A DNA stretch of 48,609 nucleotides, taken from NCBI GenBank assembly GCA_030145385.1, contig JAQYVU010000026.1, positions 1 through 48,609 on the forward strand. Reading direction: 5' to 3'. Each line of letters begins with the position of its first letter. Position 1 is the stretch's first letter. This document shows, in pieces, positions 1-48,609 of this stretch. The translations under genes and the position numbers were made by a program. Under the pieces are notes generated by a model. That model saw only the letters and a list, made by a program, of their open reading frames with translations, had not been told where the DNA came from and ran no database searches. This DNA comes from Desulfococcaceae bacterium (lineage in GTDB: Bacteria > Desulfobacterota > Desulfobacteria > Desulfobacterales > Desulfosalsimonadaceae).

Positions 1-137
1 AAAGAAATTTCTGATGACGGGGTTCCCGGATAGGTCGAGGCAAAAGCTACTCCCGCTTCAATTGCGCCGCGGGCAATGGCTTCATTTCCTAATAGAAACT
101 TTTTTGCGCCCGGCTGATCAACTAAAAGTTTATGCAT
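1..137 (-). CDS. iorA: Indolepyruvate:ferredoxin oxidoreductase alpha subunit, N-terminal part (runs off window)
   Basis: Only the first 45 codons are present. The ATG is at 137 (reverse strand) with an AAGGA Shine-Dalgarno about 8 bases upstream. The visible protein carries a conserved IorA opening: a [12 protein letters not shown] segment followed by [11 protein letters not shown], the thiamine-diphosphate pyrimidine-binding start of this family. IorA with IorB oxidises aryl-pyruvates from aromatic amino acids to aryl-acetyl-CoA and reduces ferredoxin in the cytoplasm; this enzyme is typical of anaerobes. The rest of the gene and the expected iorB partner lie outside the window. Related pyruvate-type oxidoreductases share parts of this motif, but the LLGNEA...PGTPSSEI combination favours IorA. 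Confidence 0.85.
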
Positions 138-587
138 AATTTTTTCCTTACGCTGTGTATTATATTTTCAAAATTTCAATGATGGCTTCGTAAAAAGTCC
201 AAATTCTGCGTTGCACCGCATTATTTGCCACGGGAATCTGACTTTTTACATGATTGATGGCTTCAATGATAAGTAAAACCTTCTAATTTATCTTCACGTT
301 AACAGAGTGTTGAAAAATTAATATATCAATCCTTTTAATGGTGTAAAGTTTTTTCTTTCTTTCGGGTTTTTCTGTAATCCATTTACTGACAAAACTTTAA
401 TCTTAATTAATTAAACACTTTTAATCAATGTGAACGATGTTTATTTTTTTGTACTTGATTTCCCTACACGGTCTTGGTAAAAAAAAGTCAATCTCCTGGT
501 TTTTTTTAATCTGTCTCGCAAAAAAGAAATTTTCGGTTACCCCGGTCTCTGTTTGATTTTGCGCAAAAAATTTCAAAAGGTTTTTCA
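138..587. other. Gene-free AT-rich stretch with a dispersed repeat
   Basis: This interval separates the minus-strand iorA from the next plus-strand gene, so it should hold divergent promoters. It contains one copy of the dispersed GCTTCGTAAAAAGTCC repeat (about 181-262). The remainder is AT-rich with several A and T runs. I see no convincing coding sequence, and no promoter good enough to name. Confidence 0.5.
181..262 (+). repeat. Dispersed palindromic repeat, family A copy 1
   Basis: The unit begins GATGGCTTCGTAAAAAGTCC and continues AAATTCTGCGTTGC. It is followed about 25 bases on by a partial inverted counterpart (GACTTTTTAC...GATGGC) near 240-262. The same core recurs inverted at about 1146-1191 and as a long hairpin at 44826-44941; a short match ends the gene at 39981. 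Copies sit in intergenic space or at gene ends. Confidence 0.7.
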
Positions 588-923
588 ATGATCAAGCCAT
601 TTAAAATTATAATGCCGAAAAACGTCAGGCTACAAAACAAATTAAAGAAAAAATTATCCGAATACGAAAAACGGGTGTCGAAATTAAAAAAGAACCTCCA
701 TATCAACAACCCGGAACTCTCCTATAACTCCATTCCCGGATTCAAAGCTTTAATCACCCGGCGGCTGTATCTTCGCGGTGAAGTTGAGACACAAGAACTG
801 GCAAAAGAGATAGTTGAAGAATACGGCAGACTGGACAATGATGAATTTAACGCCGCTGCCGGCGTCATTAATGATTATTGCAAGACCGGCGGTAAAAAAG
901 TAAAAAAAGGCTCGGGTTTCTAA
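588..923 (+). CDS. Small basic protein of unknown function
   Basis: A 111-residue frame starting with ATG at 588 after an AAAAGG at about 573-578; a second in-frame ATG (MPKN) at 612 is an alternative start. The protein is lysine-rich, with a basic N-terminal helical region (residues about 10-40), a central RRLYLRGEVETQELAKE segment that looks helical, and a basic tail (KKVKKGSGF). The GEVETQELA pattern could suggest a small helix-turn-helix, but I do not recognise a family. Codon use looks like that of its neighbours, so it is probably real. It stands alone on the plus strand before the rdgB group. Confidence 0.6.
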   Translation: MIKPFKIIMPKNVRLQNKLKKKLSEYEKRVSKLKKNLHINNPELSYNSIPGFKALITRRLYLRGEVETQELAKEIVEEYGRLDNDEFNAAAGVINDYCKTGGKKVKKGSGF

Positions 924-1223
924 TCCGCCGCATCTTTATTATTCCCCCCATCAAGGGTGACGCACATACTTTTGATGCGCCATCACAATACGCTTTCCTG
1001 CCCTAAGACCTTTACAAAACCATTCCCTTTCGGTATAAATTTAAGCTATCGCAAAAGTTCTTGTAATGCGCAGGATTTATCACCGTTTAAATCATTTCTT
1101 TTAAACGGCATAACTGTGCGTACAAATAGCGTACCATGAAGAAACGAAGAATGAAGCGCAACACAGAATTTGGACTTTTTACGAAGCCATCAAAATTAAT
1201 ATATAAACAGAAAAAGGCAACAC
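924..1223. other. Intergenic stretch with a hairpin and inverted family A repeat
   Basis: This gap holds a perfect 9-bp dyad CCGTTTAAA / TTTAAACGG (1083-1091 and 1100-1108, 8-base loop) and an inverted copy of the family A repeat at about 1146-1191. Open frames crossing it have no recognisable product and overlap the repeat, so I call none of them. Confidence 0.5.
1146..1191 (-). repeat. Dispersed palindromic repeat, family A copy 2 (inverted)
   Basis: Read on the minus strand this is GATGGCTTCGTAAAAAGTCC followed by AAATTCTGTGTTGCGC and TTCATTCTTCG. It matches the left half of the copy at 44826 beyond the core, including the CATTCTTCG segment. It lies about 30 bases upstream of rdgB. Confidence 0.7.
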
Positions 1224-1871
1224 ATGGACAATCAAATGACCCTGGTTATTGCTACGCGCAATCCCGGAAAAACCAAAGAAATAAGGCACCTTTTAAAAGG
1301 CTTTCCCATTACAATCAAAAACCTGGACGACTTCGGCCCGATCCCGGAAGTCGAGGAAGACGGCGACACATTTGACGACAATGCATATAAAAAATCAAGT
1401 TTTACCGCGCGTATCCTGGGACTGCCGGCACTTTCAGATGACTCCGGCCTGTGCGTGGATGCTTTAGATGGCGCACCCGGTGTTTATTCCGCACGCTATG
1501 CCGGAGAAAACGCAACCGATGAAGAAAACTGTGCCAAACTCTTAAAGGATCTGGCAGGAAACCCAAATCGAAAAGCGTCTTTTAAATGTGTTATCTCAAT
1601 AGCCGTTCCCACAGGGGCGGCCTTGACCTATGAAGGCAGCTGCGACGGCGTCCTCCTTGAAAGCCCGAGGGGCAATAACGGGTTTGGGTATGATCCGATT
1701 TTCTTTTTTCCCGAACTTGACCAGACCTTTGCCGAAATCCCCCGTGAAGAAAAAAGCCATGTCAGCCACCGCGGCAAAGCACTCAGGGAATTAAGAGATG
1801 AATTTGACAAAGCAGTCAAATGGATCAGCCAGCAGATGCCGGTTGAAGAAAAATTTTCCTGCAAGGAGTAA
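1224..1871 (+). CDS. rdgB: XTP/dITP diphosphatase (RdgB/HAM1 family)
   Basis: Hydrolyses inosine and xanthosine triphosphates (and their deoxy forms) to monophosphates, cleansing the nucleotide pool. The signature elements are in order: LVIATRNPGKTKEI near the N terminus (residues 7-20), DDSGLCVDALDGAPGVYSAR (about 72-91), NGFGYDPIFF (about 152-161) and the SHVSHRGKAL substrate loop (about 176-185). At 215 residues it is slightly longer than usual because of a short C-terminal extension. The start at 1224 (MDNQMTL) could instead be the second ATG at 1236, four codons later. It is followed after 3 bases by the nitroreductase gene, whose AAGGAG lies inside the end of this gene, so the two are probably co-transcribed and translationally coupled. 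Confidence 0.93.
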   Translation: MDNQMTLVIATRNPGKTKEIRHLLKGFPITIKNLDDFGPIPEVEEDGDTFDDNAYKKSSFTARILGLPALSDDSGLCVDALDGAPGVYSARYAGENATDEENCAKLLKDLAGNPNRKASFKCVISIAVPTGAALTYEGSCDGVLLESPRGNNGFGYDPIFFFPELDQTFAEIPREEKSHVSHRGKALRELRDEFDKAVKWISQQMPVEEKFSCKE

Positions 1872-1874
1872 TTA

Positions 1875-2465
1875 ATGATAATCGACCTCGTTAAAAAAAC
1901 CCGATCATTTCGCCGGTTTAATGAAGACCGCAAAATCACGGCCGATTCATTAAAACAGCTGGTCGATCTGGGCCGGCTGTCTGCTTCGGCGGCCAATCGC
2001 CAGCCGTTGAAATACATTTTATCTTGTGATCCGGCAACAAATGATAAAATCTTTCCGTGTATCGGGTGGGCCGCCTACTTAAAAGACTGGAAAGGCCCGG
2101 AAAAAGGTGAGCGGCCCGCAGCATACATTATCATGCTGGCAGATACCACTATCAGCACTGAATTCTGGTGCGATCACGGCATCTCCGGACAAAGTATTCT
2201 GCTCGGGGCCACTGAAATGGGCCTGGGCGGCTGCTTTATCGGCGCCATTAACAAGGACAAATTACGAGAAGAACTAAACATTGCGCCGGAACTGACCATC
2301 ATGCTGATCATTGCCATTGGTGAGCCGGCTGAAGAAGTCATCATTGAATCCACCGCCGACACCAACGGCAATATCCGCTACTGGCGGGATGAAAACGGCA
2401 CCCACCATGTTCCTAAACGGCCTTTGGATGAAGTCATTGTGGCCGTTTATCCCGAAGACAAATGA
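1875..2465 (+). CDS. Nitroreductase family FMN protein
   Basis: A 196-residue flavin reductase of the nitroreductase fold. The N terminus (DLVKKTRSFRRF...ITADSLKQLVDLGRLSASAANRQP) is the classical R-S-x-R-x-F FMN phosphate-binding start plus the helix that ends in the S-x-x-N-x-Q-P flavin contact. WCDHGISGQSILLGATEMGLGGCFIGAI in the centre is the family's dimer helix. It likely reduces quinone-like or nitro compounds with NAD(P)H, but the substrate cannot be read from the sequence. It starts 3 bases after rdgB with AAGGAG at 1863-1868, so it is the second gene of that small operon. Confidence 0.85.
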   Translation: MIIDLVKKTRSFRRFNEDRKITADSLKQLVDLGRLSASAANRQPLKYILSCDPATNDKIFPCIGWAAYLKDWKGPEKGERPAAYIIMLADTTISTEFWCDHGISGQSILLGATEMGLGGCFIGAINKDKLREELNIAPELTIMLIIAIGEPAEEVIIESTADTNGNIRYWRDENGTHHVPKRPLDEVIVAVYPEDK

Positions 2466-2524
2466 CATATTAAAAACCGGAACCCCGGAATTTCAAGACT
2501 GACCATGACCGGGGACAGAATCAG

Positions 2525-2569
2525 GTTTCAGGTGTCAGGAATAAAAAATTTCCAACCTGCCACCTGAAC
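2525..2569 (+). other. Hairpin between the rdgB operon and ampG
   Basis: GTTTCAGGTGTCAGG (2525-2539) pairs with CCTGCCACCTGAAC (2556-2569) with one bulge and one mismatch. No clean T-run follows, so it is not a textbook intrinsic terminator. It may end the upstream transcript or be a repeat remnant. Confidence 0.4.
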
Positions 2570-2654
2570 ACGGACACCTTATAATTGCCTGGCCCTCTTT
2601 TTTGCCACAAATCACGGATATCATTTTAAACGGACATCATTCAAAAGGACTCCC

Positions 2655-3929
2655 TTGCCGCCACATTCCAGACTAAAACCCATCAAAACCATTTTCAGCG
2701 CCCGGATGCTGGTGGCCCTGATGATGGGCTTTTCCTGCGGATTACCGCTGCTTTTGACCATCGATGTCTTAAAAGCCTGGATGACAATCGAAGGTGTTGA
2801 CCTGTCGGTTATCGGCCTCATGTCTTTGGTGGGACTTCCCTATACGGTTAAATTTCTGTGGGCGCCTTTTCTGGACCGGTATATCCCCCCTCTTTTTGGT
2901 CGGCGGCGGGGATGGCTGGTCATCGCGCAATCGGGCCTGATGCTTTCCATCATCGGTCTCGGGTCCGCAAGCCCATTACAACATCCGGGTGTATTGGCAT
3001 TTACAGCATTTCTGGTGACATTTTTCAGCGCGTCCCAGGACATTGTGGTGGATGCGTATCGGCGCGAAGACATACCGGATACGGAACTCGGCTTTGCATC
3101 ATCCATGTATATCATCGGATACCGCATGGGAATGCTGCTGGGCGGCGGCGGCGGTTTAATACTGGCAGGCCAGATGTCCTTTCCCATGGTATATATGCTC
3201 ATGGCCGCCTGCCTGCTGCCGGGAATTGTTACCACGCTTCTGGCACCTGAACCGGAAATCAACGGGAACCCGCCGAAGAACCTGCAGGCGGCCGTGATCG
3301 ACCCCCTGATTGAATACTTTACCCGTCCCGGCGCGTTATGGGTCCTTGCGTTTATCCTGTTATACAAAGTCGGTGATTCCATGGCTGCTGCAATGGCCAC
3401 CCCGTTTTATTTAGATATCGGGTTCTCTACTACGGAAATCGGTGTGGTAGTTAAGCTGGTCGGTTTTTGGGCCACCCTTGCCGGGGCGCTTTTCGGCGGA
3501 ATTCTGACACTTAAAATCGGTATGTATGCCAGCCTCTGGGTATTCGGCATCCTCCAGTCAATTTCAACGGCCTGCTTTGCCCTGCTGGCACAGTGCGGTC
3601 ACAACATTACCGCTCTGACTGCCGTGATCGGTTTTGAAAACCTGGCCAGCGGCATGGGGACCGTTGCGTTTGTTGCGTTTATGGCCATGATGACTGACAA
3701 ACGGTTTACGGCCACTCAATACGCCCTGCTCAGCAGCCTGATGGGAATTCCCCGGGTCATCGCCTCAGCCCCTACCGGTTATGCGGTAAAGTTCATGGGA
3801 TGGGAAACTTTTTTCATCACATGCGCCCTGGTTGCCGTTCCGGGCCTGCTGATACTGATAAAATCATCGGCATTTAATATTTCTTTCCAGAAGTCTCCAG
3901 CCATCTCCCAAGGCATTGAATTTAAATAA
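2655..3929 (+). CDS. ampG: AmpG-like major facilitator (muropeptide permease family)
   Basis: A 424-residue inner-membrane transporter with about 12 hydrophobic segments. AmpG proteins import anhydro-muropeptides released from the cell wall. Family signs: MMGFSCGLPLLL in the first helix, LVGLPYTVKFLWAPFLDRY before the basic FGRRRGW loop, and SASQDIVVDAYRRE, the AmpG form of the second-to-third helix loop. The start is a TTG at 2655 placed 6 bases after AAAGGA; the next in-frame ATG (2706) would cut into the first membrane segment, so TTG is preferred. The basic N terminus fits the positive-inside rule. The exact substrate is inferred from family only. Confidence 0.82.
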   Translation: MPPHSRLKPIKTIFSARMLVALMMGFSCGLPLLLTIDVLKAWMTIEGVDLSVIGLMSLVGLPYTVKFLWAPFLDRYIPPLFGRRRGWLVIAQSGLMLSIIGLGSASPLQHPGVLAFTAFLVTFFSASQDIVVDAYRREDIPDTELGFASSMYIIGYRMGMLLGGGGGLILAGQMSFPMVYMLMAACLLPGIVTTLLAPEPEINGNPPKNLQAAVIDPLIEYFTRPGALWVLAFILLYKVGDSMAAAMATPFYLDIGFSTTEIGVVVKLVGFWATLAGALFGGILTLKIGMYASLWVFGILQSISTACFALLAQCGHNITALTAVIGFENLASGMGTVAFVAFMAMMTDKRFTATQYALLSSLMGIPRVIASAPTGYAVKFMGWETFFITCALVAVPGLLILIKSSAFNISFQKSPAISQGIEFK

Positions 3930-4064
3930 TATTTATCAAAAATTACCGGCAAATTGAATGCCGGATTCAGAATTTGTGTTCAGCAAATGTTTGATGTTGA
4001 AATCGCAGGCAATAGTGTTAATATTGTTTTTTTTAAAATAAACACACACAAACGGCAACGGACA

Positions 4065-5807
4065 ATGAATGACGACATTAATGATATCGACCACAGGAAT
4101 AATCACGTAAAACGGCTTGAAAAACTCGCCGCAGATCGAAAACAAGTTCTTTCGCTTGAAGGAATGCAGGCCCTTGATGCCATTTTAGATCATCCGCAGC
4201 CCAATGCCCTGATTCACTCATTTGCGGAAGAAGACCTGCTTTTTCTGATACACCATATCGGACCGGAAGACGCGTTGGATCTGATTTCAATGGCTTCAGA
4301 CCGCCAGTGGGAATATATTCTTGATATCGAAACCTGGGAAAAAGACCGGATCAATCTCAATGCCGTCACCGAATGGCTGAGCCTTATGCTCAAGGCGGAC
4401 CCACAGCGGTTTATCCATTGGGCCGCAACGGAAAAACCGGAGCTGATTGAATATTTGCTGTTTCACTCCATTGAAATTATCGTTCGGGAAGACGACCAGG
4501 ATCCATCGGATTTCGAAGATGGTTTTATCACCTATGATGACATTTTCTACTTCAGAATACCGGAAGATAAATATGCACCGGATGCACAAACTGATTTCAA
4601 AGAACAGCATCAGGAATTATTAAACCGCGTAATAGACCATCTGGCCAAGATAGATCATGTTTTTTACCAGCAGACACTGCTCCGGTCAGCCAATGTGATA
4701 CCGGCTGAAAGTGAAGAAGAAGCCTTCCGCCTGAGAAATTTCCGGCTGGCGGAAAAGGGCTTTGTGCCGTTTCATGAAGCGGTTGGCGTATTTCAGCCGA
4801 TCAGCGTCGATCATTTGAAAAAAAGAAAAAAATTAATCGCCGATCAGCCCGAACCCGAGACTTTCGTTCCGGCTCCGATCAATCATACCTTTATGATGGG
4901 CGAAGACAGTATTTTCAGCCAGACCCTTGGTAAAATCAAAAGTTTCAACGTACTTCATCAGCTTCAGACTGAATTTGCCGGAGTATGCAATCAGCTGATC
5001 GCAGCAGAACCAAACCCCGTCCGCAGCCGGGATGAATTAAAAGCCATTGTTAAAAAAGCCTGCGGGTTTATCAGCATCGGTATTGAACGTCTGCTTCATA
5101 TTGAAAAAGTCATCACCGACGCTGCAACAGAAGAATATATCAAAACATATCCGCTTATTGACCTGTTTCGTACCGGGTACGGCGAGGTTGTCAACCTCCG
5201 GCAGCAGGCAAAAACATGGCAGAAAAACAGCTGGTTTTCGGAAAACAAGCTTGCGCTGAACTTCTGGGGAGAAAGACTTGTCGGTGTGATCGGCGGTTTG
5301 CTGATCAACCGGCCCAAATTTTATGACAACCAGCAAACCGGTGATCTTTACCGGGAATTTGAAACCATGGAAGATATTGAAACAACCCGAATTATTTTGG
5401 GCGAAGCCATGGCCTATGACCACCTGCTTGCAGCCATGGCCATTGCTGCGGATGATTTTTCAAAAGACCGGTTCATTACCTGCGAAAATCTCTTGATGAC
5501 ACTTTGGGCAAGGCATTGCATCGATTTACCCACAGAAATAACGCCCATACCGGTAACGCTTTTCAAACCATTCTTTGCAGACCTTTGGGAACCGGGAAAA
5601 ACACCGCCCGCGATCCAAGAATCAAAAAAATCAGATTTCCTGCAATGGCTGGCGGCTGAAAGCGGATTTCCGGAAAATGAAATATCACAGAGCCTTGGCC
5701 ATGCGCTTGAACTTCTTTTCGATGAAATCGCCGAAGATTACGGCACAATCGGGCCTGAAGACTTAGACCCCCGGTTTGTCACAATATTTTTGCTTTCCAA
5801 TGATTGA
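4065..5807 (+). CDS. DUF6178-family protein of unknown function
   Basis: A large cytoplasmic acidic protein; about 580 residues from the ATG at 4065. An upstream in-frame TTG at 3954 would add 37 low-complexity residues over an intergenic-looking sequence, so I prefer 4065, although neither start has a strong Shine-Dalgarno. The N-terminal third (RLEKLAADRKQVLSLEGMQALDAILDHPQPNALIHSF, EEDLLFLIHHIGPEDALDLIS, QWEYILDIETWEKDRI) resembles proteins annotated DUF6178 in sulfate reducers; I recall this rather than having searched. No enzyme motif, membrane segment or signal peptide is visible. The stop is followed at once by a GATGGCTTCG fragment of the family A repeat. Confidence 0.65.
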   Translation: MNDDINDIDHRNNHVKRLEKLAADRKQVLSLEGMQALDAILDHPQPNALIHSFAEEDLLFLIHHIGPEDALDLISMASDRQWEYILDIETWEKDRINLNAVTEWLSLMLKADPQRFIHWAATEKPELIEYLLFHSIEIIVREDDQDPSDFEDGFITYDDIFYFRIPEDKYAPDAQTDFKEQHQELLNRVIDHLAKIDHVFYQQTLLRSANVIPAESEEEAFRLRNFRLAEKGFVPFHEAVGVFQPISVDHLKKRKKLIADQPEPETFVPAPINHTFMMGEDSIFSQTLGKIKSFNVLHQLQTEFAGVCNQLIAAEPNPVRSRDELKAIVKKACGFISIGIERLLHIEKVITDAATEEYIKTYPLIDLFRTGYGEVVNLRQQAKTWQKNSWFSENKLALNFWGERLVGVIGGLLINRPKFYDNQQTGDLYREFETMEDIETTRIILGEAMAYDHLLAAMAIAADDFSKDRFITCENLLMTLWARHCIDLPTEITPIPVTLFKPFFADLWEPGKTPPAIQESKKSDFLQWLAAESGFPENEISQSLGHALELLFDEIAEDYGTIGPEDLDPRFVTIFLLSND

Positions 5808-5900
5808 TGGCTTCGCCATAACATAACCGCCGGAAGATATGACTGAAAACAGATATTTGACCTATTGATATTTTAAAAAAAATCTGCCACAAATAGACGC

Positions 5901-6626
5901 ATGAAAAACAACGGAGACCAAACACAGGATAAATACATAAAAACGCTGATGGATATCAGCCGGGCCATCACATCGGACCTGTTCCATGAAGACCTGCTCA
6001 AACTGATTGTTTTGCTGACCGCAAAAATGATCGGTGCCGAGATCTGCTCCCTTTGGCTGATTGATGAAAACGAAAACCCGCCGAAAATCCGGCTCAAAGC
6101 CACCCAGGCAATAGAACCGGAATACGTCAAAGACCGGTCATTAAATCTGGATGAAGGCGTTGTCGGACATGTCGCGACAACCAAAAAACCGCTGGTCATT
6201 AAAAATGTCATGCGCAGCCGCCGGTTCAAAGAAAAGGAAATGGCAAAAAAACTCGGCCTGGTGTCCATGGTGGGGGTGCCGTTAAAACTTCAGAACGAAA
6301 AGATTGTTGGCGTTTTAAATTGTTTCACCTCTGTTTTCTATGATTTTACGGAAACCGAAATCAATGCCTTGACCACAGTCGCCAACCAGGCGGCGGTTGC
6401 TATTTTAAATACGGAACTCATGGTAAAAACCAAGGTTATCCGGGAAGAGCTTGAAGCCCGAAAATTAATTGAAAAGGCCAAGGAAATACTCATGCTGAGC
6501 CGCCGATTAAAAGGCGATGAAGCATATCGCTGGATCCAGAAAAGAAGCATGGACTCGAGGAAAACCATGCGACAGGTGTCTGAAGCCATCATTCTCTCCG
6601 ACGAAATTTTTCAGGAAAGTAAATAA
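5901..6626 (+). CDS. GAF-ANTAR transcription antitermination regulator
   Basis: A 241-residue two-domain regulator. Residues about 15-165 form a GAF sensor domain (MDISRAITSD, IGAEICSLWLIDENE, LNLDEGVVGHVATTKKPLVIKNV, VSMVGVPLKLQNEKIVGVLNC, FTETEINALTTVANQAAVAI). A helical linker leads to an ANTAR RNA-binding domain at about 178-232 (LEARKLIEKAKEILM, GDEAYRWIQKRSMDSRKTMRQVSEAII). ANTAR proteins bind a pair of hexaloop RNA hairpins and prevent intrinsic termination, commonly ahead of nitrogen-metabolism genes. The next gene downstream is a glutamate-synthase-domain gene whose leader shows exactly such hairpins and a terminator (6829-6917), so this protein is very probably its regulator. The ligand sensed by the GAF domain is unknown. 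Confidence 0.9.
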   Translation: MKNNGDQTQDKYIKTLMDISRAITSDLFHEDLLKLIVLLTAKMIGAEICSLWLIDENENPPKIRLKATQAIEPEYVKDRSLNLDEGVVGHVATTKKPLVIKNVMRSRRFKEKEMAKKLGLVSMVGVPLKLQNEKIVGVLNCFTSVFYDFTETEINALTTVANQAAVAILNTELMVKTKVIREELEARKLIEKAKEILMLSRRLKGDEAYRWIQKRSMDSRKTMRQVSEAIILSDEIFQESK

Positions 6627-6777
6627 ACTCCCGGGCTCCCCCTCAAAAAACATTCCATAAAAAAATCACTGCACCGGCTTCAATCCTTTCAGGTACTTTG
6701 GAAAGTACCCGGTAATATTTTTATTTTTTTTACGTGCATCACAAAATCATTTATTTAATATTTTAAAAAAAATTACA

Positions 6778-6806
6778 TTGACAAAAAAAATTAATTAAAC
6801 TAAAAT
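6778..6806 (+). promoter_or_regulatory. Consensus sigma-70-type promoter of the glutamate synthase leader
   Basis: TTGACA at 6778-6783, a 17-base AT-rich spacer, and TAAAAT at 6801-6806. This is a near-perfect housekeeping promoter placing the transcript start near 6812-6815. It creates a leader of roughly 165 bases before the gene at 6980. A strong promoter followed by a leader terminator fits control by antitermination rather than by initiation. Confidence 0.8.
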
Positions 6807-6828
6807 CTGTTTCCTAAAGTTAAGTCAA

Positions 6829-6882
6829 TTTATACAATGGCGTATAAAATTTGGCTTATATATAAACGACAAAGGCGTCTAT
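6829..6882 (+). promoter_or_regulatory. ANTAR-type dual hexaloop RNA hairpins
   Basis: Hairpin P1: UUUAUAC (6829-6835), loop AAUGGC (6836-6841), GUAUAAA (6842-6848), a 7-bp stem. Hairpin P2: GAC (6868-6870), loop AAAGGC (6871-6876), GUC (6877-6879), which can extend by AUA/UAU (6862-6864 with 6880-6882) across a 3-base bulge. Both six-base loops have A at position 1 and G at position 4, the known ANTAR-binding signature. P2's loop and 3' strand are the same bases as the 5' arm of the terminator at 6874, so P2 and terminator are mutually exclusive. P2's basal helix is short, which is the weakest part of the assignment. Confidence 0.78.
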
Positions 6883-6917
6883 TTCCAAGTTAACACTGGA
6901 AATAGATGCCTTTTTTT
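6874..6917 (+). terminator. Intrinsic terminator in the leader of the glutamate synthase gene
   Basis: GGCGTCTATTTCC (6874-6886) pairs over 13 bp, with one G-U, with GGAAATAGATGCC (6898-6910) around an 11-base loop, followed by seven T (6911-6917). It lies between the promoter at 6778 and the start codon, so it must be bypassed for expression. The three A before the stem can also pair with the T-run. Confidence 0.9.
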
Positions 6918-6979
6918 ATTTGAAGGATACAATGGCGTGTTCAAAAACATCTAAATCAAACGTAAACAGGGAGAATAAC

Positions 6980-8632
6980 ATGAGATTTTCAAAAAACAAT
7001 GATGCACTTGGAACAACCAACCGTGGTAATCCTTGCGAATCCAGTCTTTGCACACTTTGCCGGGCAGATTGTAAAGGTAAATGCGAAACATGGCTGTCCA
7101 GCCTGGTAGGCCGTAAACTGCTATACCCGAGAGACTTCGGAATGGTAACCGCCGGCGCCAATAATACAACCCATGTTGGCTGTTCCTATAATAACCTTAG
7201 AATCCAGGGATATGCTTACGGTTCGAACGGCCTGGGCAAAGGATTAACCAATGATCCGGATGACTGTATCTTTCCGAATGTCAGCCTGGAAACCGAGTTT
7301 GGCAATGAAATAAAAACCAAAGCCCGCATTCCGCTGATGACCGGTGCTCTGGGTTCTACCTTTATTGCAGCCAAATACTGGGATTCTTTTTCTATCGGCG
7401 GCGCTCTGTGCGGCATTCCGGTGGTTATCGGCGAAAACGTGGTTGGCGTTGACCGCGAATCCAAGATCGGTTCCGGAAAAAACAAAAAAGGTAAAATCAA
7501 GAGCGCACCGGAACTTGAAAGACGTATTGACGGCTATCTCCGATATTATGACGGATACGGCGCCATCATCGTTCAGCTCAACGTTGAAGATACCCGTAAC
7601 GGCGTTGCGGAATTTGTTGTTGAAAAATACGGCAACAAATGCATCATCGAACTCAAGTGGGGCCAGGGCGCCAAGGACATCGGCGGTGAAATCCAGGTAA
7701 CCAGCCTTGATTATGCGCTTTTCCTCAAAGATCGCGGCTATGTTGTTGATCCGGATCCAAGACTGCCGGAAGTACAAACAGCGTTTAAAGAAGGCGCCAT
7801 CAAATCATTTGCCCGCCACAGTCGCCTGGGCGGAACCAACCTGGATACCGTTGATCAGGTCCGTGAAGATTTCATGAGCAGCGTGGATTACCTGCGCAAA
7901 ATCGGTTTCAAACGAGTTACATTAAAGACCGGTTCCTACGGCATGGAAGAACTGGCCATGGCCATTAAATTCGCAACAGATGCAAAACTCGACCTGCTCA
8001 CCATTGACGGTTCCGGCGGCGGTACCGGCATGAGTCCCTGGAACATGATGCAGAGCTGGGGGGTTCCTTCAATCAACCTGCATGCAAAAGCCCATGAATA
8101 CGCCAGCATCCTGGCTGCCAAAGGCGAAAAAGTTGTGGATATGTCTTTTGCCGGCGGTTTTGCTCTTGAAGACAGTATATTTAAAGCCGTTGCCCTGGGC
8201 GCGCCTTACACCAAGCTGGTATGTATGGGCCGCGCAATCATGATTCCGGGTTATCTTGGATCCAATATTGAAGGCGCACTGCATCCGGACAGAAAAGAAA
8301 AACTTTGCGGAAACTGGGATACCCTGCCGAAAACAGTCAGCGACATCGGCGGCAGCGCTGAAGAAATTTTTGCTGCTTACTTTGACCTTGAGAAAAAAAT
8401 CGGCAAAAAAGAAATGAAAAACATTCCTTACGGCGCAATTGCATTCTACACCATGGCTGACAAACTGGCCTGCGGCCTGCAGCAGCTCATGGCCGGTGCC
8501 AGAAAATTCAACTTAAACCAGATTGAACGTACGGATCTTTTCGCTGGCAACCGCGAAACCGCAGCAGAAACCGGCATTGCCCATGTTTCTGATTACAACG
8601 ATGAGACCGCGCAGAAAATCCTGAACTCATAG
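6980..8632 (+). CDS. Stand-alone FMN-binding glutamate synthase domain protein
   Basis: About 550 residues corresponding to the central/FMN synthase domain of glutamate synthase, without the N-terminal glutaminase domain. The barrel is recognisable by KARIPLMTGALGST, IVQLNVEDTRNGVAEF, ELKWGQGAKDIGGEI, RHSRLGGTNLDTVDQV, LLTIDGSGGGTGMSPW (FMN/phosphate loop) and DMSFAGGFALEDS. A cysteine-rich segment at the N terminus (CESSLCTLCRADCKGKC, residues about 19-35) probably binds an Fe-S cluster. ATG 6980 has AGGGAG 6 bases upstream; an in-frame ATG at 6932 with AAGGA is an alternative adding 16 residues. The glutaminase activity or ammonia source must come from elsewhere. The leader indicates ANTAR-controlled antitermination. 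Confidence 0.85.
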   Translation: MRFSKNNDALGTTNRGNPCESSLCTLCRADCKGKCETWLSSLVGRKLLYPRDFGMVTAGANNTTHVGCSYNNLRIQGYAYGSNGLGKGLTNDPDDCIFPNVSLETEFGNEIKTKARIPLMTGALGSTFIAAKYWDSFSIGGALCGIPVVIGENVVGVDRESKIGSGKNKKGKIKSAPELERRIDGYLRYYDGYGAIIVQLNVEDTRNGVAEFVVEKYGNKCIIELKWGQGAKDIGGEIQVTSLDYALFLKDRGYVVDPDPRLPEVQTAFKEGAIKSFARHSRLGGTNLDTVDQVREDFMSSVDYLRKIGFKRVTLKTGSYGMEELAMAIKFATDAKLDLLTIDGSGGGTGMSPWNMMQSWGVPSINLHAKAHEYASILAAKGEKVVDMSFAGGFALEDSIFKAVALGAPYTKLVCMGRAIMIPGYLGSNIEGALHPDRKEKLCGNWDTLPKTVSDIGGSAEEIFAAYFDLEKKIGKKEMKNIPYGAIAFYTMADKLACGLQQLMAGARKFNLNQIERTDLFAGNRETAAETGIAHVSDYNDETAQKILNS

Positions 8633-8634
8633 GC

Positions 8635-8742
8635 GCAAGCCTGACTTTGCCCACTGGCGGCGTTATTCAACCCTCGAAGTAGCCCAGCTACGTCGTCGGG
8701 TTGAAATGCCTTGCCAGTGAACAAATCAGACTCACGTTAAGT
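8635..8742. repeat. Long palindromic repeat, family B copy (after the glutamate synthase gene)
   Basis: An imperfect hairpin of about 105 bases right after the stop codon. Nested arms: CTGACTTTG/CAAATCAG, CACTGGC/GCCAGTG, and TCAACCCTCGAAGTAGC pairing with GCTACGTCGTCGGGTTGA across a CCA loop. It shares the AAATGCCTTGC word and layout with elements at 33893 and 46168. It may be a non-autonomous mobile palindrome or act in transcript ending. Confidence 0.65.
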
Positions 8743-8750
8743 TCACATAA

Positions 8751-8782
8751 AAGAGCCCTTTCAGCATACTGAAAGGGCTCTT
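8751..8782 (+). terminator. Strong (probably bidirectional) intrinsic terminator
   Basis: A perfect 14-bp stem AAGAGCCCTTTCAG / CTGAAAGGGCTCTT with a 4-base CATA loop; CCTTTTGTT follows on the plus strand and TTTTATG on the minus strand. It separates the plus-strand synthase gene from the convergent minus-strand gene ending at 8846 and can serve both. Confidence 0.85.
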
Positions 8783-8845
8783 CCTTTTGTTACTTATTTT
8801 TTTACTTATAGGTCTACTTTTTTAATCTTAATACCACCTCTGGAT

Positions 8846-9118
8846 TTATACATCCATTTGAAACTCACTTTTTTTAATGAGTTTCAATTCAGCATCATTC
8901 TCCTCGAATGTTGCCATCCAAGGGGAATCCCCATCCTCCTGAACACATTCCAATTCATATGCTTTTCTTGGGTTGGAATATATCTCGACAATAAAAGCAG
9001 TATCGCCAATCTTTGGTAATCTGAATCCAAAGACCACATCTTCCTTTTTAAAGGTACAATTGAGTTTTATAATTTCTACAAGATCATATTGTCCAAACAT
9101 ATTTCCCAATTTCACCAT
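8846..9118 (-). CDS. Small DUF4926-like protein
   Basis: A 90-residue protein starting at ATG 9118 (a TTG one codon upstream also opens the frame). Its core YDLVEIIKL...KIGDTAFIVEIYSNPRKAYELECVQEDGDS resembles DUF4926 proteins, small beta-barrel-like proteins with a Y-D-V-V...GD-x-G-x-I-V-x-V-Y...A-Y-E-V-E-F pattern that often occur near toxin-antitoxin or methyltransferase genes. No function is known to me. It lies 30 bases downstream of the KaiC-XRE-cupin gene on the same strand and may share its transcript. No strong Shine-Dalgarno is visible. Confidence 0.6.
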   Translation of the reverse strand: MVKLGNMFGQYDLVEIIKLNCTFKKEDVVFGFRLPKIGDTAFIVEIYSNPRKAYELECVQEDGDSPWMATFEENDAELKLIKKSEFQMDV

Positions 9119-9151
9119 CAAGTCATTATGATTCTGGACTTCCCGGATTCA

Positions 9152-10444
9152 TCATTTCACCTTAAGCCATAAGAGCTTAACCATCTCCGGCCCCGTGTTC
9201 ACCCATTGTGACGGAATTACGGTCTTAAGATAAATCGTATCCCCGGCTTCCAGGTTATAGGTTTCATTCTGACTGACCATCTTTAAAGATCCGGACAGCA
9301 CATAACCGGTTTCCTCACCCTTATGAACAAAAAAATGAGCCGGCAATTTTTTTTCCGGCAAAATCTGGATAAGATAAAGCTCCGCTTTTCCATCAAGATC
9401 CGGCGGGGTCAGCTGCTGGGCATAGATACTGTCTTTGGGCATATCCGCCATACTGATCTTAACACCGTTTCCCTTTGGAAAAACGGTTTTAACCGGCAAT
9501 GTTTTATCCTGAAAAAAAGACCCCACTTCAACGGAAAGATTTTCCGCAATCTTATACAGTGCCGGCAAAGACGGATAAATCAGATTGCTCTCAATTTGTG
9601 AAATATTGCTCGGGGTCACCCCGATTGATTTGGACAATTCCTTTTGAGACATCCCCTGTTTTTTTCTGATTTTTTTGATGCGCGATCCCAGATCATGCTG
9701 GGCTTTTGCTTTGCCGTCACCTTCCAGGAGAATTTCCTCTCCGTCATAAGCATAATAAAAAGGTTCGCTCAAGGCCTTGGGAGTACGTTTTTCAGCTTTT
9801 AAAATCTTGATGGCAGACTTGCCGCGTTTGATTGAAAGATCAATGGCGACCTGGGCAATCTGGTTGATGTGCGCTTTTAATTTATTCGAATGCGCGCCTT
9901 TTTCAATAATCCAGTATGCGATGGTGTCCAGTTCATATAGTTTCGGACAGGATCGGGAATAAAATCGCAAGATATGCTCTTCTCCTTCCCATAAATCCTG
10001 CATGCCGGTCAGACTCTCAATGACAAACCGCACATCACCGGTGAGCGTCTTATGCAGCCCGTAAATTGCATCGGCCACGGCTTCCGGTTTCCAGGGTTCG
10101 GTTACCTTAATCACCTGGTAAGGCCATTGCGCCCCGTCTTTTTCATAAAACTTATTAAAAACTTCCGCCTTATCCCCTTTACCGTTGGTAAAACAGTCTA
10201 AAATGGTCAATTGCTGATTTTCAGCCAGGGAACCGAGCTTTTCAATTAAATTTTTCGGCGACCGGTCGAATGTCACATAAATAATTGGTTTCTTCTGCTT
10301 CTGGGACTCTTTAATAAATTTCATGCAGAATGCAGATGCCAGACTCCCGGCATCATCATACCAGATAACATTGTCACCGATATATAACCCGCTTAAAAGC
10401 TGATCCAGCCCTACGATTCCTGAAGATACGCGTTTTTTTCTCAT
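9152..10444 (-). CDS. Degenerate KaiC/RadA-like ATPase fused to XRE helix-turn-helix and cupin
   Basis: A 430-residue three-part regulator. Residues 1-about 225 look like a KaiC/RAD55 RecA-fold domain: SSGIVGLDQLLSGLYIGDNVIWY, IIYVTFDRSP, VRFVIESLTGM. The Walker A loop is lost: at the place of GxxGSGKTT it reads DDAGSLASA, lacking the essential lysine and threonine, so ATP hydrolysis is unlikely. Residues about 250-306 are an XRE/Cro-type helix-turn-helix (LGSRIKKIRKKQGMSQKELSKSIGVTPSNISQIE), and about 355-428 a cupin sensor barrel (KLPAHFFVHKGEETGYVLSGS...LEAGDTIYL). The last two domains form the usual XRE-cupin regulator; the N-terminal fusion is the unusual part. It faces the deoxyribosyltransferase-like gene and has its own promoter. 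Confidence 0.82.
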   Translation of the reverse strand: MRKKRVSSGIVGLDQLLSGLYIGDNVIWYDDAGSLASAFCMKFIKESQKQKKPIIYVTFDRSPKNLIEKLGSLAENQQLTILDCFTNGKGDKAEVFNKFYEKDGAQWPYQVIKVTEPWKPEAVADAIYGLHKTLTGDVRFVIESLTGMQDLWEGEEHILRFYSRSCPKLYELDTIAYWIIEKGAHSNKLKAHINQIAQVAIDLSIKRGKSAIKILKAEKRTPKALSEPFYYAYDGEEILLEGDGKAKAQHDLGSRIKKIRKKQGMSQKELSKSIGVTPSNISQIESNLIYPSLPALYKIAENLSVEVGSFFQDKTLPVKTVFPKGNGVKISMADMPKDSIYAQQLTPPDLDGKAELYLIQILPEKKLPAHFFVHKGEETGYVLSGSLKMVSQNETYNLEAGDTIYLKTVIPSQWVNTGPEMVKLLWLKVK

Positions 10445-10497
10445 CGATATAAATTTTCCTTAAAACATTTCATATTAATTTTTTACATTCTTTGAGC

Positions 10498-10526
10498 ATT
10501 GCATAAACAGATAACTCATCTGTCAA
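10498..10526 (-). promoter_or_regulatory. Probable promoter of the KaiC-XRE-cupin gene
   Basis: On the minus strand TTGACA (10526-10521), a 17-base spacer and TGCAAT (10503-10498), about 45-50 bases before the start codon at 10444. The -35 is consensus; the -10 is a moderate match. Confidence 0.5.
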
Positions 10527-10664
10527 AATTAAGTTAAACTAAAATTAGAGGAATCTTTTGGCTGTGTCAACTGCAACAATTCCAAAAAAACATTAACTTA
10601 TACAATTTTGTTATATTTATCTGAATTGAACATTAAATATTTTTATTAACCGATAATAATCAAA

Positions 10665-10694
10665 TTGAAATATGGATCAATATATATGTATAAT
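10665..10694 (+). promoter_or_regulatory. Probable promoter of the deoxyribosyltransferase-like gene
   Basis: TTGAAA (10665-10670), an 18-base spacer, and a consensus TATAAT (10689-10694), about 42 bases upstream of the ATG at 10737. Confidence 0.5.
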
Positions 10695-10736
10695 TAGAGA
10701 ATTTTAAGACATAATGCGTTTAAACAGGAGATCAAA

Positions 10737-11429
10737 ATGGAATCAGACATGACCAGAATCGTATATTGCTCCGGCCCGCTGTTCAGCCCGGAAGAAATCG
10801 GTTCCATGACCGCTATTTCAACTGTAATTGAAAATGCCGGATTTCAGACTTTTCTGCCACACAGAGACGGCCTGGAAGCCTATATCCTGAAACTCGTCAA
10901 CTCTCCTGTAAATATCAATGTTTTTAAATCAAGAGATATGATTGAACGGGCGGTTTTTGCATTAGATGTATTTCAGGTCGTGGAACGGTGTGATGATTTT
11001 GTTTTTAACATGAATGGCCGGGTGCCGGATGAAGGCGGGGTCGCGGAAGCAGCCATTGCTTTTGCTGCGGGAAAACCGGTGATTATCTATAAAAATGATT
11101 ACCGGAGCGTGTTTAACGGATGCGACAATTCCATGGTCAGCGGTTTGACCTTTTTACCCAAAATTAATCATATCAATAAAATCCCGGGCGCATTAAAAAA
11201 AGCAGCCGACAAACTGAACAAACAGGGACCGTGCCCGTATAACGGAGAAAATATTCCGCCGGCCATGCGAAAGACGATTAAACTGGGAAGGCGCATCTGG
11301 CAAATGATGAATACACTAAAGATGAAAAACAGCACGGCCCTGTCAGCCGATACCCTGATAGACAAGATTGCCGATATTTGCATTAACGATAAACAAATAC
11401 AACCGGATCATGAATGCGATCCTGATTGA
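10737..11429 (+). CDS. Nucleoside 2-deoxyribosyltransferase family protein
   Basis: A 230-residue protein; AGGAG precedes the ATG by about 8 bases. The first 140 residues carry the family pattern: IVYCSGPLFSPEE (nucleotide-binding first strand), GFQTFLPHRDG, a DDFVFNMNGRVPDEGGVAEAAIAFAAGKPVIIY segment in which the glutamates near GGVAEAA would supply the catalytic residue, then DNSMV. Such enzymes swap or hydrolyse the sugar of (deoxy)nucleosides in salvage. Residues about 150-230 form a helical, partly basic tail not needed for the fold. Its neighbour is a divergent regulator that may control it. Substrate cannot be told from the sequence. Confidence 0.78.
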   Translation: MESDMTRIVYCSGPLFSPEEIGSMTAISTVIENAGFQTFLPHRDGLEAYILKLVNSPVNINVFKSRDMIERAVFALDVFQVVERCDDFVFNMNGRVPDEGGVAEAAIAFAAGKPVIIYKNDYRSVFNGCDNSMVSGLTFLPKINHINKIPGALKKAADKLNKQGPCPYNGENIPPAMRKTIKLGRRIWQMMNTLKMKNSTALSADTLIDKIADICINDKQIQPDHECDPD

Positions 11430-11458
11430 GCCGGTGATTTCCGGCCGAATCAACCGGA

Positions 11459-11689
11459 TTATTCCATATTACTATCTACCGTCTTTAAATTTTTTTGATC
11501 TTTTAAGACTGAACGGATACCGTTAAAATATGTTACACCAACAAAAAACCACATCACACATAAGCCGATAACACCCTTTATTTCCTCTCTGGGAAACGGC
11601 TCCCATACATGAGTCTCCCACATAAAAAAAGTTATGATCGGAGTGGGGACGATAAAAAGTAAAAATGGAATCCAATATTTTAATTTCAT
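11459..11689 (-). CDS. Small membrane protein with two transmembrane helices
   Basis: A 76-residue protein with a GAAGGA Shine-Dalgarno upstream of the ATG at 11689. Two hydrophobic segments (residues about 5-23, WIPFLLFIVPTPIITFFMW; about 38-58, VIGLCVMWFFVGVTYF) are followed by a charged cytoplasmic-looking tail. It sits 34 bases after the transporter's binding-protein gene on the same strand and so is probably the last gene of that operon. Its length and two-helix layout recall small membrane subunits of other transporters, but I recognise no family. Confidence 0.6.
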   Translation of the reverse strand: MKLKYWIPFLLFIVPTPIITFFMWETHVWEPFPREEIKGVIGLCVMWFFVGVTYFNGIRSVLKDQKNLKTVDSNME

Positions 11690-11723
11690 AAATAGTCCTT
11701 CAACATCTTATTCGATTCAAATC

Positions 11724-13565
11724 CTAAGGATGACCATCCTTGAACCACATGGGATGGGAAAAAAAATACCCTTCTCCGTATTTTTTATACAGATCAACAT
11801 TAAAGCCCTGAAAGTTTTTATTGGTCGCCATGATAGCGTTGGGATAAAACAGCCAGATGTCCTCATAATTATCATAAAGCGCTTTTTCCAGATCAAAATA
11901 AATCTGCTTTCTTTTTTCCACATCGACTTCTTTCCGGCCCGCTTCAATCAATTCGACGGCTTGTTCATTATGGCTCCTCCCGTTATTGAAAAAGCTGTCC
12001 GGCTTATACAATAACGATGCAATATGGTCCGGTTCCTGAACCATCGGGTAGATACTTCCGACAAGATCAAAATCCAGCTTCTGAAACGGCTCTGCCATGC
12101 CGGTGATGCCCAGAAATACGGGTTTCCATGTAATGCCAACATTTTCAAGCATACCCATAATGGCCTTTGAAAACGTCTGGGCTTCGGGAATATTCAATGA
12201 AAAGCCTTTGAGCATTAACCCGTTCGGGTAACCCGCTTCAGCGAGCAGCTTTTTTGCTAATTGCGGATCATATTCAACGGGTTTTAAATCCGGATTATGT
12301 GCCCAGTGATCCTCCGGATAAATGCAACTGGCAATTCGCGCCTGGCCGAACTGGGTCCCAAAAACAAGCGCCTTACGGTCGATGGCATGAGAGATCGCCT
12401 TTCTAACACGAATATCCTGACACGGTCCTTTGGCATGATTTAAGGTCATGTACACCAGCATATTAAACGGATACACATTCACATCAATTTTGGGATCTTT
12501 TTCAACCACCCTGAACTGACGTGCATTGAGAATAATAAAATCAAGCTTTCCGGCTTTTAAATTCGCCAGACGAACAGACGGATCCGGAATCACGGTCACT
12601 CTCAGCCCGTCAAAATAAGGCATATCCGAATGATCAATACTTTTGCCAAACCACCAGTTCGGATTTCTCTTTAATTGAATGTAATTGCCGTGACTGGCGG
12701 CTTCAAGCGTATACTGCCCCGTGCCGACCGGATAACTGTCCAGCGGCCGGGCATCGTCCGCCAGTTCTTTGACCGCTTTTTCTCTTGCTTCAAGCCCCTT
12801 TAAGTAAGCCTTGGCCTGCTGAACCTTTTTCTGTGCCGCATCAACAGACGAAGGACCGTTAGCCCCGGCTTTATCTTCATTCTCTCTTGCTTTTGTAAGT
12901 TTTCGTTTTGCCGGCACAATCAGCCGCTGCAGCCGTTTGGCCTCGGAAATAGCGCTGTCACCCATCAGGGCTTCTTTTGAAATCATAAAACCCGGAACAC
13001 TGGCCATGGTTCCTAAAAAAGCCCCCCACGGCCTTTTAAAATGCCACTTAACAGTATATTCACCAATGATTTCAATCGATTCCAGCGGCTCAAGCCACGT
13101 CCGTGTCCAGGCCCGGTTCTGTTTATCTAAAATCCATTCCATCTGGTATTTCAGGCTTTCGGCATTAAACAGTGAACCATCATGAAAATGTACGCCCTGT
13201 CTTAACTTCATCAACACCGTCACGTCATCCAGATACGCCCAGGATTCCGCCAGCCAGGGAATTGTCGGCTGCTGACGGGCGTCAAAGTTAATTAATTTTT
13301 CATACATGAAACTCATGGAAAACCAGTCCAGCACAGGGAAATGATTTGGATTCATCAGTCCGATGTAGACCGGCGCGGCAGCTCGCGCTATCCCTCCCCG
13401 AACCGGTGGTGTCGGCCAGTATTCTTCTCCCCAGACCTGCCAGCCATCCGGATCGACTTTTGATTCTGCTTCCGCCCATACGGATGAGCAGAATACAAGA
13501 GCCAGCAGCAAAGCAAAAACCTTGTAATTTATGACAATTCTATATCCGTCAGCTTTTTTTCTCAT
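11724..13565 (-). CDS. Peptide/nickel-type ABC transporter substrate-binding protein with coiled-coil insert
   Basis: A 613-residue periplasmic binding protein of solute-binding family 5 (DppA/OppA/NikA type). A signal peptide spans residues about 1-32 (KVFALLLALVFCSSVWAEA). Family features: YEKLINFDARQQPTIPWLAESW (about 88-109), LRQGVHFHDGSLFNAESL (about 121-138), YPVGTGQYTLE (about 278-288), RNPNWW, and VRKAISHAIDR further on. Between ISKEAL (about 200) and YPVGTGQY there are about 65 extra charged heptad-like residues (AKRLQRLIVPAKRKLTKA...VQQAKAYLKGLEAREKA) predicted to form a coiled coil, absent from usual family members. It is in one operon with two permease and two ATPase genes upstream. 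The ligand is unknown; the aromatic-rich N terminus is not diagnostic. Confidence 0.88.
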   Translation of the reverse strand: MRKKADGYRIVINYKVFALLLALVFCSSVWAEAESKVDPDGWQVWGEEYWPTPPVRGGIARAAAPVYIGLMNPNHFPVLDWFSMSFMYEKLINFDARQQPTIPWLAESWAYLDDVTVLMKLRQGVHFHDGSLFNAESLKYQMEWILDKQNRAWTRTWLEPLESIEIIGEYTVKWHFKRPWGAFLGTMASVPGFMISKEALMGDSAISEAKRLQRLIVPAKRKLTKARENEDKAGANGPSSVDAAQKKVQQAKAYLKGLEAREKAVKELADDARPLDSYPVGTGQYTLEAASHGNYIQLKRNPNWWFGKSIDHSDMPYFDGLRVTVIPDPSVRLANLKAGKLDFIILNARQFRVVEKDPKIDVNVYPFNMLVYMTLNHAKGPCQDIRVRKAISHAIDRKALVFGTQFGQARIASCIYPEDHWAHNPDLKPVEYDPQLAKKLLAEAGYPNGLMLKGFSLNIPEAQTFSKAIMGMLENVGITWKPVFLGITGMAEPFQKLDFDLVGSIYPMVQEPDHIASLLYKPDSFFNNGRSHNEQAVELIEAGRKEVDVEKRKQIYFDLEKALYDNYEDIWLFYPNAIMATNKNFQGFNVDLYKKYGEGYFFSHPMWFKDGHP

Positions 13566-13611
13566 ACACGCTCCCGTATGGTTTGATTATTTTTTATGAA
13601 CTTATTTCCGG

Positions 13612-14604
13612 TCAAATATTATGACAAGCCGCCCAGTGGCCGGCATCTCCCTGCTCGAGTAATAATGGCGGCCTTTCCTGACAGATCGGAATTGCACGGG
13701 GGCATCGGGGATGGAACTTACATCCTTCGGGTGGATTCATCAGGCTCGGCACTTCCCCTTTGATCACGAACTGTTCTCTTTTTGCTTCCACCTCCGGATC
13801 CGGAATCGGAACCGCCGATAACAGCCCCCGGGTATAAGGATGCTTAGGGTATTTATAGAGATCCGCCCGGCTGGCCACTTCAACAATATTACCCAGATAC
13901 ATGACGGCAATACGATCGCTGATATGCCTGACCACGGCCAGATCATGGGCAATAAACAGATAAGTCAAACCGAATTCTTCCTGGAGTTCTTCCAGCAGGT
14001 TAATTATCTGGGCCTGGATGGATACGTCCAAAGCAGATACCGGCTCATCACAGACAATAAATTCTGGCTTTAATGAAATGGCACGGGCAATGCCGACCCG
14101 CTGACGTTGACCGCCGGAAAATTCATGGGGGTACCGGTCTCCCATACCGGGATTTAATCCCACAATTTCAAGCAGATGATCAATTTTATCCAGGTATTCG
14201 CCCTTGCCGGTAGTCATCCGGTGAATAATAAGCGGCTGTCCGACAATTTCACGAACTGTCATCCGGGGGTTTAAAGATCCAAACGGATCCTGGAAAATAA
14301 CCTGCATCTGTCTTTTTAATGCCTGATTCTCTTTTTTCCTTAGATGCGTTATGTCTTTTCCGTCAAACTTAATCGTTCCTCGGGTTGCTTGCTCAAGGTT
14401 CAGGATAAGCCTTCCCGTGGTGGTTTTGCCGCACCCGCTTTCCCCGACCAGGCCAAGGGTCTCCCCTCTTTTTATATGGAAACTGACACGATCGACCGCT
14501 TTTATGTCCCCGAGTTTTCTTTTAAAAATAAACCCGCCGTGGACAGGAAAAAATTTCGAGACCCCATTAACTTCAAGCAAATTGTTATTTTCTTTATTTG
14601 ACAT
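13612..14604 (-). CDS. Peptide/nickel ABC transporter ATPase (DppF/OppF type)
   Basis: About 330 residues with Walker A GESGCGKTTTGR, Q-loop VIFQDPFGSLNPRMTV, signature SGGQRQRVGIARA, Walker B FIVCDEPVSALD and H-loop FIAHDLAVVRH. The C-terminal extension with CKFHPRCPRAIPIC cysteines is typical of the oligopeptide ATPases. The start is taken at ATG 14604, which overlaps the last 11 bases of the preceding ATPase gene (its TAA is at 14596-14594), indicating translational coupling; an upstream in-frame ATG at 14631 lies inside that gene. It powers import together with the partner ATPase and two permeases. Confidence 0.93.
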   Translation of the reverse strand: MSNKENNNLLEVNGVSKFFPVHGGFIFKRKLGDIKAVDRVSFHIKRGETLGLVGESGCGKTTTGRLILNLEQATRGTIKFDGKDITHLRKKENQALKRQMQVIFQDPFGSLNPRMTVREIVGQPLIIHRMTTGKGEYLDKIDHLLEIVGLNPGMGDRYPHEFSGGQRQRVGIARAISLKPEFIVCDEPVSALDVSIQAQIINLLEELQEEFGLTYLFIAHDLAVVRHISDRIAVMYLGNIVEVASRADLYKYPKHPYTRGLLSAVPIPDPEVEAKREQFVIKGEVPSLMNPPEGCKFHPRCPRAIPICQERPPLLLEQGDAGHWAACHNI

Positions 14605-15565
14605 CGACCCAGCACGCGATTTCATGTTCATCGGAAATATTTCTTAACTGCGGTGCTTCCGCACAACACTGTTCAATCCTGTAGCGGCACCGCGGATGAA
14701 AGGCACAACCTTCGGGCAGGTCCGCAAGATCCGGCGGCTGGCCTTCTATGGGCTGCAACCGGGTTTTAACATCCTGATCCAGCTTCGGCACAGATGCCAT
14801 CAATCCAATGGTATACGGATGTTTTGGATGTTTATATAAATCCGCGGCAGATGCTTTTTCAACGATTCTCCCTGCGTACATTACATTTACGCGATCTGCA
14901 TACCGTGCGATAATTCCCAGGTTATGGGTAATAATAATCAGCGCGGCCCCGGTTTCTAAGGTCAGTTGCTTCATCAATGTTAATAACTGCGCCTGAATGG
15001 TCACATCCAGCGCAGTTGTCGGTTCATCTGCAATAATGATTTTCGGCGCGCAGGTCAGTCCCATGGCAATCATCGCCCGCTGGCGCATGCCGCCGGAAAA
15101 CTGATGCGGATAATCAGACACCCGCTTGCCGCTGTCCGGGATATGGACTTTTTTCAACGCATTCACCGCTTCAGCCGCTGCCTGCTTTTTTTTCATTTGT
15201 CGATGAACCATTAACGGCTCCCTCACCTGCTGTCCGATGCTCAGTACGGGATTTAAGGAAGTCATGGGTTCCTGGAAAATCATGGCGATCTTATTTCCGC
15301 GGATATCACAGATCTCTTCTTTACCGGCTTTCAGCAGGTCCTTTCCTTCAAACAGAATTTCACCGTTAACAATTTTTCCCGGGGGGTTCGGGATCAGACG
15401 AAGCAGAGACAACGCGGAAACACTTTTCCCGCATCCGCTTTCGCCGACTATTCCGAGCGTTTCACCGGCATTTAATTCATAGGATATGTGATCAACGGCT
15501 TTCACCATTCCGCTGCCGGTTGAAAAATGAACACTCAGGTTATTTACTGACAACAATTTTGTCAT
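14594..15565 (-). CDS. Peptide/nickel ABC transporter ATPase (DppD/OppD type)
   Basis: A 323-residue ATPase with [18 protein letters not shown] (Walker A and the D-type continuation), [50 protein letters not shown] and [13 protein letters not shown]. The C-terminal [14 protein letters not shown] motif may bind an Fe-S cluster or zinc, as is proposed for this subfamily. It lies 12 bases after the permease gene and overlaps the next ATPase gene. Confidence 0.93.
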
Positions 15566-15577
15566 AAAAAGGGCTTC

Positions 15578-16477
15578 CTATATTTTTTTCCCTTCACCCC
15601 GGAGTCTGGGGTCAAGTGCATCCCTTAAGCCATCGCCTAAAAAATTAAATCCTAAAACGGCAAGCGTAATCATCAGACCGGGGGCGATGGAATAAAGGGG
15701 AACAATTTCCAGATATGAATACCCCACGCGAAGGGCCTTTCCCCAGGTGGGTGTGGGGGGCTGCACACCTAGTCCTAAAAAGGTGGCGATGCTTTCTAAC
15801 ATAATGTGGCGTCCCAGCGTAATGGAAATCGCCACAATGATAGGGGATATGGCATTTGGCAGGATATTTTTAAACATGATTCTCCATCCAGACGCACCAT
15901 CGGCATGGGCAGCTTCAATATACGGCAATTCACGGACATGCAGAACCTGTCCCCGCATAATTCTGGCAAAGGTTGTCCATGTGAGAACAGATATGGCGAT
16001 GATGATATTTTCAACGCCCGGCCCTAAAATGGCGACAATGACAAGCAGCATCACCATTACCGGCAGACACATGAAAGTGTCGGTAATCCGCATGATCACC
16101 ATATCCGCCATGCCGCCTTTATATCCTGAAATTAAACCAAGCATGCTTCCTAACAGAGCGGATAAAAACGTGGACACAATACCGATAATCAATGAGATTC
16201 GGGCGCCGAATATGACTCTTGACAGCAAATCCCGCCCCACGTCATCGGTTCCCAGCAGATGTTCCCACGTCGGTCCTTCCAGCACATGATACAAATCCTG
16301 GTCATTCGGGTCATGGGGTGCCAGAAAAGGGGCAAATACAGCCATACACAACAGGCTGACAATAATCACCACCCCCACGAAGGCCATCTTATGCCCTAAG
16401 ATGGCAAACACCACGCCGTTACTACCGTTCCGGGTTTTATGGGTTGAATTTAAATGTTTTCTCTTTTTTGTGTTCAT
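15578..16477 (-). CDS. Peptide/nickel ABC transporter permease (DppC/OppC type)
   Basis: A 299-residue inner-membrane permease with about six transmembrane segments. The C-type markers are visible: a basic N terminus before a first helix ending FAPFLAPHDPNDQD, HLLGTDDVGRDLLSRVIFGARISL, and the coupling (EAA-like) loop ...YIEAAHADGASGWRIMFKNILPN. It ends FNFLGDGLRDALDPRLRG, which is near-universal in this family. It lies 11 bases after the partner permease. Confidence 0.93.
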   Translation of the reverse strand: MNTKKRKHLNSTHKTRNGSNGVVFAILGHKMAFVGVVIIVSLLCMAVFAPFLAPHDPNDQDLYHVLEGPTWEHLLGTDDVGRDLLSRVIFGARISLIIGIVSTFLSALLGSMLGLISGYKGGMADMVIMRITDTFMCLPVMVMLLVIVAILGPGVENIIIAISVLTWTTFARIMRGQVLHVRELPYIEAAHADGASGWRIMFKNILPNAISPIIVAISITLGRHIMLESIATFLGLGVQPPTPTWGKALRVGYSYLEIVPLYSIAPGLMITLAVLGFNFLGDGLRDALDPRLRGEGKKI

Positions 16478-16488
16478 ACAATTAAAAC

Positions 16489-17442
16489 CTATTTTATGCG
16501 AACCCGGGGATCGAGATATCCGTATAAAAGGTCAACCGCCAGGTTGACCATCAGAATAAAAAGCGCCACAATCAGCAAAGTGGCCTGAATGACCGGATAA
16601 TCCCGGGCAGCTATCGCATCAATCCCCATTCTGCCGAACCCCGGAAGGGCAAACATGTATTCGACTAAAAAAGAACCGGATATCACGTACCCCCAGTCAA
16701 TGCCGATTACGGTGACCACGGGTATCATGGCCGGTTTGGCGGCATGGCGCATGATCACCGCCATTTCCTTTAAGCCCTTTGCCCGGGCCGTCCGGATATA
16801 ATCCTGGCCCAGGACCTCCAGCAGACTGGAACGCACATAACGCATATACATCCCGGCGGTATGGGTACCTAAAACAAAAGTCGGCATGATCATGCACAGG
16901 ATATTCTCCATGGGATTTTCCGAAAACGGCACATACCCGGAGGGAGGAAAAATCTGGAAATACACTGAAAACAGATAAATCAACACGATGGCTTCCCAGA
17001 TAACCGGCACGGAAATCCCGATAATCGCCGTCGATGTTATGGCTGCGTCCAATACGGTGTTTCGCTTAAATGCGGAAATAACGCCCAAGGGGAAACCGAT
17101 AAAAAAAGACCAGAACACATAACCGGCAAAAAGTTCGAGGGTCACCGGCAGCCTGCGAAAAAACATTTCAAATACCGGTTCTCCGCTGCCAAATGATGTG
17201 CCCCACTCCCCGGTAAAAAAGTCTTTCACCCAGACCGCGTACTGAACATGCACCGGCCGGTCCAGTCCGAACTGGGCCCTCAAGTCATTTATGATCTCTT
17301 CGTTGGCCAGATCCATATTCATCATGGCCGCCGCCTGGATGGGGTCTCCGGGAAGGAGTCGTGCAATGCTGAAAATCAGAATGGATACTAAAAATAAAAT
17401 CAGCAATGCATATAAAAGTCTTTTGGCAAGGTACCGCTTCAT
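16489..17442 (-). CDS. Peptide/nickel ABC transporter permease (DppB/OppB type)
   Basis: A 317-residue permease and the first gene of the transporter operon. The first helix and following loop (YLAKRLLYALLILFLVSILIFSIARLLPGDP) are typical of the B subunit, as are QFGLDRPVHVQYAVWV, the coupling loop YIRTARAKGLKEMAVIMRHAAKPAMIPVVT and the GFGRMGIDAI...DYPVIQA ending. About six membrane segments. The TatT lipoprotein gene lies 144 bases upstream on the same strand; a short GACGTAA/TTACGTC dyad at 17530-17545 lies between. Confidence 0.93.
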   Translation of the reverse strand: MKRYLAKRLLYALLILFLVSILIFSIARLLPGDPIQAAAMMNMDLANEEIINDLRAQFGLDRPVHVQYAVWVKDFFTGEWGTSFGSGEPVFEMFFRRLPVTLELFAGYVFWSFFIGFPLGVISAFKRNTVLDAAITSTAIIGISVPVIWEAIVLIYLFSVYFQIFPPSGYVPFSENPMENILCMIMPTFVLGTHTAGMYMRYVRSSLLEVLGQDYIRTARAKGLKEMAVIMRHAAKPAMIPVVTVIGIDWGYVISGSFLVEYMFALPGFGRMGIDAIAARDYPVIQATLLIVALFILMVNLAVDLLYGYLDPRVRIK

Positions 17443-17529
17443 TGAGACGCACGTTTCCAGTCAAACTATTTATTTTATCAGGGTGTTGGGCCCGACTCTA
17501 ACGCAGCAAGGCCAGGCACAAAAAATCAC

Positions 17530-17545
17530 GACGTAACCTTACGTC
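17530..17545. promoter_or_regulatory. Short palindrome ahead of the ABC transporter operon
   Basis: GACGTAA, two bases, TTACGTC: a perfect 7-bp dyad about 90 bases upstream of the first permease start. It has the size of a dimeric-regulator site, but no matching second copy was noticed. Confidence 0.3.
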
Positions 17546-17586
17546 ATTTGATCGTTGACGAGACGATAGGGGAAATTACCTGTCTG

Positions 17587-18480
17587 CTAAAACCGCAAAT
17601 CCGTTTCTTTCAGCAACTTTTCAGCCATTTGTTTGGCGATGTTGTTTGAAAAGATTTCTTCGGGAAATATATCCTTGGGGGCAGACATAACGTGTTCTAA
17701 TGATTCAACGTATAGCTCTTTGTCCTGAACGGCAAACGCATAGTACTGGGCATAGAATACCTGCCACAACAGGTACTTTGATTCTGATATTTCAAATGCT
17801 TCTTTAAAATAAAACTCCGCGTCTTCGGAATTTCCGCCAAGAGAATCCGGCATATTGGAATAGTAGGCGCCCATTAAGGCATGGACAGCGCCATAATTCC
17901 AGGTTTCATCCAACACCAGCATCCGGTCCATCATGGCTTCAATTTTAGGAAAAGCAATCATTGAATCTAACCCGCTGCTGTGACTGACGCGCATCCAGGC
18001 CAGCCAGCTGGTGGTCGCCCAGTATAATGCCGGCACATCTTCTTTTTTAAAATCTTCAAGTGACTTTGTAAAATCTTCCAGAGAACCGTCGGCCGCGTTT
18101 TTAAACTTTTTATTCTGGTTTAATGCCCTGAATGCATAATTGCGAGACCTGAGATACAGTCCTTCGGATGCGTTTTTATCTTCCGGTTCTACAAAAAAGA
18201 ATGCATAGGCGTGATAGTTTTCAGCGGCAGTTGCCAGGAGAAACTTATCATCAGGGGACGCTTCAATGAGACCGTCCATTTGAATCAGTCCTGCGGGCAT
18301 GGCATCTCGAATTAAATCAATGTCAATGTTCTTTCGAGCCGCTATGTTCATTTTTTCCACTAATGGCTTCATGCTGTTCACCATCATTTTAGAACGTGCT
18401 CCGGCACTGCATCCCCAGAAAGAACAGAGCAGCAAAATTAATATAATCCGCAATAATCTCAAATTGCCTTTTTTACACAT
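17587..18480 (-). CDS. TatT-family (TRAP-associated, TPR-like) lipoprotein
   Basis: A 297-residue lipoprotein: a signal peptide (LLRIILILLLCSFWGC) with the lipid-modified cysteine at about residue 24. The mature part matches the TatT family known from treponemal TRAP systems: helical repeats with ASPDDKFLLATAAENYHAYAF, DVPALYWATTSWLAWM, LDETWNYGAVHALMGAYYSNMPDSLGG, AEFYFKEAFEISESKYLLWQVFYAQYYA. TatT proteins form ring-like helical-repeat trimers in the periplasm and are thought to hand ligands to TRAP transporters. Here no TRAP genes are present; the downstream neighbour is a peptide-type ABC transporter, which suggests a partner swap or coincidence. Confidence 0.82.
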   Translation of the reverse strand: MCKKGNLRLLRIILILLLCSFWGCSAGARSKMMVNSMKPLVEKMNIAARKNIDIDLIRDAMPAGLIQMDGLIEASPDDKFLLATAAENYHAYAFFFVEPEDKNASEGLYLRSRNYAFRALNQNKKFKNAADGSLEDFTKSLEDFKKEDVPALYWATTSWLAWMRVSHSSGLDSMIAFPKIEAMMDRMLVLDETWNYGAVHALMGAYYSNMPDSLGGNSEDAEFYFKEAFEISESKYLLWQVFYAQYYAFAVQDKELYVESLEHVMSAPKDIFPEEIFSNNIAKQMAEKLLKETDLRF

Positions 18481-18523
18481 AATGCGCCTCTTGTTTTTTT
18501 TAGATTAATCACTCGACTGGTAT

Positions 18524-19342
18524 CTATTTACGCCCGGCCACCGCTGCCGCAAAACGCACGAATCCCACCGGAAACAGACGCGTTAAAACGTCAAGCACAT
18601 ATGCATCCGGACCGACCAGTATCCGTCTTTTATTTTTAAGAATACCGGAAATGATAATACTGGCTGCTTGATCCGCAGAAGTATTTGCCATTTTATCGAA
18701 TATTTTTACACTTTGATCCTGGGTCAGTTTATTGCCGGGAGATGAGTAGAACCTTGCATTACGGACAATATTGGTCTTAATCCCTCCCGGATGAACACAG
18801 GAAACCCGGACATTTGTTTTTCGCAGTTCCTGCCACAGGGTTTCGGAAAATCCCTTTACAGCAAATTTTGCGGCACAATAGGGGCCGTTATTGGGCCAGG
18901 TGATAAATCCGTTGACGCTTGAAATATTGACTATATGACCTTCGGACTGTTGTTTCAGGTACGGCAGAAATGCTTTGGCCCCATAAACCACCCCCCAGAA
19001 GTTAATGTTAAAAAGCCATTCAAAATCTTCATAGCCGACATCATCAATACTTTGCGCGACGGCCACACCGGCATTATTAATGACCATGTCCACCCGGCCA
19101 TGTTTTTTCACCACCGCTGCCGCATAGCTTTCAACCTGATCCCGCTGGGCGACATCCAGCGCATGAATACTGACTTTACCGTTTTGCTTTTCCACCATTT
19201 CCGCAGTTTCTTGCAGGCCTTTCATATCAACATCTGAGATAGCTAGCTCACACCCTTTGGCGGCAAGATTTACCGCAAGCATTTGTCCGATACCGGAAGC
19301 CGCTCCGGTAATTGCGGCAACCTTATTATTAAGTTCTTTCAT
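18524..19342 (-). CDS. Short-chain dehydrogenase/reductase
   Basis: A 272-residue Rossmann-fold oxidoreductase: NAD(P)-binding TGAASGIG (residues about 14-21), NNAG (about 89-92), catalytic serine in NISSVNGF and the YCAAK tetrad motif (about 155-159), then HPGGIKTNI. The C terminus (SADQAASIIISGILKNKRRILVGPDAYVLDVLTRLFP) resembles SDRs that act on lipid-like or acyl substrates. D38 in the second strand (SDVD) suggests NAD+ preference. Substrate unknown. It precedes the TatT gene on the same strand with a 43-base gap. Confidence 0.85.
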   Translation of the reverse strand: MKELNNKVAAITGAASGIGQMLAVNLAAKGCELAISDVDMKGLQETAEMVEKQNGKVSIHALDVAQRDQVESYAAAVVKKHGRVDMVINNAGVAVAQSIDDVGYEDFEWLFNINFWGVVYGAKAFLPYLKQQSEGHIVNISSVNGFITWPNNGPYCAAKFAVKGFSETLWQELRKTNVRVSCVHPGGIKTNIVRNARFYSSPGNKLTQDQSVKIFDKMANTSADQAASIIISGILKNKRRILVGPDAYVLDVLTRLFPVGFVRFAAAVAGRK

Positions 19343-19424
19343 CTGGCGACGCCTCCTTCACAATACCTGCACAACGTATTATATTTTAAGTAACTGAAAT
19401 TCATTTATTATTCAACAAGAAAAA

Positions 19425-19479
19425 GGGCGGGGATTGAATTCGAATAAAATATGAGATTCACCAAAATCAATTCCCGCCC
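19425..19479 (-). terminator. Terminator of the acyl-CoA dehydrogenase operon
   Basis: GGGCGGG-G-ATTGA (19425-19437) pairs with TCAATTCCCGCCC (19467-19479), 13 bp with one G-T, around a 29-base AT-rich loop. On the minus strand the stem is followed by TTTTCTTGTTG, so it would end the transcript coming from the acyl-CoA dehydrogenase gene. Confidence 0.6.
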
Positions 19480-19578
19480 CTGATGGAGGAAAAAATAAAT
19501 GCTACCTGGATTTTGCACGAAGCCTTTATTTTCAAATAACGAAAAGGTTCTCATCAACCTTCACGCAAGATTCAGGTA

Positions 19579-20799
19579 TTACATAAACTCGGTTGCCTTG
19601 ATGGCCAGCGCTTCATTGACCCCGTCTTCAATCATGGACGCCCGGGCATCGCGGAACATCTTTTCAATGGGATATTCTTTTGCCAGACCATTTCCGCCGA
19701 ATATCTGCATGGCATCGCTGGCAACCTGGGTGGCGGTTTCCGTGGACAGGCACTTGGCGGCCACCGCATGAACCACGGACGGATTCATGGGATTTTTTTG
19801 ATTATACATTGCCATTCGCCGCGCATTTGCCCGGGCAGCTTCCACCCGGGTAAACATCTGCATCAGTTTCACCTTAATATTTTTATGCTCAAATAAGGGC
19901 ACGCCTCCCTGAATTCGCTTTCGGGCATACCGGTAAGCTTCATCATAGGCGGCCTTGGCCAGACCGGCAAACACAATCGACATCCCGCCGTTCACGTTGG
20001 CCAGTCCCTGTCCGGCCGTGGCTTTTAAAAAATCAGGATTCGGAATAACCATATATTTTTTCGGAATTTGTGCATCCTGAAAAATAATTGCTCCCTGATT
20101 TAAAGACCGCTGGCCCATTTTATCCAAAGCCTTTCCCCGTGAAATGCCCGGCAGGTCCAGAGGGATAATGGCAAGGCCCTGACCGTCCATGCCCCGCTCC
20201 GGGTAAAGACTCACATGAAGCACCGCGTGGGTGGCTATGGTTCCGTTGGATACCCATTCAGACTTTTCACCGTTGACAATATATTCATCACCTTTTAATA
20301 CAGCTGTTACTGAAGGCCCGCACTTTGGCTTGTTTCCGCCGAGACTCCAGTCCGTGCCGTGATCCGGTTCCGTAATGGCCCAGCATCCAACCATTTCACC
20401 GGATTTGTCCGCACAAAAATCCCTGGCCAGCTGCTGCATTTCCGGCATTGGAAACTGTGCTGCCGCATTAAACGGCATGCTGGAAACCCCCATGCTGATG
20501 CACAGTCCCGCATCCGCATATCCGAGCTGTTCGGTAATCAAAATGCCTGCCATGGGATCCAGGTCATCCGCCATACCCCCTAGCCGGTTTGGAATTTGAA
20601 GCAAATGAAGGTCCATTTCCCGAAACCCCTTAAAAACATCCCACAACACGGACTCTTTTTTAATTGCATCCTCCGGATCGCTCATTCTGTCCAGCGCCAT
20701 TCCTGCCGGGCGCATCACCTCCATGCTGAATTTTTCCACTTCTTTGAGCATGGATTTTGTTTCTTTGCTGATGTTGATATCAATATCCCGAAATGTCAT
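19579..20799 (-). CDS. Acyl-CoA dehydrogenase
   Basis: A 406-residue FAD enzyme of the acyl-CoA dehydrogenase fold: an N-terminal helical domain (LITEQLGYADAGLCISMGV), the FAD/substrate loop CWAITEPDHGTDW (about 159-171), the middle beta domain, and C-terminal QIFGGNGLAKEYPIEKMFRDARASMIEDGVNEALA, in which the glutamate of MIEDG is at the place of the catalytic base. It would introduce an alpha,beta double bond into an acyl-CoA. It follows the acetoacetate-decarboxylase-family gene by 18 bases on the same strand, so the pair is one transcript ending in a hairpin terminator. The substrate could be a branched or aromatic acyl-CoA; sequence alone does not say. Confidence 0.88.
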   Translation of the reverse strand: MTFRDIDINISKETKSMLKEVEKFSMEVMRPAGMALDRMSDPEDAIKKESVLWDVFKGFREMDLHLLQIPNRLGGMADDLDPMAGILITEQLGYADAGLCISMGVSSMPFNAAAQFPMPEMQQLARDFCADKSGEMVGCWAITEPDHGTDWSLGGNKPKCGPSVTAVLKGDEYIVNGEKSEWVSNGTIATHAVLHVSLYPERGMDGQGLAIIPLDLPGISRGKALDKMGQRSLNQGAIIFQDAQIPKKYMVIPNPDFLKATAGQGLANVNGGMSIVFAGLAKAAYDEAYRYARKRIQGGVPLFEHKNIKVKLMQMFTRVEAARANARRMAMYNQKNPMNPSVVHAVAAKCLSTETATQVASDAMQIFGGNGLAKEYPIEKMFRDARASMIEDGVNEALAIKATEFM

Positions 20800-20817
20800 G
20801 TTTCCCCCTCCGTTTTT

Positions 20818-21615
20818 TTATACCATGTCCCATTTCAAGAATGCATACGGCGCAAATTCCATTGAACCGACTTCGGCCACCGCTTTTCCTCCCAGCATGG
20901 AGTTATCCCCCTTTGTATACATGGCACCCAGCATATTCACCACTTCCACCTCACTCCAGGGATCATAATCCGAATGGTTAAAAATGATTTCTGCTTCCCC
21001 AAACTCCATAACTTTTGGCTTGAATTCTGTCACCTGCTTCACCAGCCGGGGATCATAGTCCATCAAACCGGTTTCCGGTGCGGGAAAATGCTTAAAGTTA
21101 TATGACGTTGCTTTTATTAGCCCCTCATCATCACCTGCTCCGGCATTGACGATCAGCTCTTGCGCTCTGGGATCGTTAAACTTTCCGTTCAGCGTAGCCC
21201 TGACTTCCATAAACCGGACGCCCCGCCGCTCGGTCCACCCGCTGAACATGTTGCCTTCTTTCTTAAATTCAATATCAGCCATTTTCTTTGGAAACCCGAA
21301 CACTTCGCGGCCACCGGCCATGGCAATATCGCTGGTTACCGGCATGGACAGGCAATAGGCGCCTTCTTCCCCGTCATATTCGGCACGAATAAACAACGCG
21401 CTCTCTTTGTAGATGCAGTCAAAATTAGTGGCCGGATAATCTGCAATAAATGCCATGGCAATGGGGTCATCTGCTGGCTTTAAGGGCGGCGGCAGCAATT
21501 TTTCAATAATTTCCGGTTTGGTTTCCCAAAAAACCGAAAGCATTTCCGCATCATAAAAATCCGCAGTTGCTTTAATGTTGGCCATAATTTCTTCAAAAGA
21601 TTTTACAAATCCCAT
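20818..21615 (-). CDS. Acetoacetate decarboxylase family protein
   Basis: About 265 residues from ATG 21615, chosen because AGGGAGG lies 5-6 bases upstream; an in-frame ATG 10 codons earlier is unlikely. The family core is clear: AMAFIADYPATNF, GEEGAYCLSMPVTSDIAMAGGREVFGFPKKMADIEF. The GREVFGFPKK segment corresponds to the E-x-x-GYPKK region of acetoacetate decarboxylase that carries the Schiff-base lysine, and both lysines are kept. Many relatives act as aldolase-dehydratases or on other beta-keto acids, so the reaction is open. Pairing with an acyl-CoA dehydrogenase suggests a role in acyl-CoA breakdown. Two palindromes cover its promoter. Confidence 0.83.
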   Translation of the reverse strand: MGFVKSFEEIMANIKATADFYDAEMLSVFWETKPEIIEKLLPPPLKPADDPIAMAFIADYPATNFDCIYKESALFIRAEYDGEEGAYCLSMPVTSDIAMAGGREVFGFPKKMADIEFKKEGNMFSGWTERRGVRFMEVRATLNGKFNDPRAQELIVNAGAGDDEGLIKATSYNFKHFPAPETGLMDYDPRLVKQVTEFKPKVMEFGEAEIIFNHSDYDPWSEVEVVNMLGAMYTKGDNSMLGGKAVAEVGSMEFAPYAFLKWDMV

Positions 21616-21707
21616 GACACCCTCCCTGGCCGGTATTCCCGGCATTAAAATATTCTCACTAGCGCTCTTTTTTCTTCAACCTGATCCAGTCAAACAAGAA
21701 CATACAC

Positions 21708-21783
21708 ATTATAAATATTCGTTATTTAAGCGCATAAGCTTAAATAACAAGTGTTATATAGTAAGCGTTATATAACACTTGTT
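21708..21783 (-). promoter_or_regulatory. Promoter with two tandem perfect palindromes
   Basis: Minus-strand -10 TATAAT lies at 21713-21708. Dyad 1, GTTATTTAAGC-N6-GCTTAAATAAC (21721-21731, 21738-21748), covers the -35 position. Dyad 2, AACAAGTGTTATATA-N8-TATATAACACTTGTT (21746-21760, 21769-21783), adjoins it with a 3-base overlap. Both are perfect. They have the look of operators for one or two dimeric regulators of the decarboxylase/acyl-CoA dehydrogenase operon; dyad 2 followed by TTTTT could also fold as a plus-strand terminator. Confidence 0.6.
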
Positions 21784-22362
21784 TTTATTTAATGTCAATA
21801 TATTCTTTTCAAACACTGAACTGTATCTCTATTTTTTTTGCAAAAGGGGAATCAGAAACAATATATTGTGTCTGCCTGATTTATTTAGGAACGCTGAAAG
21901 GCTTATTGCATTCTTAAATGGGGGATAGATTTTGATGGTGAGGACTGTAAAATTTTCAGTCTGCACATTCCGGATAAATCATAACGATATCGTTTATGGC
22001 ACAAATCGACAGTATTGCAGAAATATTCAGAAGCAAGCACTCGATAAAAGTGTTCTGCGTCACTCTAAAGAGCAAAACGAGATACAATCGGCCTTCGCAG
22101 TCTGACAAAGTCAGAAACTTCCAAAAAGTGATTTCCAAGGACTTCAAGAGAAACTTACCACAAGGCACATTACGAGAAGCCTGTGGACACACCGGACAAA
22201 AGAAAAGCACCGAAAACCTGACAGAAAACAGATAGCACAGATAGCTGTTTAAAATCGGTCGGCAGCGCTTTTATCTAATTTAATGTCACTATGTATCAGC
22301 TAAGGATATCCGAAATTGCCTGATTTATTTTTAGGGGATTTCTTACAAACACAGATTGATAA
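21784..22362. other. Gene-free stretch
   Basis: Between the palindromic promoter and the 3' end of the next minus-strand gene. Open frames on both strands near 21956-22235 have no recognisable product, no good Shine-Dalgarno and atypical composition, so I do not call them. No repeat or RNA element is obvious. Confidence 0.4.
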
Positions 22363-22896
22363 TTACTCACTAATATATCTTCTGGCATAATCGGCTGCCT
22401 CTCTTGCATTCGCAGCTGCAGAAATTGCTTGTTCACAATATTGGCTTTCGGTTTCGGCACCTACTTCATCCCAGATTCCAGCGGCTTTTTCAAGTAAGTC
22501 AATCGCATCCTCGTAATTTCTTTTACGAGCACAGGCATGCCCATCTCTGCAGATTTGAGCCGCCCGGTTATACTCTTCATGGAGTTCTAACTCCTGTTTC
22601 CAATTCCTGCACTCATCAGCTTTTTTATAATATTTTTGGGCATTAGATGGCGCTGCACGTAAGATTTTTGGGCACCAACACTCACCTCTTTCAGCAATCC
22701 GTTCAAAATATTCTGCCGCTTCTTCATAATACTCAGCCGCCGAAATATAATCTTCTCCATTGTGTGCTTTCCGGGCAGACTCCAAGTGTTTTTTTGCCTG
22801 CTGGTAATCATCGTCACACTCATCAGCATAAAGGTTGTGTAAGGGGAACATGAGCATAATTGTTAGTATTAGCATAACTTTTATCTTAATTTTCAT
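22363..22896 (-). CDS. Secreted cysteine-containing helical-repeat protein
   Basis: A 177-residue protein with a clear signal peptide (MLILTIMLMFPLHNLYADE, cleavage near residue 25) and GGAAGAGG upstream of the ATG. The mature part is built of helical hairpins like TPR units: ESARKAHNGEDYISAAEYYEEAAEYFERIA, then HACARKRNYEDAIDLLEKAAGIWDEV. At least seven cysteines (C27, the ECWC pair, CRNW, ICRDGHAC, YCEQA) suggest disulfides in the periplasm. I do not recognise a named family. No partner gene stands next to it. Confidence 0.65.
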   Translation of the reverse strand: MKIKIKVMLILTIMLMFPLHNLYADECDDDYQQAKKHLESARKAHNGEDYISAAEYYEEAAEYFERIAERGECWCPKILRAAPSNAQKYYKKADECRNWKQELELHEEYNRAAQICRDGHACARKRNYEDAIDLLEKAAGIWDEVGAETESQYCEQAISAAANAREAADYARRYISE

Positions 22897-23841
22897 TTAC
22901 CTCTTCCTTCCTTGTGATGTGAGTGGGATATAGTTTCTTGCAAAATTCGAGAGTTTTAAGGATAGTACCAAAAAAACCTAAAACAATCAAAATATAATAA
23001 ATTCCAAAGCTATAGCTTCTGGCTGAATTTCAAAGTTGCGGAATAGTTAAAGCCGGCAGTAATGCAAAAAATTTCAGCAGTGCACACTATCGATAAGTGC
23101 GGCGTGAAGTCGCTTAAAGAGATATTTTAATTGCCTAACAGAAATATAGAACCCGGCATTCTGCTGCCGGTATCCTACCGAAATATGCGTGGCGAATAAT
23201 TGCCGGTTGTGAAGCTTTCGGGAAAAGCAACCTTCGGGGTAACCCGGGAGAGGGCTTTGTGAAAGGACCTCAACTCTGCCAGCACCGCACGGTGGAAAGG
23301 AGCAGGGATTGAGTCGTATGATGAACAGTGGTTCATTCGGTGAGGGATTAAGGTATAATATCCCCTGAATTCAATTTTTCCCCTTGTTTTCATATTGATC
23401 AAAAGCTATATAATATACACTATTGCTATTAAAAGGGGCTATGCATGTCTATTTTCTCTCCTATAAAAAGATTATTTGGGGAGGGTTGTATCGTCTCCTA
23501 AATCCCTCCGTTGGTGGATCTTGAACCAGCGATTCAAAGGAAACGGCCGTGCGCTGTGAAAAATCATCTTGCAAATCTGTCGCACATGAAAAGAAGTTGA
23601 CGAGATCTGAAAAGTATTCTTTTAAAATTTTGTTGATTCAGTCCAAGCTTGTCGAAAAACATTTTAGCATCAATTCCCCATAAAATTATGTCATCTAAAC
23701 TATTGCGATTTAGATATAAAAATAGTAAATACATCTCTAAGATACAACTTCAAGAACATTGAAATAAGATTTAATATAACTCTTTTTGAATTATGGTTCC
23801 ACGGTACGTCAATTAATAACCATAAAATAAGGAGACAGGCA
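22897..23841. other. Gene-free stretch of nearly 1 kb
   Basis: It separates the helical-repeat protein from the plus-strand lipoprotein and marks the start of a scarred region. It contains the structured-looking 23175-23360 segment listed separately. A 49-codon open frame on the minus strand ending at 23472 includes an HSARPFPLNRWFK stretch that looks protein-like but is not one I can name. Composition shifts from AT-rich to GC-richer and back. Confidence 0.4.
23200..23360 (+). other. Possible degenerate group II intron 3' segment
   Basis: GGTGGAAAGGAGCAGGG is followed by GAGTCGTATGATG, a short hairpin (ATGAAC/GTTCAT around AGTG) and TTCGGTGAGGG. This resembles the domain V/VI end of bacterial group II introns, which usually read GAGCCGTATG...CGTACGGTTC. 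The lower helix does not pair well, and no reverse transcriptase frame is nearby, so at best it is a decayed remnant. Confidence 0.25.
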
Positions 23842-24288
23842 TTGAAATTTTTTTCACGTTTTATAGTTTTCATCTGTTGCGTGCTGATGTTCGTTTCATT
23901 TTTGACATCCTGTGAAAAGAAAAAAAAGGAAGGGAAACTAATAATTACCGAGCAGGCGTTTTCTTTAAGGCAGGATACGGAAAACACATTTACGATTGAT
24001 GCCAGTGGGAAAATCAAAAATGTCGGTGAGGTGGATGTGAAAAGGGTGATTGTTACCGGTTACTGCCGGTCGTGCAATGACCGTTGGGGAGTTGGTAATT
24101 GGCAGACTTCCTCGGATATCGATAGAATGCCCCAGCAAATGGACACCATAAGCTATATCGCAGCCGGCGCGGAAGAGCAGTTCAAATTCACGGAAGTAGC
24201 CGATTATTTATTGGCAGCCAGCCAGGAAAATCCGGAAATGCCTGAAAAGCTTGAAGTTGTCATCGAGTCTTTTGAAACCGTGGAATAG
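23842..24288 (+). CDS. Lipoprotein with a GYCRSC motif, paralog of the one at 30084
   Basis: A 148-residue lipoprotein starting with TTG at 23842, 7 bases after a strong AAGGAG. The signal peptide ends in the lipobox FLTSC, then a lysine-rich linker. The mature domain (LIITEQAFSLRQDTENTFTIDASGKIKNVGEVDVKRVIVTGYCRSC...MDTISYIAAGAEEQFKF...PEKLEVVIESFE) is clearly homologous along its whole length to the protein at 30084-30524. The layout (sequence on 'G-K-I-K-N-V-G') resembles extracytoplasmic domains with an Ig-like fold that carry 'new contacts' between strands, such as FxLYD. The conserved CRSC could bind metal or form a disulfide. Function unknown. Confidence 0.72.
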   Translation: MKFFSRFIVFICCVLMFVSFLTSCEKKKKEGKLIITEQAFSLRQDTENTFTIDASGKIKNVGEVDVKRVIVTGYCRSCNDRWGVGNWQTSSDIDRMPQQMDTISYIAAGAEEQFKFTEVADYLLAASQENPEMPEKLEVVIESFETVE

Positions 24289-24312
24289 CGGCAATCCATT
24301 TTTCTAAGTAAG

Positions 24313-24861
24313 TTATGATGAAAAAGGAGAGTGGCCAACACGAAATGCATCTGCTTTTAAGCCGTTTCGGTCGAAAAATAATTCAGCACCACCGGCTTCG
24401 GCCACGCGAACGGTTTTTGCAGCAGACACATATGCGTCGGGAGGGAAAATGTCAGCACCATGATGGACAATTCTGTATGACGTATCAAATTTGCAGGCCA
24501 GGTTATATCCGTCTACCACATCTTTAATCCCTTCCGGCCCGAACACTTCCAGTGCTTTACTCCTTCCCATGGCAAGTGACCAGAAGTTGGCTTCTCCAGG
24601 GTCCGATATGTAATCGGAGTGAAAGTGAGTGATAAAAACAGCGCTTAAATTTCCAAGCGGCAGGTTTTGAAGGTCTGCATTCCGTATGGTTCCTACCCCG
24701 AATGGCCGGGGGCTGGTCCATTCCACTTTGACGATATCGTTAAACCATTCCGGCCATGCATCAAAATCTTCCAAAACCTCGAACACCCTCTCCGGTGTTG
24801 CATTGATTGTCACCTCATTCACAAATCTGACAGGTGCCGAATCAAGAGACTCACACGCCAC
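24313..24861 (-). pseudogene. Chimeric remnant: SRPBCC N-terminal part joined to a metallo-beta-lactamase fragment
   Basis: A 182-codon open frame made of two unrelated incomplete pieces. Codons about 10-60 (VNEVTINATPERVFEVLEDFDAWPEWFNDI...RPFGVGTIR) are the first third of an SRPBCC/polyketide-cyclase domain, which then breaks off. Codons about 62-180 are the middle of a metallo-beta-lactamase-fold hydrolase, beginning just before its FITHFHSDY metal motif and continuing SRIVHHGADIFPPDA-like sequence (here SYRIVHHG), but stopping before the C-terminal metal ligands. Neither domain is complete, so I read it as the product of a deletion that fused two genes, not a working enzyme. Confidence 0.68.
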
Positions 24862-24882
24862 TTCCCGCCAGGAAAGCCTGAG

Positions 24883-26652
24883 TCATTTTATTCTCCGTTT
24901 GATAAAAAAGAGACCTGCCAGGATCAGGATTCCGGCAATGTAATACGGAATCTGGGCTCTTAGCTGAGTCCGTATGGCGTATTTTCTGCACTGCATATGC
25001 TGATCATAATTGTCGGGAACCGGCAGCACATTGTTGTCGGCTGCATATCTGCGATAGGCTTCCATCATGGCCGTGAATTTTTCCGGCATCTTCTTTTTGA
25101 GATCATCTGTTTCACCCGGGTCGGTGACGATATTAAAGAGGTGCCATTGGCTATCGCCCACAGGTCCCCTGTTTAAGACGATTTTATAGTCCCCCTGAAA
25201 CAGAGCCGCATTACCGCTCAGCTCATAACCGACGGTCTCATCTTCACTATAAACCCTGTCGGCATCCCCATTTGTCAGGGGCAGAAGGCTTTTGCCTATC
25301 ATCGGCTCAACCCTGCGGCCCTGATATTCACCTTGCGGCGGAGTCATACCGGCCAGTTCCAGAATGGTGGCCGGGATCTCAGTCACATAGGCAAAGGCAT
25401 TTGTGAACTTCCCTTTTTCAGCGATGCCCTTTCCTGAGATAATCAGAGGCACCCGCATTCCGCCTTCGCCCGCCCAGAACTTATACTCAGCCAAAGGTGA
25501 TGCCGCGGCACTGGCAAAGCTCGGCCCCATGTTAATATAGCTGCCGCGGATGCCGAGAGTCTCGTAATCCCTGTTGTATCCTTTGGCCTTTTGCCACAGC
25601 TTCAGATACAGATTTTGCCAGACAGGCCCGTCAAATGCATCTGAGGGTTCAGCGCCATTATCCGATGTGAAAATAAACACCGTATTGTCATACTGCCCGG
25701 TCTCTTTAAGATAGGTTATCAATCGCCCGATATGGTGATCCATGGCATCGACCATGCCGGCATAGACCGCCATTTTTTTTGATTCATACCGCTTTTCCGA
25801 TTTGCTTAATGAATCCCAGTCAACAGTTGTTGACATGGTCACCATCCCGGTCCCATCCGGCACAATGTTTTTTGCTTTGGCCCGTTCAAACCGTTTTCCC
25901 CTTAATTTCCCCCACCCTTCATCATAGTTTCCCATGTATTTGTCTGTAAATTCCCGGGGGGCCTGAACCGGAATATGGACCGCCTGAAAAGGGATGTATG
26001 AAAAAAAGGGTTTTTTGTCTTTTATATTGGAATCGATAAACTCTATGGCCTTATCGATGTAAAATTCAGAGGAGTAAAAATCATCCGGCAGATCGATCTC
26101 TTTACCATCTGCAAACCAGTCCGCCTTTTTGTACATGGGCAGGAATGTTTTCTTTTCCCAGTTATCGGCACCACTATCCGCCATGGTCACGGTGCGTTCA
26201 AATCCTCTCCGGCTGGGCAGCAGATCGGGTGTTTTGCCCAGGTGCCATTTGCCGGTCAGGTAGGTGTGGTATCCGGCGTCCCTGAGCAGGGTGGCGATAG
26301 TGATCACATTGTGGTTTAATGTTCCCTTATAATGCTCGTGCTCTGCCTGGTCCGGGGGAAGGGCCTCGGGTATATTGGGGACTCCGTTTCGGTGACTGTC
26401 TACACCAGTCATCAGCATGGCCCTCGTCGGTGAGCAGAGGGCCGCTGTATGATAGTTGGTGAAAACCAGGCCTTCATCTGCCAGCCTGCTTATATTGGGC
26501 GTCTCGATTTCACCGCCATAGGGTGCCGTGTCCGTAAAACCCAGGTCATCTGCCAATATTAAAACAATATTGGGGGAGGCGGCAATGGCGGTATTGATTA
26601 AAAAAAAACTCCAGGACAAAAATGAGATAAGTCTGAAAAATAATTTTAACAT
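24883..26652 (-). CDS. Membrane-anchored sulfatase
   Basis: A 589-residue sulfatase. An N-terminal signal segment (residues about 5-25) precedes PNIVLILADDLGF with the paired metal-binding aspartates (35, 36). The signature CSPTRAMLMTG puts the formylglycine cysteine at 73, in the C-x-P-T-R variant of the usual C-x-P-S-R. GYHTYLTGKWHLG, VFIFTSDNGAEPSD and GEGGMRVPLIISG follow in normal order. A C-terminal hydrophobic helix (YYIAGILILAGLFFI then KRRIK) anchors it in the membrane facing the periplasm. It would hydrolyse sulfate esters, but no formylglycine-generating enzyme is in the window. A truncated second sulfatase lies 15 bases upstream. Confidence 0.88.
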   Translation of the reverse strand: MLKLFFRLISFLSWSFFLINTAIAASPNIVLILADDLGFTDTAPYGGEIETPNISRLADEGLVFTNYHTAALCSPTRAMLMTGVDSHRNGVPNIPEALPPDQAEHEHYKGTLNHNVITIATLLRDAGYHTYLTGKWHLGKTPDLLPSRRGFERTVTMADSGADNWEKKTFLPMYKKADWFADGKEIDLPDDFYSSEFYIDKAIEFIDSNIKDKKPFFSYIPFQAVHIPVQAPREFTDKYMGNYDEGWGKLRGKRFERAKAKNIVPDGTGMVTMSTTVDWDSLSKSEKRYESKKMAVYAGMVDAMDHHIGRLITYLKETGQYDNTVFIFTSDNGAEPSDAFDGPVWQNLYLKLWQKAKGYNRDYETLGIRGSYINMGPSFASAAASPLAEYKFWAGEGGMRVPLIISGKGIAEKGKFTNAFAYVTEIPATILELAGMTPPQGEYQGRRVEPMIGKSLLPLTNGDADRVYSEDETVGYELSGNAALFQGDYKIVLNRGPVGDSQWHLFNIVTDPGETDDLKKKMPEKFTAMMEAYRRYAADNNVLPVPDNYDQHMQCRKYAIRTQLRAQIPYYIAGILILAGLFFIKRRIK

Positions 26653-26667
26653 AGCGGCTACCTTTTT

Positions 26668-27126
26668 TTATTTAATCCATCCAACTTCATTCTTCTGCAG
26701 CTCTTCTTCCCATTGAGCCATTCTTTTTTCCAGTGTTTCACCCATATCCGGATAACGCGTCATGAGGTTGTAGGCCTCTCCCGGATCTTTTTCCAAATTG
26801 AATAACAAAGGGGCCGGCCCGGTGGTATGGTTACTTAAACGGCCCATTTTTTTATTTACGGGCATGGGCCAGACATAATGGTTCATCGATCGCAGGTACT
26901 TCCAGTTACCTGATCTCATCCCCTCCAGCTCACCGTGATGATAAAAATATAAATTCTCATGGGGTGATTTACTATTCGGTTCTCTCATCAGTCCGCTGAT
27001 ATTCCTGCCGTCAATCATTCGGTCCTCAGGCAGCGTTAACCCTGCCAGAAAGAGGCAGGTAGGAAACAAATCTATATTCATTGCAGGCTTCCTGGCGATT
27101 CGGCCATTCATTGAGTTCTTACCCAT
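26668..27126 (-). pseudogene. 5'-truncated sulfatase (C-terminal domain only)
   Basis: About 152 codons equal to the C-terminal quarter of an arylsulfatase: KPAMNIDLFPTCLFLAGLTLPEDRMIDGRNISGLM, ENLYFYHHGELEGMRSGNWKYL, LFNLEKDPGEAYNLMTRYPD. The whole catalytic domain with the CxPxR motif is missing. ATG 27126 (MGKN) has AGGAGG 4 bases upstream, so a short polypeptide may still be translated. It is not simply the missing end of the neighbouring sulfatase, which has its own complete C-terminal domain. The two probably stood in tandem before a deletion. Confidence 0.75.
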
Positions 27127-27358
27127 GTCTCCTCCTGTCAACTTTTATTTGATGGCTTTGATTTTGAAGCCAGCAGCGTCAGCATTCTTAAAGCTATTAA
27201 AACAATTTGTATCACCGGCTTGTCAGTCGTCGACCGGAGTACAGAAAAACACTGGAATTATACATTGATTATCATCCCAGTATTCTTATCGATAATATTT
27301 AAAAAAAAACAATAAAATGGCCGAAAAGCTCAAATCAATGACTTTGAGTGTCAATTGA

Positions 27359-27583
27359 ATCATTTTTAGTAAAAAATTAACCGAAAGGGCGGCATTTCGT
27401 AAGCTGCTGCTCAAAACACGGCAGCAACTGGCACAAAATCATTTGCGTGACGGAATGACCAATTCACAGGTGGCCGATCTCATCGGCTTTTCCGAGCCTT
27501 CGGTCTTTCAACACGCGTTCAAACGATGGTATAACATCAGCTTAGGAGAGTATCGAAAGTTAATTCAGGGCAGCAGGAGTTAA
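27359..27583 (+). pseudogene. AraC-family regulator remnant (C-terminal helix-turn-helix only)
   Basis: Reading from 27359 to the TAA at 27583 gives FRKLLLKTRQQLAQNHL then MTNSQVADLIGFSEPSVFQHAFKRWYNISLGEYRKL. The second helix-turn-helix with GFSEPSVFxHAFKRW...SLGEYR is the AraC signature (OruR/ArgR-like branch). There is no start codon, and a stop lies just upstream at 27356. The missing N-terminal region would be at least 200 codons. It lies opposite the truncated sulfatase and is likely the former regulator of a sulfatase locus. Confidence 0.75.
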
Positions 27584-27732
27584 ACACAGGGATATCACCA
27601 GAAAGTCGACTGTTTATACGGTGCCGACAGCAGAAAAAAAAACTTAAACAGTGATTCTCCTTTCAGCGTGCCCCCAAAAAGGGGATATGTAAAAATTCAG
27701 GTAATACTTCAATAAATAAAGTTTTTTTATAG

Positions 27733-28611
27733 TTATTCCGTGGCAGTGTTTTTCTGGAACGGAAGTGTCTTCGGCCGGATATCTTTCCAGCGTTCACCCA
27801 CCGGACAGGCGCGCATGCATTCAATGCAAAAATCAACATCCGTAATATAAGTTTGTCCGCTTTCCACCAGAAAATCCCTTTTCTTCATATGCTGGCGAAT
27901 CATCCGGAGATATCCCGGCCACTGCCAGAAACGGGCAGGCGGCAGCTGCTTGAAACCCAGAGACCAGTAGACAAAACACGGATCCACATCATATCCGTCT
28001 GACGTTAAAGCCCCGGACGGGCAGGCATCCACGCATTTGTTACACCCTTTGCACAGATCAAAATCCTGGCTTTCATCAGGCTCAAGTTCTGCTTCGGTGA
28101 TGATGGCGCACAACCGCTGGTGTGGCCCGAACTCCGGTGTCAGCAGCAGGTTGTTTTTCCCGATTTCACCCATGCCGCAGCTCATGGCGGCATGTTTAAA
28201 GGAAAGAAATCCCACGGTACGGGTCTGGCGGAACTTTTTTCCTGTTTCCGGATCATGTTTAAAAATTTCCACCGGCTTGTCTGCGGATATCGGAAGGGTC
28301 AAAAATCCTTCACGTTCGAGCATGCGGCCGACTTTCTCAGCCGTTTCATCCAGCAGCCGGGAAGTCTGCATTTTGCTCCGGGTCCACAGCATAATATCCG
28401 GTGAATAAACTGATCCCAGCGAATGGGCTACCGCCATCACGACCACACTTTTGGCCGTCGGCATGAGAGCAGTGGCAGGACGTGCCGGATGCGCTAAAAT
28501 CAGATTTTGTGCATCCGCAATTCCCACCAGATCGATACCTTCAGCTTTTATCAATTCTTTGATTGCTGCCGCGTCAATTTTTTCTATTTTTTCGGGTCCA
28601 CCATTCAGCAT
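27733..28611 (-). CDS. QueG-like 4Fe-4S double-cluster protein (A)
   Basis: A 292-residue protein resembling the cobalamin/Fe-S part of epoxyqueuosine reductase and reductive-dehalogenase-like proteins. The middle has GEIGKNNLLLTPEFGPHQRLCAIITEAELEPD, the hallmark of that fold. Two ferredoxin-type motifs follow: CKGCNKCVDACP and CIECMRACP. It lacks the extended QueG C terminus, so it is likely not QueG itself; such shorter proteins are abundant in sulfate reducers and of unknown role, probably redox. The N-terminal region is 'KELIKAEGIDLVGIADA', typical of the group. A related but divergent protein lies upstream. Confidence 0.78.
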   Translation of the reverse strand: MLNGGPEKIEKIDAAAIKELIKAEGIDLVGIADAQNLILAHPARPATALMPTAKSVVVMAVAHSLGSVYSPDIMLWTRSKMQTSRLLDETAEKVGRMLEREGFLTLPISADKPVEIFKHDPETGKKFRQTRTVGFLSFKHAAMSCGMGEIGKNNLLLTPEFGPHQRLCAIITEAELEPDESQDFDLCKGCNKCVDACPSGALTSDGYDVDPCFVYWSLGFKQLPPARFWQWPGYLRMIRQHMKKRDFLVESGQTYITDVDFCIECMRACPVGERWKDIRPKTLPFQKNTATE

Positions 28612-28634
28612 TTTAAATATCCTTTTAATATCAT

Positions 28635-28775
28635 GTTAAACTCCGAGTTTCAGACTGATAAAGAAGACAAGATGCAAGGCGCGAAAAATTTTCAATCATG
28701 AGGCGTACTTTTCGTAAGTTGAATGCTTGGAAATTTTTGACGCAACACCGCAGATCGCTTTTTAATCAGGCTGTC
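28635..28775. repeat. Palindromic repeat between the two QueG-like genes
   Basis: GATGCAAGGCGCGAAAAATTTTC is mirrored by GGAAATTTTTGACGCAACACCGC with a central GAGGCGTACTTTTCGTAAG segment; the outermost parts (AGACTGATAAAG near the left, CTTTTTAATCAGGCTGTC at the right) also pair. It is a long imperfect hairpin of the type widely scattered in this bacterial group, filling most of the gap between 28611 and 28835. Confidence 0.6.
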
Positions 28776-28834
28776 AAGGATCAGGGATCACTCAAAAATA
28801 AATTCACATTTTAATGCGTCGATCCATCACGCCC

Positions 28835-29872
28835 TTAAAATGTAAAGTTATTCTTTCGTAAACCCTTGGGAATTACGGATTCACACGGCACACCCGTGGC
28901 GCAGAGACCGCATCCATAGATAAAGAGATGATAATTTTTATTACAATACGTTAGGGATTTTGCCACTTTCTGATAACAGGCTTCCTTGTCGTGGGCATTT
29001 TCTGCGGTGATGGCATCCACAGGACAGCGCGCTGCGCATTTTAAACATTTTTTACCCTGATAATGAAGGCAATAGGCATGGATATCATCCGGCCGCTGGC
29101 GATTGGGGGCAAGCTTTAAATTCACCACAAAACTGCCGAGCCGGTGCGCGCAGCCTTTTTCCGTGATCAGAAAATCCTGCATCCCGAATGTGCCGAGCCC
29201 GGCGGCATAGGCGATATGACGGTGGGACCACGGCGAGGCCCAGCCCACTTTGGGATATCGTTGTTTGTTAAACATCGGCGTCACATCCGGGGCGATGGAT
29301 AGAATCTTCTGTCCCATCAAATCGGTGACAATTTCACGCACAATGGTCTGGCTGAAAATCTCGCCCAGAAGGCGGGTCTGGGCCCAGCGTTCAGACGGCC
29401 AGTCCGTTGAAGCGGCATTGTCTTTTTTCGTGTGCCTGCTTATCGGCATCACAAACGACACCACACTCAAATCTTCCGGCGCCGGCGGCTCCACACCGTT
29501 GTTTTCAGCCTGCCAGCGCATGATTTCAAAAGGGGTAAAATGGTGCGGCCCGATGATTTTTTTATACTGATCAAAAATCGGGTCATCGCCACGGATAAAA
29601 CCGACCAGGGGCGCATCAAAGATGGGTTCGTCATAAAACGGATATTCCAACCCTTTTTCCGGATGATGAAGTATTTTATCCGTGATGGTCTTAATGAACC
29701 ATTCTTCATCAGGAGTCTTGTCCATATCTGCTGGCTGCGCCTCCTGATTCAGCAGCGGCTGCTTGGGAAAAAACTTCCCCTTCATCTCACCAATGGCGTT
29801 TTTCATTCCCTCGATATCAGACAGATACGAAAACCGGCGATACCGGTCTTTCATTCTTTTTCGCTTACCCAT
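28835..29872 (-). CDS. QueG-like 4Fe-4S double-cluster protein (B)
   Basis: A 345-residue protein related to the previous one in fold. SHRHIAYAAGLGTFGMQDFLITEKGCAHRLGSFVVNLKL is the counterpart of the GEIGKNNLL...GP...RL segment. A four-cysteine motif (CLKCAARCPVDAI) and a second group (C...C at YCNKNYHLFIYGCGLCATGVPCESVIP) suggest two 4Fe-4S clusters. An N-terminal basic stretch (MGKRKRMKDRYRR) and about 100 residues of extra sequence precede the domain. Such proteins often occur beside reductive-dehalogenase-like genes, but no such partner or B12-binding subunit is near. Role: unknown redox function. Confidence 0.72.
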   Translation of the reverse strand: MGKRKRMKDRYRRFSYLSDIEGMKNAIGEMKGKFFPKQPLLNQEAQPADMDKTPDEEWFIKTITDKILHHPEKGLEYPFYDEPIFDAPLVGFIRGDDPIFDQYKKIIGPHHFTPFEIMRWQAENNGVEPPAPEDLSVVSFVMPISRHTKKDNAASTDWPSERWAQTRLLGEIFSQTIVREIVTDLMGQKILSIAPDVTPMFNKQRYPKVGWASPWSHRHIAYAAGLGTFGMQDFLITEKGCAHRLGSFVVNLKLAPNRQRPDDIHAYCLHYQGKKCLKCAARCPVDAITAENAHDKEACYQKVAKSLTYCNKNYHLFIYGCGLCATGVPCESVIPKGLRKNNFTF

Positions 29873-30083
29873 ACTAAACCTTTACAATGATATCTTGAGT
29901 GTTTATAAAACCGCTTCAACGCAGCAGGTGGTGCTTCAAAACAACTTGATCATTGACAGTAAAAACATAATCGGTCGGGATTCCATTCCCGGCAAATGCA
30001 GTCTGCCAATCAGTAAAATTTGGTGCCGGATAAGAAACCCGGCCGCATAAAAGTATTTATTGATACAGTGTCAAATTATGCCA

Positions 30084-30524
30084 TCAATCAACGGCTTCAA
30101 AAGATTCTATAACCACTTCCATTTTTTCCGGAATCGTTTCCGGCTGTTCCGCAACCATGTTATAAATAAATGCAACGCCCCTGAAACTGAACTCTTCTTC
30201 CGCATCAACCGCCAGATAGCTGATGGTATCTTTCTGCTCCGGCGTTTTTTCATATTCGGAAACAAACCAGTTGCCCGGATTGATCAACTCCCCGCAGGAT
30301 CGGCAATATCCCGTGATAACAACTTTTTTAACATCAACATCCCCGATATTTTTGACCTTGCCCCGGGCATCAATCACATATGCTTTCTCAGAATCTTTAC
30401 GGACAATGAACTCGCTATCAGAAATGATCACCTTACCGGCCTTTTTTTCCTGGCATGAAACCAGACACAGACTTGCAGCAATTAACAGGAATACGACTTG
30501 AACGGTCATTCGATTCGCGGACAT
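30084..30524 (-). CDS. Lipoprotein with a GYCRSC motif, paralog of the one at 23842
   Basis: A 146-residue lipoprotein: ATG 30524 after AAGGAG, signal peptide ending in the lipobox CLVSC. The mature domain (KVIISDSEFIVRKDSEKAYVIDARGKVKNIGDVDVKKVVITGYCRSC...KDTISYLAVDAEEEFSF...PEKMEVVIESFE) aligns end to end with 23842-24288, including the GYCRSC cysteines and the shared VVIESFE ending. Its promoter carries the TetR-type operator module also found at 33.1 kb, so it probably belongs to that regulon. Function unknown. Confidence 0.75.
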   Translation of the reverse strand: MSANRMTVQVVFLLIAASLCLVSCQEKKAGKVIISDSEFIVRKDSEKAYVIDARGKVKNIGDVDVKKVVITGYCRSCGELINPGNWFVSEYEKTPEQKDTISYLAVDAEEEFSFRGVAFIYNMVAEQPETIPEKMEVVIESFEAVD

Positions 30525-30649
30525 AGCTATCTCCTTTTGAAATTAAAGTAGTTATCCCGGCAGCGCCTTATGATCCCGTTTTCTCTCTGCCAATGATTCA
30601 AAAACGGGATAGAATTGCGCCCAAACAAAACTTTTAAAAATACTTAAGG

Positions 30650-30700
30650 ATCTTAGCTGGTTGCAAGGCATTTGTCAAGACAACTATAACGATCGTTAAA
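30650..30700 (-). promoter_or_regulatory. Operator-promoter module of the 30084 lipoprotein
   Basis: Minus-strand TTGACA (30678-30673), 17-base spacer, TAAGAT (30655-30650). The palindrome TAACGATCGTTA (30687-30698) starts 9 bases upstream of the -35. The same -35, spacer length, -10 and operator distance occur at 33109-33157. Beyond the operator (30701-30882) a decayed likeness to the TetR promoter half continues for about 40 bases; I see no gene there. Confidence 0.7.
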
Positions 30701-30882
30701 TCTGACTTAACAATAAGGATTCGCAAGAAGCAGACTTATTTTATTACGGGTTGCCCTTCGCAAAGATAATCTCTTTAAAAATTCCCGCAATAAAAGGCTA
30801 AAAGAGCCGGAAAAAACAGACTTGAATAAAAATTCTTAAAAGTGGCAACCAATTGATTGCAGGGTGTCCATACCATTACTTC

Positions 30883-32100
30883 TCAACCTGCTGCTATTTT
30901 ACCGTTGATATAGTCGGCCATCTTTTCAGATCTCGTCGGCGCGTTTACCTGTTCCCATTCGATTCCGGAAGGACGCCCGCCTTTTCTTTTCATAAAATTC
31001 ATAATAGAGGGGTGCGCGTAGATGTTTCCGGGGATGAACAACGGAATTTTGGGGGTTTCGTGAAACCCGGTGTCATCCCATGTATACCAGACAAACCCCT
31101 TGTTGATAAACGACCGACGTTTGGTCAGCCGGCCGGTGATGCCCACATCAAAAAAGTCTGTTTCAAACTCCCGGTTGTATAAAAGCCAGGCATAGGCAAG
31201 CACTTCATGGGCAAACAGGTCTTCGGATGAAAAAACAAGCCCGAAGTCAGGTTCAGTGACATGGCCGTTATCCGGTCCGAACGTGGAAAATACTTTTCTT
31301 CCGGATGATACCACAAGGCGCAGTTTTGACGAGATCTCGGGTATCTGGTTAATCTCTTCGTACATGGCATAAAACGATTCACCCCCCTGGTGAAACGCCT
31401 TTCTGCTGTCTTCTCTTAAAAAGCCCACACCGATTTTCATTCCGGAAGTGATATCACCCAATACGTGAGAGCTGACACGGGCAAGATAAATGATATGGTC
31501 TGCTTCATTAACCGCTGAAGTAACCCATATGGGTTCTTTCCAGTGGTGTGATCCAACAGGATTTGCCTCTATGAACGAATCATACCCCTTTTCTTCAAAA
31601 AATACGGCATCTGCCTTGTTTTGCTCTATAACATCAAGGAGCCCGGCCTGTCTGCAGCACTCTGCCGAAGATCCTTTCTGGTCTTTTTCTGTCCAGTGAA
31701 CACTCTCTACACCGCTGGAATCGCCCGCCATAATCTGACCGGCACCCTTTTCCCGTAAAAGCCGTATCATAAAAGCCAATGCCCATGGATCACTCGTGGC
31801 CGGAAACGAATTACCCGAATTGAGCGAAAGCTTGATCAATACGGAATCACCTTTGGACAGCCAGGAAAAATCACTTGACGCCTCAATGGTTTTTTTAAAA
31901 ATATCATAGGCACCGGCATGCTCCCCTCTTGGCACCCATGCACTTGCCACATGGGGTGTCCAGGCTTTTGCAACCGGCATCGTGCCAAGCTCGGCTTCCG
32001 TGGTTTTCATGTTATGGGCGCACGCAGGCAAAACCGCCGTGCAGGCGGCAGCGCCCGTGAATTTCAAAAAGTCCCTTCGTGACCACTGATTTTTTGACAT
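30883..32100 (-). CDS. Tat-exported DUF362 protein
   Basis: A 405-residue protein with a twin-arginine signal (SRRDFLKFTGAAACTAVLPAC), ending in a possible lipobox. The body is a DUF362 domain: DSVLIKLSLNSGNSFPATSDPWALAFMIRLLREKGAGQIMAGDSSG, then NEADHIIYLARVSSHVLGDITSGMKIGVGFL and FSTFGPDNGHVTEPDFGLVFSS. DUF362 proteins are found with Fe-S proteins in anaerobes and have no settled function; Tat export suggests a folded cofactor. It lies 104 bases downstream of the DUF169 gene on the same strand and is likely co-expressed with it. Confidence 0.8.
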   Translation of the reverse strand: MSKNQWSRRDFLKFTGAAACTAVLPACAHNMKTTEAELGTMPVAKAWTPHVASAWVPRGEHAGAYDIFKKTIEASSDFSWLSKGDSVLIKLSLNSGNSFPATSDPWALAFMIRLLREKGAGQIMAGDSSGVESVHWTEKDQKGSSAECCRQAGLLDVIEQNKADAVFFEEKGYDSFIEANPVGSHHWKEPIWVTSAVNEADHIIYLARVSSHVLGDITSGMKIGVGFLREDSRKAFHQGGESFYAMYEEINQIPEISSKLRLVVSSGRKVFSTFGPDNGHVTEPDFGLVFSSEDLFAHEVLAYAWLLYNREFETDFFDVGITGRLTKRRSFINKGFVWYTWDDTGFHETPKIPLFIPGNIYAHPSIMNFMKRKGGRPSGIEWEQVNAPTRSEKMADYINGKIAAG

Positions 32101-32204
32101 GGTTTTATTCCTGTCCGGATAAATTTAATATAGTTTTTACCAGTGTCTCATAAAGTTCTATTATTCACATCAAAGACGGCTGTTTGCAATCGATATCCGA
32201 CGAT

Positions 32205-33041
32205 CTATGAATCACGCTTCTCGTTGATTTTGTTCTTCAAAAACGTAAACCCCGGTGTAATGGATTCATCCAGCCCCATGGCCAGCAGGGTTTTTGCCGG
32301 CTGCCCGATGTTCAAATCACCGCCGGACTTAAAGAGATTTTCCAGAACCACGGATAATTGGGAAGTCGGGAGCCCCACGGCCATTTCCTCCGTGGAAATG
32401 CCTGCAAACGCCCGGTCTCCCATGCCGGGAATAACGACCTGCGGCCGGCCGGTGATAAACGGCGCCAGACCGCCTTTAAAACAGGTTTCCCCGAATCCTT
32501 CAAATGCGGACATCACCGGCATCGTGTAATCAAAGCACAGCGCCTGTATCATATGATTGACATGCGTGCCGTCGCCAAAGACCACAATCGAATCCGGCTC
32601 CATGATGGCCTGATGAAGCGGGGAGCAGACAAACCCCATATATTCCTGCATTTTCTGCAATGTCTTTTCACCTTCAGGTCCGGCAAACAGGCCTTTGAAA
32701 AAATTAAACCGGTTTTGTTCGGCATTCCGGCCCTTATGCCATCCCTGCTGCACCTGACTTTCAACAAGGTCTTCATCGGAAACATCCACCCATTTATGAA
32801 AAGCGGAAGCCGGCACACAGAAATTATCCTCAGCTGTCATAGCCACATGCCACCCATGGCGACGCGCATAGGTGACGGCCTGGCACAAACTCCATTTCTG
32901 CCCCATAGTCGATGGCCGGACTGCCTGTTCAGGTATATCACCTTCTTTTTTGATATAAGTGACTCCCACCGGATATGTGGGCAAATGAAGTTTATGGTAC
33001 AATTCTTCACCGGCTTTTTTGATTTGTTCTAAGTTCATCAT
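32205..33041 (-). CDS. DUF169 family protein
   Basis: A 278-residue protein of the DUF169 family: VGVTYIKKEGDIP near the N terminus, GQKWSLCQAVTYARRHGWHVAMTAEDNFCVPASA, PDSIVVFGDGTHVNHMIQA, and FCVP/FGETCFKG cysteines. DUF169 proteins are common in strict anaerobes beside Fe-S or aromatic/fatty acid degradation genes; function unknown. GAGGGGG lies just before the ATG pair at 33041/33038. It is transcribed divergently from the TetR gene out of a shared operator region. Confidence 0.83.
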   Translation of the reverse strand: MMNLEQIKKAGEELYHKLHLPTYPVGVTYIKKEGDIPEQAVRPSTMGQKWSLCQAVTYARRHGWHVAMTAEDNFCVPASAFHKWVDVSDEDLVESQVQQGWHKGRNAEQNRFNFFKGLFAGPEGEKTLQKMQEYMGFVCSPLHQAIMEPDSIVVFGDGTHVNHMIQALCFDYTMPVMSAFEGFGETCFKGGLAPFITGRPQVVIPGMGDRAFAGISTEEMAVGLPTSQLSVVLENLFKSGGDLNIGQPAKTLLAMGLDESITPGFTFLKNKINEKRDS

Positions 33042-33089
33042 GCCCCCTCATAATATACCCGATTAATTAATTAAACCCTATAAAGTTAT

Positions 33090-33160
33090 TTTTTACCGAT
33101 CGTTAAAAATCTTAAGTGCCTGAAAACTATTTGTCAAGGCAATTTTAACGGCCGTTAAAA
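33090..33160 (-). promoter_or_regulatory. Two TetR-type operators and the DUF169 promoter
   Basis: O1 is a perfect 18-bp palindrome TTTTAACGGCCGTTAAAA (33143-33160). O2 is a 20-bp palindrome with one mismatch centred on CGATCG (33090-33109). The minus-strand promoter between them is TTGACA (33137-33132), 17 bases, TAAGAT (33114-33109), so O2 covers the transcript start and O1's TAACG-CGTTA core starts 9 bases upstream of the -35. The core equals that at 30687-30698. Confidence 0.78.
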
Positions 33161-33165
33161 CCTGC

Positions 33166-33194
33166 TTGACAGAACAATCCGTAACAAGCATAAT
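33166..33194 (+). promoter_or_regulatory. Promoter of the TetR gene, giving a near-leaderless transcript
   Basis: TTGACA (33166-33171), 17 bases, CATAAT (33189-33194). The start is expected at about 33200-33202 and the ATG is at 33203, so the mRNA would have almost no leader; indeed no Shine-Dalgarno precedes that ATG. O1's core ends 8 bases before this -35, mirroring its distance to the divergent promoter. Confidence 0.6.
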
Positions 33195-33202
33195 AATTTA
33201 TT

Positions 33203-33889
33203 ATGCCAAGTCCTCAAAAAACAAATCCCCCCAAAAAAAGGTCCGCAATTCCCAGGAAAAAGGGACCGCATAAAAAGCTGACCCGGGAAAAAATCCTTGA
33301 GGCGGCGACAAAGGTTTTTGCCGAGTATCCGTATCATAGTGCCAGCATCCGGATGATCGGAAAGGCAGCCGGAATTGAACATCCACTGATTAATTATTAT
33401 TTCCCCACCAAAGCTTTACTTTTTGAAGAAGTTTTAAAAATTTCAACTGAAAAATACTATATAGCCAACATTTCATGGTTTGAAGGTCTCACAAAATTTG
33501 ACCCGGAAAAAGGTCTTGCCCTGTATATCGACCGCTTTCTCGATTTTGCCTTAAAGCATCCCAAAGTCCAGCGTATCATAACGCTCAACCTGGTTCCGGC
33601 CGAACAATCGAATATCATTCCCGGGTATCAGCTGATACAAAATTTCTTCGAAAAGACAACTCGTACATTTACACAAGCAGTCCCGTTAAAAGGTTCAAAG
33701 CATGAAATTGTAATGCTAATTACCAGTTTTAATACACTGGCCGTAAACTACCTTGGCGCAAGAACATACTATGCAGGCATTCTGGGGATGGAACCCGGAA
33801 GCCATCAATATATGGAGTGGGTAAAGGATTCATTGATATATATGATCCTGCCAAGATTAAAGCAGCTTCTGGGCGAAACAGATCGCTAA
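33203..33889 (+). CDS. TetR family transcriptional regulator
   Basis: A 228-residue regulator with a long basic N-terminal arm (residues 1-27, many Lys/Pro) and the TetR DNA-binding domain at about 28-75: REKILEAATKVFAEYPYHSASIRMIGKAAGIEHPLINYYFPTKALLFEEV. The rest is the all-helical ligand domain. No later Met or good alternative start exists before the helix-turn-helix, supporting the ATG at 33203 despite the missing Shine-Dalgarno. It probably binds the TAACG..CGTTA palindromes in the divergent region and at 30.69 kb. Acyl-CoA-type effectors are common in such regulators near fatty-acid genes; that is inference. Confidence 0.88.
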   Translation: MPSPQKTNPPKKRSAIPRKKGPHKKLTREKILEAATKVFAEYPYHSASIRMIGKAAGIEHPLINYYFPTKALLFEEVLKISTEKYYIANISWFEGLTKFDPEKGLALYIDRFLDFALKHPKVQRIITLNLVPAEQSNIIPGYQLIQNFFEKTTRTFTQAVPLKGSKHEIVMLITSFNTLAVNYLGARTYYAGILGMEPGSHQYMEWVKDSLIYMILPRLKQLLGETDR

Positions 33890-33892
33890 CTG

Positions 33893-33970
33893 CATTATTT
33901 CAGCCATTGAAGCAGAAGACTGCGCCTTCTGGCGGAAATGCTTGCTCCTGAACTTCTCCATTGTTTGAGA
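33893..33970. repeat. Palindromic repeat, family B copy after the TetR gene
   Basis: ATTTCAGCCATTGAAGCAGA...CTTCTGGCGGAAATGCTTGCTCCTGA closely matches the core of the element at 46200-46252 (TTCAGCCATTGAAA...CTTCGTCGCTGAAATGCCTTGCTCCTGA). It begins right after the stop codon of TetR. The outer arms are degenerate here. Confidence 0.65.
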
Positions 33971-34033
33971 AAACCGGGTTAAGTTAACTTACATCATATA
34001 TTTCTAAACTCTTTTAACCTTTTTAAGGAGACC

Positions 34034-34390
34034 ATGATGAGATTACTACTGCTTCTCACCATCCTTGCATCCAAGTTCAAAAAATCCGCAAAAACCGATG
34101 CAAACTTTAAAAAATTCCTCATGGGCCATGAATGCCGGGTTGTGGTCAAAACAAAGGACAACAAGAAAGGCAAACGCTTCATCTTCAAAGACGGAAACTT
34201 TTCATCGGACGCGATACTGGATGAATACGACGCAGCCATGGTCTGGGCAAATCCGAAAATCGCGTTTAATGCCATGAAAAAAGGCGAAGAAGGGATCATG
34301 GATGCCCTTCAAAACCATCTGGTCGGCATTGAAGGCCAGATCCATTCATTCACATGGTTCGGCGCTGCTATTAATTTTGTCATGGAATAG
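34034..34390 (+). CDS. SCP2-like small protein
   Basis: A 118-residue protein with AAGGAG before the ATG pair at 34034/34037. The core CRVVVKTKDNKKGKRFIFKDGNFSSDAILDEYDAAMVWANPKIAFNAMKKGEEGIMDALQNHLVGIEGQI matches the plan of the sterol-carrier-protein-2 fold: a strand pair, an acidic turn, a helix ending in KKGEEG and a G-x-I-x-IEG strand. SCP2-like domains bind acyl chains. The first residues (MMRLLLLLTILASKF) are hydrophobic but followed by no cleavage site. Its place ahead of alcohol, aldehyde and acyl-CoA enzymes fits a lipid-binding role. Confidence 0.6.
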   Translation: MMRLLLLLTILASKFKKSAKTDANFKKFLMGHECRVVVKTKDNKKGKRFIFKDGNFSSDAILDEYDAAMVWANPKIAFNAMKKGEEGIMDALQNHLVGIEGQIHSFTWFGAAINFVME

Positions 34391-34519
34391 AATAGAAATT
34401 TAGACTGAAGGCTGAAGGCTTTTAGGGCAGGCGGATATTGTCTTTTTAAAACAACCCATTCCGACCGTCCTTCAGTCTCGACCCCTTCAACCTAACCACC
34501 TGATAATCAGGGAGGAAAT

Positions 34520-35827
34520 ATGACTTATTGGACACACGAATACCTGCTGAAAACATGGGGCGGCCCCATGGTGCAGGCAGAATTTCTAAGAGACGTGATG
34601 AAACCGTTTTTTGTACCCCGGGTGTTTTCCGGGTTTAATCTTTTTTTAGATGAACCCCAGCTCCTGCCGGATGCGGTGGATCTGATTGCCAGAGAATGCA
34701 GAAGCAAGCGGGCATTTATTGTGACCGACGAATACGCAGTCCGGTTTGCCAAAAAAGTCATGAGCCCATATCAAAAGCGGCATGGCATCTCCTTTGAAAC
34801 CTGGGCCAAAGCCCTGCCGGATGCGCCCATTGATACGGTAAAAGACTGTGCGGAACAGATCAAGCGATTTAAACCGGATCTCATTTTTGCGCTGGGCGGG
34901 GGATCGGCCATGGATACGGCCAAGGCCGCCTGGCTGCTGTACGAACACCCGGATGTAAAGTTTGAAATTTTAAGCCCGCTGGTGCCGCTAAACTTGCGGA
35001 CCAAAGCCAAACTGGCATGCATTCCGACCACCAGCGGAACCGGTTCCGAGGTTTCCGGCGTGGCGGTTATTTCATTTCCGGATGGTGTCAAACTTCCCGT
35101 TGCCGGCGCTTTGCCGGAATTTGTGCCGGATTTTGCCCTTCTTGATCCGTCACTGACCGTGGGCATGCCCCCGGAACTGACTGCCGGAACCGGTGCGGAT
35201 GCCTTAGCCCACGCCATAGACGGATTTATGGCCCCGAAATCTGATGAAATCAACCAGGCCATTGCCCAGAAGACTATTGAGATGATCTTTAAGTGGCTGC
35301 CCAGGGCTTATGAAGACGGCTCTGACATCATGCCCCGGATGAAGATGCAGCAGGCGGCCATGATGGCAGGCATTCCCCTGGCAAACGGCGGTTCCGGAAT
35401 TTCCCACGCCCTGGGCCACACCGTCGGCGGATTGTTTCACATTCATCACGGTGTGATGGTGCTTTTATTCATTCCCTATGAACTTCAGGTGTACTCCAAA
35501 GTGACCGACCGGCATCTCGGGTTATGTGATTTACTGGGCGTCCGTGATAATAGTGGGGATAAAGACTCGGATAAAAAGAGCCTGTCCAACCTGATCGAAA
35601 AAATCCGGGATTTTATGAAATCACTCAACCTGCCGACAGGCCTCAAAGAAACCGGTGTGAAAATAGAAGACCTTGAAAAAAATATGGATATGATGCTGGC
35701 GCAGACCCCCACGGATCCGGGATTTTATTTTGGATGGTACGATTTAAACAAGGATCAGTTCAAAGATATATTCTTCAACGCATATGAAGGCAAACTGCTG
35801 GATATGCAATCAGAGACATGGAGGTAG
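34520..35827 (+). CDS. Iron-containing alcohol dehydrogenase
   Basis: A 435-residue type III alcohol dehydrogenase. NAD-binding GGGSAMDTAK (about 126-135), TTSGTGSEVSGVAVI (about 170-184), and the metal ligands in DALAHAIDGF and SHALGHTVGGLFHIHHG are all in place. An extra N-terminal stretch of about 60 residues (WTHEYLLKTWGGPMVQAEFLRDVMKPFF) is seen in anaerobe paralogs. It would oxidise an alcohol to an aldehyde with NAD+. GGAGG precedes the ATG. The aldehyde:ferredoxin oxidoreductase gene follows after 3 bases, so the aldehyde can be passed straight on. Confidence 0.9.
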   Translation: MTYWTHEYLLKTWGGPMVQAEFLRDVMKPFFVPRVFSGFNLFLDEPQLLPDAVDLIARECRSKRAFIVTDEYAVRFAKKVMSPYQKRHGISFETWAKALPDAPIDTVKDCAEQIKRFKPDLIFALGGGSAMDTAKAAWLLYEHPDVKFEILSPLVPLNLRTKAKLACIPTTSGTGSEVSGVAVISFPDGVKLPVAGALPEFVPDFALLDPSLTVGMPPELTAGTGADALAHAIDGFMAPKSDEINQAIAQKTIEMIFKWLPRAYEDGSDIMPRMKMQQAAMMAGIPLANGGSGISHALGHTVGGLFHIHHGVMVLLFIPYELQVYSKVTDRHLGLCDLLGVRDNSGDKDSDKKSLSNLIEKIRDFMKSLNLPTGLKETGVKIEDLEKNMDMMLAQTPTDPGFYFGWYDLNKDQFKDIFFNAYEGKLLDMQSETWR

Positions 35828-35830
35828 CTC

Positions 35831-37690
35831 ATGAAAGGATATTTTGGAAAACTCCTGAAAATCGATCTGACCAGCGGCAAAACTGAAGAGATTTCTGTCA
35901 GTGACGCAGACCAGAAAAAATATATCGGCGGCTCCACCCTGGCCGCAAAATTAATATATGACTATGTCAAACCGGATATGGATCCGCTTTCCCCGGAAAA
36001 CCCGATTGTCTTTGCCACGGGCCCGTTTACCGGTTCCAATGTTCCCATGGTCAGCAGGGCGGCCATATGCGGCATCTCACCGGGAACCGGTTTGTGGGGC
36101 GAGGCCACCACCGGCGGGAAATTTCCCATGCGCCTGAAAGGCACCGGCTATGACGGCATCCTGATAACCGGCAAGGCGAAGCAACCCGTCTACATCTATG
36201 TCAGCGAAGGCGCGGTTGAGATCAGGGATGCGGCCCATTTGTGGGGCAACGGCGATATTTACGACACACAGGAAAAAATCAAAGCCGAAATTGATACGAA
36301 GGCTTCTGTGGCCTGCATTGGCGCAGGCGGAGAGAATTTGATCCATTACGCCAATGTCATGAATGACGAGGGTCGGGCAGCCGGCCGATGCGGCATGGGC
36401 GCGCTGATGGGATCAAAGAATCTCAAGGCGCTGGTTGTATCCGGAACCCAAAAAACAAAGATTGCCTATCCTGCAAGTTTAAAAAAGGTAATCAGCGAAG
36501 CGCGGGATACCATTAGAAGCAACGCCTATACCCAGGCATACAAACTCTACGGCACGAATTTCTATATGGACCTTGCCATGCGATTAGGTGATGCACCGGC
36601 CAAGTACTTTACCAAAAGCGTGTTCCCGGCTGCCAAAATTCACGGCCCGGCATTCCGGGAGCGCTACCGCATGGGAAATTATGCTTGTGCCGGATGCCCC
36701 ATCGGGTGCGGACGGATCATCAAGGATTTTACACCAAATGCTGCAACAAACATCAAGCAAGTGGACGGCCCGGAATATGAAACCGTGGGCGCGTTCGGCC
36801 CGTTGTGCATGAATTTTGACATGGACGCCATTGTCATGGCCAACCACCTGTGCAACGCCCACGGCATTGATACGATCTCCGCCGGTGTCTCCATTGCCTT
36901 TGCCATGCATTTATATGAAAAAGACATCCTCACCAAAAAAGACGCCGGCATGGAAATCGCCTGGGGCAATGCCGACACTATCCTTCAACTGGTTAACATG
37001 ATCATCCGCCAGGAAGGCATCGGCGCGTTGCTGTCCAAGGGCGTTAAGCAGATGGCCGCCGAACTTGGCGTGGACCCTGAAGAAGCCGCCCATGTGAAAG
37101 GTCTGGAATTCCCCATGCATGATCCGCGGGCCTACCAGGGTGCTGCCCTGGCCTATGCCGTGGGTCCCCGGGGCGCCTGCCATTTAAAGGGTGCTTTTTA
37201 CAGCCTGGATGCGCCGGGCAATGAAGTGGGACTTTCGCTGGGCATCACATTTACCGACAAAAATAATCCCGCACAAAAAGGGGCATTAACGGCCAAGATT
37301 TTAAGTTTCTGCGAACTATACAACAGCTTCACCCTATGCCAGTTCTCTCCGCTGCCCGCTGACATGATTGCGCAAGCGCTTTATGATGTTACGGGAATGA
37401 AATGCAAACCCATGGACCTGCTGACATTCGGCGAACGATCCCTGAATTTAAAACGCGCCATCAATAACAAACTGGGGGTCACACGGGCAGATGACCATAT
37501 TCCGGACATTGCCCGCAAGGCGCTTTCCGAAGGCGGCACCGCCGGTATTGAGCCGGACATGGATTTGATGCTCAAAGAATTCTATACCGTGAGCAGCTGG
37601 GACTGGGACACGGGAAAACCCAATCAGGAAAAGCTGATGGAACTGGGGCTGGAGGATGTGGCAATTGACTTATATGATTTAAAAAATTAG
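35831..37690 (+). CDS. aor: Aldehyde:ferredoxin oxidoreductase
   Basis: A 619-residue tungstopterin enzyme that oxidises aldehydes to carboxylates and reduces ferredoxin. The N-terminal domain (GYFGKLLKIDLTSG, YIGGSTLAAKLIYDY, VFATGPFTGSNVPMVSRA, GEATTGGKFPMRLKGTGYDGILITG) is textbook. Tungstopterin contacts are at GRAAGRCGMGALMGSKNLKAL (about 181-201). The 4Fe-4S cysteines are C286, C289 and C293 (CAGCPIGC) with the fourth near C494 or C503. It starts 3 bases after the alcohol dehydrogenase. Likely substrate: a medium- or long-chain aldehyde, judged from the neighbouring acyl-CoA ligase. Confidence 0.95.
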   Translation: MKGYFGKLLKIDLTSGKTEEISVSDADQKKYIGGSTLAAKLIYDYVKPDMDPLSPENPIVFATGPFTGSNVPMVSRAAICGISPGTGLWGEATTGGKFPMRLKGTGYDGILITGKAKQPVYIYVSEGAVEIRDAAHLWGNGDIYDTQEKIKAEIDTKASVACIGAGGENLIHYANVMNDEGRAAGRCGMGALMGSKNLKALVVSGTQKTKIAYPASLKKVISEARDTIRSNAYTQAYKLYGTNFYMDLAMRLGDAPAKYFTKSVFPAAKIHGPAFRERYRMGNYACAGCPIGCGRIIKDFTPNAATNIKQVDGPEYETVGAFGPLCMNFDMDAIVMANHLCNAHGIDTISAGVSIAFAMHLYEKDILTKKDAGMEIAWGNADTILQLVNMIIRQEGIGALLSKGVKQMAAELGVDPEEAAHVKGLEFPMHDPRAYQGAALAYAVGPRGACHLKGAFYSLDAPGNEVGLSLGITFTDKNNPAQKGALTAKILSFCELYNSFTLCQFSPLPADMIAQALYDVTGMKCKPMDLLTFGERSLNLKRAINNKLGVTRADDHIPDIARKALSEGGTAGIEPDMDLMLKEFYTVSSWDWDTGKPNQEKLMELGLEDVAIDLYDLKN

Positions 37691-37726
37691 TTTAGATTCT
37701 TTATTTTTCTCATACAGGAGGTTGTA

Positions 37727-39769
37727 ATGACTTTTGCTTACCAGCAGGCGAACACCCAGTCCGGACTTTTTTTCAGGCAGGCTGAAATATTCGGGGATGA
37801 TGTATTCATGAGGGCAAAGTTTAAGGACGGCCTGCCCTGCGATGAACAGACGGACATCTCATGGCGGAAAGCGGCCGAAGATGTCCGTTGCCTGGGGGCC
37901 GGACTGATCATGAAGGGGATTGAAAAAAATGACCGAATCGGCATCTTTTCCCACAACCGGCCACGCTGGGTGATTGCCGACCAGGCGATTCAGGGAGCCG
38001 GCGCCATCGGCGTGCCGATCTATCCCACCAGTACGGACCGCCAGTTAGTGTTTATCTTAAACGACTGCGAAGCAAAAGCACTGATCACGGGGGACAAATC
38101 GCTTTTGGAACAGGCTCTCCGGATCATACCGGAAGTTCCCTGCCTTGAATTCATTGTATGCCTTTCTCCGGTGACGGATATTTTGGACAGCCGCATCATC
38201 GAGTTTGACGCCCTGGTCAAAAAAGGGGCGGATTCTCCTTCGGACATAAAACAATTCACGGACAGGCGGAATCAACTGACGGGAAGTGACACCGGCTCCA
38301 TCATTTATACGTCCGGGACCACTGGAAACCCGAAAGGGGTCGTCCTGAGCCAGGCCAATTTCAAAGCCCAGACGGACATTCTCATCAATACGCCGCTTCC
38401 GCAAAAACTTCTGGAAAGAAACATCCGACTGGAAAGCCTGTGCTTTCTCCCCCTTTGCCATGTCATGGGGCGCACTGCGGACTATCATTTGCAGCTGGCC
38501 CTGGGAACGACAATCAATTTTGCAGAAGACATGAAGACCATTCAGAAAGATCTTCTGAAAGTAAGGCCGAATATACTTTTTTCAGTACCCCGGCTTTACG
38601 AAAAAGTGTATGAAGGAGTCAACCTGCATGCGCAAAAGCTCACCGGATCAGATAAAAAGTGGTTTGACTGGGCGATGAAAACAGGAGATGCGGCATCGGA
38701 TTACATGATCGCCGGAGAGCCCCTCCCGCCGGCTTTAGGCATAAAATTCGCGCTGGCCAATCTTTTGGTGTATGACAGAATCAGGAAAATGGTTGGATTT
38801 GACCGGCTGGTGGTGGCCGGCAGCGGCGGGGCCGCCCTTCCCAGAGAAATCACCAAATTTTTCCGCAGCATGAACATTACCATCACCGAAGGGTATGGCC
38901 TGACGGAGACCACATCCGCCATCGCCTCTAATGCGCCGGTATTCACGGAGCCTCTGCCGGATAAATGGATCTATAGAAAAGCGATGGACTGGCTCGTGGA
39001 TACAATGGTGGTCATGCAGGGGAGCGGCAAAAGCCCGTTTAGCACATTTAAAGGGGCGCTCAAAATGATGGTGGTTTCAAAAAAGATTTCCCCCCGATTT
39101 ATCATTAAACCCGGATTTGTCGGCCGTCCCTGTAAGGACACGGAAATCCGGATCGCAGAAGACGGAGAGGTTCTGGCAAAAGGGCCTCAGATTTTCAACA
39201 GTGGCAGTGGTAAAGGATACTTTAAGCAACCTGCGAAAACCGAAGAAGTCTTTACCGAAGACGGCTTTTTCAGGACCGGGGACATCGGGGAGATTGATGC
39301 GGACGGATTCCTGAAAATCACCGACCGCAAGAAGGAGCTCATCGTCACCTCGGGGGGAAAAAATATCGCCCCGCACCCGATTGAAATGGCACTCAACCTC
39401 AATATGTCTATCGATCAGGCCTGCGTCATCGGAGACGGCCGCAACTACATTACCGCCCTGATTGTTCCGAATTTTGAGTTTATTGAAAAAATGGCTCAGA
39501 AAAAGGGGATTTCATTTAACACGAAGGCCGACCTGATCCGCGCCCCTGAAATCATCCAATTTTTCGATGACCAGGTGGCAAAGGCCAACCGGAATCTGGC
39601 AAGGTATGAGCAGATTAAAAAATTCAGACTTCTACCTCTGCCCTTCAGCGAGGAAACCGGTGAACTCACCCCCACGCAAAAGATGAAACGGAGGATCATT
39701 TTCGAAAAGTACAAGCCTGAAATTGACTCACTGTATCAGAAGGCAGATCCCCGCTCTGTTTCCAATTAA
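37727..39769 (+). CDS. Long-chain fatty acid--CoA ligase
   Basis: A 680-residue AMP-forming ligase. P-loop IIYTSGTTGNPKGVVLS (about 193-209), the A5 motif ITEGYGLTETT, A7-A8 FRTGDIGEIDADGFLKITDRKKELIVTSGGKNIAPHPIE, and the C-terminal lid domain. The size and the VPIYPTST and MGRTADYHLQLALGTTINFAEDM segments match the long-chain (FadD15/ACSL-like) branch used by many bacteria. A strong AGGAGG precedes the ATG by 6 bases. It lies 36 bases after the aldehyde oxidoreductase and would activate the acid that enzyme forms. Confidence 0.92.
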   Translation: MTFAYQQANTQSGLFFRQAEIFGDDVFMRAKFKDGLPCDEQTDISWRKAAEDVRCLGAGLIMKGIEKNDRIGIFSHNRPRWVIADQAIQGAGAIGVPIYPTSTDRQLVFILNDCEAKALITGDKSLLEQALRIIPEVPCLEFIVCLSPVTDILDSRIIEFDALVKKGADSPSDIKQFTDRRNQLTGSDTGSIIYTSGTTGNPKGVVLSQANFKAQTDILINTPLPQKLLERNIRLESLCFLPLCHVMGRTADYHLQLALGTTINFAEDMKTIQKDLLKVRPNILFSVPRLYEKVYEGVNLHAQKLTGSDKKWFDWAMKTGDAASDYMIAGEPLPPALGIKFALANLLVYDRIRKMVGFDRLVVAGSGGAALPREITKFFRSMNITITEGYGLTETTSAIASNAPVFTEPLPDKWIYRKAMDWLVDTMVVMQGSGKSPFSTFKGALKMMVVSKKISPRFIIKPGFVGRPCKDTEIRIAEDGEVLAKGPQIFNSGSGKGYFKQPAKTEEVFTEDGFFRTGDIGEIDADGFLKITDRKKELIVTSGGKNIAPHPIEMALNLNMSIDQACVIGDGRNYITALIVPNFEFIEKMAQKKGISFNTKADLIRAPEIIQFFDDQVAKANRNLARYEQIKKFRLLPLPFSEETGELTPTQKMKRRIIFEKYKPEIDSLYQKADPRSVSN

Positions 39770-39980
39770 CCGGACCGGAAATGACCCGATTCAGACGCCA
39801 GATTCCATTTAAACAGTGAACTGGGGGCACCCATTAAAAGCCTGGGTCTTTCATTAAATTATTTTCGGATACAGTGGCATAAATTGCCATCAATAAACTT
39901 CCAACGAACTGAGTCACAAAATCCAATAATATTGATGAAGTTCGTTGCATCAGTGGTGAGTCGTCACCATGAAAAGCTTT

Positions 39981-41531
39981 TTACGAAGCAATCAGCTTGA
40001 CCGACGGGAACAACGACGGGTCGGTATGCGGCAAAAACTTGGCCGCAGAAAAGCGATTCATGAATTCCTGGTTCACGTTGAGCTCCAGGTAAGTGATCCG
40101 GTCCCGGATTGGCTCGACCTCATCCAATGCTTCACGGGAAGTTAAAACCATGGTCGCTCCTCCCAGAGAACTGTTGCCAAGGGACTGATAGGTGTCTTCG
40201 GAAAGGTCTGGAATCATGCCGATGGATATTGCGGATTCAGGCTTGATAAATGAGCCGAACGTACCGGCAATATAAAACCTTGAAAAATCATCAAACGTGA
40301 CGCCCACATACCGGGCAATGGTTTCGAGGATAGTATACATTGCCGCCTTGGAACGGATCAGACTGTCGATATCCACCTGGCTAATGGAAAGCTCTTTGCC
40401 GGTGGCGGATTCTTCAGCCGGGACAAGCGCAATTCTTCGGATACCATCCGATTCCTTCAATCGGTCCCCGCACTTTGACGGCACAAATTTTCCCCGGATA
40501 TCCACCATGCCGGATAAAAACAACTGGGCCATCATGTCAATCATACCAGAGCCGCAAATACCTTTGGGCGGCAGTTCTTCGATGGTATGCAAATCAAATT
40601 CACCGGTTTCCGGATCAATGACAATCGTATCAATCACGCCGGGCTTGGCATTCATACCGATTTTTGACACGCCGCCCTCCAAGGCCGGCCCGGCCGCGCC
40701 GGCACAGGCCACCAGCCAGTCCTTGTTACCCAGCACCACTTCCGCATTCGTGCCCACATCCACCAGGATGGAAATTTCATCCTGTACATGGAGCCGTGAA
40801 TAAATAATTCCTGAAATCAGGTCACCGCCGAAATAGCTGCCCACATTGGGAAACACAAAGACACGGCCGGTTTCATTAATCCGGATGCCGAGATCGTTTG
40901 CCAGAACCGTATTAAATGTGTTCACCACCGGGATATAGGGTTCCCGAATGATATGGTTGGGCGAAAGGCCTAAAAATAAGTGGGACATGGACGTATTTCC
41001 GGACACTGCCAGCAGGTATACATCCTTGATGTTTACATTGGATTTTTGGCAAAGCGAAAAAATATTTTCATTGAACCCATCGATGATCAGACGATTAATT
41101 TTATTTAGCCCGTCTTCATCAACTGCAAAATGAATCCGCTCCAGAATATCCGGCCCGATTTCGATCTGGGGGTTATCAAAGGCTGTTTCACCAACCGCTT
41201 CACCGGTCTCCAGATCAATCAGGCGAAGCACCACGCGGGTGGTGCCCAGATCAACGGCAATACCCGTACAAACGCCTGAATCATCTTTTTTTTTGATCCC
41301 GACCAGCTTCCAACGGCCACGATCCTTGAAGCAGACGCACCGAACCTGATATTCGCATTCCCGCAGCCGCCAGGGAATATTTTTTAACAATAACAGGTCG
41401 ACATCAATATAACCGGTTTTGAGAACAGACTTTAATTCATTGATCAGCCGATCCGCATCTGCGGTATTATCATTTAAAGACGGAGGGGAAACACTGACGC
41501 TTACCACCCAGCCGGAACTTTTTTCTGTCAT
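39981..41531 (-). CDS. ASKHA-domain reductive activator of corrinoid proteins (DUF4445 type, no 2Fe-2S domain)
   Basis: A 516-residue protein of the RACo/RamA group, which reductively activates corrinoid proteins using ATP. The core is clear: GIAVDLGTTRVVLRLIDLETGE (first phosphate loop, about residue 91), VSGNTSMSHLFLGL, NVGSYFGGDLISGI, VDVGTNAEVVLGNKDWLVACAGAAGPALEGG and the IAGTFGSFIKPESAISIGMIPD C terminus. The N-terminal ferredoxin-like cysteine set of full-length members is missing; residues 1-85 look like the linker domain only. Electrons must therefore come from another protein, or this variant acts as a scaffold. It is the last gene of a five-gene operon with a CooC-like ATPase. Its stop lies within a family A repeat fragment (GCTTCGTAAAAAG). 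Confidence 0.85.
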   Translation of the reverse strand: MTEKSSGWVVSVSVSPPSLNDNTADADRLINELKSVLKTGYIDVDLLLLKNIPWRLRECEYQVRCVCFKDRGRWKLVGIKKKDDSGVCTGIAVDLGTTRVVLRLIDLETGEAVGETAFDNPQIEIGPDILERIHFAVDEDGLNKINRLIIDGFNENIFSLCQKSNVNIKDVYLLAVSGNTSMSHLFLGLSPNHIIREPYIPVVNTFNTVLANDLGIRINETGRVFVFPNVGSYFGGDLISGIIYSRLHVQDEISILVDVGTNAEVVLGNKDWLVACAGAAGPALEGGVSKIGMNAKPGVIDTIVIDPETGEFDLHTIEELPPKGICGSGMIDMMAQLFLSGMVDIRGKFVPSKCGDRLKESDGIRRIALVPAEESATGKELSISQVDIDSLIRSKAAMYTILETIARYVGVTFDDFSRFYIAGTFGSFIKPESAISIGMIPDLSEDTYQSLGNSSLGGATMVLTSREALDEVEPIRDRITYLELNVNQEFMNRFSAAKFLPHTDPSLFPSVKLIAS

Positions 41532-41544
41532 TTCATAACACTCA

Positions 41545-42342
41545 CTACTTCTGTTTATCAGCTAAAATCCGCTCAACTTGAGCTGTAATTTTTCTCATGA
41601 TTTTACCGGCTTTTCCCTGCACCAGGAGGGTGCTGGTCGTTGCTGTCAAGGGGGTCGGCTCCGGGTTGATTTCGATGACTATGGCCCCGGACTGTTTGGC
41701 AATCACCGGCATAAACGCTGCCGGCTGAACCACTGCGGAGCATCCGACCACCAGCATCAGGTCGCACGTGGAAGCCGCAATCTGTGATCGGTCAAGGTCT
41801 TTAGGGGGAATCATTTCTCCGAAGAATACGCATTCGGGCCGATAAATACCACCGCAGCCGCATTTCGGGGGCATCTGCGAAAGTTCAATATCAACGGTTT
41901 GCTCCCGGCTGCCGCAATCCAGGCATCGCAGCCAGGCAAAATTGCCGTGAAATTCCACGACATCCCGATTGCCGGCCATTTGATGCAGCCCGTCAATATT
42001 CTGGGTAATCACTGTCTTTAATATGCCGAGTTTCTCCAGCCGGGCCAGTCCGAGATGGGCCGGATTCGGTTTTGCAGTGATCAGCAGATCTTTCATTTCA
42101 CTGATCAGTAATCGCCAGACTTTCTCCGGATTCTTCATAAACGAATTGATATGAGCCACTTCCATGGGATCGAATTTTTCCCACAGCCCGCCTTTGCCGC
42201 GAAACGGCGGAATCCCGCTTTCAACGGAAATACCGGCACCGGTTAACGCCACCACATGTTTGGCCGCGATAATTTGCTCGGCAACGGTATTTATCAAATT
42301 TAATTGAGGGTCTTTCATCATCAGATATCCCGAAACAGACAT
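41545..42342 (-). CDS. cobB: Sir2-family NAD-dependent protein deacylase
   Basis: A 265-residue sirtuin. TGAGIS (34-39), GIPPFRGKGGLW, TQNIDGLH (113-120), catalytic H132 in FHGNF, and the zinc cysteines C140/C143 and C161/C163. The Y-x-x-R pair used by desuccinylases is not apparent, so deacetylase activity is more likely. It would remove acyl groups from lysines using NAD+; in acetyl-CoA-synthase organisms, acetyl-CoA metabolism is a plausible target, but this is inference from the operon. The first ATG (42342) could be replaced by the ATG pair 7-8 codons in. Confidence 0.9.
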   Translation of the reverse strand: MSVSGYLMMKDPQLNLINTVAEQIIAAKHVVALTGAGISVESGIPPFRGKGGLWEKFDPMEVAHINSFMKNPEKVWRLLISEMKDLLITAKPNPAHLGLARLEKLGILKTVITQNIDGLHQMAGNRDVVEFHGNFAWLRCLDCGSREQTVDIELSQMPPKCGCGGIYRPECVFFGEMIPPKDLDRSQIAASTCDLMLVVGCSAVVQPAAFMPVIAKQSGAIVIEINPEPTPLTATTSTLLVQGKAGKIMRKITAQVERILADKQK

Positions 42343-42351
42343 AACGCTTTA

Positions 42352-43191
42352 TTAAATCTCAAATGTCATATCCATTGCCACTCCAAAACAATCCATTTCC
42401 GATTTTTTCTGTTCAATAATCTGCCGGCAATGATCAACAATCCGGTCCATGCCCGCATCGGTTCTCTCGCGGTTTAAATGAAACAGCCCGAGCCGTTTGA
42501 CACCCGCTGTCAGCGCCATTTCCAGCGCGTCCGTATAGGCGGAATGTCCCCATTCAATACATTCCTTGTATTCTTCCGGCGTGTACTCGGCATCATGAAA
42601 CATCAGGTCCGCGTTCTCACAAAGTACGGCATAATCAGATGCTTGAAGGCCATTAGAATGAATATATCCCAGTTCATTATCCGTTAAAAAAACAAAGGAC
42701 TTTCCGTCTTCAATAAATTTGTACCCGCACCCGCCGTTTGGGTGGCTCAACGATATGGGAATCACGGTAACCGATCCGATTTGAAACTCGGATGGACAGG
42801 CCCCTATGTATGTTATTTTGGCTTTCAGGTCCGAATACCGCACCGGAAAATGCGGCGGCCCCATCATTTTATTAACAATTTCCTCGATAAACTTTCCGGG
42901 AAACGGGCACCTGTATATTTGAATATTTGACTCGCTCAGATAAAGCGGCTTGAAAAAAGGGAATCCGATCAAATGATCCCAGTGGGAATGGGTAATCAGT
43001 AAATGATATACGTTACATTGGTCCTCAACCAGCTGGTTGCCCAGCCGCCGAATGCCGGTACCGGCATCCACAATGATCAAATCATTGCTTGCCGTCCGGA
43101 TTTCAATGCACGTCGTGTCGCCACCGTATTTTAAATAATCCGGACCGGATACCGGGATTGACCCTCTTGATCCCCAACATTTGATATGCAT
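42352..43191 (-). CDS. Metallo-beta-lactamase-fold hydrolase
   Basis: A 279-residue hydrolase. CWGSRGSIPVSGPDYLKYGGDTTCIEI at the N terminus and THSHWDH (67-73) with HPNGGCGYKF, FLTDNELG, FHDAEYTPEEYKECIEWGHSAYTDA and LFHLNRERTD give the full set of metal ligands of the phosphodiesterase-like branch of the family. Members near this sequence are often described as cyclic-nucleotide or PhnP-like phosphodiesterases. It is the middle gene of the tight operon; what it hydrolyses there is unknown. Confidence 0.85.
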   Translation of the reverse strand: MHIKCWGSRGSIPVSGPDYLKYGGDTTCIEIRTASNDLIIVDAGTGIRRLGNQLVEDQCNVYHLLITHSHWDHLIGFPFFKPLYLSESNIQIYRCPFPGKFIEEIVNKMMGPPHFPVRYSDLKAKITYIGACPSEFQIGSVTVIPISLSHPNGGCGYKFIEDGKSFVFLTDNELGYIHSNGLQASDYAVLCENADLMFHDAEYTPEEYKECIEWGHSAYTDALEMALTAGVKRLGLFHLNRERTDAGMDRIVDHCRQIIEQKKSEMDCFGVAMDMTFEI

Positions 43192-43200
43192 GCGGCTCCT

Positions 43201-44052
43201 TTAATAAGAGATCTCCTGATCCACCCTGCCGAAAAGCGTATGCCAAACCCCGTCTCTTACCCATTTTTCAATAATGGTGACCGGTTTCTGCGATAACTGC
43301 ATTTCAATGTGACCGGTCTCTGTCCGCAATAAACCCGACAAAATAAACCATTTTTTCTGCAAAAAGCCCGGCCGGACAATCAACTTTTTCATCACGTCAT
43401 AATGAATATTTGCAATCAACAAATCCGCATTCCAATCCAGTACATCTTCCGCGCTGCCGCATACAATACGAACATGATCATCGAGCTTATTTAACGCCAC
43501 ATTTTTCCGGGCGGTTTTTGCGGCCAGAAAATTATTGTCAACCGCCACATTTTGACGGCATCCGAGGCGTGCGGCGGCAATCGCCAGCAGGCCGGTTCCC
43601 GTGCCCAGATCAAGAGACGATTCAACTTTTTCATTATCACATAAAAGTTTAATCGCTTCAAGGCAATCCCGGGTGGTGGGATGTGTTCCCGCACCGAATA
43701 CAACGCCCGGATCCAGAATAATCGGGATATCACCTGCTTGAGTATCCGCCATCCGCCATGGCGGCATAATCGAAAATCGGCCGGCCCGGAAAGGATTGAC
43801 AGGTTCCCCATGCCATTGATCATAAGACATACAGAAACGGTCTTCAAGGGTCAATTGCGGCTGAACCCTTAATAATTCATCGATTCTGTCATTCGCTGAT
43901 TCGGAAAAAAAGAGAAACGATGTATCCCCTTCTTCCCAGTTACCGATAAAGCTGCCCCCGAACGATTCGGTCTTTGACAACAATTTTCCCTGAAAATAAT
44001 ATATAAACAGCTTGTTGTATGGCGACAGCTTATCCGCCTTATGATCATCCAT
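43201..44052 (-). CDS. PrmA-like ribosomal protein L11 methyltransferase family protein
   Basis: A 283-residue methyltransferase. DPGVVFGAGTHPTTRDCLEAI (114-134) and DLGTGTGLLAIAAARLGC (148-165) are the PrmA hallmarks for SAM binding. The catalytic-loop motif is ANIHYDV rather than the usual ANILA, and the N-terminal L11-recognition domain is divergent, so the substrate may be another protein, perhaps one made in the same operon. Gaps to neighbours are 5 and 9 bases. Confidence 0.8.
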   Translation of the reverse strand: MDDHKADKLSPYNKLFIYYFQGKLLSKTESFGGSFIGNWEEGDTSFLFFSESANDRIDELLRVQPQLTLEDRFCMSYDQWHGEPVNPFRAGRFSIMPPWRMADTQAGDIPIILDPGVVFGAGTHPTTRDCLEAIKLLCDNEKVESSLDLGTGTGLLAIAAARLGCRQNVAVDNNFLAAKTARKNVALNKLDDHVRIVCGSAEDVLDWNADLLIANIHYDVMKKLIVRPGFLQKKWFILSGLLRTETGHIEMQLSQKPVTIIEKWVRDGVWHTLFGRVDQEISY

Positions 44053-44057
44053 ACTGC

Positions 44058-44807
44058 TTAATCAATTATATTATCAAAAATTTTAAACGCCGCCTGCAGC
44101 GCGTTGTTGTCTTCCGGCAGTTCCACGGTGGGTTTTCCGGCCGAATCAAAATCATACACCACATCATCTTCAGGAACCATACCGGCAAATTCCAGGCCGT
44201 TTTCCGCAATCAGCTTCAGAATGTCGTCGGGCACGGAATTTTTAACCTGATTTAAAATCAGGTAACTTTTCTTCACCCCGATATGTAATTCCGCAGCCAG
44301 CTTATCAATACGAAAAGCCGCCTGAAGTCCTCGCCGGGAGGCATCGGCGACTATAATCAGCGCATCCACATTTCTTGTGGTCAAACGGCTGATATGCTCC
44401 ATTCCCGCTTCATTGTCCATCACAATATAGGGGTAATTATCGGAAAGCCGCTCCAGGCAGTTCAGCAGAATAGTGTTTGCAGCACAATAGCAACCGGTCC
44501 CTTCCGGCTGCCCCATGACAATCAGGTCATAATCCCCGGTTTCAATCACTGCTTCTTCAAGACGCATGGAGATAAATATGTCCTTCGTCATACCGCCCGG
44601 CACAGCCCCTTTTTTCATATCTTCCCGGGCATTTCCAAGGGTATCCGAGACTTCCAGCCCCAGCACTTCATTTAAGTTATAATTTGAATCCGCGTCCACG
44701 GCCAGAATCGGGGACTTTCCATTTTTAATCATATATTTTATCAACATGCCGGCAATCGTTGTTTTTCCGACGCCGCCTTTACCCGCCAATGCAATTGTGT
44801 AAGCCAT
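44058..44807 (-). CDS. CooC-like nickel-insertion ATPase for CO dehydrogenase/acetyl-CoA synthase
   Basis: A 249-residue SIMIBI-class ATPase of the MinD/CooC type: deviant Walker A AGKGGVGKTTIAG (8-20), DADSN, GQPEGTGCYCAAN with the CxC pair C106/C108, and DNEAGMEHISR. The CxC is the nickel- or zinc-binding dimer motif of CooC and AcsF. These proteins help insert nickel into CO dehydrogenase or acetyl-CoA synthase. It is first in the operon that ends with the corrinoid-activator-like gene, fitting the Wood-Ljungdahl branch used by many acetyl-CoA-oxidising sulfate reducers. Whether it is CooC or AcsF cannot be decided here. Confidence 0.88.
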   Translation of the reverse strand: MAYTIALAGKGGVGKTTIAGMLIKYMIKNGKSPILAVDADSNYNLNEVLGLEVSDTLGNAREDMKKGAVPGGMTKDIFISMRLEEAVIETGDYDLIVMGQPEGTGCYCAANTILLNCLERLSDNYPYIVMDNEAGMEHISRLTTRNVDALIIVADASRRGLQAAFRIDKLAAELHIGVKKSYLILNQVKNSVPDDILKLIAENGLEFAGMVPEDDVVYDFDSAGKPTVELPEDNNALQAAFKIFDNIID

Positions 44808-44825
44808 TCGTTTTCACTCCTTATA

Positions 44826-44941
44826 TGACTTCGCAAAAAGTCCAAATTCTGCGTTACACGTCATTCTTCGTCACTGCGGAGTAGCAAGCTACGCCTCATT
44901 CCGCAGAATTTGTGTGCCTTAAATTTGGAGCTTTTTTCTTT
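44826..44941. repeat. Long palindromic repeat, family A copy 3
   Basis: A nested hairpin: AAAAAGTCCAAATT with AAATTTGGAGCTTTTTT, ATTCTGCG with CGCAGAAT, and GGAGTAGC-AA-GCTACGCC in the centre. It shares its left part with the copies at 181 and 1146. It sits about 20 bases upstream of the CooC-like start, so it may overlap the promoter or leader of that operon. Confidence 0.72.
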
Positions 44942-45220
44942 GTCATCTTAACATTATTAATGATGAGATCATTCTTAAAATTATAAAATTTAACGTAATG
45001 GAAAAGCTAAGACACTTACACATGACAGTCAAGCATCTTTTAATATAAGCATTTCAAACAATATATAAAACCCTGCGGCCGCATAATAGCATGGACAGAG
45101 GACATGGTTGAAACAATCTTTTTTTCGCATTTACATCCTGTATTGCAGAAAATAATTTTTTGTGGAATAAATATAAACAATCTATTTCACACAGCATTCA
45201 GAAATTACAGGAGATCTGAA

Positions 45221-45575
45221 ATGTCTAAATCCAGCAGCGAAATTTTAAAAAAACCGCTGACACTTCCCTGCGGTACCCGGATCAAAAACCGTTTATGCAA
45301 GTCAGCCATGAATGAAAACCTGGCCAGCGTTAACCACTCTCCAACGTCTCTTCTCACAAACCTCTATGGGAAATGGGCAGACGGCGGCATCGGGTTGTGC
45401 ATCACCGGCATAAAAACTTGATAAAATGGCGCTCCTGGAAGTCACCTGGTATGAGCAGCAGCTGACGTATATTGCAAAAGGCAAAGACCCCAAACCCAAC
45501 CAGGGCATCTGGTTTTCTCTGGCAAAGACCATGATGTCAACCGGGTTTCAGGTATTTCAGAAACGAAGGGCTTAG
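45221..45575 (+). pseudogene. Old-Yellow-Enzyme-type NADH:flavin oxidoreductase with the middle deleted
   Basis: From ATG 45221 (AGGAG 8 bases upstream) the frame codes for about 66 residues of an OYE-family N terminus: LKKPLTLPCGTRIKNRLCKSAMNENLAS...LTNLYGKWADGGIGLCITG, then stops at 45421. In another frame, 45426-45575 codes for the family's C terminus: MALLEVTWYEQQLTYIAKGKDPKPNQGIWFSLAKTMMSTG. About 250-300 residues of the flavin barrel are missing and the join is out of frame. The enzyme is therefore inactive. An in-frame upstream extension to 45104 is not supported. Confidence 0.8.
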
Positions 45576-45712
45576 ACAGGTGGAAGGTAAGAAGGCTGAA
45601 GGTAAAAGGTAAAAACTCAACGTTGAACGTTCTTCCTTTCTAATGATTAAGCCGGATTAGCCCTTAGAGCGTTATCCATTTTATTGATTCATCCACAAGA
45701 GGAGAAAACACC

Positions 45713-46174
45713 ATGGCCATCTATCTTGTTCAGCATGGAATAAGCGTTTCCAAAGAGATTGATCCGGACCCGGGTCTTTCCGAACAGGGACGGCACGATG
45801 TCCAACTCATTGCCAACGTTGCGGCATCATATAATATCCTTCCCGATCGAATTAAACACAGCGGGAAACAACGGGCCAGGGAAACAGCCGGGATTTTTAA
45901 AGAAACCCTGAATGTTAAAAAAAAGACCACCCAAATGAAGGGAATGAAGCCATTAGATGACGTCATTTCCTTTGCACAGAGCCTTGACGGAAACAACAAC
46001 CTGATGATTGTCAGCCACCTGCCGTTTCTTGAACGTTTGACCGCCTTTCTTACAAGCGGAAATCCGGATGTTACGGTTTTCAAATTTCAAAACAGCGGAA
46101 TTGTCTGCCTGGATCAACTCCCGGCGCCATACGGATGGGTTATCAAATGGGCGTTAATGCCAAATATCTCATGA
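45713..46174 (+). CDS. sixA: SixA-type phosphohistidine phosphatase
   Basis: A 153-residue member of the histidine-phosphatase superfamily, SixA branch. The catalytic RHG motif is QHG (YLVQHGIS), the arginine being changed to glutamine as also seen in other members. Further markers: SGKQRARETAGIF (second arginine) and VSHLPFLERLTAFL (second histidine). AGAGGAG precedes the ATG. SixA removes phosphate from phosphohistidine in phosphotransfer proteins such as PTS components. The stop codon lies in the left arm of the following palindromic repeat. Confidence 0.85.
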   Translation: MAIYLVQHGISVSKEIDPDPGLSEQGRHDVQLIANVAASYNILPDRIKHSGKQRARETAGIFKETLNVKKKTTQMKGMKPLDDVISFAQSLDGNNNLMIVSHLPFLERLTAFLTSGNPDVTVFKFQNSGIVCLDQLPAPYGWVIKWALMPNIS

Positions 46175-46272
46175 GCCGGAGCAGATCAGGAACTGTGTTA
46201 TTCAGCCATTGAAATAAAAACTGTGTCTTCGTCGCTGAAATGCCTTGCTCCTGACCCGCTCCGACTCATGAG
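46168..46272. repeat. Palindromic repeat, family B copy after sixA
   Basis: The ends CTCATGAGCCGGAGC and GCTCCGACTCATGAG are inverted repeats with one mismatch, followed inward by TCAGGA/TCCTGA. The core matches the element at 33893. The sixA stop codon (TGA) is inside the left end. Size and clear terminal inverted repeats resemble a non-autonomous mobile palindrome. Confidence 0.7.
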
Positions 46273-46355
46273 GAATCCAGGCTAAGATTAATAAAAACGA
46301 ACAATCGCTCAATTATTTCGAAATTTATTGATCCGGCTTTTGAAATCTGGCATAT

Positions 46356-46400
46356 GTTTTTATTTGTATAAATAAATAAATTATTTATACAAATAAAAAC
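46356..46400. promoter_or_regulatory. Perfect 20-bp AT-rich dyad
   Basis: A 20-base arm (46356-46375), a 5-base ATAAA loop, and its exact complement (46381-46400). The core reads TTTGTATAAAT/ATTTATACAAA. It lies 87 bases upstream of the next gene and may be an operator for it; no T-run follows, so a terminator role is less likely. Confidence 0.55.
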
Positions 46401-46486
46401 AGAATCAGTTGTTAATAATTTAAAATGACATATAATCATCTATTTTTTAGATGGCGAAGATATCTGAACATACGTAAGGAAATGGC

Positions 46487-47527
46487 ATGAATCTGGAGGT
46501 TTCGAGAAAAAAACAGGAAGTCGCTGTTGATATAGATTTACTGGCCGCGCTGCTGGCCCGCCTGCAAAAAGACAGTGGAGAAATTCCCTGGAGCGAAGGG
46601 GGTAAAACCGATCCCTGGGATCATATTGAAGCCGCCATGGGACTTTGCATTGGCGGCTATATCAATGAATCCCGCCGGGCATATGAGTGGCTGAAAGCCA
46701 TTCAGCTGGAAGACGGAAGCTGGTATGCTTCCTATATAAATGGTAAGCCGCTGGACAAAACACGGGACACCAATGTTTCCACCTATATTGCCGTCGGGGT
46801 ATACCATCACTACCTGATAACCAAAGATACTGATTTTTTAGTACAAATGTGGGACACAGTCTGCGCTGCCATGGAGTTTGCAATCAGCCTCCAGGCCCCT
46901 ACCGGAGAAATTTACTGGGCCAAAAGCCCTAAAATGGAAATCGATCATATGGCCCTGCTCACCGGGTCCAGTTCCATCTATATGAGCTTGAAATGTTCCC
47001 TGGCTATTGCAAAAATCCTTGATGAAAAAAAACCGGCGTGGGAAACCGCCAAAGCGAGCCTCGGTCATGCGCTGCGTGACGGCTTGCACCTGTTTAACAT
47101 CACCAAATCCAGGTATTCCATGGACTGGTTTTATCCGGTACTTTCCGGCGCTGTCACCGGCGAGCAGGCCCGAAAGCGAATCGACCAGCACTGGAAAAAA
47201 TTTGCGGTCGAAGGAATGGGCATACGCTGCGTATCCGACCGGCCGTGGGTCACTATTGCCGAGACATCCGAACTGGTGCTTGCCCTTGCCGCCATGGGAA
47301 ATTTCAAACTTGCTGAAATCGTTTTCAACTGGATCAGCGAACGCACGTTTGACGACGACGGATCCTACTGGTGCGGGTTCACATTCCCGGATATGGTCAT
47401 CTGGCCCGAGGACAAAATCACCTGGACCAACGGCGTTGTCATTATGGCCGCGGATGCGCTCTACAAATTATCCCCTGCATGCAATTTATTCAGCCACGAA
47501 TTCTGGGAAAAATCAGAACTCGTATAA
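46487..47527 (+). CDS. Alpha/alpha-toroid protein (six-hairpin, prenyltransferase-like)
   Basis: A 346-residue cytoplasmic protein with repeated helix-pair units around 'G-x-W/Y-x' turns: GEIPWSEGGKTDPWDHIEAAMGLCIGGYINESRRAYEWLKAIQLEDGSWYASYINGK, TGEIYWAKSP, DDGSYWCGFTFPDMVIWPEDKITWTNGVVIMAADAL. This pattern is that of (alpha/alpha)6 toroids such as squalene-cyclase/prenyltransferase-like proteins and GH15-type glycosidases. The DPWDHIEA...DNV/DTNVS acidic residues line the likely pocket. No catalytic set can be named. It is followed by an acyltransferase gene 22 bases on, so the pair may act on a polysaccharide or lipid. Confidence 0.6.
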   Translation: MNLEVSRKKQEVAVDIDLLAALLARLQKDSGEIPWSEGGKTDPWDHIEAAMGLCIGGYINESRRAYEWLKAIQLEDGSWYASYINGKPLDKTRDTNVSTYIAVGVYHHYLITKDTDFLVQMWDTVCAAMEFAISLQAPTGEIYWAKSPKMEIDHMALLTGSSSIYMSLKCSLAIAKILDEKKPAWETAKASLGHALRDGLHLFNITKSRYSMDWFYPVLSGAVTGEQARKRIDQHWKKFAVEGMGIRCVSDRPWVTIAETSELVLALAAMGNFKLAEIVFNWISERTFDDDGSYWCGFTFPDMVIWPEDKITWTNGVVIMAADALYKLSPACNLFSHEFWEKSELV

Positions 47528-47549
47528 CCCCTTTTTAAGGTAAGTTTTC

Positions 47550-48272
47550 TTGCGTAGAGATCATCGTCCGTATTGGATTAAAAAATTCCACTTAAAATTC
47601 CAGGAACTGTATGCCAGGTATTTTATAAAACCGCAATTTGATTATCTTGGCGACGGCTTTACGTTTTTAAACCCTTGGAATATTGAAATCTTTGGCGCCC
47701 CCATTACAATCGGCAAGCATGCAAACATCATCACCACATCGGATCACAAGGTAAGATTTACGATCTGGGCCAAACAAAAAGACAAGGGGAAAATCGATAT
47801 TGGTGATTTCTGCCTGATTTGCCCCGGGGTCCGGATCAGTTCTGCGGAAAAAATCATCATCTCAGACAACTGCATGATTGCCAGCGGCGCGTATATTACT
47901 GATACCGACTGGCATGATATATACAACCGTGTTCACTCTCTCGGAAATCCCGGGGCCGTTCACATCGGTGAAAATGCATGGATCGGTGACAGCGCCATCA
48001 TCTGCAAAGGGGTGCACATCGGAGAAAACAGCATTGTCGGTGCCGGCTCCGTGGTCATTCATTCAATCCCGCCAAATGTTATTGCTGCAGGAAATCCTGC
48101 CAGAGTTGTCAAAAAGCTTGACCCGGACATCCCCTTTGTCAAACGCGCCGAATGGTTCTCCGACCCGACCATGCTTGCCAATGATATTGACCAGCTGGAT
48201 AAAGACAACCTAAAAGGCAACACATTGCTTCACTGGCTGCGGACACTGGTCTTCCCAAAAAACACCGATTAA
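47550..48272 (+). CDS. Hexapeptide-repeat acyltransferase (maltose O-acetyltransferase-like)
   Basis: A 240-residue left-handed beta-helix acyltransferase with a TTG start at 47550 after AAGG. Hexapeptide turns: IEIFGAPITIGKHANIIT, GKIDIGDFCLICPGVRISSAEKIIISDNCMIASGAYITDTDWH (His of this DTDWH turn is at the place of the catalytic histidine), GAVHIGENAWIGDSAIICKGVHIGENSIVGAGSVV, IPPNVIAAGNPARVVKKL. The last motif is diagnostic for LacA/NodL/WcaF-type enzymes. It would transfer an acyl group from acyl-CoA to a sugar hydroxyl or similar. N-terminal 60 residues (basic, aromatic) are extra. Two-gene unit with the toroid protein. Confidence 0.85.
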   Translation: MRRDHRPYWIKKFHLKFQELYARYFIKPQFDYLGDGFTFLNPWNIEIFGAPITIGKHANIITTSDHKVRFTIWAKQKDKGKIDIGDFCLICPGVRISSAEKIIISDNCMIASGAYITDTDWHDIYNRVHSLGNPGAVHIGENAWIGDSAIICKGVHIGENSIVGAGSVVIHSIPPNVIAAGNPARVVKKLDPDIPFVKRAEWFSDPTMLANDIDQLDKDNLKGNTLLHWLRTLVFPKNTD

Positions 48273-48370
48273 TCCCGGCGGACCTGACCTGCTCGAAGAA
48301 ACCGCTTTCTTGCAAATTGGTGTCTTTTTGTCTAAGATTGGCCAATAAACATAAAAAGGAATGCAACCAA

Positions 48371-48609
48371 ATGACCACAATCAATGATATTGTTCTGATA
48401 TATTTTGAAGACCAGCCCTTTTCCTATGCCCGGATAGAAGACATCATGCCGGACGCAAAAAAAGACTGGTACCACATTAAACTGCTGCTGCTCCAGATTC
48501 CGCTGGAAACCGTGTCCTGGATTTTAAAGGATACGTATATCAACGGCGATGAGTTCACCATGGGCGGAAACCGGATGCGGCTTGAAAAAATCGAGGCACC
48601 GGATGAAGA
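48371..48609 (+). CDS. Conserved-looking protein of unknown function, 5' part (runs off window)
   Basis: From ATG 48371 (AAAAGGA about 10 bases upstream) the frame stays open to the end of the window (79 codons). The protein opens MTTINDIVLIYFEDQPFSYARIEDIMPDAKKDWYHIKLLLLQIPLETVSWIL, a compact alpha/beta-looking segment. I do not recognise it. Confidence 0.6.
   Translation, partial: MTTINDIVLIYFEDQPFSYARIEDIMPDAKKDWYHIKLLLLQIPLETVSWILKDTYINGDEFTMGGNRMRLEKIEAPDE

Follow-up and report, generated by a model that had tools for sequence, protein, structure and literature searches.

Leader architecture and proposed mechanism

Our results suggest that the glutamate-synthase-domain gene at 6980..8632 is very probably governed by an ANTAR-target transcription antitermination switch, run by the GAF-ANTAR sensor encoded next to it. 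The window, by which we mean the whole analyzed stretch of 48,609 nucleotides, belongs to a genome of 5.24 Mb in 209 contigs, and the leader with its two flanking genes lies on the forward strand. The ANTAR reading of the leader was first made from the sequence alone and is now supported by comparison: 64 of the 87 distinct leaders of orthologues share the layout, the P1 helix covaries, a covariance model finds the leader in other genomes, and its presence follows that of ANTAR genes. The anatomy, its conservation, the P1 covariation, the partner gene, the co-occurrence with that partner and the conserved RNA-contact residues were observed directly.

Under our model, RNA polymerase would start a few bases after the −10 element and transcribe two hairpins, P1 and P2. 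Unless something intervenes, the P2 region would refold as the terminator (6871-6917) and end transcription. Once the neighboring regulator detects its ligand through the GAF domain, its ANTAR domains would bind both hexaloops, of P1 and of P2, by contacting A1 and G4, and would probably do so as a dimer. The bound protein would hold P2, block the terminator and thereby let the gene at 6980 be transcribed. Binding by the ANTAR protein, read-through and the direction of the response are what we infer from these sequences.

The sequence-only reading had described a TTGACA-N17-TAAAAT promoter, a P1 hairpin with a 7-bp stem and the loop AAUGGC, a P2 hairpin with the loop AAAGGC, and a 13-bp terminator with seven T that excludes P2. 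Nearly all of this stands. Every part of the promoter is present at 6778..6806 (−35 TTGACA at 6778-6783, −10 TAAAAT at 6801-6806, a spacer of 17 nt), with 11 of 12 matches. The promoter scan by itself proves nothing, because it found 2 promoter-like sites in the 401-base region, against 1.7 expected from shuffles. Among the orthologous leaders, 17 of 63 have promoter-like sites with at least 10 matches in the 75 nt that precede P1, against 2.3 expected from base shuffles.

Sequence and folding agree on P1 (6829..6848), whose 7-bp stem (6829-6835/6842-6848) closes the loop AAUGGC at 6836-6841; folding lengthens the hairpin beyond a 2-nt bulge to 15 pairs. P2 (6868..6879) reads GAC-AAAGGC-GUC, with the loop at 6871-6876. 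It has only 3 pairs (GAC/GUC) and alone folds no better than shuffles (z −0.6). The leader is hence a dual-hairpin one, with two six-base loops on stems of at least 3 pairs (7 and 3), and both loops have A1 and G4, as had been claimed.

The intrinsic terminator (6871..6917) and its seven T (6911-6917) are there too. What had to be corrected is the 13-bp stem, which consists of 17 consecutive pairs, G-U included (arms 6871-6887/6897-6913). It folds at −24.5 kcal/mol with a z of −9.6, and the stretch 6815-6920 reaches a z of −7.5. A consensus terminator scan did not find this terminator, because its loop of 9 lies outside the range of 3-8 that the scan allows. P2 and the terminator are mutually exclusive, because the terminator's 5′ arm begins on base 1 of the P2 loop. 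The same start was found in 59 of the 64 orthologous leaders with the layout, searched from −2 to +3 around base 1.

The gene behind the leader starts at ATG 6980, preceded by a probable ribosome binding site, GGGAG, at 6969..6973. An in-frame ATG at 6932, inside a third hairpin discussed below, was rejected as the start codon, since it is not conserved in the orthologous locus L034. The protein has 550 amino acids and carries a partial Pfam Glu_synthase match confined to residues 295-422 (E = 2.9e-13, 50.2 bits against a cut-off of 20.4), which bears out the earlier description of a stand-alone FMN synthase-domain gene. It has no NCBIfam match and no PDB sequence match at E 0.01. The amidotransferase and GXGXG parts are absent from it according to Pfam, and a search of the genome for a partner amidotransferase gave only weak separate matches. 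Hence, we speak of a glutamate-synthase-domain protein, as a full glutamate synthase is unsupported. In 2 of 70 loci, a 900-amino-acid protein is encoded downstream that has a GXGXG part and an amidotransferase match below the cut-off.

Conservation and covariation

Homologues of the gene occur in 61 of 98 genomes, its own included, and further loci came from named genomes (80 kept of 461 found). The closest named relatives are Desulfobacteraceae MAGs, with at most 96% identity. From the 110 other loci with the gene, 18 duplicates and 5 with less than 150 nt upstream were removed to give the 87 distinct leaders. One locus (L001) was omitted as a repeat of the window.

The strict search accepted a leader only if it had A1 and G4, closure by a C-G pair, 24-50 nt of spacing and a terminator that overlaps; it missed the layout in 23 of the 87 leaders. 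In the 64 leaders that have it, the P2 loop is AAAGGC in 44, the P1 loop is AAUGGC, AAAGGC or AACGGC in 46, and the two loops are 28-49 nt apart. Because A1 and G4 are imposed by this rule, the search was repeated with any loop allowed. A hexaloop hairpin then precedes the terminator in 72 of the 82 leaders of at least 300 nt, and the hairpin at the P1 position has A1 in 63 and G4 in 59 of these 72. The hexaloops with A1 and G4 are thus conserved among orthologous leaders. Some leaders hold more than two hexaloop hairpins. Four (L081, L085, L087 and L091) have three before the terminator, and L030 has two successive hairpin pairs (AATGGC/AACGGC, then AGCGGC/AGCGGC) before one FMN-domain gene.

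For the structural model we used 49 of the 64 leaders, leaving out 8 with a spacing outside 28-40 nt and 7 irregular ones. Pairs form in 93.5% of cells (82.0 in shuffles), both sides of a pair change 65 times (17.5 in shuffles), and covariation is 0.430 against 0.177; none of 500 shuffles reaches the observed pairing, changes or covariation. The pairs covary beyond slid controls as well, and the signal sits in P1. The three inner pairs of P2 never vary and hence carry no covariation signal, while its fourth pair fails in 21 of the 49 leaders.

Co-occurrence with ANTAR genes

A covariance model built on P1-P2 finds a single significant site in the window's own genome, the leader itself (E = 7e-11). 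The other places there have E values of 2.0, 6.4 and 7.8, with 150 of 4035 first-look candidates scored; the first resembles, by eye, a stretch within a 979-amino-acid frame at L156. Three model matches were judged false: those at the loci L156 and L165 fall within long frames, and the one at L164 has no visible terminator. Across the 98 genomes, 57 have matches at E ≤ 0.1. Upstream sites, at most 500 nt away, were found for 34 of the 38 homologues with at least 78% identity, many of which served to train the model, and for 11 of the 23 homologues with 45-58% identity, none of which had a part in the training; G079 and G074 have less than 150 nt of DNA before the gene.

With a cut-off of E ≤ 1e-3, 45 of the 98 genomes have both the leader and an ANTAR gene, 4 have the leader only, 9 the ANTAR gene only and 40 neither. 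The Fisher p of 6e-14 is only a guide, because the genomes are related. The four genomes with a site and no ANTAR match are G006, G008, G018 and G066, of which G008 is 98% and G018 97% complete. In G008 (L157 and L199) and in G006 (L158 and L041), leaders stand on two neighboring genes with no detectable ANTAR gene; contigs may be missing, or another regulator may act. Six of the nine ANTAR-only genomes, none with a site at E ≤ 0.05, were examined. G076 has an AAUGGC/AAUGGU hairpin pair after its GAF-ANTAR gene, which the covariance model missed; in G015, G053, G087, G093 and G094, the 450 nt that follow the regulator hold no dual hairpin with A1 and G4.

The regulator is often close by. In 29 of the 61 named-genome loci with enough DNA, a GAF-ANTAR gene lies within 1.3 kb upstream (26 on the same strand, 3 on the opposite one), and in 32 it is absent. 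In a sample of 395 genomes across the phylum, 34 have sites at E ≤ 1e-3. The leader, as far as model matches tell, is scattered widely in the phylum and is absent, or missed, in most sampled genomes. A tblastn panel run on 26 newly found phylum loci, two of which come from genomes already in the 98-genome search, detected a GAF-ANTAR gene at 17 loci and an FMN-domain gene at 22. At L193, a dual-hairpin leader with terminator (E = 4.5e-5) stands before no gene of the target panel.

One could also argue that the terminator, though genuine, acts constitutively or belongs to some other kind of attenuation, and that the hexaloops are incidental. P2 is indeed weak by itself, and binding of the leader by an ANTAR protein is a prediction. 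However, hexaloops and P1 pairing are conserved and recur before different genes, and the presence of the leader tracks that of ANTAR genes, which makes this alternative very improbable. The ANTAR switch itself has points against it: the four leader genomes without an ANTAR gene, the five ANTAR-only genomes without such a hairpin pair, the 23 leaders that the strict search missed, the 32 loci that lack a GAF-ANTAR gene nearby, P2 with its 3 pairs, often failing fourth pair and invariant inner pairs, and four residues that differ from the RNA contacts of EutV. The variable distance between the P1 and P2 loops, 28-49 nt, also counts against it, given that, in the available text of PMC8934654, a linker 20 nt longer abolished the action of EutV.

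The regulator

The gene directly upstream of the leader, at 5901..6626, encodes a GAF-ANTAR protein of 241 amino acids, just as the sequence-only reading had it; Pfam finds GAF_2 (2.9e-19) and ANTAR (1.2e-17, 63.9 bits against a cut-off of 27.3). Downstream of it the inverted repeat GGTACTTTGGAAAGTACC (6692..6709) is followed by a T-rich stretch, a possible candidate for the end of the regulator transcript. The AF2 model of the monomer (mean pLDDT 84) has a GAF region, a long helix at 151-201 and then helices at 205-219 and 223-240.

The RNA contacts that the available text of PMC8934654 describes for EutV include Arg142, Lys143, Lys147, Lys149, Tyr164, Met172 and Arg175. In a gap-free mapping, which assumes that the numbering of chain and paper differs by two, as the residue letters suggest, these correspond to R187, K188, K192, K194, Y209, M217 and R220, so that 7 of 11 contacts are identical. 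The others differ (Glu160 to G, Arg168 to Q, Asn173 to D, Arg177 to T). R187, K188, K194, M217 and R220 are invariant in 25 sequences, the window protein and 24 orthologues; K192 and Y209 vary among them. In the GAF domain, C49 and C141 are invariant in the same 25 sequences, which may point to redox or metal sensing.

The genome encodes two ANTAR proteins. The second, at C39:141042-141722 (L002, L169), is also a GAF-ANTAR protein, 48-49% identical to the first, and one could ask whether the leader is an ANTAR target that answers to a protein of this kind instead of its neighbor. This seems very improbable. At each of the seven contact positions where the window protein agrees with EutV, the paralogue has another residue (R187 to H, K188 to S, K192 to Q, K194 to R, Y209 to D, M217 to I, R220 to C). 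Furthermore, searches with queries other than the paralogue gave two GAF-ANTAR matches in only 2 of the 98 genomes (G000 and G069), and two ANTAR domains are present in 4. From its residues, the paralogue is probably not an RNA binder of the EutV type; it is possibly a partner or a decoy.

Least credible of all is a small-molecule riboswitch or a leader-peptide attenuator that needs no protein: the leader does sit before a biosynthetic gene and has a terminator, but its conserved part is two small hexaloop hairpins and no Rfam family reaches threshold in it. Neither ANTAR nor any riboswitch family is found there at gathering or permissive thresholds, and the best sub-threshold match is rliE, with 25.6 bits against a cut-off of 90.

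What would the GAF domain of the adjacent regulator sense? The structure model shows a GAF fold and does not indicate a ligand. By sequence the closest domain is the GAF of PtsP (EINtr), 3ci6, which Foldseek ranks second with the GAF model, after the HD-GYP protein 4mcw and ahead of the NifA GAF 8jrc at rank 36. The best NCBIfam match of the regulator is NifA, with 52.5 bits against a cut-off of 528.85. According to the available texts, the EINtr GAF binds glutamine (PMC4848567) and the NifA GAF binds 2-oxoglutarate (PMC8219145). With these two among the nearest GAF domains, a nitrogen-status metabolite is a guess by analogy that we would give an even chance; it is a guess because many other GAF domains, including cyclic-nucleotide binders, score similarly.

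Other genes behind the same leader

The same leader stands before several other genes. Directly after a GAF-ANTAR gene and the leader, gdhA follows at L146 (Pfam, NCBIfam) and at L151 and L160 (from the N-terminus), and gltB has the leader after a GAF-ANTAR gene at L154 (Pfam). In the window's own genus and family, a long protein with a GXGXG part and an amidotransferase match below the cut-off has it, identified by Pfam at L157 and by reading at L155, L158, L159 and L163, with E values up to 0.02. At L150 the leader precedes a 391-amino-acid gene without Pfam or NCBIfam match, then an FMN-ferredoxin gene, and L152 and L162 look the same by reading; the N-terminus of the 391-amino-acid protein looks like a class II amidotransferase. 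The leader is also found before glnK at L184 (tblastn) and before mvhD-metV-metF at L147 (Pfam), L188 and L196 (tblastn; L196 only to metV), by reading at L148 and L161, and in part at L153. The metVF operon, for methylene-tetrahydrofolate reductase, is the sole target outside core nitrogen metabolism. In the window's own genome, the covariance-model search gave no second site before other target genes that reaches significance. That one leader precedes different glutamate-forming enzymes (the FMN-domain gene, gdhA, gltB), often after a GAF-ANTAR gene, suggests a portable regulatory cassette.

Relation to known ANTAR systems

Pelobacter carbinolicus is a member of the Desulfobacterota. PMC3369931 established the ANTAR dual-hairpin motif and, in its available text, predicts ANTAR targets on nitrogenase units of P. 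carbinolicus and on glutamate synthase genes of Desulfotomaculum reducens. RNA motif and theme are common to these predictions and to our leader; genes and organisms are different. Because glutamate synthase leaders had been predicted, we regard the leader as a further example of known ANTAR switches and not as a new system. The earlier claim that such a leader is little described therefore holds only for GAF-ANTAR proteins as regulators: as of 2020, NasR and PAL were the two characterized one-component ANTAR proteins (PMC7496416, available text), and the literature surveyed, seen partly in excerpt, names no characterized example of the GAF-ANTAR sensor type. No paper was found that joins ANTAR with Desulfobacter or sulfate-reducing bacteria in a search that most subscription papers lay outside. 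The window offers what appears to be a clean pair of regulator and target for GAF-ANTAR proteins.

The eut leaders of Enterococcus faecalis, as the available texts of PMC3369931 and PMC8934654 describe them, likewise have two A1/G4 hexaloop hairpins, bound there by an ANTAR protein, and a second hairpin that overlaps an intrinsic terminator. Unlike EutV, a phosphorylated response regulator, the window protein is a one-component GAF-ANTAR protein and a predicted binder, and the regulated gene belongs to glutamate synthesis. NasR with the nasF leader of Klebsiella oxytoca (PMC7496416, PMC3369931, available texts) likewise combines a one-component sensor-ANTAR protein, nitrogen genes and a leader terminator; its sensor is a NIT (nitrate) domain, whereas ours is a GAF domain.

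A possible third ANTAR site

Another aspect of the leader is a third hairpin, P3 (GGATAC-AATGGC-GTGTTC, 6925..6942), with a 6-bp stem and the loop AAUGGC. Lying 3′ of the terminator, it is present only in read-through transcripts, and its function is putative. Among the 64 leaders, 13 have an A1/G4 hexaloop hairpin with a C-G or G-C closing pair after the terminator, where shuffles give 0.35. Applied upstream of P1, the test finds 4 against 1.3; in three of those four (L081, L087 and L091, two of them named Desulfatitalea), an additional hexaloop precedes P1. The 13 leaders are not independent, as 7 come from the window's own genus, 4 are Desulfobacula-like, and L037 and L030 contribute one each.

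All seven own-genus leaders keep P3 with A1 and G4. Of nine own-family leaders with P3, 8 have A1 and 8 have G4, L036 and L038 each breaking one. L089, near the Desulfobacula-like group, is without the hairpin. The stems differ between the two groups, and the loop AAYGRN is common to both. Their stems pair in 98.6% of cells, a figure that leans towards structure because the rows were picked as hairpins; L101, L102 and L111, repeats of given rows, were left out of this alignment. Taken as a whole, 6918-6985 shows no folding beyond that of shuffles (z 0.7).

The available text of PMC8934654 puts forward one hexaloop as the minimal ANTAR site. That the leader has three ANTAR sites, with P3 as the third, is a tentative idea that we hold to be somewhat doubtful. 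If it is true, P3 could titrate or recycle the ANTAR protein, a feedback of the switch on its own success; alternatively, it could act on translation or mRNA stability.

Elsewhere in the window, positions 23152-23303 match the group II intron family D1-D4-7 with 92.1 bits.
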